Origin: Planctomycetota bacterium
GTDB lineage: Bacteria > Planctomycetota > Phycisphaerae > Phycisphaerales > SM1A02
Length of the DNA: 51,847 nucleotides
Assembly: GCA_017859745.1 (NCBI GenBank)
Contig: JAFMML010000018.1
Span: 1-51,847 of the forward strand
Direction of reading: 5' to 3'
The position numbers and the translations under genes are program-made. Of the stretch, positions 1 through 51,847 are shown one piece after another. Under the pieces are notes generated by a model. That model made no database searches, was not told the DNA's origin, and saw only the letters and a program-made list of their open reading frames with translations. How positions within the stretch are numbered: the first letter of the stretch is position 1; each line of letters opens with the position of its first letter.

Positions 1-2
1 GG

Positions 3-1076
3 GCGGGGGACGGCCAGCCCAGCGGACCTCACGACATCGAACAGATGGCGATGCGAGCATCTTCCGGGCGGTTGAGTGCCGGAACGCTCGTGGCTCGTGT
101 CGGAAGCAGCGAGTGGGTCCCAGCAGCTTCCGACGCCGAGCTTGCGAGGTTCTTCCAATCGACACCGCCGACGGAGGCCTTTCCGTCGTCGCCGAGCGTT
201 CCATCCGGGGCGACGGTGCCGGTCGCGAGGCTTGGCGAGTACACCTTCGGTCGGGCATTCACGCTTGCAACCGCCACGTTTCGGGCCCATTGGGGCCCGC
301 TGGTGATCATGAGTCTGGTGTTCCTTGCGATCACCATCGCGATCGCGGCGCCACAGGGCATGATCGAGGCGATCGGCGACTTGTCGGGGGACGAACGCGC
401 TTCCGTCGCCTTCGCGCTCTTCGGCGGATGCGTGGGCTTCATCCTTCAGGTGCTCGTCGGGATCCCGCTGTCCGCCGGACTGGTCTGTGCAGCCGCCAAT
501 GCGGTACGAGGGCGTCCCGAGATCGGCGACCTCTTCATGGGATTCCGTCGCTACGCCCAGGTGGTGCTTGGGTCGCTCGTGGTCGTGTCGATCGGGGTCG
601 CGGTGACGCTGATCGCCTACATGGCCGCCGCCATCGTCGCCGCCATCTTCGGATTCGCCGGTGGTCTCGCCGGCGGCTTGGCCGGCGGCTTGAAGACCGC
701 CGAGACTTCGGCGATCGGGGCGATCGTGCTTGGACTGCTCGTGGCCTTCGCGATCGCCATGATCGGCAGCGCCCTGGTGCTGGTTCGAGTGATGTTCGTC
801 CCGGCGATGATCGCCGATCCGGCGCTCGGGCGGCTCACCGTCGGCGATGCCCTGCGTCGAAGTTGGCGGGCGACCGGTGGGCGTGGATTCTCGATGGTCC
901 TTCTTGCGATCTTCGGCGGTGTTCTGGCTGCGCTGAGCGTGCTGCTGCTGTGCATCGGATACCTGCTCGTCGGTCTGCCCCTGGTGATTGCGCTGTTCGG
1001 GGCGATGTACGAACTGGTTGTTCGGGGCAGCGCGACATCGCCGATCGCAGCGGCAGGAGAAGCTGAACATGGATGA
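3..1076 (+). CDS. GYF_2-domain membrane protein (5' end cut by window)
   Basis: The reading frame is open to the window edge. The first ATG (45) lies inside a recognisable GYF_2 (DUF4339) domain: residues encoded from base 12 read GQPSGPHDIEQM, then SGRLS, then a W-V-P-A segment, the normal GYF_2 pattern. The true start is therefore upstream and the protein is 5'-partial. After a linker, from about base 230, there are five or six hydrophobic segments, including a Gly-Leu-Ala-Gly-Gly repeat near 655-695. GYF_2 domains bind peptides or partners; the membrane part resembles uncharacterised planctomycete integral membrane proteins and its function is unknown. The stop overlaps the next gene start by 8 bases (ATGGATGA), so the two are probably co-translated. 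Confidence 0.8.
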   Translation, partial: AGDGQPSGPHDIEQMAMRASSGRLSAGTLVARVGSSEWVPAASDAELARFFQSTPPTEAFPSSPSVPSGATVPVARLGEYTFGRAFTLATATFRAHWGPLVIMSLVFLAITIAIAAPQGMIEAIGDLSGDERASVAFALFGGCVGFILQVLVGIPLSAGLVCAAANAVRGRPEIGDLFMGFRRYAQVVLGSLVVVSIGVAVTLIAYMAAAIVAAIFGFAGGLAGGLAGGLKTAETSAIGAIVLGLLVAFAIAMIGSALVLVRVMFVPAMIADPALGRLTVGDALRRSWRATGGRGFSMVLLAIFGGVLAALSVLLLCIGYLLVGLPLVIALFGAMYELVVRGSATSPIAAAGEAEHG

Positions 1077-2085
1077 GAACCAGACGAAACCCTACGTCTC
1101 GGATGTCTCGCGCCGCCCCCCGAATCGCCGCGAGTTCACGCGCCTCGCCGCCGGAACGTTGGCGAGCCTGGCGGTGGCGCCCTCGGTGTCGGGCAGCGGG
1201 ACTGCCACCGCCGCGAAGCCGTCGTCGTCCGTCGACGATCCGTCGGCGGATTCCCTTCGAATCTGCCACATGACCGACTGGCACGTCTGTCCCGAGCGGC
1301 GGTCGGTCGAAGGCTCGGCGCGGGCCCTCGAGACCGCCATCTCGATGGATCCGGGACTGATCCTGACCGGCGGCGACCTCATCTACGACTCCTTCGCAAC
1401 GACGAGGACGCGGGCCGACCAGCAGTGGGTGCTGTTCAAGGAACTGCTGGCCGGGTGTTCCGTTCCGGTCGAGCACTGCCTCGGAAACCACGATCTCTGG
1501 GGCTGGAATCGCGAGAAGTCCGGCGCGACCGGCGAAGAGTCGGACTACGGGATGCGGAAGGCACTCGACGAACTCGGGCTCGAGTCGAGTTGGCGCAGTT
1601 TCGATCTCGGCGGGTGGCACTTCGTGGTGCTGGACTCCGTCGTCGGCGACGGTGGTGCCGGGTACCTTGCCCGCATCGCCGATCCGCAGCGGGAGTGGTT
1701 GCAGGCCGACCTGTCCGCGAACGAGCTGCCCACCGTGGTCGTCAGCCACATCCCACTCGTCTCCGTGACGCCCCTGGCGTGGCAGCGGGACTACGACCGT
1801 GGGGATCACGGTCGGATCGACGGCAGCGTGATGCACCTCGATGGACGATCGATCCATCGCCTGCTTCGCGAGTGTGGCAACGTGAAGCTGTGTCTGTCCG
1901 GGCACATGCACATGATCGATCGGTGCGAGATCGACGGCATCACCTACTGCAACGGGGGCGCGGTGTGCGGGGAGTGGTGGAAGCCTTCGAAGTCCTACTG
2001 CGAGCCGACCTTCGCCGTCGTCGATCTGGCGGCGGACGGGTCCTTCTTGCATCGCATGACCGAGACCGGTTGGGTCAACGCCTGA
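1069..2085 (+). CDS. Tat-exported calcineurin-like metallophosphoesterase
   Basis: A 338-residue calcineurin-like phosphoesterase. The two-metal site is complete in order: TDWH near residue 67, GGDLIYD near 100, GNHD near 139, a SHIP histidine near 225 and GHMH near 277. The N-terminus carries a twin-arginine signal (RREFTRLA followed by an Ala-rich hydrophobic stretch), so it should be exported folded, which fits the tatC gene at 19473-20954. The start at 1069 is preferred over the longer frame from 988 because it gives a clean Tat signal and an 8-base overlap with the upstream gene. The substrate cannot be told from sequence: a phosphodiester or phosphomonoester in the periplasm. It is the middle gene of a three-gene operon with the GYF_2 and DUF72 genes. 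Confidence 0.9.
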   Translation: MDENQTKPYVSDVSRRPPNRREFTRLAAGTLASLAVAPSVSGSGTATAAKPSSSVDDPSADSLRICHMTDWHVCPERRSVEGSARALETAISMDPGLILTGGDLIYDSFATTRTRADQQWVLFKELLAGCSVPVEHCLGNHDLWGWNREKSGATGEESDYGMRKALDELGLESSWRSFDLGGWHFVVLDSVVGDGGAGYLARIADPQREWLQADLSANELPTVVVSHIPLVSVTPLAWQRDYDRGDHGRIDGSVMHLDGRSIHRLLRECGNVKLCLSGHMHMIDRCEIDGITYCNGGAVCGEWWKPSKSYCEPTFAVVDLAADGSFLHRMTETGWVNA

Positions 2086-2092
2086 GGCCCTC

Positions 2093-3070
2093 GTGACGCG
2101 GCTGCCCGACGACGCGCAGGATCTCCTCTTTCCGGAGGATCGACCTCCCGATCCGATGCTGCGCGGCGGGGAGATCGCATCGCTGGCGGCGGACCTCCCC
2201 GCAGGCGTTCGTCTCGGAACATCCTCCTGGACCTTCCCCGGTTGGACGTCGATCCTCTGGAGCGAGCGCGCCGGCCGCAGCGAGGCGACGCTCGCCCGGG
2301 AGGGCCTGCCCGAGTACGTCGCAAGTCCGCTGCTGCGCACCGTGGGCCTCGACCGGGGGTTCTATCGCCCGATCACGACATCGCAGGCGGAGTCGCTTGC
2401 CAAGCAGGCGGGCGCTGGCTTCCGATTTCTGGTGAAGGCGTATCGCGGTCTGACGCACCTCTCGACGCCCGACGTTCGCTTCCTGGATGGGTCCTATGCG
2501 ACCGACGTGGTGATCGCACCTCTGCTCGAAGGCCTCGGCGAGACCTTCGGAACGCTGCTGTTCCAGTTCCCGGAGATGCGGGTTCGTGATCGCGACGCGA
2601 CCCGGTTTCTGGCTCGCCTCGACGCGTTTCTGGGCGAGCTTCCGGCGGGGCCTCCCTACGCCGTCGAGATTCGAGACCGTGCCCTCCTGTCGAGGTCGCT
2701 GGCGACGGTGCTGCGCGATCACGGCGTCGCGTTCGGACACGCCCTGCATCCGGCGCTGCCGTCGATGGACGAGCAGCGAGAAGCGCTCGGCTGGGACGGC
2801 GACGACCTGGCCGGCCCGGCGGTGCTGCGCTGGCTGCTTCGCGCCGGACTGTCCTACGAAGGTGCGAAGACGAAGTACGAGCCCTTCGATCGTCTGCTCG
2901 AACCGGATGCGCCGAGTCGCCGGTCGGTCGCGGAGTGGTGCCTTGCCCGTGCCGCCGCAGCCCGCGAGGTGATCGTCATCGCCAACAACAAGGCCGAGGG
3001 ATCGGCGCCGCTGACCTTGCTCGAACTGGCACGGGAGATCGCCGCGGTGCGAGCGCATCGCAGTCTGTGA
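2093..3070 (+). CDS. DUF72 (YecE-like) family protein
   Basis: A 325-residue DUF72 protein, a TIM-barrel-like family of unknown biochemical role. The family marks are present: LGTSSWTFPGW near residue 40, FRFLVKAYRGLTH near 115, FQFPEM near 155, VEIRDRALL near 195 and the closing ANNKAEGSAPL near 300. It starts at GTG, 7 bases after the phosphoesterase stop, so it is likely the last gene of that operon. The length is somewhat greater than the usual 240-280, because of an N-terminal extension and internal loops. Identification of the family is firm; function is not known. Confidence 0.88.
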   Translation: MTRLPDDAQDLLFPEDRPPDPMLRGGEIASLAADLPAGVRLGTSSWTFPGWTSILWSERAGRSEATLAREGLPEYVASPLLRTVGLDRGFYRPITTSQAESLAKQAGAGFRFLVKAYRGLTHLSTPDVRFLDGSYATDVVIAPLLEGLGETFGTLLFQFPEMRVRDRDATRFLARLDAFLGELPAGPPYAVEIRDRALLSRSLATVLRDHGVAFGHALHPALPSMDEQREALGWDGDDLAGPAVLRWLLRAGLSYEGAKTKYEPFDRLLEPDAPSRRSVAEWCLARAAAAREVIVIANNKAEGSAPLTLLELAREIAAVRAHRSL

Positions 3071-3112
3071 CGGTCTCCGGTGAAGCGGGTCTCGATCGAA
3101 GCAAGAGGCCGA

Positions 3113-3583
3113 TCAGACGCCGCGGGCATCCTTCGACGGCCGCGCCTTGAGAATGCCGATCGTCGCCAGCAGACTTGCCAGGATCATCGCGAGGAAGAGC
3201 AGGACGTTCGCGAACGGCTTCTCGCCGGCCTGCCAGCCGGTGAAACGCCCCCAGCCGACGATCGCGTAGGCGACGCCGAAGACCGCCGGCAGCAGCATGC
3301 CCAGATGGATGCCGATCATGCCGAGGACCTTCGATCGATCGATCATGCGGCTCATCCAGGCCATCGCCAGCATCAGCAGTGCCGGTCCGATCGTGAAGAT
3401 GAGGGGCGTGAGAGAAGGCGCGGACGACTTGCCGTCGCCGGCCTCGGCTTGCGCAACGGCGGCCGCCTCGCCCCAGGCCAGTCCGAACCCGATCAGGCCC
3501 AGTACGACAAGCGTGATCGCGTAGACGGTCATGCGGCGGGCGGCGGTGCCGGCGGGATTGGGCGTGTTGGTGGGGCTCTGCAT
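3113..3583 (-). CDS. Small four-helix membrane protein, unknown
   Basis: A 156-residue protein with about four hydrophobic segments: after a short polar N-terminus, a helix ending in LGLIGFGLAWG, then two central helices around the SRMIDRSKV turn, and a last one before a basic tail. I recognise no domain. The ATG at 3583 is chosen over the upstream in-frame start (3649), because the longer form would add a basic, non-homologous-looking leader. A -10-like TACAGT also lies only 6 bases upstream of this ATG. It is divergent from the HAD gene at 3640 and convergent with the DUF72 gene. Confidence 0.65.
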   Translation of the reverse strand: MQSPTNTPNPAGTAARRMTVYAITLVVLGLIGFGLAWGEAAAVAQAEAGDGKSSAPSLTPLIFTIGPALLMLAMAWMSRMIDRSKVLGMIGIHLGMLLPAVFGVAYAIVGWGRFTGWQAGEKPFANVLLFLAMILASLLATIGILKARPSKDARGV

Positions 3584-3589
3584 GGGCAG

Positions 3590-3595
3590 ACTGTA
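3590..3595 (-). promoter_or_regulatory. -10-like box TACAGT, 6 bases before start codon
   Basis: Read on the minus strand, TACAGT ends 6 bases before the ATG at 3583. If used as a -10 element, transcription would begin at or next to the start codon, giving a leaderless mRNA. No clear -35 is visible. Confidence 0.4.
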
Positions 3596-3626
3596 GGTCG
3601 GGATGGCGAATCGGCGCCGTCGTGCG

Positions 3627-3632
3627 GACAAT
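3627..3632 (+). promoter_or_regulatory. -10-like box GACAAT, 7 bases before start codon
   Basis: GACAAT lies 7 bases upstream of the ATG at 3640. It is a weaker match than the TAnnnT boxes elsewhere in the window, but in the same position relative to the start. No Shine-Dalgarno sequence is present. Confidence 0.3.
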
Positions 3633-3639
3633 GCCGGCC

Positions 3640-4323
3640 ATGGATCCAATCAACGCACGGGCCGCGATCTTCGATCTCGACGGCACCCTCGTCGACTCGC
3701 ACGACGCCCACTTCGAGGCCTGGACGATCGTCGCTCGGGAGATCGGCCACGCGCTCACCGCCGAGCAGTTTCGATCGCAGTTCGGTCGCACCAACCCGCC
3801 GATCATCCGCGAACTGCTCGAGTGGACCGGCGCCCCACCGCCCGACGACGACCGCATCGCCCAACTCGCCGAACGCAAGGAGTCGCTGTTCCGGGAACGC
3901 ATCGCGCAGTCCTTCCCGGTGATGCCGGGCGGTCCGGCGCTCCTCGCCTCGCTGCGGGGGGCCGGATGGCGACTCGCGGTGGGCTCCTCGGCCCCGCCGG
4001 CGAACGTCGCCGCCTCGATCGAGGGCCTCGATGCGGACGAACTCTTCGAGGCGTCGATCACCGGAGACGACGTCCGGCACGGCAAGCCGGACCCCGAGGT
4101 CTTCCTGCTTGCAGCCAGCCGACTCGGCGTCCCGTGCGACCGATGCGTGGTGTTCGAGGACGCTCCGGCCGGCATCGAGGCCGCTCGCCGCGCCGGGATG
4201 GCCTGCGTGGGTCTCGCCTCGAAGGGGCGGACCCGCGAGGAACTGGCTGCCGCCGACCTCGTCGTCGATGCCCTCGAAGCGCTGTCTCCCGAACTGATCG
4301 AGGGCCTGCTTGGTTCCAAGTAG
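3640..4323 (+). CDS. HAD-superfamily phosphatase, beta-phosphoglucomutase-like
   Basis: A 227-residue HAD subfamily IA protein. Motif I is FDLDGTLVDSH near residue 8 (nucleophile and acid Asp), motif II is VGSSAPPAN near 115, motif III Lys is in GKPDPEVF near 150, and motif IV is FEDAPAGIEAARRAG near 172. The helical cap between motifs I and II is of the size seen in beta-phosphoglucomutase and small sugar- or polyol-phosphate phosphatases; the exact substrate cannot be read off. Start 3640 is preferred over 3622 because the protein then begins just before the first beta strand. It is followed 30 bases later by a sulfotransferase gene. Confidence 0.88.
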   Translation: MDPINARAAIFDLDGTLVDSHDAHFEAWTIVAREIGHALTAEQFRSQFGRTNPPIIRELLEWTGAPPPDDDRIAQLAERKESLFRERIAQSFPVMPGGPALLASLRGAGWRLAVGSSAPPANVAASIEGLDADELFEASITGDDVRHGKPDPEVFLLAASRLGVPCDRCVVFEDAPAGIEAARRAGMACVGLASKGRTREELAAADLVVDALEALSPELIEGLLGSK

Positions 4324-4340
4324 GTTCGCGGCAGGACCGA

Positions 4341-4346
4341 TAGAGT
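4341..4346 (+). promoter_or_regulatory. -10-like box TAGAGT, 7 bases before start codon
   Basis: GATAGAGT sits so that the hexamer ends 7 bases before the ATG at 4354. A start site at the usual distance would coincide with the start codon (leaderless). The same word recurs at 40428 upstream of the ABC exporter. Confidence 0.45.
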
Positions 4347-4353
4347 CCGAGCG

Positions 4354-5241
4354 ATGCCCGAATCGGAACCCAACCTCCGCGAGTCTGCCGACTCGACCGT
4401 CCCGCCCGGCGGTGGGTTTCGGGTTCGGACCATGGCCATGGCTCCGGTACTGCTCGTGGGCGCGCCGCGCAGCGGGACCACCTGGCTCCAGCGAACCCTC
4501 CTGAGCCTTCCGGAGTGCTGCGGCGGCCAGGAGTCGCACGCCCTCTGCACGGTCGCGAAGGTGGTCGAGGACTTCGATCGCAAGGCCGCGATGGAGCGGC
4601 CGCATGGGCTGGCGGCTCACCTCACCAGGCCCGAACTGATCGAGCAGATGCGATGCTTCTGGCTCGCGACGATGACCCCGTCCATCGCCGCGGCACCGAC
4701 GGCGGTCCGACTTCTCGAGAAGACTCCGGACCATGCGGTGCATCTCGACCTCGCGCGCGAACTGCTGCCCGAAGCCCGGGTGATCCATCTCGTGCGCGAC
4801 CCCTGCGACGTCGTCGCGAGCCTGATGTCGGCGAGTCGGCGATCGTGGGGCGCGGGTTGGGCGCCCGCCACGGTCGAGTCCGCCACGAGTCGATGGATCG
4901 AATGTGTCGATGCTGCGGAGGCGTCCGGGGCACGCTTCGACTCCGGTCGGTTCCTGACGATCCGCTACGAGGACCTGCAGCGCGATCCCCGGACCGCGTT
5001 CACGAGCATCCTGCGACTTCTCGAGCTTCCCATGGATCGCGTCGAAGCGTTGAAGATCGCCTCGGAGTCGGGCGGCGCGGAGATCCCGCTCTTCGGGCAG
5101 CTCGCCGAACGTTCCTCGGAGGAGCCGGCCGGCTTCCTCGGCGGCTCGACGCCGCTTGGGCCGTGGGCGCGCCGCAAGGTGATGCGGCTGGTGGGAGATC
5201 GGTACTCGACGCTTGGCGTCGCGCCGAGGTCGGGTTCATGA
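4354..5241 (+). CDS. PAPS-dependent sulfotransferase family protein
   Basis: A 295-residue sulfotransferase (Sulfotransfer family). The 5'-phosphosulfate loop is VGAPRSGTTWLQ near residue 34, and the 3'-phosphate binding segment is HLVRDPCDVVASLM near 148. It is expected to transfer sulfate from PAPS to a carbohydrate, lipid or protein. The stop overlaps the start of the glycosyltransferase gene (ATGA at 5238), so the two are translationally coupled and probably act on the same glycan. A -10-like box is placed 7 bases upstream. Family is firm; acceptor unknown. Confidence 0.88.
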   Translation: MPESEPNLRESADSTVPPGGGFRVRTMAMAPVLLVGAPRSGTTWLQRTLLSLPECCGGQESHALCTVAKVVEDFDRKAAMERPHGLAAHLTRPELIEQMRCFWLATMTPSIAAAPTAVRLLEKTPDHAVHLDLARELLPEARVIHLVRDPCDVVASLMSASRRSWGAGWAPATVESATSRWIECVDAAEASGARFDSGRFLTIRYEDLQRDPRTAFTSILRLLELPMDRVEALKIASESGGAEIPLFGQLAERSSEEPAGFLGGSTPLGPWARRKVMRLVGDRYSTLGVAPRSGS

Positions 5242-6176
5242 CGTCGGCATCGGCACCACGATTCGCCGTCGTCCTCATCGTGCTCGACGGCGAACGATTC
5301 CTCGCCGAGGCGATCGACAGCGTGCTCGCCCAGTCCGTCGAGGATTGGGAACTCGTCGTCGTCGACGACGGGTCTCGCGATGCGACGCCGAAGATCATTG
5401 CGGAGTACGAGTCGAGAGATCCTCGCGTCCGAGGCATCGCGCACGCCGATCGGCGAAACCTCGGCATGAGCGCATCCCGCAACGCCGGGGTCGCGGCGAC
5501 CTGCGCCGCACGCGTGGTGCTTCTCGACCACGACGACGCGTTCGAGCCGCGCAAGCTCGAGGTGCTTGGGGCGCTTCTCGACGAACGACCCGAGGCGATG
5601 GCCGCGTTCGGCCCGAATCTCCGGTGGCGGTCCTGGAGGCCGGGATCGGACGAAGTCGACCTCGTTCAGGATCTCGGCGCCGCTTCCGGCATGCTCCCGC
5701 CGCCCGGGACGCTGCCCGTCTTCCTGACGAGGTCCGACGCCACGCCGCTTGGTCCGATGTTGCGTCGCGAGGCGTTCGAGTCGGTCGGCGGCTACGACCC
5801 GGCCTTTCGCGGGATGCACGAGGACCAGGCGTTCTTCGCGCGACTCATGCTCCGGCATCCCATTGCGCTGTGCGACGAGGTTCTGCACCGCTACCGCATG
5901 CACGAGGACTCCTGCGTCGCCGCAGCCCATCGGTCGGGTACCGCTCTGGCGGCGCGGCGTCGGTATCTCGACTGGCTCGAGGAGGAGCTCGAACGCTCGC
6001 CTCGTGCCGGCGATGCGGAGTTGCGTGCCGCCATCGTCGCAGCGAGACCGTCACGTCGCGCCGTCCTGTCGGCGCGCCTGCACGGGATCGCCCTCAGCCT
6101 GAAGGCGGGGCCTCCTCGGCGGGGTCGAGATCCTCGAGCAGCCGATTCCAACGGCTCCCCGCAAGGTCCCGCGTGA
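5238..6176 (+). CDS. Family 2 glycosyltransferase
   Basis: A 312-residue GT-A fold, family 2 glycosyltransferase. The N-terminal nucleotide-binding segment includes LAEAIDSVLAQSVEDWELV and VVVDDGSRDATP near residues 28-48. The DxD-type metal site is LLDHDDAF near 95, and the acceptor-side GMHEDQAFF is near 194. It uses a nucleotide-activated sugar; donor and acceptor are unknown. The start at 5238 overlaps the sulfotransferase stop. Its last 83 bases overlap the 3' end of the opposing sulfotransferase gene, an unusually long convergent overlap. No membrane helix is seen, so it is likely cytoplasmic or peripheral. Confidence 0.9.
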   Translation: MTSASAPRFAVVLIVLDGERFLAEAIDSVLAQSVEDWELVVVDDGSRDATPKIIAEYESRDPRVRGIAHADRRNLGMSASRNAGVAATCAARVVLLDHDDAFEPRKLEVLGALLDERPEAMAAFGPNLRWRSWRPGSDEVDLVQDLGAASGMLPPPGTLPVFLTRSDATPLGPMLRREAFESVGGYDPAFRGMHEDQAFFARLMLRHPIALCDEVLHRYRMHEDSCVAAAHRSGTALAARRRYLDWLEEELERSPRAGDAELRAAIVAARPSRRAVLSARLHGIALSLKAGPPRRGRDPRAADSNGSPQGPA

Positions 6177-6837
6177 GGCGATCGAAGTCCACGACCGCCT
6201 CGCGCAGGTCGGTCCCGGTGTTCTTGAGCACGCCGCTCGAGAGCGGTCGCGGCGCGACGCCGACGTGCTGCTGCACGCGACGCAGCAGGCCTTCCGGATC
6301 GTGGACGACCTCGGCGTAGTCCACTTCGAGCACCGGCGCCGCCAGCGAACCGATGTAGTCGGCGAGCGTCGCGACGGCGGTGGCGCACTCGTCGATCGTC
6401 GCGAGCAGGACGTCGATCTCGACATCGAGCGGCGGAAGGGCTCGAACGCCGTCGGCGCGGTTCCAGCGGCCGGTCCGGCGATGCAGACGCCTCGCGTTGA
6501 TCGTGGAGATCGCCAGTCGCAGCAGATCGCGTCGAACCATGTGGACGACCGCGACCTCCGTGCCGATCGCCGCCCGCAGCGCGTCGAGGTCGGCGACGTC
6601 CTTCAGCTTGGTCTTGAATCCGCGGCTCTCTCCCGGCGCGGGAGGGTTCCCCAGACGTTCCTCGACGAGGCGACGCTGCGCGTCGGGCGTCTGTGCCACG
6701 AGGATCTCGCCTCGCACGTCGATGCGCGGATGACCGTCGAGCGCCGAGACCAGCCACGAACTGCCGGTCCTTCCCGGGAAGAGGATGACGAAGCGGCTCC
6801 CGCGGCTCGCCGGCCTGGATTCCGCGGAATCACCCAT
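6094..6837 (-). CDS. Sulfotransferase family protein (Stf0-like)
   Basis: A 247-residue protein beginning with the PAPS-binding loop FPGRTGSSWLVSALDGHP near residue 20. The second binding segment, HMVRRDLLRLAIS, is near 100, a pattern like the Stf0-type sulfotransferases. It is diverged from the sulfotransferase at 4354, so it is not a recent duplicate. Its start overlaps the DnaJ-type gene stop by 8 bases, which places it second in that minus-strand operon. Its 3' end runs 83 bases into the opposing glycosyltransferase gene. Acceptor unknown. Confidence 0.75.
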   Translation of the reverse strand: MGDSAESRPASRGSRFVILFPGRTGSSWLVSALDGHPRIDVRGEILVAQTPDAQRRLVEERLGNPPAPGESRGFKTKLKDVADLDALRAAIGTEVAVVHMVRRDLLRLAISTINARRLHRRTGRWNRADGVRALPPLDVEIDVLLATIDECATAVATLADYIGSLAAPVLEVDYAEVVHDPEGLLRRVQQHVGVAPRPLSSGVLKNTGTDLREAVVDFDRLTRDLAGSRWNRLLEDLDPAEEAPPSG

Positions 6838-7765
6838 CGGACCACGGCGCTCCGGCGCGGGGATCGGGAAGACGGGTCGCCATCGACTCCAGCGCGGCCC
6901 GATCCTGCTCGTCGAGCTCCTTCGGGGCGGTGATCGAGATCGCCACCAGCAGATCGCCGGTGGCGCCCTTGGCGTCGGTGATGCCCTTGCCCCTCAGACG
7001 CAGTCTCGCGCCGCTCGAGGTGCCTGCGGGGATCTTGAGGCTCGCGCGACCTTCCAGCAGCGGCACCTCGATCGATGTGCCGAGCGCCGCCTCGGCGATC
7101 GTGATCGGCACCTTCATCGAGAGGTCGAGGCCTTCTCGTTCGAACCACGGGTGCCGTCCCACCCGCACCGACAGGATGAGGTCGCCCCGAGGCCCGCCGT
7201 GGATGCCCGACTCGCCCCGGCCCCGCACCCGAAGTCGGGTTCCATCGGCGACGCCCGAGGGAATTCGAACGTCGATGGTCTCGGTCGAGCCGTCGACGCC
7301 GCGCAGACGAAGCTGCTCGCTTCCGCCCTTCGCCGCGACCGCGAAGCCGATCGCGAGCTCATGTTCCCGATCACGACCCTGCGCCGGCCGAGGCGTGCGA
7401 CTCCGACGTCCTCCTGCGACACCAGGGGAACCGCCGCCGAAGGCGTCTCCGAAGATGTCTCCGAAGATGTCCCGCATCGCGTCGGGATCCATCTCCTGCC
7501 AAGAGGCGCCGCCGGCGCCCGGCCCTCCACCCATCTCCGCTTCGAGACCGGCGTGGCCGAAACGGTCGTACTTCTTGCGCTTCTCTGGATCCTTGAGGAC
7601 CTCGTAGGCCTGCTGGACCTCGTTGAACCGCTCGCCGGCGCCGGGATCCTTGTTCAGATCCGGGTGGAACTGCCGTGCGAGGCGGCGATGGGCGGAGCGG
7701 ATCTCGTCGTCGCTCGCCGACCGGGTGACGCCGAGGGTCTCGTAGTAGTCGCGTGCTGCGGCCAT
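6830..7765 (-). CDS. DnaJ/CbpA-type co-chaperone
   Basis: A 311-residue Hsp40. The J domain fills residues 4-70, with DYYETLGV, the HPD triad in RQFHPDLN and the KYDRFGH end. A Gly-rich linker follows, then the two C-terminal substrate-binding beta domains, which include VRIPSGVADGTRLRVRG and, in the second, KIPAGTSSGARLRLRGKG. There is no CxxCxGxG zinc finger, so it is CbpA-like rather than true DnaJ. It stimulates DnaK ATPase and delivers clients. An SD-like CAGGAG and a TATACT box (7795-7800) precede the ATG. Confidence 0.93.
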   Translation of the reverse strand: MAAARDYYETLGVTRSASDDEIRSAHRRLARQFHPDLNKDPGAGERFNEVQQAYEVLKDPEKRKKYDRFGHAGLEAEMGGGPGAGGASWQEMDPDAMRDIFGDIFGDAFGGGSPGVAGGRRSRTPRPAQGRDREHELAIGFAVAAKGGSEQLRLRGVDGSTETIDVRIPSGVADGTRLRVRGRGESGIHGGPRGDLILSVRVGRHPWFEREGLDLSMKVPITIAEAALGTSIEVPLLEGRASLKIPAGTSSGARLRLRGKGITDAKGATGDLLVAISITAPKELDEQDRAALESMATRLPDPRAGAPWSDG

Positions 7766-7794
7766 GCCGCGGGGGCTCCTGCAGGAAGGGGCGA

Positions 7795-7800
7795 AGTATA
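7795..7800 (-). promoter_or_regulatory. -10-like box TATACT for the DnaJ-type gene
   Basis: On the minus strand TATACT lies 29 bases before the ATG at 7765, leaving a short leader that holds the SD-like CAGGAG. It is divergent to the TAGCAT box at 7854. Confidence 0.45.
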
Positions 7801-7853
7801 GGAGCCGCCCACCGGCGAATCCCCGCGGAGGCTCTCGATCGCGATCCCGCGGC

Positions 7854-7859
7854 TAGCAT
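7854..7859 (+). promoter_or_regulatory. -10-like box TAGCAT, 6 bases before start codon
   Basis: TAGCAT ends 6 bases before the GTG at 7866, consistent with a leaderless message. The same hexamer is the proposed -10 of the respiratory operon at 25548. Confidence 0.45.
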
Positions 7860-7865
7860 CGCGCC

Positions 7866-9938
7866 GTGCCCGACGCTTCAGACGCGACCGGACGAACGTG
7901 CGGCCCATCTCCGAAGGACTCGGAGGGGACGACCGTCTCGTTGACGGTGGTCGGCGGATCCGGCCGAAGCTCGCCCATCCGCAGGAGTCGCAACGCCTGG
8001 AAGCGGGCGGTGGTGCTTGGGGTGGTGCAGGTGCTGATCGTCCTCCACGTCGTCCAGTGGTGGATGACCGGATCGACGCTCGCCCCGATCGAGCCGTCGG
8101 AGTCGATGGAGACCCTGAAGTACGGGGTGGTCACCGTCGGGTTCATCTTCTTCGCGTTGGCGCTCGCCTCGACGGCGATCCTGGGGCGCTGGTTCTGCGG
8201 CTGGGGTTGCCACGTGGTCATGCTGCAGGACCTCTGCGGCTGGACGATGAAGCGGCTCGGCGTGCGGCCGACGCCGTTTCGATCGCGGCTGCTGGTCTAC
8301 ATGCCGCTGGCGCTGGCGCTCTACATGTTCGCGTGGCCGGTGGTCTACCGCCTCGCGGTGGCGCCGTTCGTCCAGCCCGATCTGGTGTGGCCGGGATGGT
8401 CGATCGAACTGACGACCACCGACTTCTGGCGGACCTTCCCCGGCGTGCTCGTGGCGGTGCCGTTCCTGCTGGTCTGCGGGTTCGGTTGCGTCTACTTCCT
8501 CGGGGCGAAGGGCTACTGCACGTACGGCTGCCCATACGGCGGCTTCTTCGCACCGCTCGACGAACTCGCCCCGGCCCGGATCCGGGTCACCGACGCCTGC
8601 GAGCACTGTGGGCACTGCACCGCGACCTGCACCAGCAACGTCCGCGTGCACGAGGAGGTCCGCGACTACGGCATGGTGGTGGACCCGGGCTGCATGAAGT
8701 GCCTCGACTGCGTCAGCGTCTGTCCCAACGACGCGCTCTACTTCGGCGTCGGACCTCCCGCGATCCGCAAGGACGCCGTCGCCGCGGCGCGAGGCCCGAT
8801 CTCGATCGAGACCCCGGCGGACGCGAGCACGAGGCGGCGGTACGACCTCTCGTGGCCCGAGGAGATCGTGCTGGCACTGCTCGCCGTCGGGACGCTGCTT
8901 GCGGTGCGTGGGGCCTACGACGCGGTGCCGCTGCTGTTCGCCTCGGGGATCGCCGGATGCACCACCTTCCTCTCATGGAAGGCTTGGCGGACCATGCGCG
9001 ATCCCAACGTCCGCTTCCACCGGTGGCAGCTGCGACTCGGGGGTCGTTGGCGACCTGCCGGAGCGGTCTGGGTGATCGCGACGGTGCTGGTTCTGGGGTT
9101 CGTCGCGCACACCGGCGCCGTCAACGCGTCGTTCGCCCTCGCCGAGCGGGCCGACCTCCGGGTCGTCCTTCCGCCGGAGCGGGTGTTCGACAAGAACGCC
9201 ATCGAGGCGCCGCCGGCGATGGCCGAGGACGCACGTCGGGCCCTCGACCTCTACCGCCGCGCGAGTTTCGTGGGCGACGGCGGCATCGGGCTCCTGAACG
9301 GATGGCAACCGCGGATCGACATGCGGATCGCCTGGCTCGAGGCGGTGCTTCGGGATCTCGAAGGCGCCGAGCGGACCTTGCGCGACAGCGTGGCGAGGTA
9401 CGGATCGAGCGAAGCCGCCGAGTCTGGGATCGCAAGACTCCTGCGGTCGCAGGGTCGCGAGCCGGAGGCGTTGGAGCACTACCGCAGGTTCGTGATCGCC
9501 CGTCCCGAGTGGGGAGATCTTCGAGACGAAGCGATCGTCTGGATCGACGGCGAAGGCGACTTCACCGGCGCCATCGAACTCGCCCGCCTCGGACTCGAAG
9601 GTGCGCCCGGAGATCTCCGATCCATGCGACGCCTGTCGCTGCTGCTGATCGAGCGTGGTTCGGAGGAGCAGGTTCTCGAGGGCATCGACCTCGTCGAGCG
9701 CACCCTCGAGATCGAGCCGGGCAATCCCTTCGCGTATCGGGCGATGGCGCTCGGCTTCGGAAGACTGGCACGCTTCGACGAGGCCGTGGCGGCCATGCGG
9801 GCCGCGGTCGAGATCGCCCCGGAGGATTGGCGACTTCGGCAGGGCTTCGGCGAACTGCTGTCGGGAATCGGCCGCGGCGCCGAGGCCGCCGAGGAGTTCG
9901 CGGCGGCCGAGCGTCTGCGCCGGCAGGCCGGCGAGTGA
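7866..9938 (+). CDS. Membrane polyferredoxin (NapH/NosR-like) with C-terminal TPR domain
   Basis: A 690-residue protein. The N-terminal half has several membrane helices and the Cys motifs of NapH/NosR/CcoG-type polyferredoxins: FCGWGC near residue 110 and CTYGCPYGG near 218. Two ferredoxin-type [4Fe-4S] sites follow, CEHCGHCTATC near 244 and CMKCLDCVSVCP near 278. Two more helices lie near 335-375 and 400-420. The last 270 residues form alpha-helical TPR-like repeats, for example PEALEHYRRFVIARPEW and FAYRAMALGFGRLARFDEA. The likely role is electron transfer between the quinone pool and periplasmic or assembly partners, with the TPR part docking a partner. The TPR extension is unusual for this family. 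It starts with GTG. Confidence 0.85.
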   Translation: MPDASDATGRTCGPSPKDSEGTTVSLTVVGGSGRSSPIRRSRNAWKRAVVLGVVQVLIVLHVVQWWMTGSTLAPIEPSESMETLKYGVVTVGFIFFALALASTAILGRWFCGWGCHVVMLQDLCGWTMKRLGVRPTPFRSRLLVYMPLALALYMFAWPVVYRLAVAPFVQPDLVWPGWSIELTTTDFWRTFPGVLVAVPFLLVCGFGCVYFLGAKGYCTYGCPYGGFFAPLDELAPARIRVTDACEHCGHCTATCTSNVRVHEEVRDYGMVVDPGCMKCLDCVSVCPNDALYFGVGPPAIRKDAVAAARGPISIETPADASTRRRYDLSWPEEIVLALLAVGTLLAVRGAYDAVPLLFASGIAGCTTFLSWKAWRTMRDPNVRFHRWQLRLGGRWRPAGAVWVIATVLVLGFVAHTGAVNASFALAERADLRVVLPPERVFDKNAIEAPPAMAEDARRALDLYRRASFVGDGGIGLLNGWQPRIDMRIAWLEAVLRDLEGAERTLRDSVARYGSSEAAESGIARLLRSQGREPEALEHYRRFVIARPEWGDLRDEAIVWIDGEGDFTGAIELARLGLEGAPGDLRSMRRLSLLLIERGSEEQVLEGIDLVERTLEIEPGNPFAYRAMALGFGRLARFDEAVAAMRAAVEIAPEDWRLRQGFGELLSGIGRGAEAAEEFAAAERLRRQAGE

Positions 9939-9947
9939 CCGCCACCC

Positions 9948-10403
9948 TCAGGCGTCGGCGTCCTCGAACAGCTTGAAGAGCGACGCCGCGTCCTCGCACT
10001 CGTACGCGGTGTTGCGGAACGCCGGATCCGCCATGGCGCGGCTGATCCGACCGAGCGCCTGGATGTGTTCGGCGATGCGGTCGTTGGGCGAGGCGAGCAG
10101 AATCACCAGACGCACCGGCTTCTCGTCGATCGCGTCGAAGTCGATCGGTTGGGCCGGCTTGCCGATCGCCGCGACCAGCGAACGAAGGCCCGGACACTTG
10201 CCGTGGGGGATGGCGAGTCCTTCGCCGATGCCCGTCGATCGCTGCATCTCGCGTTCCCACACCACTCGCTTGAGCCCGGCGGGGTCGCCGATGCACTTCC
10301 TCTCGGCGAGCAGATCGACGAGTTCCTCGATCGCCTCGTGCTTGCTGGTCGCCGCAAGCGGGACGCGGATCGTGTCCGGTCGGATGATGTCGAGAAGCTT
10401 CAT
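9948..10403 (-). CDS. PTS IIA (PtsN/fructose-type) domain protein
   Basis: A 151-residue stand-alone EIIA domain of the fructose/mannitol/nitrogen class. The phosphorylatable His is in the GLAIPHGK motif near residue 66. A conserved FDAIDEKPVRLVILLASP strand pair follows near 93, then IAEHIQALGRI near 117. With no EIIB/EIIC in the window it is likely regulatory (PtsN-like). The ATG at 10403 is chosen because MKLLDII is the usual start of the family; the longer upstream frame is low-complexity. A second PTS IIA gene is at 24876-25346. It lies downstream of rsmB on the same strand, 91 bases away. Confidence 0.87.
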   Translation of the reverse strand: MKLLDIIRPDTIRVPLAATSKHEAIEELVDLLAERKCIGDPAGLKRVVWEREMQRSTGIGEGLAIPHGKCPGLRSLVAAIGKPAQPIDFDAIDEKPVRLVILLASPNDRIAEHIQALGRISRAMADPAFRNTAYECEDAASLFKLFEDADA

Positions 10404-10494
10404 GAGCGGTGCGGCGACCGATCGGTGCGAAGGTGGGCGCGAAGCCCCGGATGGTACCACTCGACCGAGGCGAATCGAAGCGGATAGCACGGCC

Positions 10495-11865
10495 TCATCG
10501 GCAGAGGAGTCCGTGGTATCCGCCATCGGCGTAGCCCGCAGGGTCCTCTCCCGGCAGGCCGGCGGGGAATCGAACGCCACTCCGCGGCGCCGCGGCATCG
10601 AGTGCGTGGGCGATCCTCTCGGCCTGGCGCTCGTTCTCCCCGGGTTCGAGACTGCAGGTGGCGTAGAGCACCGTGCCCGAGGGCGACAGCAGTGGAAGTG
10701 CGGCCTGGACGATCTCCCACTGTCGTTCCCGCAGCGAGGCGAGTCGCCGGGCCGTGAAGCGGTAGCGGGCCTCCGGACGCCGCGGCAGCACCGCGGTGTT
10801 GGAGCAGGGCACGTCGAGCAGGATCAGATCGAACGCTCCGGGAAGGCCTGCGAGGTCGGCGTGGGTCGCGGCGCGGATCCGCTCGAAGGGCGAGGCGAAC
10901 GCGGCGAGGTCCCGCATCCTCGACTCGTCCGGTTCGATCGCGACGATTTCGGCCTGCGGATGCAGAGCCGCGAGCTGACGGGTCTTGGTGCCGCGGCCGG
11001 CGCAGAGATCGAGGATCCTCCGCGGGGCGAGCGACGCGGTCGCCTCCACCGGCGCCGCGCTGCCGGGATCCTGCACCCGCAGACTCGTGTCGGCCGCGAG
11101 CGCCTCGGCGAGGCCTCCGGCCCGGTCCCGCCAGACCGCGAATCCCGTCCTCGAGTGCGGCGCGACCCGCTCGCCGAGCGCCGCCAGCGATGCCTCGGGG
11201 CCGGCAATCACGATCGGCGGCGCGACCAGGCCGTGGGCGGCAAGTCGAAGCGTTCGGTCGAAGCCGTGGGCGTTGATCCAGTGGAGCAGGAGCTCGCGGC
11301 CGTGACTCGTCATCGCGCCGAGCCGCTCGACCGGGTCCTCCGGAAGCACCGCCTCGCGGAGCCGCAGTCCGCGCCCGTCCTCGAGGGGGAGGACGTCGCC
11401 GCGACCGAGCCACGCGTCGATGGGGAACGACCCTGCGGGCAGGATCTCCTCGCCCAAGGACGCGACGCGTCGCAGCACCGCGTTGGCGAGTCCGCCCGCT
11501 CCGCGGCGGATGCGACGAGAGGCCCAGGCGACGGCGCTGTCGACGACGGCGTGATCCGGCTCGTTGTCGAACAGAAGCAGTTGCGCCGCGCCGCCGAGCA
11601 GGACCGCCTTCATCCGCGGCTCCAGACTTCTCCAAGACCCGCGATCGAGCGACGCTTCGACCACCGTCGAGAGTGTGAGCCATCGACGCCGGACCTGTCG
11701 CTCGATGGCCCGGGCGAGCGGCGGAGCGCCGTCGGCGGTCCCGGCAAGGCCGAGATCCGGGAATCGGGCGGCGAGTTCGGCGATCCGCTCGAAGGCGAAC
11801 GCCCGGACGTCGGCGGCTTCGCCTTCGTTCCGGGCGTTCGAGGAGCTGACGCCTTGGTCGGTCAC
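10495..11865 (-). CDS. rsmB: RsmB/NOP-family rRNA cytosine-C5 methyltransferase
   Basis: About 456 residues. The N-terminal 150 residues are a NusB-like RNA-binding domain (AFERIAELAARF; HAVVDSAVAWA; LANAVLRRVA). The SAM-dependent domain has motif I LDLCAGRGTKT, motif IV LLDVPCSNTAVL and motif VI YATCSLEPGEN. Both cysteines, the catalytic one and the release one, are present. It should make m5C in 16S rRNA (C967 in E. coli). The GTG at 11865 lies 10 bases after the metK stop; an alternative GTG at 11907 would overlap metK by 32 bases. It is probably cotranscribed with metK, the enzyme that makes its methyl donor. Confidence 0.9.
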   Translation of the reverse strand: MTDQGVSSSNARNEGEAADVRAFAFERIAELAARFPDLGLAGTADGAPPLARAIERQVRRRWLTLSTVVEASLDRGSWRSLEPRMKAVLLGGAAQLLLFDNEPDHAVVDSAVAWASRRIRRGAGGLANAVLRRVASLGEEILPAGSFPIDAWLGRGDVLPLEDGRGLRLREAVLPEDPVERLGAMTSHGRELLLHWINAHGFDRTLRLAAHGLVAPPIVIAGPEASLAALGERVAPHSRTGFAVWRDRAGGLAEALAADTSLRVQDPGSAAPVEATASLAPRRILDLCAGRGTKTRQLAALHPQAEIVAIEPDESRMRDLAAFASPFERIRAATHADLAGLPGAFDLILLDVPCSNTAVLPRRPEARYRFTARRLASLRERQWEIVQAALPLLSPSGTVLYATCSLEPGENERQAERIAHALDAAAPRSGVRFPAGLPGEDPAGYADGGYHGLLCR

Positions 11866-11875
11866 GAGATGCCGG

Positions 11876-13090
11876 TCACGCCTTGGCGGGCGCGAACTTT
11901 CTGGCACCGGCCTTGAGCTTCGCGGCCTTGTCGGTCTTCTCCCAGGAGAAGGTGCCGGGCCCGCCCTCGCCGGGCTTGCGGCCGAAGTGGCCGTGGGCGG
12001 CGGTGGAGCGGTAGATCGGACGGAGCAGCTTGAGCGAGTCCACGATGCCGCGCGGGGTGAGACGGAAGTGGTCGCGGACGAGCTTCGCGAGGTCGCTGTC
12101 GCCGATGCGGCCGGTGCCCTGCGTGTCGATCAGCACGGAGGTCGGCTCGGCGACTCCGATCGCGTAGGAGAGCTGCACCTCGCACACGTCGGCGAGTCCC
12201 GCCGCCACGATGTTCTTGGCGATGTAGCGGGCCATGTAGGCCGCGGATCGGTCGACCTTCGAGGGATCCTTGCCGCTGAAGGCGCCGCCGCCGTGACGGC
12301 CGCGACCGCCGTAGGTGTCGACGATGATCTTGCGGCCGGTGAGTCCGGCGTCGCCGTGCGGTCCGCCGACCTCGAACTGGCCGGTGGGGTTGACGTGCAC
12401 GACGATCTTCGGGTTCCACCACTTGCCCAGCACCGGCTTGATGATCTTCGCGATCACCTCCTTCTTGAGCTGGGCCTGCTTCTTCGGTCCGTTCCACATC
12501 GGGTCGTGCTGGGTCGAGAGCACCACGGTGTCGATGCGCTTCGGCGCGAGGCCCTCGTACTCGACGGTGACCTGACTCTTGGCGTCGGGACGAAGGCCCT
12601 TGATGAGGTTCTTCTCGCGGACCTCCGCCTGTCGCGCGACGAGGCGGTGGGAGAGGTCGATCGGAAGCGGCATCAGCGACGGGGTCTCGCGGCACGCGAA
12701 GCCGAACATCATGCCCTGGTCGCCGGCGCCCTGCTCCTTCTTCTTGCCGTCGTGCTTGTCGTCCACGCCGCGGGCGATGTCGGGCGACTGGCGGCCGAGG
12801 GCGACCGTGACCCCGCAACTGCGGCCGTCGAAGCCCTTGCGGGCGTCGTCGTAGCCGGTCGACAGCACGGTCTGGCGGACGATCTCGGGGATGTCCACGT
12901 AGCCGCCGCAGGTGACCTCGCCGGCGACGACCACCAGTCCGGTGGTCACGAGGGTCTCGCAGGCGACTCTGGAACGCGGGTCCTTCTTCAGCATCGCGTC
13001 GAGGATCGCGTCTGAGATCTGGTCCGACAGCTTGTCGGGATGGCCCATCGAGACCGATTCGGAGGTGAACAGATGGCGGTCGGCTGGCAT
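11876..13090 (-). CDS. metK: S-adenosylmethionine synthetase
   Basis: 404 residues; makes SAM from methionine and ATP in the cytoplasm. Family marks: [20 protein letters not shown] near residue 8, [10 protein letters not shown] near 127, and the Gly-rich [20 protein letters not shown] near 260. The ATG at 13090 matches the normal metK start ([13 protein letters not shown]); the longer frame to 13234 is rejected. The protein carries a few short insertions, for example the Lys-rich [12 protein letters not shown] before the GDQG loop. It is followed by rsmB, a SAM-dependent methyltransferase. Confidence 0.97.
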
Positions 13091-13169
13091 GGAGTCGAGC
13101 ACTCTTGGAGGTGTGGAGACGGTCGAATCGCCGCTCGGACGGGCGTCCGGGGCGAACCTGGAAGCGGGG

Positions 13170-13175
13170 ACTATA
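13170..13175 (-). promoter_or_regulatory. -10-like TATAGT upstream of metK
   Basis: On the minus strand TTATAGT lies about 80 bases before the metK ATG, in the 279-base divergent gap to the protease gene. I could not fold a recognisable SAM or SAH riboswitch from the leader, and there is no good -35. Confidence 0.35.
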
Positions 13176-13369
13176 ACCCGCGCCGGACCGGTTCCGCCTC
13201 GTGGCGTTCGATGCGATCGGCGCAATCGCCCCATTTGCCCGGTTCGCCGGGAATCGGATCGTCCATGCGGCGGTCCGAAACGTACGCTTCGATTGCAGAA
13301 CCGCCCGGTGGACCCCTACGCGAGTCCGAACCGGGTCTTTCGAAGGCCGCCCGACGAGGTCCCCAGAGC

Positions 13370-15094
13370 ATGTCCCGCGCCCGAAGCACACAGATCGTCT
13401 CCACCGCTCCGGCGACGGGCCGAACGCTGGCCGCTCCGATCCTGGCGCTCTCGTCGCTGTTCGCCTGGGGATCGTTCGGCGCCGAGGCTGCGGCACTCGC
13501 ACGCGATTCGGAGACGGCGCGGGGGGATGCCGAGTCGATCCGACTGGAGGACGCGGATCGGTCGGTCGAGACCTCGTTCGACGGTGCTCTCGAGGTCGAT
13601 GTCGCGAACCCGGCGGGCATGTCGATTCCGATTCCGGACGTCGTCGGCGGATACGCCTCGGATCGCGTGATCCTGAAGCTGGCGCCCGGCGTCGAGGTGG
13701 TCGACGGCGACTGGTCGCTGGCTCGGGGAGGGGAGATCTCCGAAGAGGCGAGACTCGCGTTCTCGCAGGCGAACGTCCTGTCGATCTCGCCGTTGTTCCG
13801 GCGCGGCTTCGCGAATCCCGACCTTGCCGCCGAGATCGGACTCGATCGCTACCGCCTGCTCGAGGTTCCGACCGGCAGCGACGTCCCCGGAATCGTCGTC
13901 TCGCTTCAGGCGGCGCTGGGCGCGGTTCAAGGCGCGATTCAAGGTGTGGTTCAAGGTGAGGTTCAAGGTGTTGGACCGGGCCTCGTCGAACTGGTCGAGG
14001 CCGACGGCATCGGCGGCGTCGCCGGCGATGCGCCGAACGATCCGATGTTCCACCTGCAGTGGGCCCTCGAGAACACCGGGCAGGTGGCGGGAGGCGTCGC
14101 GGGCTTGCCCGGTGCCGACGTGTCCGCGCTGGAGGCGTGGTCGCGCACCACCGGCGGCGGCGGGGTCGTGGTCGCCGTCCTCGACAGCGGGATCAATCCC
14201 CACCCGGAGTTCGCCGATCGGATCCTGCCGGGATTGAACGTTCCCGACGACAACGACCAGACCAACGACGTGTGCGCGAGCCACGGCACCGCGGTCAGCG
14301 GAGTTCTCGCCGCGGCCGGCGACGACGGCCTCGGAATCGCGGGCATGGACTGGACCATGCTTCTCATCCCGATCGTCGTCGTCGACCCATGCTCGGGGCC
14401 GGAGAGCCACGTGGCCGAGGCGCTCGTGTTCGCGACCGATGCCGGTGCCGACATCGCCAACATGAGCCTCCAGTACTACGCGGGCACCTCGGCGCTTCGC
14501 GACGCGGTGCTCTACGCCCACGCCGCGGGCGTGCTGATGGTCGCGGCGAGCGGCAACAACAGCGCCAACGCCCTGGCCTATCCGGCGGCGTGGCCCGAGA
14601 CCATCGCCGTCGGAGCCAGCACCAACCTCGACGGCCGCTGGTCCTCCTCCAACACGGGCGAGGGGATCTCTCTGGTCGCCCCGGGCCTTTCGATCCAGAC
14701 CACCAACGGGTTCTCCGGCCACAGCAGCCGAACCGGCACGAGCTTCGCGGCGCCGCACGTCTCGGGGACCGCATCGCTCATGCTTTCGGTCGATCCATGG
14801 CTCGATGCGGACTCGATCCGCCAGACGATCGAGGGCACCACCCTGGATCTGCCTCCGTCGGGGTACGACCAGTTCACCGGGTTCGGGCGCCTCGACGCCG
14901 GAGCGGCGGTCATGGCGGTTCGGGCTCCGGGCGACTTCAACGACGACGGGCGGGTCGATGGCGTGGACCTCTCGACGCTGCTCGCCTTGTGGGGCGAGTG
15001 CCCCCCCGGCGGATCCTGTCTCGCCGACATCGACCGCGACGGGCGGGTCGATGGGATCGATCTCTCGATCCTGCTCGGGCGCTGGACGGGCTGA
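13370..15094 (+). CDS. Secreted subtilisin-like serine protease with dockerin-like C-terminus
   Basis: 574 residues. An N-terminal signal peptide (LAAPILALSSLFAWGSFG) is followed by a pro-region-like segment (SDRVILKLAPGVEV near 95). The S8 peptidase domain has the full triad: Asp in VAVLDSGINPHPEF near 270, His in SHGTAVSG near 304, Ser in GTSFAAPHVSG near 456, with the oxyanion Asn in AASGNNSAN. The C-terminal 55 residues hold two EF-hand-like units (GDFNDDGRVDGVDL and DIDRDGRVDGIDL), each followed by a leucine-rich LL-LW helix. Such dockerin-like tails are common on secreted Phycisphaerales proteins. A short x-V-Q-G repeat precedes the catalytic domain (residues 185-200). Confidence 0.93.
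   Translation: MSRARSTQIVSTAPATGRTLAAPILALSSLFAWGSFGAEAAALARDSETARGDAESIRLEDADRSVETSFDGALEVDVANPAGMSIPIPDVVGGYASDRVILKLAPGVEVVDGDWSLARGGEISEEARLAFSQANVLSISPLFRRGFANPDLAAEIGLDRYRLLEVPTGSDVPGIVVSLQAALGAVQGAIQGVVQGEVQGVGPGLVELVEADGIGGVAGDAPNDPMFHLQWALENTGQVAGGVAGLPGADVSALEAWSRTTGGGGVVVAVLDSGINPHPEFADRILPGLNVPDDNDQTNDVCASHGTAVSGVLAAAGDDGLGIAGMDWTMLLIPIVVVDPCSGPESHVAEALVFATDAGADIANMSLQYYAGTSALRDAVLYAHAAGVLMVAASGNNSANALAYPAAWPETIAVGASTNLDGRWSSSNTGEGISLVAPGLSIQTTNGFSGHSSRTGTSFAAPHVSGTASLMLSVDPWLDADSIRQTIEGTTLDLPPSGYDQFTGFGRLDAGAAVMAVRAPGDFNDDGRVDGVDLSTLLALWGECPPGGSCLADIDRDGRVDGIDLSILLGRWTG
13922..13969 (+). repeat. 12-bp tandem repeat encoding four x-(V/I)-Q-G units
   Basis: Four in-frame copies of a 12-base unit (consensus GNGGTTCAAGGT) in the protease gene encode AVQG, AIQG, VVQG and EVQG. 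The unit uses GTT/ATT, CAA and GGT codons, unlike the G/C-ending codons around it, which suggests recent local duplication. Confidence 0.85.
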
Positions 15095-15178
15095 GCGGCC
15101 CGAGCGAGTCTGCATCGCGAACCTCGGACCAAGGGGGGTGAACGCCGGTTCGGCAGGTCCGACCGCGACGAGTTCGAC

Positions 15179-15187
15179 TGCTACGAT
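15179..15187 (+). promoter_or_regulatory. Extended -10-like TGCTACGAT
   Basis: TGcTACGAT, an extended -10 pattern, lies 63 bases before the ATG at 15251 in the 156-base gap after the protease gene. No convincing -35 is seen. Confidence 0.4.
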
Positions 15188-15250
15188 CGAACGCGGCGTC
15201 GCAGAGCGATCGTCCTCGTGTCGGCCCTCGTCCACTTCCCGGAGTCAGGC

Positions 15251-15757
15251 ATGTCCGTTCGCATGGAACTCTCTCGCGTGTTCATACGCGAGATGGCCGA
15301 CATGCAGATCATCGAGCTGAGCGAAGTCGACGGCGAACGCACGTTTCCGATCGTGATCGGCCTGCCCGAGGCCTTCGCCATCGAGCGGCGCCTGAAGGGC
15401 ATCGAGATTCCGAGGCCGCAGACCCATGATCTGCTTGCGTCGGTCATCCGCATGCTCGGCGGCACGTTGGAGAAGATCGAGATCCACGATCTGCAGGGCG
15501 GGACCTTCTACGCGAAGCTCGTGATCGGGCAGGGGGGCGACACCCTCGTCGAGGTGGATTCGCGACCTTCCGATGCGATCGCCCTGGGCGTCGCCGAAGA
15601 GGTTCCCATCTTCGTCGACGAGAACGTGCTCGAGCAGGCGGCGAACGATCCGACGCTGGCCGCCGAGGTGCAGGCCGCCGAGGAGGGCCTCGGTGAGGCC
15701 GAGGCCATGGACCTTCTCGAGGAGGAGGACGAGGACGAGGACGAGCCGTGGCAGTGA
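15251..15757 (+). CDS. Bifunctional nuclease family protein (DUF151)
   Basis: 168 residues, DUF151/BFN family. Typical segments are FPIVIGLPEAFAIERRLKG near residue 35, PRPQTHDLL near 57, TFYAKLVI near 85 and DSRPSDAIALG near 104. Family members in plants have been reported as RNase/DNase; the bacterial role is unsettled. The C-terminus is a strongly acidic tail (about 20 of the last 35 residues are Asp or Glu). The ATG at 15251 is preferred over GTG 15218 because the family usually begins a few residues before the first strand and GGAG lies just upstream. truD follows 13 bases later. Confidence 0.87.
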   Translation: MSVRMELSRVFIREMADMQIIELSEVDGERTFPIVIGLPEAFAIERRLKGIEIPRPQTHDLLASVIRMLGGTLEKIEIHDLQGGTFYAKLVIGQGGDTLVEVDSRPSDAIALGVAEEVPIFVDENVLEQAANDPTLAAEVQAAEEGLGEAEAMDLLEEEDEDEDEPWQ

Positions 15758-15770
15758 CTCGGCGACTCGC

Positions 15771-17093
15771 ATGACCGACGCCGCAAGAGGGATGGAGACG
15801 ACTTCGATTCCCGACGCCTTGCCTCGAGAGCGACTGCTCCCGACGGAGGAGTGTCCGCAGGGCGTCCTGAAGGAGCGTCCGGAGGACTTCCTCGTCGAGG
15901 AGTTGCCGCTCTACGAGCCCTGTGGCGAGGGCGAGCATCTGTATCTGGGCATCCAGAAGCGGCACATGTCCCATGGCGAGCTGCTGCGCCTGCTGTCCCG
16001 CCACTTCGCGGTGACGGAGTCGGCGATCGGGGCCGCGGGCATGAAGGACCGCATTGCGATCACCCGGCAGACCGTCTCGGTGCACCTTCCGGGCCGCGCC
16101 GCCGAGGGACCGGTCGGCGAGATCGATCTCGGCACCGATCGCGCGACGGTGCTCTGGACCGCATGGCATCGCAACAAGCTGCGGCGCGGACATCTCCTGG
16201 GCAACCGTTTCGTCGTCCGCATTCGTCGAATCGATCCGTTGTCGGCCCCTCGCATCTGGCGGGGCCTGCAGCGACTCGAACGGGAAGGCTGTCCGAACTA
16301 CTTCGGTCCGCAGCGGTTTGGGTACCGGGGCAACACCCATCGCCTCGGGGCGCTGGTCCTGCGCGAGGATTGGGACGGTGTGCTCGCGGAGTTGCTCGGC
16401 GCCCGCGGATCGTCCTTTCCAGAGCACCAGCGAGAGGGGCGGGTCGCCTTCGACGAGGGGCGATTCGACGATGCGGAGGCGGCGTGGGGACGCAACGACC
16501 ACGCCGAGCGGATCGCGCTTCGCAAGTTCGCCCGCAACGGAGACGCTCGTCGTGCGGTGCTGTCGACCGGCGACCACACCCGCAGCTTCTGGGTGAGCGC
16601 CCTTCAGTCCGCGGTGTTCAACCATCTTCTCGACGAGCGGCTGCGGTCCGGAACCCTCGCTTCGCTCGAGAGCGGCGACGTGGCGTTCCTGCACGATCGC
16701 GAGGCCGCGTTCGTCGTCGGCGACGAGGAGCCCGCCGAGCTGGCCGCGCGAGTCGAGGCGAGAGAGATCTCTCCAGCCGGTCCCTTGTGGGGCCGGAAGC
16801 TTCTGGAAGCCGGCGGCGGGGTCGCGGTTCGAGAGATCGCGGCCTTGGAGCGATTCGGTCTCGATCGGGAGATCGTCGAGGCGAGCCGCGAGGCGCCCGA
16901 CGGCGCGAGGCGACCGTATCGGCTGTTTCCCGCGAACGTCGAACTGGACGCCGGCACCGACGAGGAGGGCCCCTACGTGCGGGTGGCGTTCGATCTTCCC
17001 AAGGGCGCGTTCGCGACCGTCGTCATGCGGGAGCTGATCGACGAGCAGCCCGCCGAACCGCGACCGGCTGCGCACGCCGACGGGCGGAGTTGA
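15771..17093 (+). CDS. truD: tRNA pseudouridine(13) synthase TruD
   Basis: 440 residues. Converts U13 of tRNA to pseudouridine. The catalytic Asp93 is in the signature GMKDRIAITRQ. Other family segments are KERPEDFLVEE near 34, RGHLLGNRFVVRIR near 142, GCPNYFGPQRFG near 175 and SALQSAVFNHLLDERL near 280. It is longer than E. coli TruD (349), with extra length in the inserted domain and the C-terminus. The start at 15771 lies 13 bases after the BFN stop, so the two genes are probably one transcript. It converges on the HAD gene with a 27-base gap. Confidence 0.94.
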   Translation: MTDAARGMETTSIPDALPRERLLPTEECPQGVLKERPEDFLVEELPLYEPCGEGEHLYLGIQKRHMSHGELLRLLSRHFAVTESAIGAAGMKDRIAITRQTVSVHLPGRAAEGPVGEIDLGTDRATVLWTAWHRNKLRRGHLLGNRFVVRIRRIDPLSAPRIWRGLQRLEREGCPNYFGPQRFGYRGNTHRLGALVLREDWDGVLAELLGARGSSFPEHQREGRVAFDEGRFDDAEAAWGRNDHAERIALRKFARNGDARRAVLSTGDHTRSFWVSALQSAVFNHLLDERLRSGTLASLESGDVAFLHDREAAFVVGDEEPAELAARVEAREISPAGPLWGRKLLEAGGGVAVREIAALERFGLDREIVEASREAPDGARRPYRLFPANVELDAGTDEEGPYVRVAFDLPKGAFATVVMRELIDEQPAEPRPAAHADGRS

Positions 17094-17124
17094 CCGCTTC
17101 GTCGCAGGATGGAGGCCCGGTCAA
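17090..17124. terminator. Stem spanning both convergent stop codons
   Basis: TTGACCG (17090-17096) pairs with CGGTCAA (17118-17124) around a 21-base loop. The stop codons of truD and of the opposing HAD gene both lie inside the stem arms. There is no T-run, so terminator function is only suggested. Confidence 0.3.
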
Positions 17125-17735
17125 AGCCCCAGATGCGATCGAATCTGTGCGGCGGTGTCGCCGGTGGGATCGATCCGGTGCGCATGCCAGCCGAGGCGCC
17201 GCGCCGCTTCGACGTTCTCGGCGAGATCGTCGAAGAGGACGATCGATCGACCGTCGCGTCGGACTTCGCGCTCGAAGGCTCGGTAGATCCGCTCGTCGGG
17301 CTTGTGGGCGCCGAGCAGATGCGACGCGTGGCGGTGCTGCAGGCGGGTGAACGGCGCGACGTTCTCGAGCCATCGCCAGTGGCTGGCGTTGGTGTTCGAG
17401 AGGCAGGCGGTGGCAAGACCGGCGGATTCGATCTCGTCGAGCAGCGCGTCGAGGCCGGCGTAGGGCTCGATGACCCACACGCGATGGATCGCCTCGATCT
17501 CTTCGGGCGAGTAGCGGCCGGCGCTGAGATCGCTCATGGCGCCGTAGTAGGTCTCGCAGTCGATCTCGCCGACCTGATACCGCTCGATCAGATCGAGCCG
17601 TGGCGCGTCGCTTGCAAGGTGCTCCCAGCCGCCGCGATGTTCGACGCCCGCGTCGCGACACGCCGAGGCGAGATCGGGCTGCAGGCGGATGAAGACGCCG
17701 CCGAGGTCGAAGCAGACGAGGGTGGGGGGCGTCAT
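17121..17735 (-). CDS. HAD-superfamily hydrolase (subfamily IA, YihX-like)
   Basis: 204 residues. Motif I is FDLGGVF near residue 8, where the second Asp of DxD is replaced by Gly as in the DxGG(V) subgroup. Motif II is CLSNTNASHW near 112, the motif III region is HKPDERIY near 144, and motif IV is LFDDLAENVEAARRLGW near 168. Likely a small-molecule phosphatase or haloacid-type hydrolase, like E. coli YihX. ATG 17735 is preferred; GTG 17747 would add four residues. It lies downstream of the toxin-antitoxin-type cluster on the same strand, 34 bases from the nucleotidyltransferase remnant. Confidence 0.82.
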   Translation of the reverse strand: MTPPTLVCFDLGGVFIRLQPDLASACRDAGVEHRGGWEHLASDAPRLDLIERYQVGEIDCETYYGAMSDLSAGRYSPEEIEAIHRVWVIEPYAGLDALLDEIESAGLATACLSNTNASHWRWLENVAPFTRLQHRHASHLLGAHKPDERIYRAFEREVRRDGRSIVLFDDLAENVEAARRLGWHAHRIDPTGDTAAQIRSHLGL

Positions 17736-17769
17736 GGAGTTCGCCACGGAGCGTGTAGAGCCCCGCAGA

Positions 17770-17971
17770 TCATCCTTCGAGCCGCGCGAGATCGTCGAGG
17801 TCGCGAGGCCGCCCGGGAGCCTGCCTGTTCGCCGTCAACTCCTCGAGGCCGATGACCTTTGCAGGCGCGCCGAACCGACCGTCGACGCCGTGGGACCATG
17901 TGCTCGACGTGCTCAACACTCCGGGAGTTGAACGACCCGGGCAACTCGTTGAAGTCGGGGTGGAGGTCCAT
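17770..17971 (-). pseudogene. Decayed DUF6036-type nucleotidyltransferase (toxin-like) gene
   Basis: On the minus strand, an N-terminal piece starts at ATG 17971 (MDLHPDFNELPGSFNSRSVE), like the start of DUF6036-type nucleotidyltransferase-fold proteins. A different frame, closing at 17770, gives the family's usual C-terminus: GAPAKVIGLEELTANRQ, then GRPRDLDDLARLEG. The two pieces abut near 17900, so about 100 residues, including the nucleotide-binding core, are missing and the frame has shifted. In other bacteria this gene lies directly after the small partner gene found here at 17913. The N-terminal match is weaker than the C-terminal one and could be chance, because it overlaps the end of that partner in another frame. 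Confidence 0.55.
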
Positions 17972-18122
17972 TGGAGCCATGCAGACGGTACCACTGCCTT
18001 CGCAACTCCTCCACATGCCGGATCCGTTCCTCGGGCGGACGGGAGAGCCAGTGGGCGAGATCGCGCCGGTCGTCGGCGGCCTCGGTGTCGGTGGTGATTC
18101 GGACGACGCGGTCGAGGGTCAT
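17913..18122 (-). CDS. Small antitoxin-like partner of a DUF6036-type nucleotidyltransferase
   Basis: 69 residues, no known domain name that I can give. It matches a small family with the pattern DDRRD, then a W-x-SRPPEERI-x-x-VE-x-LRRQ-x-Y helix, and a closing RLQRVARVV. This family usually sits just upstream of a nucleotidyltransferase-fold gene and is thought to act as its antitoxin-like partner. Here that gene is only a remnant (17770-17971), so the partner may be an orphan. It follows the ParE-type toxin gene by 27 bases on the same strand. Its 3' end overlaps the remnant. Confidence 0.65.
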   Translation of the reverse strand: MTLDRVVRITTDTEAADDRRDLAHWLSRPPEERIRHVEELRRQWYRLHGSNGPPPRLQRVARVVQLPEC

Positions 18123-18149
18123 GGAGAGGAGTCCGGGCTCCGACAGGAC

Positions 18150-18479
18150 CTAGACCGAGTCCGTCGGATCGCCCGCGGACGGATCGACTCCAAGCCTTGC
18201 GGCGTGCCGGATATGGAGCACGTCGACCGTCCGCGAACCGACCTTGAAGATGACACGGTAGGGACCCACGAGCACCTGCCGCAGGTCGATGCCCGGAAAC
18301 AGGTCGGCTTCGCGCGCCCTCGGATGGCGCTTCGGCATCGTGGCAAGCCCGTCGATCTCGTGCTCCAGCGATGCGAGCCACGACAGGGCGACCGCTGGCG
18401 ATGCCTCCTTCGCCAGGAAGCCTGCGATCTCGGAAGTCTCGTCTCTTGCCGCCGGATGGAACCGCACCACATGCCGCAT
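18150..18479 (-). CDS. RelE/ParE-family toxin
   Basis: 109 residues. Shows the RelE/ParE fold pattern: an N-terminal strand (VVRFHPAARDE), two helices (EIAGFLAKE; ALSWLASLEHEIDGL), MPKRHPRA, then the strand set VLVGPYRVIFKV and TVDVLHIRHAAR. The last motif is the family's usual closing one. RelE-type members cleave mRNA on the ribosome, ParE-type members poison gyrase; the sequence does not decide. It lies 4 bases after a Phd/YefM-type antitoxin gene, forming a type II toxin-antitoxin pair. The C-terminal 16 residues beyond the fold are probably a tail. Confidence 0.87.
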   Translation of the reverse strand: MRHVVRFHPAARDETSEIAGFLAKEASPAVALSWLASLEHEIDGLATMPKRHPRAREADLFPGIDLRQVLVGPYRVIFKVGSRTVDVLHIRHAARLGVDPSAGDPTDSV

Positions 18480-18483
18480 GGAG

Positions 18484-18798
18484 TCAGCGAGTCCGTTTCC
18501 GGCGATTCCCTGCGGGCTTCGCGAGGCGTTGCTTCAACTCCGAGAGCACCTCTTTCGCGGGAACCGCGGGCATCCCGGCCTCGAGTTCGGCGAGGCGGGT
18601 TCGGATCACCTGCTCGACCTCGATCGACTCCACGATCTCGAGCATTCGCTGGTAGGCGGCGGCATCCTGCACCACGACCCGCGCGTGTCCGTTGACGGTC
18701 AGCACCTCGGGGCGACCAGACTTGGCGAGACGGGTCAGATGGCTCTTCGGATCCCGCAGGAAGTGCGTGAGCGGGTGAATGTCGGTGAGTCGGACCAT
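18484..18798 (-). CDS. Phd/YefM-family antitoxin
   Basis: 104 residues. The N-terminal DNA-binding part reads VRLTDIHPLTHFLRDPKSH, GRPEVLTVNGHARVVVQD and AAAYQRMLEI, the normal Phd/YefM order. The C-terminal 45 residues (Glu/Lys-rich, ending in a basic stretch) should wrap the toxin. ATG 18798 is preferred over the in-frame start at 18810 because GGAG lies 6 bases before it and the family begins M-x-x-L. Antitoxins of this kind usually autorepress the operon; no operator was identified with confidence. Confidence 0.87.
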   Translation of the reverse strand: MVRLTDIHPLTHFLRDPKSHLTRLAKSGRPEVLTVNGHARVVVQDAAAYQRMLEIVESIEVEQVIRTRLAELEAGMPAVPAKEVLSELKQRLAKPAGNRRKRTR

Positions 18799-18909
18799 GG
18801 ACTGCTCCAAAGCAGAGAATTCGCAGATCGTTCCAGCCTAACTCGCATTCGCCCGCTGGCGGGAGGTTTCTGCCGAAACTCCGAGGAGTGGACGGATGTC
18901 CGTTCGTCG

Positions 18910-19476
18910 TCAGCCGCGTCGGCGGGCCCGCCGACTTCGGAAGAACCCCCGCAGGAGGGCGACGGACTCCTCGGCGAGCACGCCGCCGACCACCTCGACG
19001 CGGTGGTTCAGTCGGGTGTCCTCGGCGATCCGGTAGAGCGTGCCGCACGCACCCGCCTTGGGATCGGTCGCCCCGTAGACGCAACGGTCGAGCCGCGCGT
19101 TGACGAGCGCCCCCGCGCACATCGGGCAGGGCTCGAGGGTCACCGCCATCGAGCACCCGGTCAGGCGCCACGATCCGAGGCGTTCGCCGGCGCGGCGCAG
19201 GGCGACGATCTCGGCGTGGCCGGTGGGATCGCCGGTCGCCTCGCGGTCGTTGGCGGCCTCGGCGACGATCTCGATGCCGTCGCCGGTCCGTCGCCAGACC
19301 ACCGCGGCGATCGGCACCTCGCCGACGGCGGCGGCGCCGGCCGCCAGCCGCAGGGCCCGCCGCATCATTCGGAGGTCGATCTCGGTCAGGGTGTCGGTCG
19401 ACGCCAGGGCGGCGAGGTCTGCGCGACGCGAAGCGATGCGGCGCCGCGCAAGCGTGCGACTTCGAGCGACGTTCAT
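18910..19476 (-). CDS. tadA: tRNA-specific adenosine deaminase TadA-like
   Basis: 188 residues, cytidine/deoxycytidylate deaminase fold. The zinc site is His87-Ala-Glu89 and PCPMC (Cys117, Cys120). The family elements GEVPIAAVV, DPTGHAEIVALRRA and AGALVNARLDRCVYG are present. It should convert A34 to inosine in tRNA-Arg. The start overlaps the tatC stop (ATGA at 19473-19476). Compared with the usual TadA it carries about 35 extra, Arg-rich N-terminal residues; an internal Met near residue 37 is the alternative start. The C-terminus ends in RSRRARRRG. Confidence 0.87.
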   Translation of the reverse strand: MNVARSRTLARRRIASRRADLAALASTDTLTEIDLRMMRRALRLAAGAAAVGEVPIAAVVWRRTGDGIEIVAEAANDREATGDPTGHAEIVALRRAGERLGSWRLTGCSMAVTLEPCPMCAGALVNARLDRCVYGATDPKAGACGTLYRIAEDTRLNHRVEVVGGVLAEESVALLRGFFRSRRARRRG

Positions 19477-20954
19477 CGTGGCGGACCGCCGGAGGCGCCG
19501 CCGGGATTGCGAGGCCCGTCGTCGTCGGGAGCGACGTCGTACGGCGACCCGTCATCGTCGTCGCGGTCGTGCCCGCTCGTGCCCGCAGGAGGACTGTCGC
19601 CGACGACTTCATCGGCGTCGCCGTCGGGCTCTCTGGGTGGAGGCGGACCGTCGTCGTCGTTGCCGGTCTGGTCGTCGTCGCCTTCCTCGTTGTCTCCCTC
19701 GTCGTCTTCCTCGTCGTCTTCCCGATCGAATGGATCGACGCCACGGGCCACCGCACCCGGCGGCGGGGGTGCCGCCGCCGAAGGCGCCTCGTCGCGACCG
19801 CCGCGACGCCACTTGCGGACGCGATCGAAGGTGTCGTGCACGATCGAGCCGCGGGCGAGGCGCTCGGGCGGCAGGGCGACGAGCAGCAGGATGCCGAGTT
19901 CGTACAGGCCGTACAGCGGGCCGAGCAGCAGGAACATCGAGATGAAGTCCGGCGGCGTCAGCACCGCGGCGACGACGGCGCAGGCGAGCACCGCGTACTT
20001 GCGATTCCTCCGCAGCACCTCGACGTTCACGATGCCCACCCATCCCAGCAGCAGGATCACCAGCGGAAGCTGGAATGCGATCGAGATCGCAAGCGCCAGC
20101 AGAAGCACGAAGTTGACGTACTCGCGCAGGCGGAAGACCGGCAGCAGACTGCGATCGCGGGCGAGCGTCGCCGAGCGGATCTCGACCTCGTCCTCGCCGA
20201 CGGGCATGACCACGCGGAGCTGCGCGGTCTTCGCATCGATCCACGCATCGCCCGGCCGAAGGGATGCGGGCGGCTCGTCGAGGATCGGCAGACTGGCCGG
20301 TGGTGCGGAGGCGGCGATCGCCCGGTCGGGGGGCGGGACGTCGGCTTCGGCCGTCGCTTCCGCCTCGGGAAGGCGCTTGCCCGGCGGAGCGGCGAGGCTC
20401 GGATCGACTTCAGGTGCCGTGGCGGCGTCCGGCGCCGCGCCGATCGGGAAGGTCTCGGTCGGTCCAGGCTGCCCGAAGCCGACCAGAAACAGCAGCATCA
20501 GCGGCAGCATCACCCAGTAGAGCACCGAGAGTCCCAGCGCCACCAGCACGCCGCTCGCCGGCATCAGGAAGTGCGCGAAGCGGCGTTCGTTCGCGTAGAG
20601 GCCCGGCTCGACGAACTTCCACAACTGATAGACCAGCCACGGTGCGCTCAGGACCAGCGACAGGATCACCGCCAGGAAGAGGTCGGTGGTGAGGGTCTCG
20701 ACCGGACTCAGGGCCTGCACCTGCGTCGGCAGGCGGCGGGCCTCGAGCGCCGCGTAGAGCGGAGCGGTCATGATCTCGCGAATCGAGTCCGCGAGGACGA
20801 ACGCCAGCACCGCCAGGGGAAGCGGGACGATCAGCGCGAAGATCAGGCGGCGGCGCAGCTCCTCGAGGTGCTCGCCGAAGGTCATGACGGCGCCGGCTTC
20901 GACCTCGTCGTCGCGCCTGTCGCCGTACCGATCCTGTGAAGGTCGCTTGGCCAT
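19473..20954 (-). CDS. tatC: Sec-independent (Tat) translocase subunit TatC, enlarged
   Basis: 493 residues, about twice the usual TatC. The N-terminal signature is present (MTFGEHLEELRRRL near 24; PLYAAL; FVEPGLYANER near 115), as are six membrane helices. Two additions stand out. One is a roughly 110-residue Ala/Pro/Glu-rich insert at 161-272, in the periplasmic loop between helices 3 and 4. The other is a C-terminal cytoplasmic tail from about 390 dominated by Asp, Glu, Gly and Pro. TatC recognises twin-arginine signals; likely substrates here are the phosphoesterase at 1069 and ActB. tatD lies 27 bases upstream and tadA overlaps the stop. No tatA/tatB is in the window. Confidence 0.92.
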   Translation of the reverse strand: MAKRPSQDRYGDRRDDEVEAGAVMTFGEHLEELRRRLIFALIVPLPLAVLAFVLADSIREIMTAPLYAALEARRLPTQVQALSPVETLTTDLFLAVILSLVLSAPWLVYQLWKFVEPGLYANERRFAHFLMPASGVLVALGLSVLYWVMLPLMLLFLVGFGQPGPTETFPIGAAPDAATAPEVDPSLAAPPGKRLPEAEATAEADVPPPDRAIAASAPPASLPILDEPPASLRPGDAWIDAKTAQLRVVMPVGEDEVEIRSATLARDRSLLPVFRLREYVNFVLLLALAISIAFQLPLVILLLGWVGIVNVEVLRRNRKYAVLACAVVAAVLTPPDFISMFLLLGPLYGLYELGILLLVALPPERLARGSIVHDTFDRVRKWRRGGRDEAPSAAAPPPPGAVARGVDPFDREDDEEDDEGDNEEGDDDQTGNDDDGPPPPREPDGDADEVVGDSPPAGTSGHDRDDDDGSPYDVAPDDDGPRNPGGASGGPPR

Positions 20955-20981
20955 CTGGAATCCGCTGACGATAGCGGGTGG

Positions 20982-21773
20982 TCAGGCGTGTCCGTCGGAG
21001 GGAAGACCGAAGAACCGCTCGGCGTTCGCGTCGAGGCGGGCCTCGAGTTCCGGTGGCGTCAGGCCATGGATCTCCGCGAGACGCTCCGCGACCGCGACGA
21101 CGTACCGCGGCTCGTTCGGCCGAACCTTGCGATGCGGTTCCGGTGAGAGGTAGGGGCTGTCGGTCTCGACCATGACCCGTTCGATGGGCACCAGGCGAGC
21201 GCTCTCGGCGACCTCGGGAGCGTTGGCGAAGGTGAGCACGCCGGTGAAGGAGATCCACGCCCCGAAGTCGAGGACCCGCTGGGCGTCCTCGGGTCCCTCG
21301 GTGAAGCAGTGGAAGACGAACCGCTCCGGCGGCAGTCCCGAAGCGTCGAGGATCGGAAGCAGTTCCGCAACCGCCTTGCGGCTGTGGACGACGACGGACT
21401 TGCCGAGGCCTTCGGCGGTCCACGCGACGATGTGCTCGAGTTGCGCGTCGAGGACCCGACGCTGGGTGTCGGGATCGGGACGGGTGTAGTGTCGGTCGAG
21501 GCCGAGTTCGCCCCATGCGACGCAGCGTGGACTCGTGCCGACTCGACGCAGATCATCCCAGTCGATCGCCTCGTCGCTGTGCAGGGGGTGGACGCCCGCC
21601 GAGCAGAAGACCCGGGGGTCGGCCTCGGCGAGCGCCAGCGCCGCCTTCGCGTCCCCGCTGCCGACGGCGATCGAGATCATCCGGGAGACGCCCGCGGCCG
21701 CCGCCGCATCGACGACCTCGGTCTCGCGTCCCCGAAAGACCTTCGAGGTGAGATGGCAGTGGGTGTCGATCAC
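20982..21773 (-). CDS. tatD: TatD-family metal-dependent hydrolase/DNase
   Basis: 263 residues, TIM-barrel amidohydrolase-like. Metal ligands are seen as DTHCHL at residues 3-8, Glu in WGELGLDRHY near 89, VVHSRKA near 128, FHCFTEG near 153 and ETDSPYL near 203. Members act as 3'-5' exonucleases on DNA and are cytoplasmic. It starts with GTG, and the start overlaps the upstream antiporter stop (GTGA), so it is translationally coupled in the long minus-strand operon. The linkage of tatD to tatC recalls the E. coli tatABCD order although TatD is not needed for export. Confidence 0.93.
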   Translation of the reverse strand: MIDTHCHLTSKVFRGRETEVVDAAAAAGVSRMISIAVGSGDAKAALALAEADPRVFCSAGVHPLHSDEAIDWDDLRRVGTSPRCVAWGELGLDRHYTRPDPDTQRRVLDAQLEHIVAWTAEGLGKSVVVHSRKAVAELLPILDASGLPPERFVFHCFTEGPEDAQRVLDFGAWISFTGVLTFANAPEVAESARLVPIERVMVETDSPYLSPEPHRKVRPNEPRYVVAVAERLAEIHGLTPPELEARLDANAERFFGLPSDGHA

Positions 21774-23209
21774 GTCGCCACCTCGCGACCGGAGTCCGTC
21801 GAACCGGCGGACTCCGATGCGGGCTCGCGTTCCACGGCGTCGACTTCGCCCGCCTTGGCGAGTCCGAATCGCATCAGCAGGGGTCCGACGAGTTCGTGGA
21901 TCGTGATCACCGCCAGCAGCAGCGTGGCGAGTTCACCCGCCCATGCCGCGTCGGGAAGGTTGCGCCGCACCTCGCCCACGAGGGCGATGGAGAGGCCCGC
22001 CTGCGAGATGAAGCACGCCCACAGCCAGCGGCGGACCGGGGGATCGAAGCCGACGAGACGGGTGCCGATGCCGGCGGCGCCGGTGATCAGCGCCGCTCGA
22101 CATCCGACGATCACGAGCACCGCCGGCCAGAGGCTCGGGAGATCGCCGAGGTGGACGCCGGCGCCGGCGACGGCGAAGAAGACGCAGCAGACCGGAAGCA
22201 GCAGACGTTCGGCGCTGCGCTCGAGATCCGCGTTGTGTCCGGCGAGGTTCGCCTGGGCGATGCCTGCCGACAGGCCCACCAGCAGCGGCGCGACGTGGAG
22301 GAACTCGCCGATCACGGCGATCCCGAACGCGGCCAGCAGGACGAGGGCGTCGAGCTGCTCCGGCACCGCACGAGAGATCCAGAGGATCATTCCACCGATC
22401 ACCCCGCCCACCAGCACCGATCCCAACAGATGCCAGGCGAGTCCGCCGGCGAGCGGCAGCAGGTCGCCGCCGCCCTCTCCGCCACCGAATCGAACCACGG
22501 CGAACATCAACACCGTGAAGGTCGTGATCAGCACGAGGTCGACCATGATCGCGCTGGTCAAGCTGATGCGACTCACCGGTCCGCGGGCTCGGGCGTCCTT
22601 GATGACCGCGATCAGGACCGCCGGCGAAATCGCCATGGCGATGGTGCCGACGATGAGGGCGGGAACGATGCCGGGACCTTCGCCGTCCTCGCCGGCAAGG
22701 CCGGGCACCATGGGCAGGATGACCAGCGATGTGACGAGCGCCATGCCCGAGAAGACCACCACCGCGTGAAGGCCCACGACGCCGGCGACCTTGGCGGCGA
22801 TCGCCCGCAGTTCCCCAAGCCGGATCTCTCCCCCGGCCACGAAGGCGATGACCGCGATGGCAAGGCCATCGACGAGCTTCACGTAGGCCAACTGTTCGCT
22901 GCCCAGGATGTCGGGGAACCAGTCCGGCCGCCATGTCGCGGCGTCGGGTCCGACCAGCACGCCGAACAGCAGGTAGCCGCAGATTCGCGGGAGACGCACG
23001 ACCGAGAGCAGTTCGCCGAAGATCCACGCGCCGAGGACGAGGACTCCGAGACCCAGCACCAGATCCCGCAGGCCTCGCGGCGGCGACGTGATCGTCTCGC
23101 CGAGCACGCCGAGTTCGCCGGTTCGCACCGGTACCGACAGGATGCCGGCGGCGGCGGCGAGGCCGAGCAGTCCGGCGAGAACGAGCAGCAGCAGAAGGTT
23201 GCGGCTCAA
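21770..23209 (-). CDS. Cation:proton antiporter (CPA superfamily)
   Basis: 479 residues with about 12 hydrophobic segments in the CPA pattern: LPRICGYLLFGVLVGPD near 70, LAIAVIAFVAGGEI near 120, and an Asp-bearing helix IMVDLVLI near 215. Further on are FLHVAPLLVGLSAGIAQANL and FFAVAGAGVHL. There is no C-terminal TrkA-N/C domain. It begins with a TTG (23209) that overlaps the stop of the preceding antiporter-like gene (TTGA). The likely role is sodium or potassium/proton exchange across the inner membrane. It is third or fourth in the operon behind PTS IIA and PII-like genes, which suggests regulated ion transport. Confidence 0.82.
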   Translation of the reverse strand: MSRNLLLLLVLAGLLGLAAAAGILSVPVRTGELGVLGETITSPPRGLRDLVLGLGVLVLGAWIFGELLSVVRLPRICGYLLFGVLVGPDAATWRPDWFPDILGSEQLAYVKLVDGLAIAVIAFVAGGEIRLGELRAIAAKVAGVVGLHAVVVFSGMALVTSLVILPMVPGLAGEDGEGPGIVPALIVGTIAMAISPAVLIAVIKDARARGPVSRISLTSAIMVDLVLITTFTVLMFAVVRFGGGEGGGDLLPLAGGLAWHLLGSVLVGGVIGGMILWISRAVPEQLDALVLLAAFGIAVIGEFLHVAPLLVGLSAGIAQANLAGHNADLERSAERLLLPVCCVFFAVAGAGVHLGDLPSLWPAVLVIVGCRAALITGAAGIGTRLVGFDPPVRRWLWACFISQAGLSIALVGEVRRNLPDAAWAGELATLLLAVITIHELVGPLLMRFGLAKAGEVDAVEREPASESAGSTDSGREVAT

Positions 23210-24537
23210 GAGGTCGCCTCATTGAGATCGGACTTCGAGTCGGAGGTGGGGGCCGTCGACGATCGCTGCTGCCACGACTGCAGCGGCGCGGCCAGTCCCG
23301 ATGCGAGTCCGGCGATCACCACTGCGGTCAGCAGGGTGCGGGCGAGGGTCGAATCCTCGACCAGGACGAGGGCGATGGCGACGGCGACGGCAAGCGGTGC
23401 CTGGCGAACGCTGGCCAGCCGCAACGGCGTGTTCGTGGGGAGCTCCTCTCGAGCGAGGCGCATCGATTGACCAAGGGTGAACGGCTTCAACAGGATCCGC
23501 GTCGCGGCGATCGCGAAGCCCAACGCCAGCGGCGCCCAGCCCGAGTCGACGGAGACGAGCACACCCGCGAAGCCGTACAGCAGCATGCCTCCAGCGGTCT
23601 CGCCGCGGTGCAGCACCGACTCGAGGTTCCGCAGCGGACCCGTCGAGAGGTTCGCAAGCACGACGCCTGCGAGAAGTCCCGACAGCAGCGGGGAGATGCC
23701 CGCGGCGTCGGCCACTCCGGCCACGATGCAGACGAACCCGACGACCACGACGAGCATCTGCGGCGAGTCTCGCTCGACCATCGAAAGCAGGAACCTCGCG
23801 CCGATTCCGACGACCGCCGCGGTCGCCAGGAGCACGGCGAGGCGTCGTCCGCCCAGCAGCGGATCGAGCGTCGAGGCGATGCCGTCGGCGCGGACGGGAA
23901 GCGACGCGAGGCCGGCGAGGGCGATGGCGACGATCGCGGAGAGACCCGCCGCGGCGGCGATGAGGGTCGCGATGCGACGGGTGCGGTCGGAGAGCTCGAC
24001 GCGAAGCGAACGGGTCTCCGGCGCCCACGAGAGGTTGGCCGCCGCAAGCGTCGCGAGCGGGGCGAACAGCGCCGCCGGATGGGCGAAGGCGTTCTCGACG
24101 GCCAGGCCCAGGACGATCGCTCCCAGCGAGGCGGCGACGAGCGCGGACATGGCAGCGTCCTTCACCGTCCAGGTCCAGATCACCCCTGGCACCGCCTGCA
24201 GGATCTTCCATCTCGCCTGCAGGCCGACGATCAGGCCGACCCAGCCCAGCGCGACCACGACCAGCGGTCGCAGTCCCGAGAAGATGCCTTCGTCGACGAG
24301 GTCGAGACCCACCGGTCCGAGCGCGATGCCTGCGAGCACCGCGAACCACCCGCCGGCGGAGAGCGCCGCCACGGCGCGGTTGCGATGCAGACGACGCGAG
24401 AACGGTGTGCCCGCGGCGATGGCCAGTCCGCCCAGAGCGAGAACCGCGAGAAAGATCCGGAAGCCGATGGGGACGCCGTCGCCGCCTCCGGCGGCGGTCG
24501 GAACTCCATCGGCCGCAATCAGGAGAGCGGCGATCAT
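23206..24537 (-). CDS. Second, diverged cation:proton antiporter-like membrane protein
   Basis: 443 residues with about 12 hydrophobic segments. It is weakly like the CPA antiporter at 21770: GGWFAVLAGIALGPVGLDLV near 83, then near 285-305 GISPLLSGLLAGVVLANL, then RILLKPFTLGQSMRL and an ending rich in Ala/Leu. The usual ion-binding Asp helix is not clear, so it may be a partner subunit or a diverged copy. The two genes may form a heterodimeric transporter, since their translation is coupled. It starts 4 bases after the PII-like gene stop. Confidence 0.7.
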   Translation of the reverse strand: MIAALLIAADGVPTAAGGGDGVPIGFRIFLAVLALGGLAIAAGTPFSRRLHRNRAVAALSAGGWFAVLAGIALGPVGLDLVDEGIFSGLRPLVVVALGWVGLIVGLQARWKILQAVPGVIWTWTVKDAAMSALVAASLGAIVLGLAVENAFAHPAALFAPLATLAAANLSWAPETRSLRVELSDRTRRIATLIAAAAGLSAIVAIALAGLASLPVRADGIASTLDPLLGGRRLAVLLATAAVVGIGARFLLSMVERDSPQMLVVVVGFVCIVAGVADAAGISPLLSGLLAGVVLANLSTGPLRNLESVLHRGETAGGMLLYGFAGVLVSVDSGWAPLALGFAIAATRILLKPFTLGQSMRLAREELPTNTPLRLASVRQAPLAVAVAIALVLVEDSTLARTLLTAVVIAGLASGLAAPLQSWQQRSSTAPTSDSKSDLNEATS

Positions 24538-24541
24538 CGGT

Positions 24542-24883
24542 TCACGACTCGTCCGGCAGCCCGAGGGTCGACTCCACCGGAAGCACCGCGCCGATCGGAC
24601 GCTGTCCCGGCTTCATCTCCTCGATGAACGCTCGCACCGCCTCGATCCGATCGCGGGTGGTGACCGAGATGAGGATTCGGCTTCCGGTCTCCCGCGGCAG
24701 CAACGCGGCGAGTCCGGCGAACATCGGCATCTCCTCCCGGATGATCGCCCCCAGGCCCTTCGAGTCGACGACGGTCGCGCCGGTGATGCCGACATCGAGC
24801 AGACCGGTCGCGAGTGGATCGAAGGACTCCTCGTTCCGCGCGATCAGGATCAGGAGGCAACGACTCGAGGGCGCTTCAGCCAT
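24542..24883 (-). CDS. PII-like (GlnB-fold) signalling protein
   Basis: 113 residues. The pattern is that of the PII-like superfamily: a first strand CLLILIARNE, a helix, the strand ITGATVVDSKGLGAIIREEM, then a loop where the T-loop would be, and a strand RILISVTTRDRIEAVRAFIEE. It lacks the uridylylated Tyr and canonical T-loop sequence of GlnB/GlnK. PII-like proteins bind nucleotides or bicarbonate and commonly regulate a neighbouring transporter. Here that would be one or both antiporter-like proteins downstream. ATG 24883 overlaps the PTS IIA stop by 8 bases. Confidence 0.68.
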   Translation of the reverse strand: MAEAPSSRCLLILIARNEESFDPLATGLLDVGITGATVVDSKGLGAIIREEMPMFAGLAALLPRETGSRILISVTTRDRIEAVRAFIEEMKPGQRPIGAVLPVESTLGLPDES

Positions 24884-25346
24884 GGGAGGCGTCCTCGGCC
24901 TTGAGTCGTTCGAAGAGCTCCGCGGCATCTCCGGCTCCGGCGAGGCGGCCCACCGCGCCCTTGCCGGCCACGATCCGGGCGAGTCTGGCGAGCATCCGCA
25001 CATGCTGCCAGGGACTGTCGGGGTTCCCGAAGATCGCAAGGACCAGATGCACGGCGCTGCCGTCGGGGCCGAAGGCGATGCCGGAAGGGGCCACGACCGC
25101 CGCCACGAGGGGTTCTGGAATGCCAGGGAGGACCGCATGGGGCAGGGCGATGCCGATGTCGGCGATCTGTTCGAGCACCGTCGAGCACTGCGATTCTCGT
25201 TCGGCGAGACCCTCGGAGACCGCTTCCGCCGCCACGTCGCTGATCGAGGCGACCCGCTCGCCCAGCGTGGCGAACAGCGCCTTCCGATCGATCGACTCGG
25301 TGAGGACGATCGCCAGTTCCGGACGGAGATAGGAGGAGATCAGCAT
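24876..25346 (-). CDS. PTS IIA (PtsN-type) regulatory protein
   Basis: 156 residues, EIIA fructose/nitrogen class. The phosphorylatable His is in GIALPHAVLPG near residue 68. The strand IAFGPDGSAVHLVLAIFG follows near 93, and WQHVRMLARLARI near 113, the usual helix after it. It is the first gene of the seven-gene minus-strand operon and is diverged from the other IIA (9948). In proteobacteria PtsN controls potassium transport according to its phosphorylation; position in front of antiporter genes suggests a similar role here. No EIIB/EIIC is near. Confidence 0.85.
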   Translation of the reverse strand: MLISSYLRPELAIVLTESIDRKALFATLGERVASISDVAAEAVSEGLAERESQCSTVLEQIADIGIALPHAVLPGIPEPLVAAVVAPSGIAFGPDGSAVHLVLAIFGNPDSPWQHVRMLARLARIVAGKGAVGRLAGAGDAAELFERLKAEDASHG

Positions 25347-25402
25347 GTCGCCGCGGAGGGTACGCCGCCGAGCGGGTGCGGGTGAGGCCGATCGGGGGGC
25401 AG

Positions 25403-25421
25403 ATCATTTATCAATTTATTA
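25403..25421. promoter_or_regulatory. AT-rich island ATCATTTATCAATTTATTA
   Basis: Only two of 19 bases are G or C. Read on the minus strand it offers TAAATG-like -10 words and would give a leader of about 50 bases for the PTS IIA operon. For the plus strand it lies about 100 bases before the -35, where an activator or UP-like site could act. Confidence 0.45.
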
Positions 25422-25523
25422 CTCGGACAGGTCGACGGGGCCGAGTTTCGGACCCGATCGGGGCAACTCGCCGATGACCCCTCGCTTGGCGGGAGCACGG
25501 GTCTCGGGCACGTTTTCCGTGTC

Positions 25524-25553
25524 TTGACCGCCCCTTATGGCGTGCCTTAGCAT
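25524..25553 (+). promoter_or_regulatory. Sigma70-like promoter of the act-cox operon
   Basis: TTGACC (25524-25529), an 18-base spacer, then TAGCAT (25548-25553). This is the only place in the window where I see both hexamers at good spacing. Transcription would start near 25560, leaving a leader of about 125 bases before actA. Confidence 0.6.
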
Positions 25554-25568
25554 CGATAGGTCCAGTTC

Positions 25569-25582
25569 GTGAAAAGTTTCAC
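25569..25582. promoter_or_regulatory. Inverted repeat GTGAAAAGTTTCAC, operator-like
   Basis: Perfect 6-bp arms (GTGAAA/TTTCAC) around AG, about 10-23 bases downstream of the predicted start site of the act-cox operon. This is a typical position for a repressor; the regulator is unknown. As RNA the loop would be too short for a stable hairpin, so a DNA site is more likely. Confidence 0.5.
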
Positions 25583-25684
25583 AGAGTCCATCTGGTTCCG
25601 CCGTTGCCCTCGAAAGGCGACGGGCGGCTCGCTCCACCGACCGCCGTGCCCCCACGGCGGTCTCGTTGCCTCACCGCTCTCATC

Positions 25685-26325
25685 ATGAGTCGATTCCTCT
25701 TCCCGAAGTGGTCGAATCTGCTGCTGCCCGGCTTGATCGCGGCGGGAGCGGTCATGCCGCTCTACGCCGTGTTCTTCGTCGCATACGGGTTCAGCCCGAA
25801 GACGCTCGACGCGGGCTACCAGCCGGTGCAACCAGTGCCGTTCAGCCATGCCCTTCACGCCGGGCAGCTCGGCATGGATTGTCGGTACTGCCACAACACC
25901 GTCGAGGACGCTTCGCACGCGGCGGTCCCGCCGACGCAGACCTGCATGAACTGCCACACGCAGATTCGGCCGGAGAGTCCCAAGCTCGTCGAGGTGCAGG
26001 AGAGCTACCGAACCGGCAAGCCGATCGAGTGGATCCGCATCCACAAGCTCGGCGACTACTCCTACTTCAACCACGCGGCGCATGTGAACCGCGGCGTCGG
26101 TTGCGTCAGCTGTCACGGCCGCATCGACCAGATGGAGGTCGTCTACCAGTCGCAGCCGCTCTCCATGGGCTGGTGCCTCGACTGCCACCGCAATCCCGAG
26201 CCGCACCTTCGCCCGGTGTCCGAGGTCACGAACATGGCCTATCAGCCGGAGTTCGAGCTGACCGACACCGAGCGCGAGGGCCTGCTGGCCAAGTACGACA
26301 TCCATCCCTCGGAGAACTGCTCGAC

Positions 26326-26338
<13 letters not shown>
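25685..26338 (+). CDS. actA: Alternative complex III subunit ActA, pentaheme cytochrome c
   Basis: 217 residues. One N-terminal membrane anchor (LLLPGLIAAGAVMPLYAVFFVA) is followed by five CxxCH heme c sites: CRYCH near 65, CMNCH near 87, CVSCH near 140, CLDCH near 165 and CSTCH near 213. Several extra His residues (PFSHALHAG; YFNHAAHV) can serve as distal ligands. ActA passes electrons from the complex toward the oxidase on the periplasmic side. The ATG at 25685 is chosen because the anchor follows directly. The gene overlaps actB by 13 bases. Confidence 0.95.
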
Positions 26339-31168
<4,830 letters not shown>

Positions 31169-31172
<4 letters not shown>

Positions 31173-31801
31173 CCACTCTCGTCACCACGCCGAGCGAGCG
31201 CACCGGTCCCGCCGGCGCCCCGCCCCGCCGCCTGTACGGGGTGATCGCGGAGTTCGAGACCCCAGGGGCCCTCATGAAGGCCGCCGAAGAGGTCCGCAAG
31301 GCCGGCTATCGCTGGTGGGACTGCTGCACGCCGTTTCCGGTGCACGGTCTCGACAAGGCGATGGGCATCCGCAACACCATCCTGCCCATCCCGGTGTTCT
31401 TCGCAGGACTCACCGGAACCACCATCGCCTTCCTGCTGCAGTCCTTCACCAACAGCTGGGACTTCTCGATCTGGGCCCTGGTGTGGGTCACGGGGTATCC
31501 GTTCCTCATCAGCGGCAAGCCGCTGATGTCGCTGCCGGCGTTCATTCCGGTCATGTTCGAACTGACCATCCTGCTCGCGGCGACCTCCTGCTTCGGACTG
31601 ATGTTCCTGTTCAACGGACTGCCCCGGCACTCCCATCCGCTGCTTGCCAACGATCGCTTCCGACGCGTCACCAACGACCGATTCTTCGTGGTCATCGAGG
31701 CGCGCGACCCCCGCTACCGCGCCGGCGTCACCGAGGAGTTCCTGAAGGGGCTCGGGCCGTGCGCGGTCGAGGCCGTCGAGGAGGAACCATGCCCCGCGTG
31801 A
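31169..31801 (+). CDS. actD: Alternative complex III subunit ActD (DUF3341)
   Basis: 210 residues, DUF3341. The cytoplasmic part begins [20 protein letters not shown] and continues [20 protein letters not shown]. Two membrane helices follow ([39 protein letters not shown]), then [11 protein letters not shown] and a soluble end. ActD is a peripheral-to-membrane subunit of complex III whose precise role is not settled. The start overlaps actC (ATGA); the stop overlaps actE by 13 bases. Confidence 0.94.
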
Positions 31802-32451
31802 TCATCTACTCGAGCTTCGTGCTGCTGCTGCTGCTGGCGGTGCCCCCGGCGATCGTCGCCAAGATCCGCTCGACCCCGAGCGAGGGACGCCCCATCCACA
31901 TCGTGCAGGACATGGACTACCAGTCGAAGTTCAAGACGCAGACTCCGAACCCGCTCTTCGCGGACGACCGGGCGATGCGGCAGCCGGTGCCCGGGGCGGT
32001 GGCGCGTGGCGAGGTCTTCGACGACCCGCACTTCCACGAGGGCACCCTCGACGACGGCTCCTGGGCCTCGGAGTTCCCTGCTCGCATCGACGTGGATCTC
32101 GAGTTCGTCGAGCGCGGCAAGCAGCGGTTCGGCATCTACTGCGCGGTCTGCCACGGCGATGCGGGCTACGGCGACGGCATCGTCAACGAACGGGCCATGA
32201 CCCTCATGGCGAACGCCGACGGCCCGTTGCAGGGCACCGCGTGGGTGCAGCCCAAGAGCGTGCACGCTCCCGAGGTCGCGGCCCAGCCGGTGGGCCAGAT
32301 CTTCCACTCGATCTCCAAGGGCATTCGCAACATGGCCGGCTACGAGGCGCAGATCGCCACCGAGGACCGGTGGGCGATCGTCGCCTACGTGCGGGCCCTC
32401 CAGCTGAGCCAGAACGCGCCCGCCGGACTGCGGGCGGAGGCGACCCGATGA
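31789..32451 (+). CDS. actE: Alternative complex III subunit ActE, monoheme cytochrome c
   Basis: 220 residues. An N-terminal anchor or signal ([20 protein letters not shown]) precedes a class I cytochrome c domain with one CAVCH site near residue 118 and a distal Met in GIRNMAGY near 185. A conserved segment PVPGAVARGEVFDDPHF lies before the heme site. It is the electron exit of the complex. ATG 31789 follows GAGGAA. The stop overlaps actF (ATGA). Confidence 0.94.
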   Translation: MPRVIIYSSFVLLLLLAVPPAIVAKIRSTPSEGRPIHIVQDMDYQSKFKTQTPNPLFADDRAMRQPVPGAVARGEVFDDPHFHEGTLDDGSWASEFPARIDVDLEFVERGKQRFGIYCAVCHGDAGYGDGIVNERAMTLMANADGPLQGTAWVQPKSVHAPEVAAQPVGQIFHSISKGIRNMAGYEAQIATEDRWAIVAYVRALQLSQNAPAGLRAEATR

Positions 32452-33770
32452 GTCACGCTCCCGCCGCCGAGAACTCGATGGATTCCCTGCTCGGCACCGA
32501 GAACACCCGACTCGGGGCCGCCGGCCTTTCGGCGCGTCGGGCCGCGCTGGTGCTCGGCGTGATCGGCATCGGCCTGTCGGTGCTCGCGGCGCCGATGTTC
32601 GGAGGCGATCAGGGGATCCTGCTGGCGAAGAGCTGGCTGCAGGTGTTCCTCGTCGTCCTCTCGATCTCGCTCGGGGCCCTCTTCTTCGTGATCATCCAGC
32701 ACCTGACCCACGCCGCGTGGAGCGTGACGGTGCGGCGCCCCGCCGAACTGATCGCGTCGAACCTGACGTGGATCTGGGTGCTGTTCCTCCCGTTCGCGGT
32801 GATGGCCGCGACCGGCAAGCTCTACCTGATCTTCCCTTGGGCGGATCTGGAGCACCTTCGCGAGCACAACCCGGGCGAGTACGACCTGGTCGTCAAGAAG
32901 GCTGCGTATCTGAACCAGCCGTTCTTCTGGATCCGGGCGGTCGTCTACTTCGGGGTGTGGGCGATGTTGGCACGGTTCTTCCTGAAGGGTTCGCTCGAGG
33001 TCGGCGAAAGCGGCAGCGAGGCGGCCGAGGCCAGACTCTCCAAGTGGGCCGGCCCCGCCGCGATCCTCTTCGGTCTGACCACGAGCTTCGCGGCGTTCGA
33101 CTGGATCATGAGCCTCTCGCCGGGCTGGTTCAGCACGATGTTCGGCGTCTACTTCTTCGCCGCCTGCGCCACCACCGGCTTCAGTGCCATCATCATCTGC
33201 TGCGTGCTGCTGCAGCGGAGCGGTCGCCTGAAGGGCCTGGTCACCGCCGAGCACTACCAGGATCTCGGCAAGCTGCTCTTCGGGTTCGGCATCGTCTTCT
33301 GGGCGTACATCGCGTTCAGCCAGTACATGCTGATCTGGTACGCCAACATTCCCGAGGAGACCGGCTGGTATCTCGCCCGACAACTGGGCAACTGGCCGAT
33401 CCTCAGCTTCGCGCTGCTGTTCGGCCACTTCATCATCCCGTTCGTCGGGCTCATCTCGAAGTGGCCCAAGCGGATGCCGAAGCTGCTGGTGTTCGGCGCG
33501 GTGTGGATGATCGCCTTCGCGTGGCTGGACTTCTTCTGGCTGGTCATGCCGGTCATCCCGCACGACCTCGCCTACGCCACCGACTACATGTCGGTCGTCG
33601 AGGCGTATCGCGACACGCCTACCGGCCTCCTCAATCCCATCCATCTGACCATGACCGTCGGACTCGGCGGCATCTTCCTGTGGGCCACCCTGAACCGCCT
33701 CGAGCGCTATCCGCTCGTCTGCCGTCGGGATCCGTGGCTTCGCAACGCCGTCGCCTTCGAGAACCAATGA
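32448..33770 (+). CDS. actF: Alternative complex III subunit ActF, NrfD-like membrane protein
   Basis: 440 residues with about ten membrane helices, diverged from ActC. Landmarks are HLTHAAWSVTVRRPAE near 85, IFPWADLEHLREHNPGE near 128, FDWIMSLSPGWFSTMFGVYF near 220, FSQYMLIWYANIPEETGWY near 288 and MPVIPHDLAYATDYM near 367. It is the second quinone-type membrane subunit of alternative complex III. The start at 32448 overlaps actE. Confidence 0.93.
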   Translation: MSHAPAAENSMDSLLGTENTRLGAAGLSARRAALVLGVIGIGLSVLAAPMFGGDQGILLAKSWLQVFLVVLSISLGALFFVIIQHLTHAAWSVTVRRPAELIASNLTWIWVLFLPFAVMAATGKLYLIFPWADLEHLREHNPGEYDLVVKKAAYLNQPFFWIRAVVYFGVWAMLARFFLKGSLEVGESGSEAAEARLSKWAGPAAILFGLTTSFAAFDWIMSLSPGWFSTMFGVYFFAACATTGFSAIIICCVLLQRSGRLKGLVTAEHYQDLGKLLFGFGIVFWAYIAFSQYMLIWYANIPEETGWYLARQLGNWPILSFALLFGHFIIPFVGLISKWPKRMPKLLVFGAVWMIAFAWLDFFWLVMPVIPHDLAYATDYMSVVEAYRDTPTGLLNPIHLTMTVGLGGIFLWATLNRLERYPLVCRRDPWLRNAVAFENQ

Positions 33771-33798
33771 GCCGCCCGTCGTTCACGAGCCGGACCCC

Positions 33799-34128
33799 AT
33801 GAGCACCACCGCAGAATCAGTCGATGCCGAAGTCCTGCTGGACGATCCCGAACCCGGATCGTCCTGGTTCATCACCATCGCCAGCATCGTCGTGCTGGTG
33901 GTGCTGTTGGTGGCGCTGGCAGCGCTCTTCTTCAACTTCTCCAATGCCGAGTTCGACCGGAAGGTGGTGGATCAGCCCGCCAAGCGCCTGATGGAACTCC
34001 GCAACGAGCAGAACCTGATGCTGGCCGAAAGCGGCGAGTACACCGATCCCGACACCGGCGTCGCCAAGAGACGGATCCCGATCCAGGCGGCCATGGAGCA
34101 GATCGCCGCCCAGCACGGAGGCGGCTGA
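33799..34128 (+). CDS. Small single-helix membrane protein of the complex III locus
   Basis: 109 residues. An acidic N-terminus, one membrane helix (WFITIASIVVLVVLLVALAAL at about 23-43), a coiled linker and a C-terminal module ending RIPIQAAMEQIAAQHGG. The R-I-P-I-x-x-A-M element recurs in small proteins next to alternative complex III and cox genes. Position between actF and the Sco gene suggests an accessory or assembly subunit; no function is known to me. The gap to the Sco gene (291 bases) contains the stem at 34147-34171. Confidence 0.8.
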   Translation: MSTTAESVDAEVLLDDPEPGSSWFITIASIVVLVVLLVALAALFFNFSNAEFDRKVVDQPAKRLMELRNEQNLMLAESGEYTDPDTGVAKRRIPIQAAMEQIAAQHGGG

Positions 34129-34137
34129 CCCGGGGGC

Positions 34138-34171
34138 ATTGGCCAATCACCAACCCCTCCGGTTGGGGTGA
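34138..34171. terminator. Palindrome plus GC stem downstream of the complex III genes
   Basis: ATTGGCCAAT (34138-34147) is a perfect palindrome. It runs into TCACCAACC (34147-34155), which pairs with GGTTGG plus TGA (34161-34171, two-base bulge) across a CCTCC loop. No T-run follows, so it may be a processing or attenuation site as well as a weak terminator. Confidence 0.35.
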
Positions 34172-34419
34172 CCTCGGCCATCCGGACCCCGCGACCGAGA
34201 AGCAGACCAAGTTTGAGACTCAGACCCGCTCTCTCGACGACTCAGGACCTATCTTTCAGGAAGAACTGAAACCGGCATCGGCCTCGTCCCGACTTCGTGA
34301 TTCCAGGAACGAACCTCGGCCGCCGCCGCGACTCCGCTCCTTCGACCGTTCCACAGCATCGTCCGCGACCCCGCACCATCGTTCGATCAAGTCCCGTTCG
34401 CATCCTCCACCTTCCGACC

Positions 34420-35316
34420 ATGACCTCCCACCTGCCGACCTTCCGCCGGTTCGCACGACGGATCGCCGCCACCGCGATGGTGGCGACGTTCGCAGTGTCG
34501 ATGACGGCGCCGGCGATGGCGGAGGATTCGGGATCCGGGTTTCTCGCCGACGTGCCGGCCGAACTCGCCGGGGTCGACATCGTGGAGAAGCTCGACGAGC
34601 GCCTGCCGCTCGATGCGACCTTCACCGACGACGATGGCAGCACCATTCGCCTGGGCGACCTCTTCGACGGCGAGCGACCGGTGCTGCTGCAGCTGGGGTA
34701 CTTCCGTTGCCCGATGCTGTGCAACCTCGTGCTCAACGGCATGGTGAAGTCGCTGGAGGATCTCGACTGGACGGCGGGCGAGAAGTTCCGCGTCGTCGCC
34801 GCCTCGATCAACCCCGACGAACGGCACGAACTCGCGGCCGCCAAGAAGCAGGGCTACGTCGTCGAGTACGGACGCCCCGGCGTCTCCGACAAGTGGCACT
34901 TCCTGACCGGTCCCGAGGCGAGTTCGAAGGCGCTCGCGGACGCGGTCGGCTTCGGCTACCGCCCACAGGCCGACGGCGAGATCGCCCACGCCGCCGCGAT
35001 CTTCGTGATCACCCCCGACGGCAGGGTGTCGCGATACCTCTACGGGACGAAGTACGACCCCAGGAATCTGCGCCTCGCCCTGCTGGAGGCTTCCGAGGGC
35101 AGGATCGGATCGAGTTGGGACCGCTTCATCCTGTGGTGCCACGTGTACGACCCCGATGCGGGCGGCTACGTGGTCTTCGCGATGCGCCTGATGCAGATCG
35201 GAGGCGCCCTGACCCTGCTGCTCCTTGGCGGAGGCGTGGGCACGATGTGGTGGCGGGAGTGGCGAGCGCGTCGCGCCGAGGCGACCGTGGCGCCGGCCTC
35301 CGGGGAGACCGCCTGA
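34420..35316 (+). CDS. SCO1/SenC-family copper chaperone with C-terminal membrane anchor
   Basis: 298 residues. A signal peptide (ATAMVATFAVSMTAPAMA) is followed by a thioredoxin-like Sco domain with the copper ligands CPMLC near 97-101 and His in GEIAHAAA near 191. A C-terminal hydrophobic helix (ALTLLLLGGGVGTMW) lies near 267-280. Sco proteins load copper into the CuA site of oxidase subunit II, encoded 54 bases downstream. The ATG at 34420 gives the signal peptide at once; the longer frame from 34297 is rejected. It has a WCHVYDPDAGGYV element before the anchor, as in other Sco proteins of complex III loci. Confidence 0.9.
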   Translation: MTSHLPTFRRFARRIAATAMVATFAVSMTAPAMAEDSGSGFLADVPAELAGVDIVEKLDERLPLDATFTDDDGSTIRLGDLFDGERPVLLQLGYFRCPMLCNLVLNGMVKSLEDLDWTAGEKFRVVAASINPDERHELAAAKKQGYVVEYGRPGVSDKWHFLTGPEASSKALADAVGFGYRPQADGEIAHAAAIFVITPDGRVSRYLYGTKYDPRNLRLALLEASEGRIGSSWDRFILWCHVYDPDAGGYVVFAMRLMQIGGALTLLLLGGGVGTMWWREWRARRAEATVAPASGETA

Positions 35317-35370
35317 TCTGAACCGAATCGAGCGAGAGCACGCGGCACGAGCCGCAGACCGAGGACGACC

Positions 35371-36462
35371 ATGACCCTTCCGCCCGCCACCTTCAACGCC
35401 CTGCTCGCCACCAGCGACGGTGCCACGTTCTGGCTCCCCGAAGCCGCCTCGACCATCGCGGGCGAGACGGACTTCATGTTCGATCTGATCAACTGGATCT
35501 GCTACTTCTTCTTCGCGCTGGTGACGTTCCTGCTGGTCTGGTTCGCATGGCGCTATCGGCAGAAGTCCCATTCGCACGAGGGATTCAGTGCGGGACCGAC
35601 CCACCACACGCCGCTCGAGGTCACCTGGACGATCGTTCCCCTGATCATCGTCATCGTGATCTTCTTCATGGGCTTCAAGGGGTTCCTGAACTTCGCCACG
35701 CCGCCCCGCGACACCTACGACATCGACGTCGTCGCCGCCAAGTGGCTGTGGACGTTCAAGTACCCCAACGGCGCCAGCTCGGACGACCTGTACATCCCCT
35801 CGGAGCGCCCGGTGCGTCTGGTGATGCGGTCCGAGGACGTGCTGCACAGTCTGTTCATCCCGCAGTTCCGCATCAAGCGCGACGTGGTGCCCGGCCGCTA
35901 CAACCAGGTCTGGTTCCAGTCGGACGATCCGACCGGGGAGGACGAGCAGGCCGCCTACGACCTGTTCTGCACGGAGTACTGCGGCACCGGCCACTCCAAC
36001 ATGAACCGCAAGGTCTACGTCCTCGAGGAGACCGCGTTCGAGGAGTGGGTGACCGAGCAGGGGCAGTGGCTCGACGCCATTCCCGACGAGGAGCTCTACT
36101 TCAAGGCGGGACCGAAGCTGTTCGCCCGGTGCGCGAACTGCCACAGCCTCGACGGCGGCCCCAACACCGGGCCGACCTGGAAGGGCCTGTGGGATCGGTC
36201 TCGAGAAGGCAGCACCGTCTTCGACGACGGGACCACCCTCGCCGATCACGTCGGGCCCGGGAAGGAGTTCGCCACGCCGGAGGACTACCTCCGCAACTCC
36301 ATCCTCAACCCCGGCAACCATCTCGTGAAGCCCTACACCAACGCGATGCCGACCTTCAAGGGTCAGCTCAACGACCGGATGATCGATGCGATCATCGGGA
36401 TGATCAAGAACGTCGACGAGTTCAACGCCGACGGCAGCTGGAAGAACGCCCCCGCGGAGTGA
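35371..36462 (+). CDS. coxB: Cytochrome c oxidase subunit II with fused cytochrome c domain (caa3 type)
   Basis: 363 residues. Two membrane helices lie at about 36-60 and 88-108, then the CuA cupredoxin domain with His in VLHSLF near 165 and the [12 protein letters not shown] ligand set near 200. A C-terminal cytochrome c domain has CANCH near 254 and a distal Met in NAMPTFKG near 324. The fusion marks a caa3-type oxidase that takes electrons directly from complex III. GAGGA precedes the ATG. Confidence 0.95.
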
Positions 36463-36508
36463 CCGCACCGAGAGACGGGCCCCGACGTCGCGGGCCCGGG
36501 AGACGACC

Positions 36509-38212
36509 ATGACGACCCTCGATCTCAGCAGACCCGGATTCGCCGACACCCCGGCGTCCGACGACTACCTGAAGCACGGCCGCGGCGTGCTTTCGTGGAT
36601 CCTCACCCTCGACCACAAGCGGATCGGGGTGATGTACCTGGTCTCGGTGCTGGTGAGCTTCTTCATCGGCGGCGTGTTCGCGCTGCTGATCCGGACCGAG
36701 CTCCTCACCCCCGGCGGCACCATCATGGATGCCGACCAGTACAACCAGGTGTTCACGCTGCACGGTGCGATCATGGTGTTCCTCGTGATCATCCCGAGCA
36801 TCCCGGCGGCCTTGGGCAACTTCGTGCTGCCGATCATGCTGGGCGCGAAGGACGTGGCGTTCCCCCGGCTCAACCTCTTCAGCTACTGGCTGTGGATGTT
36901 CGGTGCGGCGTTCGCCCTCATGTCGCTGGGCATGGGCGGCTTCGACACCGGCTGGACGTTCTACACCCCGTACTCGACGACGACCTCGACCGGCGGCGTG
37001 ATCCCGATCCTGACCGCGGTGTTCATCCTCGGGTTCAGCTCGATCTTCACCGGCATGAACTTCGTGGTGACGATCCACAAGCTCCGGCCGAAGGGAATGA
37101 CCTGGTTCCGGATGCCGCTGTTCCTCTGGGCGCTCTACGCGACGGCGCTGATCCAGGTCCTCGCGACGCCGGTCCTCGCGATCACCCTGCTGCTGCTGAT
37201 CGTCGAGCGGACCCTGGACATCGGGATCTTCAACCCGGCGATGGGCGGCGACCCGGTGCTCTACCAGCACTTCTTCTGGTTCTACAGCCACCCGGCGGTG
37301 TACATCATGATCCTGCCGGCGATGGGCATCATCAGCGAGATCATCTCCGTCCACTCGCACCGCCACATCTTCGGCTACCGCTTCATCGCCTTCAGTTCCG
37401 TGGCGATCGCGATCTTCAGCTTCCTGGTGTGGGGCCACCACATGTTCACCAGCGGCCAGAGCGCCCTGATGAACACGTTGTTCTCGGCGATCACCTTCAG
37501 CGTCGCGATCCCCTCGGCGATCAAGGTCTTCAACTGGCTGGCGACGCTCTACAAGGGCTCGATCAGCCTGAACACGCCCATGATGTACGGACTCGGGTTC
37601 ATCTTCCTGTTCACGATCGGCGGCCTCACCGGAATCCACCTCGGCACGCTGAACGTGGACATCCACCTGCACGACACCTACTTCGTGGTGGCCCACTTCC
37701 ACTACGTGATGATGGGAAGCGCCCTGATCGCCATGATCGGCGGGCTCCACCACTGGTGGCCGAAGATGACCGGTCGCATGTACTCCGAGAAGTGGGGACA
37801 GATCGGCTTCTGGCTGGTCTTCATCGGCTTCAACGTGACCTTCTTCACCCAGTTCATGCTGGGCAGCCAGGGCATGCCGCGGCGGTACTACGACTACCTG
37901 CCGGAGTTCCAGACCTACCACGTCATCTCGTCGATCGGCTCGTACATCATGGCGATCGGCTTCGGGGTGATCGCGGTGTACCTGCTGCACTCCTGCTATC
38001 GGGGACGCAAGGCGCCTGCGAACCCGTGGGGCGGCCGCAGCCTCGAATGGCAGTGCACCTCGCCGCCGCCCTACTACAACTTCAAGAAGACCCCCACCGT
38101 GGGCGACTGCTACGACTTCAGCGTGGTCCGCTGGGACGAGGCCGAACAGGGCTACGTCGTGGACCGGAGTCTCGATCCCTCGCTGCGGGAGAAGCCCGCC
38201 ACCGGAGCCTGA
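36509..38212 (+). CDS. coxA: Cytochrome c oxidase subunit I, A2 type
   Basis: 567 residues, 12 or more helices. Heme a His is in LHGAIMVF near 85. CuB and heme a3 ligands are in [11 protein letters not shown] near 260, GHHMFTSG near 309 and [10 protein letters not shown] near 394. The helix VI motif is YSHPAVY rather than GHPEVY: the D-channel Glu is absent and Tyr-Ser takes its place, which defines A2-type heme-copper oxidases, as in Rhodothermus and Thermus caa3. It reduces oxygen to water and pumps protons. Subunit III follows 3 bases after the stop. Confidence 0.96.
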
Positions 38213-38215
38213 TCC

Positions 38216-39175
38216 ATGTCGGCGATCCCGACGAGCCCCGAGTCGCATGCCGACGGGCACGACCACGACGACCACCACGGCCACGGCGAGCATCCGTTCC
38301 TCGCCCACCACTTCGACACGCCCGCGCAGCAGTTCGACAGCGGGAAGCTGGGCATGTGGCTGTTCCTCGCGACCGAGGTCCTCTTCTTCGGGGGCCTCTT
38401 CGCGGCGTACGCGGTGCTGCGGTTCAAGAACCCGGAGGTGTTCGCGTACAGCGCGAACTACCTCGACACGATCATGGGCGGCATCAACACCTGCGTCCTG
38501 ATCGCCTCGAGCCTCACCATGGCCCTCGCGGTCCGCTTCGCGCAGACCGACAAGATCAAGGCGATGATCGTGTGCCTCGTGCTCACCTTCATGGGCGCGA
38601 TCGGGTTCATGGTGATCAAGTACTTCGAGTACACCCACAAGATCCACGACCATCTCGTATGGGGCCCCGGGTTCTACACGCCGCCCAACGAGGAGGTGGC
38701 GATGGACGTGCAGACGGCTCCGGCCGAGGACGTCGTGGCGGCGTTGCCCACGTTCGAGACCGCGGCACTCGCCGAGGCGTCGCCGGTGGCGGCGATGTAC
38801 GACATGCCTCCCGCCGAAGCGTCGGTGATCGCGAAGGCGCCGGTCGGCCCTTCCGGCATCGCCGATCCCGCTGGCGAGCCCGTGAAGGCGGCGGCCTATC
38901 CCGAGACCGCCGAGGAACCGGCGGTCAAGCACCTCGAGGATCCGAGGATGCCGGTGGGGACCCACCAGTTCTTCGCGATCTACTACGCCATGACCGGCCT
39001 GCACGGCATCCACGTGGTCGTCGGAATGATCGTGATCGGCTGGCTGATCTGGAAGGGGCTCAAGGGCCACTTCGGCAGCAAGTACTACACGCCGGTCGAT
39101 CTCGGCGGCTTGTACTGGCACGTCGTCGACCTGATCTGGATCTTCCTGTTCCCGCTGTTCTATCTCATCCACTGA
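38216..39175 (+). CDS. coxC: Cytochrome c oxidase subunit III with internal insert
   Basis: 319 residues. Helices include KLGMWLFLATEVLFFGGLFAA near 44-64 and YYAMTGLHGIHVVVGMIVIG near 256-275, with the conserved TGLHGIHV. Two features are unusual: a His/Asp-rich N-terminus (HADGHDHDDHHGHGEH, 11-26), and a soluble Ala/Glu/Pro-rich insert of about 88 residues (158-246) between helices. Subunit III stabilises subunit I and lipid or oxygen entry. It is followed 20 bases later by coxD. Confidence 0.94.
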   Translation: MSAIPTSPESHADGHDHDDHHGHGEHPFLAHHFDTPAQQFDSGKLGMWLFLATEVLFFGGLFAAYAVLRFKNPEVFAYSANYLDTIMGGINTCVLIASSLTMALAVRFAQTDKIKAMIVCLVLTFMGAIGFMVIKYFEYTHKIHDHLVWGPGFYTPPNEEVAMDVQTAPAEDVVAALPTFETAALAEASPVAAMYDMPPAEASVIAKAPVGPSGIADPAGEPVKAAAYPETAEEPAVKHLEDPRMPVGTHQFFAIYYAMTGLHGIHVVVGMIVIGWLIWKGLKGHFGSKYYTPVDLGGLYWHVVDLIWIFLFPLFYLIH

Positions 39176-39195
39176 ACGCCCCCGACGCATCGACC

Positions 39196-39630
39196 ATGAG
39201 CGCAATGCACGATCAACACGCCCACGCCGACGGCGAGGTCCACCCCCTCGTCGGCCACCTCGTGCCGATCCGCACGCTGGTGCTGACCGGGCTCACCCTT
39301 CTCTTCCTGACCGTCGTGACCGTCGCGGTCCGCTACGTGGACGTCGGCGAGTTCAACATCGTCATCGCGCTGGCGGTGGCGGTGGTCAAGGCGGTGCTGG
39401 TGGTGCTGGTCTTCATGCACCTCCTCTGGGACCGCCCCTTCAATTCGCTGGTGCTGCTCGGCTCGATCGTCTTCGTGGTGCTGCTCGTGGGCATCGCGAT
39501 GACCGACACCCACATGTACCGGCCGAGCCTCTACAACGGCAACGCCAAGACGGTGCAGGAGACGCTCGATTCCGACGCGCCCTACGCGCCGATCGCCGAG
39601 GACGTGACCACCGGACCGATCGGTTCCTGA
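39196..39630 (+). CDS. coxD: Cytochrome c oxidase subunit IV (CtaF/CoxD-like)
   Basis: 144 residues, prokaryotic subunit IV family. Three helices: TLVLTGLTLLFLTVVTVAV, the Asn-Ile-Val-Ile-Ala-Leu helix with VVKAVLVVLVFMHLLWD, and SLVLLGSIVFVVLLVGIAMTD. The motif VVLVFMHLLWDRPFN is characteristic. The N-terminus is His-rich (HDQHAHADGEVH). The ATG at 39196 is set by the family start; the huge frame around it is an overlap artefact. Small stabilising subunit of the oxidase. Confidence 0.92.
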   Translation: MSAMHDQHAHADGEVHPLVGHLVPIRTLVLTGLTLLFLTVVTVAVRYVDVGEFNIVIALAVAVVKAVLVVLVFMHLLWDRPFNSLVLLGSIVFVVLLVGIAMTDTHMYRPSLYNGNAKTVQETLDSDAPYAPIAEDVTTGPIGS

Positions 39631-39718
39631 GGAGATCGCCGTCCGGAATCCGATCGAGCTGCGGCCGTCGATCGAGGACGACGCGCGTAGGGGTGCGGTT
39701 CTCTCGGCGTGTTGACCC

Positions 39719-39728
39719 CAAGGAGGAG
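39719..39728 (+). promoter_or_regulatory. Strong Shine-Dalgarno AAGGAGGAGG
   Basis: It lies 10 bases before the GTG at 39739 and decides that start over the upstream GTG at 39709. It is one of the few near-perfect SD sequences in the window. Confidence 0.6.
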
Positions 39729-39738
39729 GCGTGCCGAC

Positions 39739-40362
39739 GTGTCCGGCGTTCGACCGTCAATCTCCTCCGAGTCGGATCGGAACTCCCCGTTCGACCATCC
39801 CGAGGCTCGCCTTGCCGCGGGCACCTTCGGAATGTGGGTCTTTCTCGTCGTCCTGGGGGTCTTCTTCGCTGCGGCGATGATCGCGTTCGTCGCGGTGCGG
39901 CTCGATCTGGGTTCCAGCGACCTGTGGTCCTCGCCCGACGCATCGCCACCGCCACCGATCCTTCTGTTCAGCACGCTGGTGCTCGCCGGGGTCAGCGTTC
40001 TGCTGGCCGCGTCCGAAAGACGGGCCGTCGCCGACCTCGATCCACGTCGCGGCCTGACGATGGCGTTCGGGGGCGGTGTTGCCTTCCTGCTCCTGCAGGG
40101 CGGGGCGTGGTTGGAGTGGTGGCGGGATGGACTCGTGCCGACCACCGACCTCTACGCGTGGACCTTCTATGTGCTGACCGGGGTCCACGGTCTGCATGTC
40201 GTCGGAGGCCTCGTGGCGATCCTCTGGGTTCTGGGACGTTGGACCGGTCCCGGACCGCGTCCGCAGCGCATTGGCAGCGTGCGGTTCACGGCGATGTATT
40301 GGCACTTTCTCGGTCTGGCGTGGCTCGGCTTCTACGGCCTGCTCTGGTGGGCGGCCCCCTGA
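39739..40362 (+). CDS. Second heme-copper oxidase subunit III-like protein
   Basis: 207 residues, five helices, subunit III family: GTFGMWVFLVVLGVFFAAAM near 26, FYVLTGVHGLHVVGGLVA near 147 and TAMYWHFLGLAWLGFYGLL near 184. It is compact, without the insert and His tail of the first subunit III (38216), and is not a close copy of it. It may replace it in an alternative form of the oxidase or be an extra membrane subunit. Start GTG 39739 is favoured by the SD. It is the last gene of the act-cox run. Confidence 0.88.
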   Translation: MSGVRPSISSESDRNSPFDHPEARLAAGTFGMWVFLVVLGVFFAAAMIAFVAVRLDLGSSDLWSSPDASPPPPILLFSTLVLAGVSVLLAASERRAVADLDPRRGLTMAFGGGVAFLLLQGGAWLEWWRDGLVPTTDLYAWTFYVLTGVHGLHVVGGLVAILWVLGRWTGPGPRPQRIGSVRFTAMYWHFLGLAWLGFYGLLWWAAP

Positions 40363-40427
40363 GGCGGAATGTGCCCCCGTAGCCTCGGAAGCGACCGCGG
40401 CAGTCGATCGTCTGGGACGACAGGCGA

Positions 40428-40433
40428 TAGAGT
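40428..40433 (+). promoter_or_regulatory. -10-like TAGAGT upstream of the ABC exporter
   Basis: GATAGAGT repeats the word seen before the sulfotransferase at 4341. Here it lies 114 bases before the GTG at 40548, so this gene would have a leader. Confidence 0.35.
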
Positions 40434-40547
40434 CGCCGGCAATTCGCCGAAGAACCATCAGGCGGTGGTCTTCGCCACCCAGGGGGGCGGTCGGCTCGTC
40501 GACCGGATCATCGACCGTTCCCCGAGGCTGCCGAGACCCGATCTCCC

Positions 40548-42395
40548 GTGCGAAGCGTTCTGATCCAACTCTGGAACCTGCTCGAGCCGCGTCAGAAGCG
40601 CCGCCTCGTCCTGCTCCAGTTCGTCTCGATCTTCATGGCGTTCTCGACGGTCTTCGGGATCGCCGCGGTGATGCCCTTCTTCGCGGTCCTCGGAGACCCG
40701 GGCATCGTCGAGCGCAACGAGTGGCTCGGGCGGATCTGGACGTTGCTGGGCCAGCCATCGCACGAGCGGTTCATCCTGTACCTCGGGATCGGACTCGTCG
40801 GTGCGATCGTCGTGTCGGGAGCCGTCAACCTGCTTGGGACGCTTGCGATCACGCGGTTCGCCTTCTGGGTCGGCAACGACTTCCAGACGGTGCTGTTCAG
40901 GGAGTACCTGTCGCGCGAGTACCTGTTCCACGCGAGCACCAACAGCGCCACCCTCGTCAACAACACCCTGCAGCAGGTGGCAAGAGTCCTCGCAGGCATC
41001 CTCCAGACCGGGGTGACGCTGGTGACCTCGCTCGTCTCGATCGTCGTGATCATCGGCGCGATCGTCGTTGTGAACCCGTATGTGGCGATGGGGGCGACCC
41101 TGCTGCTCGGCGGCGCCTATGTGGCGATCTACGTGCTCGTCCGCAAGCGCCTGCTCGCCTACGGGGAGATCACCGCTGAGCAGCAGACGCGACAAGTCAA
41201 GACGCTCAACGAGGGCTTCGGCGGCATCAAGGAGATCATTATCCTGGGCACCCAGGACGTCTTCCGCCGAGCCTTCGAGCAGGGATGCTGGCGGATCTCC
41301 CGCACGCAGGCCAACGCACAGGTGATCTCCGTCAGTCCCAAGTTCATCCTGGAGGCGATCGCGGTATGTGGTCTGGTGGGCGTGTCGCTGGTGATCTCCA
41401 GAGGCGCAGCGAACCTGGGTGGCGTCCTTGCCCAACTGACGTTCTTCGGGCTGGCCGCGTACCGCCTGCTTCCGTCGCTTCAGGCGGTGTTTCGATGCAT
41501 TGCGGTGATGCGGAACAACCGTCCTTCGTTCGAGAAGATCGCCGACGACATCCGACTGGGTCGGGAGCGGCAGACTCTCGAGGGTGCGACGCCTCGCGAT
41601 ATCGAGAAGTGGCACGACCGCCCGAAGCGATCGATCCGATTCGAGCAGATCGGATTCCGCTACTCGACGGACGGCCCAGCGGTGCTGAAGGAGATCGATC
41701 TCGAGATCCCTGCGGGGTCGACGGTGGCGTTCGTCGGCGCGAGTGGATCCGGCAAGACAACCGCGGTCGACATCCTGCTGGGCCTGCTGAGCCCGCAGGA
41801 GGGACGACTCGTCGTCGATGGCGAGGAGATTTCGGGAGACCGACGTCGGCTCTGGCAGGGGTGTCTCGCCTACGTGCCGCAGACGATCTTCCTCTCCGAC
41901 GGGACGATCGCCCAGAACATCGCCTTCGGGATCGACCGGCGATCGATCGATCCTGAACGGGTGGCACGCTGCGCGTCGCTTGCGAACCTCGACGAACTTG
42001 TCGCCACGTGCGAGCACGGCCTCGACACGGTCGTGGGCGAGCGGGGCGTCCGGCTCAGTGGCGGTCAGCGGCAGCGGATCGGCATCGCCCGCGCCCTGTA
42101 TCGCGACGCCAAGGTCATCGTGTTCGACGAGGCGACCAGCGCCCTCGACGGCATCACCGAGCAGGAGGTGATGCGATCGATCGACGCGCTGCACGGCGAA
42201 CGCACCGTGGTGCTGATCGCCCACCGGCTGACCACGGTCCGGAACGCCGACATCATCTTCGAGCTCGAGCACGGCCGAATCGTGCGGCAGGGGACCTACG
42301 ACGAGCTGCTCGCCACCTCGGATCGATTCCGCAAGATGGCGGGACTCGACGAGACCGAGACCTCGGTCGCATCGACGACCGATTCGACGTCCTGA
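40548..42395 (+). CDS. ABC exporter, fused membrane and ATPase domains (PglK/MsbA-like)
   Basis: 615 residues. The N-terminal 310 residues hold six membrane helices; the rest is the ATPase with Walker A GASGSGKTT near 397, signature LSGGQRQRIGIARAL near 502, Walker B VIVFDEATSALD near 523 and the H-loop His in LIAHRLTTVRN. The membrane part (LREYLSREYLFH-like segment at 120; a GIKEIIILG loop near 226) resembles PglK-type lipid-linked oligosaccharide flippases and lipid A exporters. Likely substrate is a lipid or glycolipid. It starts at GTG. It interrupts the respiratory genes, is on the same strand, and converges on the DUF3179 gene. Confidence 0.9.
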   Translation: MRSVLIQLWNLLEPRQKRRLVLLQFVSIFMAFSTVFGIAAVMPFFAVLGDPGIVERNEWLGRIWTLLGQPSHERFILYLGIGLVGAIVVSGAVNLLGTLAITRFAFWVGNDFQTVLFREYLSREYLFHASTNSATLVNNTLQQVARVLAGILQTGVTLVTSLVSIVVIIGAIVVVNPYVAMGATLLLGGAYVAIYVLVRKRLLAYGEITAEQQTRQVKTLNEGFGGIKEIIILGTQDVFRRAFEQGCWRISRTQANAQVISVSPKFILEAIAVCGLVGVSLVISRGAANLGGVLAQLTFFGLAAYRLLPSLQAVFRCIAVMRNNRPSFEKIADDIRLGRERQTLEGATPRDIEKWHDRPKRSIRFEQIGFRYSTDGPAVLKEIDLEIPAGSTVAFVGASGSGKTTAVDILLGLLSPQEGRLVVDGEEISGDRRRLWQGCLAYVPQTIFLSDGTIAQNIAFGIDRRSIDPERVARCASLANLDELVATCEHGLDTVVGERGVRLSGGQRQRIGIARALYRDAKVIVFDEATSALDGITEQEVMRSIDALHGERTVVLIAHRLTTVRNADIIFELEHGRIVRQGTYDELLATSDRFRKMAGLDETETSVASTTDSTS

Positions 42396-42414
42396 TCCGG
42401 GCCTCCGACTCGTG

Positions 42415-43479
42415 TCAGGGGCCGTCGCCGCCGCCGTCGGAGACCGTCGTCTCCTCGAGCAGCGGCAGCGTCGCGAAGCGCATGCAGGGCACGACCTCGA
42501 GCGGGATGTCCGCCGAGAGATGCACGGTGCGGCTGTTCGCATCCACCGTGGCGTTCACGGCCAGATCACCGTCGAGCATCATCTCTCCATCACGAAGGGC
42601 CTCGAGCGGCACGACGCGCCAGGATCCACCCGGGGATCGAACGGCGACAACCGGACGCTTGCGTTCATCCGGTGCGAGCCGTTCAAGTCCCTCGACCGGC
42701 ATCGGGAGGGTGTCGTCGTCGCGGTAGTGGGCGTAGTCGACGCGTCGATTTCGAAGTCGCGATCCCTCGTCTCCGAGCGCCACGGTCGTGTCGGGATGCG
42801 TCGCGAGCCAGTCCCGCCACGACAGGACCGCGACGTCGGTCACGAGCTCGAGAGCGGTGCCCGCCCGCGGTCCGCTCATCGCACGTCTTCGGATGGGGCT
42901 CCAGAGGCTGGCGGCGTCGGGCGCATCGCGGTCGTAGAGCAGATGCGTCGCGTCGAGCATCAGCCCGCTCAGGCCGAATCGCACTGGAGTCCCATCGACC
43001 TCCCGAACGACCACGATCACGGCATCGGCGAGGGGGCTGAAGGAGATCGCGATCGGCACGTCTCCGAGTCGATCGTTGACGACCTCGTGCACCTCGAGCA
43101 GGGACAGGGGATAGGCGCGGGACTCGTTGCCGATCGTCACCCCGACGACCCGGTCGGCGCTGACGACCGGCCGACGGCGATGGGTGGCGTTGTACTCGGC
43201 GACCTCGTCGCCGCGAATCGTCTCGGGATCGTCGAGGGCGGGCATGAAGTCCCTCGGAAGTCCCGAGGCCGCGAAGCCAGGGCGCCTCTCGAGACCGTCG
43301 ATCTCGAATCCGTAGGTGGAGGGATCTCGACCATCGCCAACGGGGCGTTCGCCTCGCAGCACGCCGACGAGAACCACGGCGGCGACCACGACGACACCGA
43401 CACTCGCAAGACCGAGAGTCGCCAAGAGCGGCCCTCGAAGCGACGGACGCTCCTCGGTCAAGTCGGATTCGCCAGTCAC
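42415..43479 (-). CDS. DUF3179-domain membrane-anchored protein lacking the usual Cys pair
   Basis: 354 residues. One N-terminal helix (ATLGLASVGVVVVAAVVLVGV) then a DUF3179 domain: RAYPLSLLEVHEVVND near 110, VRFGLSGLMLDATHLLYDRD near 155, then SLWSPI and SWRDWLATHPDTTV. Canonical members carry a CPLC motif after the first strand; here the place reads SFSPLADAV, so both Cys are gone. The start GTG 43479 overlaps the ctaB stop (GTGA), so it is translationally coupled to heme O synthase. A role in oxidase assembly is only inference from position. Confidence 0.82.
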   Translation of the reverse strand: MTGESDLTEERPSLRGPLLATLGLASVGVVVVAAVVLVGVLRGERPVGDGRDPSTYGFEIDGLERRPGFAASGLPRDFMPALDDPETIRGDEVAEYNATHRRRPVVSADRVVGVTIGNESRAYPLSLLEVHEVVNDRLGDVPIAISFSPLADAVIVVVREVDGTPVRFGLSGLMLDATHLLYDRDAPDAASLWSPIRRRAMSGPRAGTALELVTDVAVLSWRDWLATHPDTTVALGDEGSRLRNRRVDYAHYRDDDTLPMPVEGLERLAPDERKRPVVAVRSPGGSWRVVPLEALRDGEMMLDGDLAVNATVDANSRTVHLSADIPLEVVPCMRFATLPLLEETTVSDGGGDGP

Positions 43480-44546
43480 GGCAGGTTGGTCGGTGACGGG
43501 ACGAGGGTGCGACTCGCATCGCCGTCGGGAACGCCGACGCCGAGTTGCGGATCGATCTCGATCGACAGCGGACGCCCTCCGTCGGCCCAGGCCCACGGCG
43601 AGACGGGGCCGCGATCGAGCACCATCGCTCCGAGCAGCAGCGGCAGGTAGGCGAGGCTCGCGAGGAACACCCGACGAGCCCGTTCGACACTTCGATCGAG
43701 CCAGAGCTCGACCGAGCGCCAGATCATCCACGCGGCAAGCAGGACCGACGCGCCGCCGTACCACCACCCGGCGAGGCCCAGGCGCACGCCCAGAAGGCCC
43801 AGCGGCACGAGCAGGAGACTGCCCGCGAGGACCACGAGGCTCGTGACCGCGCCGTCTCGATCGACCGCCGGGAGCATCCGGAACCCGCCTCGTTCGTAGT
43901 CCTCGCGATACATCCACGCCAAGGCGAGAAAGTGGGGGAGTTGCCAGACGAAGAGGATGCCGCCGAGGATCCAGGCAGCGACGGGAAGGTCGTCCGTGGC
44001 CGCGGCCCAGCCGATCATCGGAGGCACCGCACCCGTCACGGCGCCGACGATCGTGTTCAGGGTCGTTCGCGGCTTGAGGGGCGTGTAGACGAGCACGTAG
44101 AGCAGGAGATTCGCGAGCGCGAGTCCGGCGGCGAGCAGCGTCGTGAACTGCATCAGCACCCCCACGCCCGCGTAGCCGAGGACCACGCCGGCGGCGAAGA
44201 CCGGCATCGGGCCCACGCGTCGCGCCGGGAGCGGTCGATGCCGGGTCCGGTGCATCCGGGCGTCGCGGGAGATCTCGACGAGCTGGTTGAGCATGCTCGC
44301 GCTCGCCGCGGCGAGTCCGGTGCCCAGCACGGTCCACCCCAGCGTCGCCCAGGCGACTTCGAAGGGCGACGCGACCACGAATCCCGCTGCAGCGGTGGCC
44401 AGGACCAGCGCGGTCAATCTCGCCTTCGCCAGGTCGGAAGCGATCGCCAACGCCCCGCCTCGTGAGGATCGCTCGGCGAGGTCCGAGTCGCTCGAGTCCG
44501 CCGGGGCGGTCGAGAGCGCGGGCGAGGTGGGGCTTGGCGGGTTCAT
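43476..44546 (-). CDS. ctaB: Protoheme IX farnesyltransferase (heme O synthase)
   Basis: 356 residues, UbiA superfamily, about nine helices. The prenyl-diphosphate site is MLNQLVEISRDARMHRTRHR near 103-122, a variant of the usual N-x3-D-x2-x-D with RT-x-RPL. YTPLKPRTTLNTIVGAV near 168 and LPHFLALAWMYREDYERGG near 213 are typical. It adds a farnesyl group to heme B, making heme O for CtaA. The N-terminal 30 residues are Ser/Pro-rich. It is divergent from ctaA and coupled to the DUF3179 gene. Confidence 0.95.
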   Translation of the reverse strand: MNPPSPTSPALSTAPADSSDSDLAERSSRGGALAIASDLAKARLTALVLATAAAGFVVASPFEVAWATLGWTVLGTGLAAASASMLNQLVEISRDARMHRTRHRPLPARRVGPMPVFAAGVVLGYAGVGVLMQFTTLLAAGLALANLLLYVLVYTPLKPRTTLNTIVGAVTGAVPPMIGWAAATDDLPVAAWILGGILFVWQLPHFLALAWMYREDYERGGFRMLPAVDRDGAVTSLVVLAGSLLLVPLGLLGVRLGLAGWWYGGASVLLAAWMIWRSVELWLDRSVERARRVFLASLAYLPLLLGAMVLDRGPVSPWAWADGGRPLSIEIDPQLGVGVPDGDASRTLVPSPTNLP

Positions 44547-44590
44547 GGAATCGGCGGCGGGTCGGCGGGCGAAAGGCGATCGCGGCGGTC

Positions 44591-44597
44591 ATAGTAT
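44591..44597. promoter_or_regulatory. Symmetric -10-like ATAGTAT between ctaB and ctaA
   Basis: The sequence CATAGTATG gives TAGTAT on the plus strand and TACTAT on the minus strand over almost the same bases. It could start transcription both ways, about 45 bases before ctaB and about 120 bases before ctaA. Confidence 0.45.
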
Positions 44598-44717
44598 GCG
44601 GAGGCGTTGCCGGATCCCGGTGGAGGCGACGCCCTTGCCGCCGAATCGCCACCACCGCGTTCGCTCGCTTCGTCGAGTCTCCTGCTCCCGCTTCGAAGCT
44701 CTCGACCCTCCCGACGC

Positions 44718-46160
44718 ATGGACAACGCCAGACCCGAGATGACACGTTCGATCCCGTCGGAGGCATTCGCCCCGGCCCGCCCTGACGGCAGTGCGACCCA
44801 CGCCCATTCGTTTCCGGTCGATCTCGCGCTGGGATTCGCGGCGACGGTGGCGATGTGGGCGATCGGCTACCTCTGCATGACCGCCCCGGGCCTGGTGGTC
44901 GGCGAGATCCTCTTTGCGGCCACGATCGTCGCGCTGTTCGCCGTCGCCGCCGTCGCCGGTCGCCTGCAACCGGGCGCTCTGGTTCCCATCTCGCCGGCCC
45001 GACGGGGCGTGCGGGTCGGGATCGTCTCGGCCACGGTCAACCTGCTGATCGTCGGGAGTCTGTTCGGCAGCGACGCGGCTCTCTCGACCGCCGCGGTCTG
45101 GATCGGAGGCCTCTACGCGGTCTCCATCGCGGTCGGCCTCGCCGGCGGCTGGACCGGCGGGCGACTGGCCCCTTGGCGCGTCGAGATCGCCCCGCTGGGT
45201 CTGTTTGCCGCGGTGGCGGCGACGGCGGTGTTTCTGCTGCTGGTGACCGGCGGTCTGGTGACGGGCATGGAGGCGGGCCTCGCCGTACCCGACTGGCCGA
45301 ACTCCTTCGGTCACAACATGCTGCTTTATCCGCTCAGCGAGATGACCGGTGGGATCTACTACGAACACGCCCATCGCCTCTACGGAATGCTGGTCGGCGT
45401 CACCACCCTGACCTTCGCGGTCCTCTCCTGGCGCCTTCGAGCCGGCCGCACGGTGCGATGGATCGCTTTGGCGGTGCTGGCGATGGTCTGCGTGCAGGGG
45501 CTGATGGGAGGATTGCGGGTCACCGGGAATCTCACCATGAGCCAGGAGGCCGCGGACCTGGCTCCGAATCTCACGCTGGCCATCGCCCACGGCGTCTTCG
45601 GCCAGGTGATCTTCGCCACCTTCTGCGGTCTGGCGATCGTCACCAGCCGCACCTGGCGCGACGCCATCCCACGACAGGCGACCACCGCCGAGAACGACCG
45701 GTTCCTCTCCGGCCTGTTGCCGCTGCTCCTGATCGGACAACTGGTCCTCGGAGCCTGCTACCGGCACCTTCAGGTCCACGGCGAGGCCGGTCTCGAGTCC
45801 CATCCGCTGTGGGCGCTGCACTCGCACATCACTCTGGGTGTGCTTGTCACCGCGCTTGCGGTGGCGGTGGGCCTGCGCAACTGGGGAGGCCATGGCGATC
45901 GTCCGGTGCTCCGAAGGCTCGGCATCGCGATCATGGCAGTCGTCTCTCTGCAGTTGCTGCTTGGCGTCGTCGCCCTCATCGCGGTGATGGTGCGGCCCGG
46001 CGCGTCGATCCCCACGTGGGAGATCATCGCCACCAGCGCTCATCAGGCGACGGGCGCGGCGCTTCTGGGCGTCTCCACCTCGATCGCGGTGTGGACGCGA
46101 CGCCTCGTCGTCGCCGAACCGTCGGTCGCCTCGTCCGCGGCGGAGCCGAGCCCGGCGTAG
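44718..46160 (+). CDS. ctaA: Heme A synthase (CtaA/Cox15)
   Basis: 480 residues, about eight helices in two similar halves preceded by an extra N-terminal membrane region. The heme-ligand and active-site residues are in YYEHAHRLYGMLVG near 213 (Glu and His), and His in CYRHLQVHGE near 350, HSHITLGV near 368 and HQATGAALLGV near 440. It converts heme O to heme A for CoxA. ATG 44718 is chosen; ATG 44739 is also possible, while the TTG at 44607 would add a basic low-complexity leader. It is divergent from ctaB. Confidence 0.92.
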   Translation: MDNARPEMTRSIPSEAFAPARPDGSATHAHSFPVDLALGFAATVAMWAIGYLCMTAPGLVVGEILFAATIVALFAVAAVAGRLQPGALVPISPARRGVRVGIVSATVNLLIVGSLFGSDAALSTAAVWIGGLYAVSIAVGLAGGWTGGRLAPWRVEIAPLGLFAAVAATAVFLLLVTGGLVTGMEAGLAVPDWPNSFGHNMLLYPLSEMTGGIYYEHAHRLYGMLVGVTTLTFAVLSWRLRAGRTVRWIALAVLAMVCVQGLMGGLRVTGNLTMSQEAADLAPNLTLAIAHGVFGQVIFATFCGLAIVTSRTWRDAIPRQATTAENDRFLSGLLPLLLIGQLVLGACYRHLQVHGEAGLESHPLWALHSHITLGVLVTALAVAVGLRNWGGHGDRPVLRRLGIAIMAVVSLQLLLGVVALIAVMVRPGASIPTWEIIATSAHQATGAALLGVSTSIAVWTRRLVVAEPSVASSAAEPSPA

Positions 46161-46225
46161 AGCGGCGGCGTGAAGCGGCGGTCGGGGACCCGGCCTGCAC
46201 GACCCGGAGAGGCCGGAACGAACGC

Positions 46226-47668
46226 TCAGTCGGCGACCCGCATGGCGGGCTTGAGCGCCTCCTCGAGCGCAAGCGTCGCGTAGACGGTGACCAGTTCGGG
46301 GTTCGACTCCTCCCAGCGGTCCGCCGAGTTGATCCACGATCCATCGGATCGCTGTCGCCCGACGAGCGCGGCGGCCAATTCCTCGCGCCAGTTTCGCTCG
46401 ACGCCGTCGATCGTCGCCACGGTCGGCTGCTGCGCCGCCAACAGAGCTCGCGACATCGCGTGCAGGTAGTAGTAGTGGCCTTGAGCACCGAGGCCGGGGT
46501 TCTCCTCGAAGGTCCAGTGGCGACGGATCCAGTCGAAGGCGGCCCGCACCCGTGGATCGTCCGAGGCCAGGCCGGCGTACAGCAGACTCTTGAAGCCCGC
46601 ATAGGTCATCGAGCCGTAGCTTCGAAGACTCCGCGGCGCGCCTTCCGGTCGGATCTCGCCGTAGCGACCTTCACCGGCGTTCTCGCTGGCGAAGCTCTCG
46701 CCTCCGTTGGCGGGGGTGTAGACGAAGCCGCCGTCGCCGCTGCCGTCTTGGGCCCACGGCGCGGGGTTGGACTCGGGCAGATTCTGGGTTCGGCCGACGA
46801 AGACCAGTGCCCGCTGGATCGCCGGATCGTCGGGACTGACGCCGGCTTCCTGGAGGGCGTCCAGCATCAACTGGGTGTTCGAGAGATCCGGGCGGCCGCT
46901 GCGTCCGTAGCCGGCGCCGCCGTACCAGTCCTGCGAGGGCTTGACCCCTTCGGACTGGTCCCACTGGTTGCGCCGAAGCCACGCCACGCCGTCGGCCACG
47001 CGATCGCTGAAGGCGAGATCGCGGGTGCTGGCGAGGCCCATGACCACGGACGAGGTCACGTAGTTGCCGATGCCGCCCTTGGCGATGCCGTCGAAGCCGC
47101 CGCCCGCGTCGAGCTCGCCGGTGATGAACCGCAACGCCTTGTCGAGGGCCTCCCTTCGGGCCGGCGTCTCGGGAGCCTGCACCAGAGCCTTCACCGCGAG
47201 CGCGGTGACCGCGACGCTCGCCGCACCACGGCGCGGCGACATGTCGGTCGGCGTCACGGCGCTGCCACGCATCCACGAGCCGTCGGACCCCTGGTTCGCG
47301 ACGAGCCAGTCGAGACCGGCGTCGAGCGAGGCCCGCGCTGCAGCCGCCGACTCGGGCGACATCGCGACCTCCGCATCGTCGACGGCGATCTCGAAGATCG
47401 GCGGAAGCGGAGGAGCGACGAACCTCGGCACTTCAGGCGACGGGAACTCGGTGATCTTCTCGGCGGGAACTCGCTCGTCGAGTTGCCGATCGGGCTCGGC
47501 GAGCACGGCGCGGCGAGACTCGTCGCCGATCGGAGTCGCCGATTGCGGCCGCTTCGAACGCTCCTTGCCGGAGGAGTCCTGTGCGACCGAGGCGATCGAG
47601 ATGAAGCTTGTCGAGACGACGGCGGCCGCGACGGCGAACGACCCGAGGATCGGAAGATGTGGCATCAT
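46226..47668 (-). CDS. Secreted prenyltransferase/squalene-cyclase-like repeat protein
   Basis: 480 residues. A signal peptide (FAVAAAVVSTSFISIASVAQ) and a Pro-rich linker are followed by alpha/alpha-toroid repeats like those of squalene cyclases and prenyltransferases. These are seen as LDWLVANQGSDGSWM near 125, GVAWLRRNQW near 210 and LVGRQRSDGSWINS near 440. No DxDD or metal-binding site is evident, so it is unlikely to be a cyclase; such proteins are common and unexplained in planctomycetes. The start is ATG 47668 (or 47665). TATCGT lies 6 bases before it. It converges on ctaA. Confidence 0.87.
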   Translation of the reverse strand: MMPHLPILGSFAVAAAVVSTSFISIASVAQDSSGKERSKRPQSATPIGDESRRAVLAEPDRQLDERVPAEKITEFPSPEVPRFVAPPLPPIFEIAVDDAEVAMSPESAAAARASLDAGLDWLVANQGSDGSWMRGSAVTPTDMSPRRGAASVAVTALAVKALVQAPETPARREALDKALRFITGELDAGGGFDGIAKGGIGNYVTSSVVMGLASTRDLAFSDRVADGVAWLRRNQWDQSEGVKPSQDWYGGAGYGRSGRPDLSNTQLMLDALQEAGVSPDDPAIQRALVFVGRTQNLPESNPAPWAQDGSGDGGFVYTPANGGESFASENAGEGRYGEIRPEGAPRSLRSYGSMTYAGFKSLLYAGLASDDPRVRAAFDWIRRHWTFEENPGLGAQGHYYYLHAMSRALLAAQQPTVATIDGVERNWREELAAALVGRQRSDGSWINSADRWEESNPELVTVYATLALEEALKPAMRVAD

Positions 47669-47674
47669 GTCCCA

Positions 47675-47680
47675 ACGATA
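47675..47680 (-). promoter_or_regulatory. -10-like TATCGT, 6 bases before start codon
   Basis: On the minus strand TATCGT ends 6 bases before the ATG at 47668, the same leaderless geometry as at 3590, 4341 and 7854. Confidence 0.4.
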
Positions 47681-47741
47681 GTGCGGTGGAGGGGTGCCGA
47701 TCCGCATCGGACCCTTCCGCATTCGTGACCCGACGAAGTGC

Positions 47742-47850
47742 CTGGATCCGAGGATGGATCCGAGGCGAGGATGGATCCGAGGCGAGGATGGATCCGAGGC
47801 GTGGATGGATCCGAGGCGAGGATGGATCCGAGGCGTGGATGGGCCCGAGG
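47742..47850 (+). repeat. 17-bp tandem repeats upstream of the porin gene
   Basis: Five full copies of ATGGATCCGAGGCG(A/T)GG at 47754, 47771, 47788, 47805 and 47822, flanked by 12-base partial copies at 47742 (CTGGATCCGAGG) and 47839 (ATGGGCCCGAGG). The next ATG, at 47851, is the porin start and itself begins like a unit. The fifteenth base alternates A, A, T, A, T. Each unit contains an ATG preceded by GAGG or GTGG. Confidence 0.9.
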
Positions 47851-49278
47851 ATGGATCGGCCAGTGACACACTCGATCGGACGAAGTGGACGGACCGTCTC
47901 CGCGGCGGTCGTGGTGGCGGCGCTCGTCGTACCGACCTCGGCCCTGCTCGGACAATCCGCCTCGGATGGGGAGGGCCCGGACGCCCACGAGGGCCACGGC
48001 CAGGTCGACGGGTCGACCGCCGATCCGGCGACGAAGTCCCCGGCGGAGTCTCCAAACGATCCCCGCCGTGCGGAGGCCGACGAGCCGCCGAGTCGCACTC
48101 GCGCCTCCGCCGGACTCGAACTGTGGCGTCGAGATCTCATGACCGGCGACTGGTGGGGAGCTCGTCCGACGCTGGAGGAGGACGGCGTCGACCTGCAGTT
48201 GTCGTTCATCTACGACATCGTCGGCAACCTCTCGGGCGGCATTCGGACCGGGAACGACGAGCCGTATCTCTTCAATGCGCAACTCGAACTCGATCTCGAA
48301 CTGCTGCTGGGCCTCGAAGGCGCGGAGTTCCTTGCGCTCGGTCAGATCGCCGGCGGTGGAAATCCGAGCGTCGAGTTCGTCGGCGACTACCAGGGCGTGG
48401 ACAACAACGCCTTCGTCGGCAGCCTCGGACAGCTGTCGCAGATCTGGTACCGACAGCGCATGCTCGAGAACCGGTTCTCGGTTCAACTCGGAAAGCTGGA
48501 CTTCCTCGCGTCGTTCGCTTCGCCATCGACCTCGGCGACGTTCATCAACAACGGTCTCGACTACCCCGCCACACTCAACGTCTCGTCTCCGACCTTCCCC
48601 AACCAGGCCTTCGGCATCCTGCTCGAGGGTCGGCCCATCGAGAATCTCGAACTGAAGTTCGGCGTCTACGACGGCAGCAATCCTCCCGCGATCGGTGCGC
48701 CGCCGGGCGGCACGGGTGGACTCGGCCCGGCCACGTTCTTCGACAACACCGCGGGCTACTTCGTCATTGGAGAGACGCGGCTCTCATGGAGCCGGTCCAC
48801 GCTTCCCGGATCGTTGGCGGCCGGCGGTTGGGGCCATACCGGGGAGTTCCCGAGCCTCGCAGGAGGCGTGGCCGACGGCACCGGAGGCGGGTACGCATAC
48901 CTCGAACAGACCGTGTGGCTCGCCGACGACGGCGATCCGGAGGGCCCGGGCGTCTCGTTGTTCGGGATCGCCAGCGTCGGCGACGCCGCCACGAATCCGG
49001 CTCGCTGGTCGTTGTCGGGAGGCGTGTCGTGGAAGGGGCCGATTCCGTCTCGACCGGACGACGAGTTCGGACTCGGCGTCGCGTACGTACGGTTCAGCGA
49101 GGACGGATCGCTCTTTCCAAGTCCTGCCGAGTGCGCCATCGAGGCGTTCTATTCGTTGCAGCTGACCCCATGGCTCTCGATCCAGCCCGACCTGCAGTAC
49201 GTGATCGATCCGGGCGGCAACGCCCTGGCCGACGAGAACGCCTTGGTGGGAATCCTCCGCTTCACGCTGGCGTTCTGA
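47851..49278 (+). CDS. OprB-type carbohydrate-selective porin
   Basis: 475 residues. The signal peptide is about residues 1-35 (TVSAAVVVAALVVPTSALLG). After a Pro/Asp-rich linker comes the OprB barrel: LMTGDWWGARPTLEEDGVDL near 92, IYDIVGNLSGGIR near 118, LELLLGLEGAEF near 148, then alternating strands up to a final ILRFTLAF with the C-terminal Phe expected of outer-membrane proteins. It should admit sugars across the outer membrane, so the cell is diderm. The ATG at 47851 directly follows the 17-bp repeats; in-frame ATGs at 47788 and 47839 would add repeat-encoded residues before the signal peptide. Confidence 0.88.
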   Translation: MDRPVTHSIGRSGRTVSAAVVVAALVVPTSALLGQSASDGEGPDAHEGHGQVDGSTADPATKSPAESPNDPRRAEADEPPSRTRASAGLELWRRDLMTGDWWGARPTLEEDGVDLQLSFIYDIVGNLSGGIRTGNDEPYLFNAQLELDLELLLGLEGAEFLALGQIAGGGNPSVEFVGDYQGVDNNAFVGSLGQLSQIWYRQRMLENRFSVQLGKLDFLASFASPSTSATFINNGLDYPATLNVSSPTFPNQAFGILLEGRPIENLELKFGVYDGSNPPAIGAPPGGTGGLGPATFFDNTAGYFVIGETRLSWSRSTLPGSLAAGGWGHTGEFPSLAGGVADGTGGGYAYLEQTVWLADDGDPEGPGVSLFGIASVGDAATNPARWSLSGGVSWKGPIPSRPDDEFGLGVAYVRFSEDGSLFPSPAECAIEAFYSLQLTPWLSIQPDLQYVIDPGGNALADENALVGILRFTLAF

Positions 49279-49343
49279 GGCCGACCCGAACGTCGGCGCG
49301 ATGTGGAGGCCGGGGAGCCGGTCGAACGGTCGCTCTGCACGAC

Positions 49344-49349
49344 TAGACT
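49344..49349 (+). promoter_or_regulatory. -10-like TAGACT upstream of the DUF1573 gene
   Basis: TAGACT lies 60 bases before the ATG at 49410 in a 131-base gap; GAGGGA in the leader may serve as SD. Confidence 0.35.
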
Positions 49350-49409
49350 TTCGCCTTCGAGCCGATCGACTCGACTTCGACCGCTCGTTCCCGAACAGAG
49401 GGATTGCCG

Positions 49410-50660
49410 ATGCCGAACCCGTCCGCAGAAGAAGCCCACCGGTCGAGTCGTACCGTTGCAGATCACGTCGAACGAGGATCACGTCGACGCGTGCCGGCGA
49501 GCCACGTTTCGGTGCGCTGTGTCGCGGCATGCCTCGCGACACTGCTGCTTGGCGCCTGCGGGGGCGATCGCGGCGCCGAACCCGCGGCACCGCCGGTCGC
49601 CACCGGGGAAGCCGGCGCCGGGTCCCCGAGTCCTGCGACGAGTCCTGCGACCACGGCGGCGAGCGACGCCGCTTCCGATCCAGCGACATCGAGCGCCGCG
49701 ACGGGATTCGGCAACCGTCGCACCGGGCCATCGGTCACCGCCGGTCCGATCACGGCGACGCCCGGTTCCGTCGACTTCGGCCTGGTCGCGCCGAAGACCG
49801 TGGTCGAGGCGACCTTCGTGCTTCGCAACGACTCCGATGCGCCGATCCGGATCCTCGCCTCGCAGCCGACCTGCCAATGCACCGCGGTCGAGATGGCCGG
49901 CGAGGTGGTTCCGGCGCGAGGTTCGCTCGCGATGCCGGTCTCGATGGAGACCTCCGGAGCCGTCGGCGTGAAGCAGGCGGCGGTCTCGATGATCTTCGAA
50001 GGCGTGGACACGCCGATGCGGGTCGGCCTTCAGGCCGAGGTCGCCTACTCGGTGGTCGCTCGGCCGGTGCCCTACATCACCACCTTCGGACCCGGCAACC
50101 AGTTCGATCCCGCGCGGCTCGCCGGCACCTTCCGGCTCGAATCGGTGGACGGCGAGCCGTTCGAGGTGAGGTCGGTGCAGGGCGAGACGCCGTCGTTCGT
50201 CGGTTTCGATCCCGCCTCCGAGTCGCCGCGGAGCGCCTACGAGCTCCGGTACGACTTCCGAGGTCTCGCCGCGAACGCGGTGCCGAAGTACCTGCTGGTC
50301 GAGACCGATCGCGAGGATTGCCCGCTGGTCGATCTTCGGGTGCGACATCCTTCGACCCGCATTGCGCCGGCGTTCAAGTTCGCGCAGTTCCGGTCGATGC
50401 TCGGGCGGGCGAAGGCCGGCGAGCCGACCGCCTTCTCCATCGAGGTCGAGGAGATGGGATCGACTCGATTCGACATGGCGTACGCGCTCTCGCCGGATGC
50501 GACCGCGGATCTCGTCTCGCAGCGCTCCGATGGGAAGAACCTGCTCGTCACCGTCGAGGTGACGCCGCGCAAGGACTTCACGGGACTGCTGGAGGTGCCG
50601 GTGACCTTCGTGGCCGGGGGACGCACCAGCGAACACATCGTCTACGGACTCGTCGAGTAG
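49410..50660 (+). CDS. DUF1573-domain lipoprotein
   Basis: 416 residues. A basic N-terminus leads to a lipobox (LATLLLGACGG, Cys near 49), then an Ala/Thr/Ser/Pro-rich linker. The DUF1573 domain (immunoglobulin-like) reads GSVDFGLVAPKTVVEATFVL near 120 and ILASQPTCQCTAVEM near 147. The rest is beta-rich, with no further family that I can name. Probably anchored to a membrane and facing the periplasm. ATG 49410 is preferred over TTG 49404. The function of DUF1573 is unknown; it is abundant in planctomycetes and Bacteroidetes. Confidence 0.85.
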   Translation: MPNPSAEEAHRSSRTVADHVERGSRRRVPASHVSVRCVAACLATLLLGACGGDRGAEPAAPPVATGEAGAGSPSPATSPATTAASDAASDPATSSAATGFGNRRTGPSVTAGPITATPGSVDFGLVAPKTVVEATFVLRNDSDAPIRILASQPTCQCTAVEMAGEVVPARGSLAMPVSMETSGAVGVKQAAVSMIFEGVDTPMRVGLQAEVAYSVVARPVPYITTFGPGNQFDPARLAGTFRLESVDGEPFEVRSVQGETPSFVGFDPASESPRSAYELRYDFRGLAANAVPKYLLVETDREDCPLVDLRVRHPSTRIAPAFKFAQFRSMLGRAKAGEPTAFSIEVEEMGSTRFDMAYALSPDATADLVSQRSDGKNLLVTVEVTPRKDFTGLLEVPVTFVAGGRTSEHIVYGLVE

Positions 50661-50725
50661 GGGACTCGTCTCTCGACGGGACCATCCACGGATTGCCGGT
50701 CGCACCACGACACAGGATTCGCCGC

Positions 50726-51757
50726 ATGAACGCCATCACCGTCGACCGACAGGGGATCCCGGTCGCCGCCAACGTCGGACTTCGATCGGACATGCCCGAC
50801 CCGGTCGCCGCGCCGGGCGAGTGCGTGGTGCGCACCGAGGCGTCGGCGCTCAACCATCTCGATCTCTGGGTCGGTCGGGGTCTGCCCGGTCTGGACACGG
50901 TCTATCCGCACATCGGCGGCTCGGATGGGGCAGGTCTCGTCGAGTCGGTGGGCGACGGGGTGGACGAGGCGTGGATCGGAACGCGAGTGCTGCTGAACGC
51001 CGCGGTTCCGCAAGCGGAAGCGAGGCGACCGGGGGTCGCGCCGGCGCCGCCGGACATCAGGATGATCGGCGAGCACGATCATGGTGCCCACGCGGAACGG
51101 TTCACGGCGCCGGTGACGAATCTCGTTCCGATCGGCGACACCGATCCGATCGAGGCGGCGGCCTTCGGCCTGACCCACCTGACCGCGTGGCGGATGATGG
51201 TCGCTCGAGCGGAACTCCGTGGTGGCGAGACGGTCCTCGTCACCGGCATCGGAGGAGGCGTCGCGCTGGCGGCGCTCGCCATCGCGAAGCATCTCGGATG
51301 CACGACCATCGTCACCAGTCGAAGCGAGGAGAAGCTTGCGCGGGCGAAGGAACTCGGCGCCGACCATGGCGTGCTCGACCGCGGCGAGGACTGGTCGCGC
51401 GAGGTGCGCGGCCTCACCGGCAAGCGGGGGGTCGACTGCTGCATCGACTCGGTGGGCGGACCGTTGCTCGGGTTCGCCGTCAAGAGCCTCGCCCGTCGCG
51501 GCCGGTTCGTCACCTGCGGGACGACGGCGGGACCGATCGCCAAGTGCGATCTGTCGCGGGTCTTCTGGAACCAGCTCTCGATCCTCGGCTCGACCATGGG
51601 CGACATGACCGAGTTCCGGCAGGTGACGCCGCTGCTCGTCTCCGGAGCGATCCGGCCGGTCGTCGATTCGGTGCACCGGCCCGAAGCGTGCCGTTCCGCG
51701 TACGAGCGCCTTGAATCCTCGTCGCAGTTCGGCAAGATCGTGTTCGACTGGCGATGA
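50726..51757 (+). CDS. Zinc-type alcohol dehydrogenase/quinone reductase family protein (MDR)
   Basis: 343 residues. The N-terminal catalytic domain has ALNHLDLWVGRG near 40 and PHIGGSDGAGLVESVGDGV near 63. The Rossmann part has VLVTGIGGGVALAALAIAKH near 172, a TSRSEEKLARAKELGAD segment and RGVDCCIDSVGG. Where zinc-binding relatives have the four-Cys structural loop, this protein has AAVPQAEARRPGVAPAPP, so that zinc site is lost. It is an NAD(P)H-dependent oxidoreductase of unknown substrate. ATG 50726 is chosen; the longer frame running from 49301 is an overlap of the DUF1573 gene. Confidence 0.87.
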   Translation: MNAITVDRQGIPVAANVGLRSDMPDPVAAPGECVVRTEASALNHLDLWVGRGLPGLDTVYPHIGGSDGAGLVESVGDGVDEAWIGTRVLLNAAVPQAEARRPGVAPAPPDIRMIGEHDHGAHAERFTAPVTNLVPIGDTDPIEAAAFGLTHLTAWRMMVARAELRGGETVLVTGIGGGVALAALAIAKHLGCTTIVTSRSEEKLARAKELGADHGVLDRGEDWSREVRGLTGKRGVDCCIDSVGGPLLGFAVKSLARRGRFVTCGTTAGPIAKCDLSRVFWNQLSILGSTMGDMTEFRQVTPLLVSGAIRPVVDSVHRPEACRSAYERLESSSQFGKIVFDWR

Positions 51758-51787
51758 CGCCCGCCCCCGCCTCGTGAAGGAAGCCCG

Positions 51788-51847
51788 ATGAGCGACTCCG
51801 GCACCGCAACCGCCCCGACGCCCGTTCGCACCCGGCCGACGCCGAAG
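51788..51847 (+). CDS. Start of an unidentified gene (3' cut by window)
   Basis: An ATG at 51788 with an SD-like AAGGAAG 8 bases before it opens a frame of 20 codons to the window edge. The visible residues are Ser/Thr/Pro/Ala-rich (MSDSGTATAPTPVR), a flexible N-terminus with no recognisable domain. Confidence 0.5.
   Translation, partial: MSDSGTATAPTPVRTRPTPK

Follow-up and report, generated by a model that had tools for sequence, protein, structure and literature searches.

Four adjacent genes of a Planctomycetota bacterium, coding for a PTS IIA protein (IIA), a PII-like protein and two antiporter-fold membrane proteins (AP1 and AP2), are one conserved unit. On balance, we think that they probably specify one regulated antiporter pair, with AP2 as the transporting subunit and AP1 as its rewired partner, gated by the PTS and by a PII ligand. 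The genes are located within a stretch of 51,847 nucleotides, referred to as a whole as the window (Table 1). Evaluation of the open reading frames at 18910-25346 confirmed the initial annotation, which had described seven minus-strand genes joined by short overlaps or gaps: IIA and the PII-like gene overlap by 8 bases, a gap of 4 bases separates the latter from AP1, 4-base overlaps connect AP1 with AP2, AP2 with tatD and tatC with tadA, and tatD and tatC are 27 bases apart. The PII-like start was set at the ATG at 24883, the open frame as listed being longer. In both AP1 and AP2, PF00999 is the sole Pfam domain.

Table 1. Genes of the locus, with positions in the window and the matches supporting each assignment
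Feature	Position	Strand	Evidence
IIA, PTS EIIA type-2 (PtsN/fructose-like), 156 aa	24876..25346	-	PF00359 58.5 bits, phospho-acceptor His in LPHA
PII-like protein (predicted fold), 113 aa	24542..24883	-	weak PF00543, 15.3 bits (cut-off 25)
AP1, predicted antiporter-fold membrane protein without TM5 aspartate	23206..24537	-	PF00999 27.9 bits (cut-off 26.2)
AP2, CPA2-like cation/proton antiporter, TTG start	21770..23209	-	PF00999 67.5 bits; TM5 Asp224, TM10 Arg371
tatD-type nuclease gene, GTG start	20982..21773	-	PF01026 224.4 bits
tatC, two Pfam-matched stretches, acidic tail	19473..20954	-	PF00902 183.8 bits
tadA-like deaminase	18910..19476	-	PF14437 108.9 bits, PF00383 82.2 bits

Of 50 loci inspected within the order of the window, 47 have IIA, PII-like, AP1 and AP2 arranged in this sequence and on the same strand, the remaining three being interrupted by contig ends (two) or fragmentary (one). 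This linkage rules out a chance neighborhood, and the expectation that the four genes would be neighbors in related genomes was borne out. The 8-base overlap of IIA and the PII-like gene is common to 22 of 23 loci, with starts picked by homology. Across 61 genomes including the one under study, AP1 has a strong match in 22, and in 21 of these the PII-like gene adjoins it. A search of genome contigs with AP2, confined to close relatives, revealed four loci, each carrying the block. More distant genomes of the phylum retain the block, show IIA fused to the PII-like domain, or are rearranged; in four genomes of one family (f17), a single open frame of 269-289 aa upstream of AP1 comprises IIA and the PII-like domain. 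Counting against a gated pair, the IIA halves of the fusions match weakly (a single one of the four exceeds the PF00359 cut-off), two loci (L095, L096) are devoid of a recognised IIA, and two others (L092, L093) contain AP1 with no adjoining AP2. Among 72,556 plasmid records, the PII-like protein found no match, the L093 fusion was matched in two through its IIA half only, and AP2 in three with 27-29% identity.

The phospho-acceptor histidine of IIA, for which an intact LPHA site had been noted and is indeed present, is kept in all 23 aligned loci, as PHA in 21 and as PHV in L028 and L029. The genome itself encodes HPr (92.7 bits, C58) and the N-domain of enzyme I (104.9 bits, C79); over the 61 genomes, the one under study included, enzyme I is present in all and HPr in 59. 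Based on the Pfam match, the intact histidine and the presence of both phosphorelay partners, IIA belongs to PTS EIIA type 2, and it scores 33.3 bits against the PtsN equivalog NCBIfam TIGR01419, below the cut-off of 138.7.

For the product of the gene at 24542, a PII or PII-like fold is predicted by AlphaFold2 modeling (pLDDT 82.9) in combination with structure comparison by VIA and Foldseek, in agreement with its initial assignment. The best VIA match is CPII 5ds7 (Z 10.0, rmsd 2.3 over 76), and SbtB 6mmo follows with Z 9.3 (rmsd 2.6 over 78). The titles of the first 18 matches, with Z 8.8-10.0, all name PII or PII-like proteins, though EF-G/EF-2 domains come close at Z 8.6-8.7. In Foldseek, the best PII is 4usi (E 2.8e-4), and CutA1 appears among the top matches. 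A profile search of the PDB ranked neurolysin first (E 0.025), above P-II 2eg1 (E 0.084); the fold is therefore not settled by sequence alone. Relatives L048, L089 and L100 exceed the Pfam P-II cut-off of 25 (26.7, 28.3 and 33.0), while the window protein, L030 (15.1) and L087 (18.5) stay under it and L088 has no match. Canonical PII proteins (GlnB/GlnK) are recognized by Tyr51 in the T-loop, a TGxxGDGK B-loop and a C-terminal Arg. Upon alignment with E. coli GlnK, the counterparts of Thr29 and Gly35 are kept in 37 and 34 of 38 sequences, the B-loop motif is absent and Arg101 stands opposite Gly108, placing the protein outside canonical GlnB/GlnK. The missing B-loop and C-terminal residues count against adenylate binding. 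At the place of the T-loop, a conserved hydrophobic segment, PxFAGLAxLL, is found. The predicted fold is shared with the CPII, SbtB and PstA/DarA families, but the group differs from these by its own PxFAG segment and by lacking the canonical B-loop.

The initial description of two coupled antiporters stood in part: both proteins have an antiporter fold, predicted in the case of AP1, but AP1 is devoid of the TM5 ion-binding aspartate, and therefore only AP2 looks canonical. For AP1, the fold is suggested by its model, of modest confidence (pLDDT 66.5), with VIA matches to SOS1 (Z 27.0), MjNhaP1 (26.4), NapA (24.4), PaNhaP (24.3) and KefC (20.9) at rmsd 4.8-5.6, and by hhalign comparison with AP2 (probability 98.4). 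Its profile found no match in the PDB at E up to 1, and three scanned AP1 proteins of family f17 gave no match to the Pfam exchanger model. AP1 forms a single clade (support 100/99). The TM5 column, motif position 7, holds Asp in 59 of 59 distinct AP2 rows and in 0 of 59 AP1 rows, where A, S, G, N, V or T is found instead; in three AP1 rows outside the order (L086-L088) an Asp lies one column off and is possibly the same residue, and six f17 rows have Asn in a weak alignment. Asp224 of AP2 aligns with the Asp of the NHE6 ND motif and with KefC Asp156, and Arg occupies the KefC K307 column (motif position 8) in 34 of 34 AP2 sequences; the KefC Lys269 column had been considered for this position and was dropped in favour of Lys307. 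By the published CPA motif rule, AP2 is CPA2-like. AP1 is probably a non-canonical partner subunit.

More distant antiporters of the same class, bearing CBS domains, resemble the block in forming tandem pairs (6 of 12 loci) and in having IIA directly upstream (3 of 12), this low second number counting against a gated pair. Unlike AP1-AP2, they keep an Asp-Asp (18 of 18 aligned) and carry a CBS pair of their own (7 of 7 scanned). No PII-like frame was found in these 12 stretches. Locus L094, arranged as IIA-AP-PIIL-AP-PIIL, contains antiporters which group beside the CBS type (SH-aLRT 93), neither of them with a CBS match. The PII-like protein may therefore replace a fused CBS sensor.

For the regulated pair that we favor, we infer how the proteins associate, which ligand and ion are involved and in which direction control runs, as follows. 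AP2 would be the exchanging subunit of a monovalent cation/proton antiporter, probably electroneutral in view of the missing acidic residue at motif position 6. AP1 would be an ancient AP2 paralogue that lost its ion-binding aspartate, most likely forming a pair with AP2 in which it would serve for regulation or as a scaffold and provide a docking surface. The PII-like protein probably senses adenylates and would block or release AP1-AP2, as SbtB does on SbtA, its hydrophobic T-loop segment contacting the membrane subunits. Phosphorylation of IIA via enzyme I and HPr would constitute a second input, comparable to the action of unphosphorylated PtsN on the K+/H+ antiporter YcgO. Such gating by phosphate and a metabolite is suggested by precedent, gene fusion and domain replacement. 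Counting against PII gating of an antiporter, PII proteins are trimers and antiporters are dimers. The stricter version, in which the PII-like protein and the PTS phosphodomain jointly gate a heteromeric antiporter with AP1 as a former exchanger turned non-transporting docking subunit, is offered tentatively.

Alternatively, the four genes could be co-inherited for ion and energy homeostasis, with IIA and the PII-like protein acting on other targets without antiporter contact. In genome G033, the arrangement AP1-AP2-tatD is accompanied by no IIA or PII-like frame within 14 kb, and the two regulators are therefore not obligatory; moreover, of 15 PII-like matches outside the order, four (L089-L091, L098) lie away from antiporters in their genomes. 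L098 (genome G097, 48 bits), a 108-aa intergenic frame with a PIFAG segment and no Pfam family assigned, was counted as a true relative; L050 (genome G008, 25.5 bits) was rejected as chance, being opposite a longer asparagine synthase-like frame and not recovered by the profile. The tight linkage in the order, the IIA-PII-like fusion upstream of AP1 and the ion transporters adjoining the other 11 of the 15 matches speak against separate targets, which we consider unlikely. A functional partnership of tatD, tatC and tadA with the block is highly improbable: tatD comes after it in 19 of the 21 window-family loci that have enough room, but in 0 of 25 in other families of the order, and tadA adjoins tatC in 29 of 30 family loci with the block present or absent, yet AP2 is upstream in just 9 of 30. 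These genes are a separate cluster, seen beside the block in the window's family only, and the early doubt over a functional membership of the export and tRNA genes was justified.

Another reading regards AP1 as active, with an ion site rewired around Glu313 in TM10 and Glu174 in TM4, resulting in two exchangers or a heterodimer with two unlike sites. Since Glu at 313, Arg at 347 and Lys/Arg at 351 are uniform in 34 of 34 AP1 sequences, AP1 may still transport, and E174 is invariant in a 21-row AP1 alignment; however, E174 is absent from the AP1 rows outside the order, and 94% of 6537 antiporters carry Asp at motif position 7 according to PMC6181914, where AP1 has lost it. We judge a rewired site to be rather unlikely.

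Among known systems, the favored pair resembles PtsN-YcgO of Escherichia coli, in which, as reported in PMC11808508, an EIIA-type protein controls a cation/proton antiporter (CvrA) of the CPA superfamily. YcgO is described there as a single antiporter with putative RCK and CorC cytoplasmic domains, unlike the two antiporter-fold proteins without further Pfam domain plus a PII-like protein found here, and ptsN and cvrA are far apart in the E. coli genome, whereas IIA lies inside the operon. In SbtB-SbtA and GlnK-AmtB, a PII-like or PII protein binds a transporter, these transporters being trimers (PMC10710835). The glnK gene adjoins amtB, and SbtB is among the closest folds to our PII-like model; in contrast to both, the PII-like protein would here act on a CPA antiporter, a type that is normally dimeric, with a PTS IIA linked or fused. 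The CPA2 K+/H+ antiporter KefFC shares the CPA2 fold, with KefC D156 and K307 aligning with the TM5 Asp and TM10 basic residue of AP2. Its ancillary subunit is annotated as quinone oxidoreductase, and the stretch read beside the Kef genes contains no PII, IIA or antiporter-fold partner. Among the papers listed in literature searches, none describes an operon of IIA, PII-like protein and antiporters in its title or in the opening of its abstract; a mention deeper in a paper is possible.

If true, a single operon would bring the PTS phosphorelay together with a PII-type signal of metabolite state on one ion exchanger, and PII control would be extended from trimeric transporters to the dimeric antiporter superfamily, breaking an apparent limit. 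AP1 would then represent a natural experiment in which an antiporter paralogue lost its ion site and turned regulator. Together with the CBS relatives, this would amount to a fused sensor domain being swapped for a separate PII-like protein. Through the fusion of IIA to PII and the replacement of CBS by PII, this wiring is open to direct testing.

The overlaps and short gaps that the initial annotation had read between the seven genes of the minus-strand run are borne out by the gene coordinates. Pfam matches support the IIA protein, the two antiporter-fold membrane proteins AP1 and AP2, TatD, TatC and the TadA-type deaminase, and the product of the second gene, a PII-like protein of 113 aa, reached 15.3 bits to Pfam P-II versus a cut-off of 25. 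The genome itself is a 3.24-Mb draft of 147 contigs (97% complete).

Coordinates of features in the window and in loci of related genomes
Feature	Location	Position	Strand	Remarks
Seven-gene run	window	18910-25346	-	IIA, PII-like, AP1, AP2 (the block), tatD, tatC, tadA
PII-like gene	window	24542-24883	-	
AP1	window	23206-24537	-	
AP2	window	21770-23209	-	
tatC	window	19473-20954	-	493 aa (331-462 aa in relatives); Pfam match split in two stretches, hydrophilic insert between them and long Asp/Glu-rich tail (by eye)
Two short genes below tadA	window	18150-18810	-	resemble ParE/RelE-type toxin and Phd/RelB-type antitoxin (by eye)
Genes divergent from block	window	25604-29688	+	by eye, similar to alternative complex III genes (multihaem cytochrome and iron-sulphur subunits)
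Another EIIA type-2 gene	window	9948-10598	-	PF00359 105.1 bits, stronger than block IIA
Third EIIA type-2 protein	contig C58, same genome			near HPr
Block with tat cluster	L028, CAMBOV010000010.1			
Third AP2-type antiporter gene	L046	11736-13178		adjoins block; TM5 Lys-Asp kept in both AP2 copies
Third AP2-type antiporter gene	L049	4123-5487		adjoins block; TM5 Lys-Asp kept in both AP2 copies
PII-like gene apart from antiporters	L089	1611-2042		same family as L090, L091; secretin- or secretion-ATPase-like genes follow (by eye)
PII-like gene apart from antiporters	L090	2195-2785		secretin- or secretion-ATPase-like genes follow (by eye)
PII-like gene apart from antiporters	L091	1849-2274		
PII-like gene	L098	7746-8072		near heterodisulphide-reductase-type redox subunit genes (by eye)
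Regulator and transporter row	L100	6725-10694		

Of 61 genomes searched for the PII-like protein, 22 gave a match, the own one among them, and IIA, PII-like, AP1 and AP2 genes followed in this order on a single strand in 20 of the 21 others; the match in genome G008 was judged to be due to chance. The corresponding profile had hits in 25 of 392 genomes across the phylum and in 48 of 251 across the order, the own genome counted. The block was found in 25 of 28 further loci of the order, the remaining three being broken by contig ends (L146, L156) or fragmentary (L173). Together with the window and L085 this amounts to 47 of 50 loci (48 of the 50 recounted), L147 and L155 being counted once with L028 and L029, which they repeat with identical TM5 sequences; in L047, 739 bases separate the PII-like gene and AP1. 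Thus, judged by its PII-like gene (48 of 251 genomes), the block occurs in a minority of the order, yet it is nearly always whole. The AP1 profile matched 24 of the 61 genomes, 22 of them strongly, with G033 as the sole strong match lacking a PII-like match; its gene order is AP1-AP2-tatD, with no IIA or PII-like frame within the 14 kb inspected. Counts of spread hold for the own phylum, coverage beyond it consisting of an insensitive AP2 scan and plasmid records.

In the window's family, 21 loci leave room for tatD after the block and 19 of them have it there (three further loci lie at a contig end), against none of 25 loci from the order's other families (fragmentary L173 excluded, some stretches being short). 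TatC was matched in 54 of the family's 61 genomes. Among the 30 loci obtained, tadA adjoins tatC in 29, tatD lies at most about 1.5 kb away in 22 (once on the opposite strand) and AP2 is present nearby in nine; tatD, tatC and tadA are a cluster of their own.

The AlphaFold2 model of the PII-like protein, built from five sequences, has a mean pLDDT of 82.9, and the top 18 rows of its VIA search were all titled PII or PII-like. It compared best with CPII 5ds7 (Z 10.0, rmsd 2.3 over 76), Anabaena 3dfe (Z 9.6, rmsd 2.8 over 80) and SbtB 6mmo (Z 9.3, rmsd 2.6 over 78), followed by PstA and GlnK (Z about 8.9); the likewise ferredoxin-like EF-G/EF-2 domains reached Z 8.6-8.7, leaving a modest margin for the PII assignment. 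Aligned with E. coli GlnK, 38 relatives show the counterparts of GlnK Thr29 (Thr37, 37/38) and Gly35 (Gly43, 34/38); a PxFAG segment with Gly57 in all 38 occupies the T-loop, and neither the canonical B-loop nor the C-terminal Arg is present. We assign the protein to the PII-like kind.

AP1 and AP2 are homologous over their whole length (hhalign 98.4, E 7.4e-15). The AP2 profile matches solved antiporters (NHE6, E 2.6e-9; NapA, 8e-5), which the AP1 profile did not reach; the AP1 model (pLDDT 66.5) superimposes on SOS1, MjNhaP1, NapA, PaNhaP and KefC with Z 20.9-27.0 and rmsd 4.8-5.6. When AP1 and AP2 were aligned jointly with KefC and CvrA, all 34 AP2 rows showed Asp in the TM5 column of KefC Asp156, and none of the 34 from AP1 did (A 15, S 11, N 6, G 2); the six Asn rows belong to f17, a family outside the order where the alignment is weak, and the f17 AP1 proteins scanned (L095, L092, L099) matched no exchanger model. 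From later loci, 27 AP2 rows reach the column, all with Asp (five partial rows miss it), and none of 27 AP1 rows has one, in total 59/59 and 0/59 after removal of two repeated contigs from each. The AP1 rows of L086-L088, outside the order, show an Asp one column off, perhaps an ancestral state. According to the cited sections of PMC6181914, position 7, the TM5 Asp, is conserved in 94% of 6537 antiporters and position 8 is Arg or Lys in 95%, and electroneutrality is to be expected of CPA2 members whose position 6 is not acidic. At that position AP2 carries Lys in 23 of 34 rows, and at position 8 it has Arg in all 34. In a maximum-likelihood tree AP1 forms a single clade (support 100/99).

Outside the order, 15 genomes of the phylum had a PII-like match, and all loci were inspected. 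L087 and L088 hold the full block, and in L086 the contig ends inside AP1. In four loci (L092, L093, L097, L099), a single frame of 269-289 aa spans IIA and the PII-like domain, with AP1 next in line; the IIA halves score 18.0-30.1 bits, one of four above the cut-off of 27, and the P-II halves 13.5-15.4 bits. L095 and L096 carry PII-like, AP1 and AP2 genes with no IIA recognised, and L094 runs IIA, antiporter, PII-like, antiporter, PII-like. In L100, IIA and a DUF2225 protein stand in a row with a P-II protein (33 bits) and a CitMHS/ArsB-type transporter, and here the IIA and P-II regulators in common with the block may serve a different transporter fold.

The AP1 profile further matched 66 of 298 genomes of the class, own counted, 17 at block-like scores (at least 283 bits) and 49 more distantly. 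In the 12 of these 49 distant loci sampled, the antiporters measure 559-582 aa where complete, score higher with AP2 than with AP1 and hold Asp at both position 6 and position 7 (18/18 aligned); all seven scanned carry a C-terminal CBS pair. They stand in tandem in six loci and directly downstream of IIA in three (L174, L177, L182); among those without upstream IIA, the stretches of L181 and L185 are cut upstream. Adenine nucleotides are frequent ligands of CBS domains. The two L094 antiporters, whose genes are interleaved with PII-like genes, gave no CBS match and group beside the CBS type (quick tree, SH-aLRT 93); consequently, the exchanger-fused sensor of one line seems to have been replaced in another by a separate PII-like protein.

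HPr is encoded in 59 and enzyme I in all 61 genomes. The window's genome has both, so that its IIA can in principle be phosphorylated; being nearly everywhere, they do not mark out block-bearing genomes. In the cited parts of the respective sources, unphosphorylated PtsN binds and inhibits the K+/H+ antiporter YcgO (PMC11808508), and SbtB locks SbtA, PII use being apparently confined to trimeric transporters (PMC10710835). Taken together, the two precedents lead us to lean slightly toward an antiporter pair controlled by the PII-like protein and by whether IIA is phosphorylated. Its chief weak point is the symmetry mismatch between a PII trimer and an antiporter dimer, along with possible transport by AP1 itself, which keeps the position 8 Arg and an invariant TM10 Glu, E313, through which it could yet transport. 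Regulators that make no contact with the antiporters and act elsewhere appear unlikely to us. In favour of that reading, a PII-like gene lies distant from antiporters in L089-L091 and L098, the last (48 bits, PIFAG retained) a true relative with no antiporter within the 12 kb inspected; against it, an ion transporter adjoins the PII-like gene in 11 of the 15 genomes outside the order.

The individual parts are already known, and PTS-Ntr genes occur in Planctomycetales (PMC13104625, whose cited sections do not name an IIA/PII-like/antiporter operon). The combination of IIA, PII-like protein and antiporter was not found in the open-licence literature searched, judged mostly at title and abstract level, and is apparently undescribed there; likewise not found were the IIA-PII fusion, an antiporter-fold partner without TM5 Asp and the sensor swap. 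What the data show is the linkage, the predicted folds, the residue pattern and the fusion; for the gated pair, we infer a complex with a putative ligand and ion and a presumed direction of control: AP2 would do the exchanging with AP1 as its rewired partner, the PII-like protein would keep the pair shut or let go, and the phosphorylation state of IIA would likewise shut or release it.
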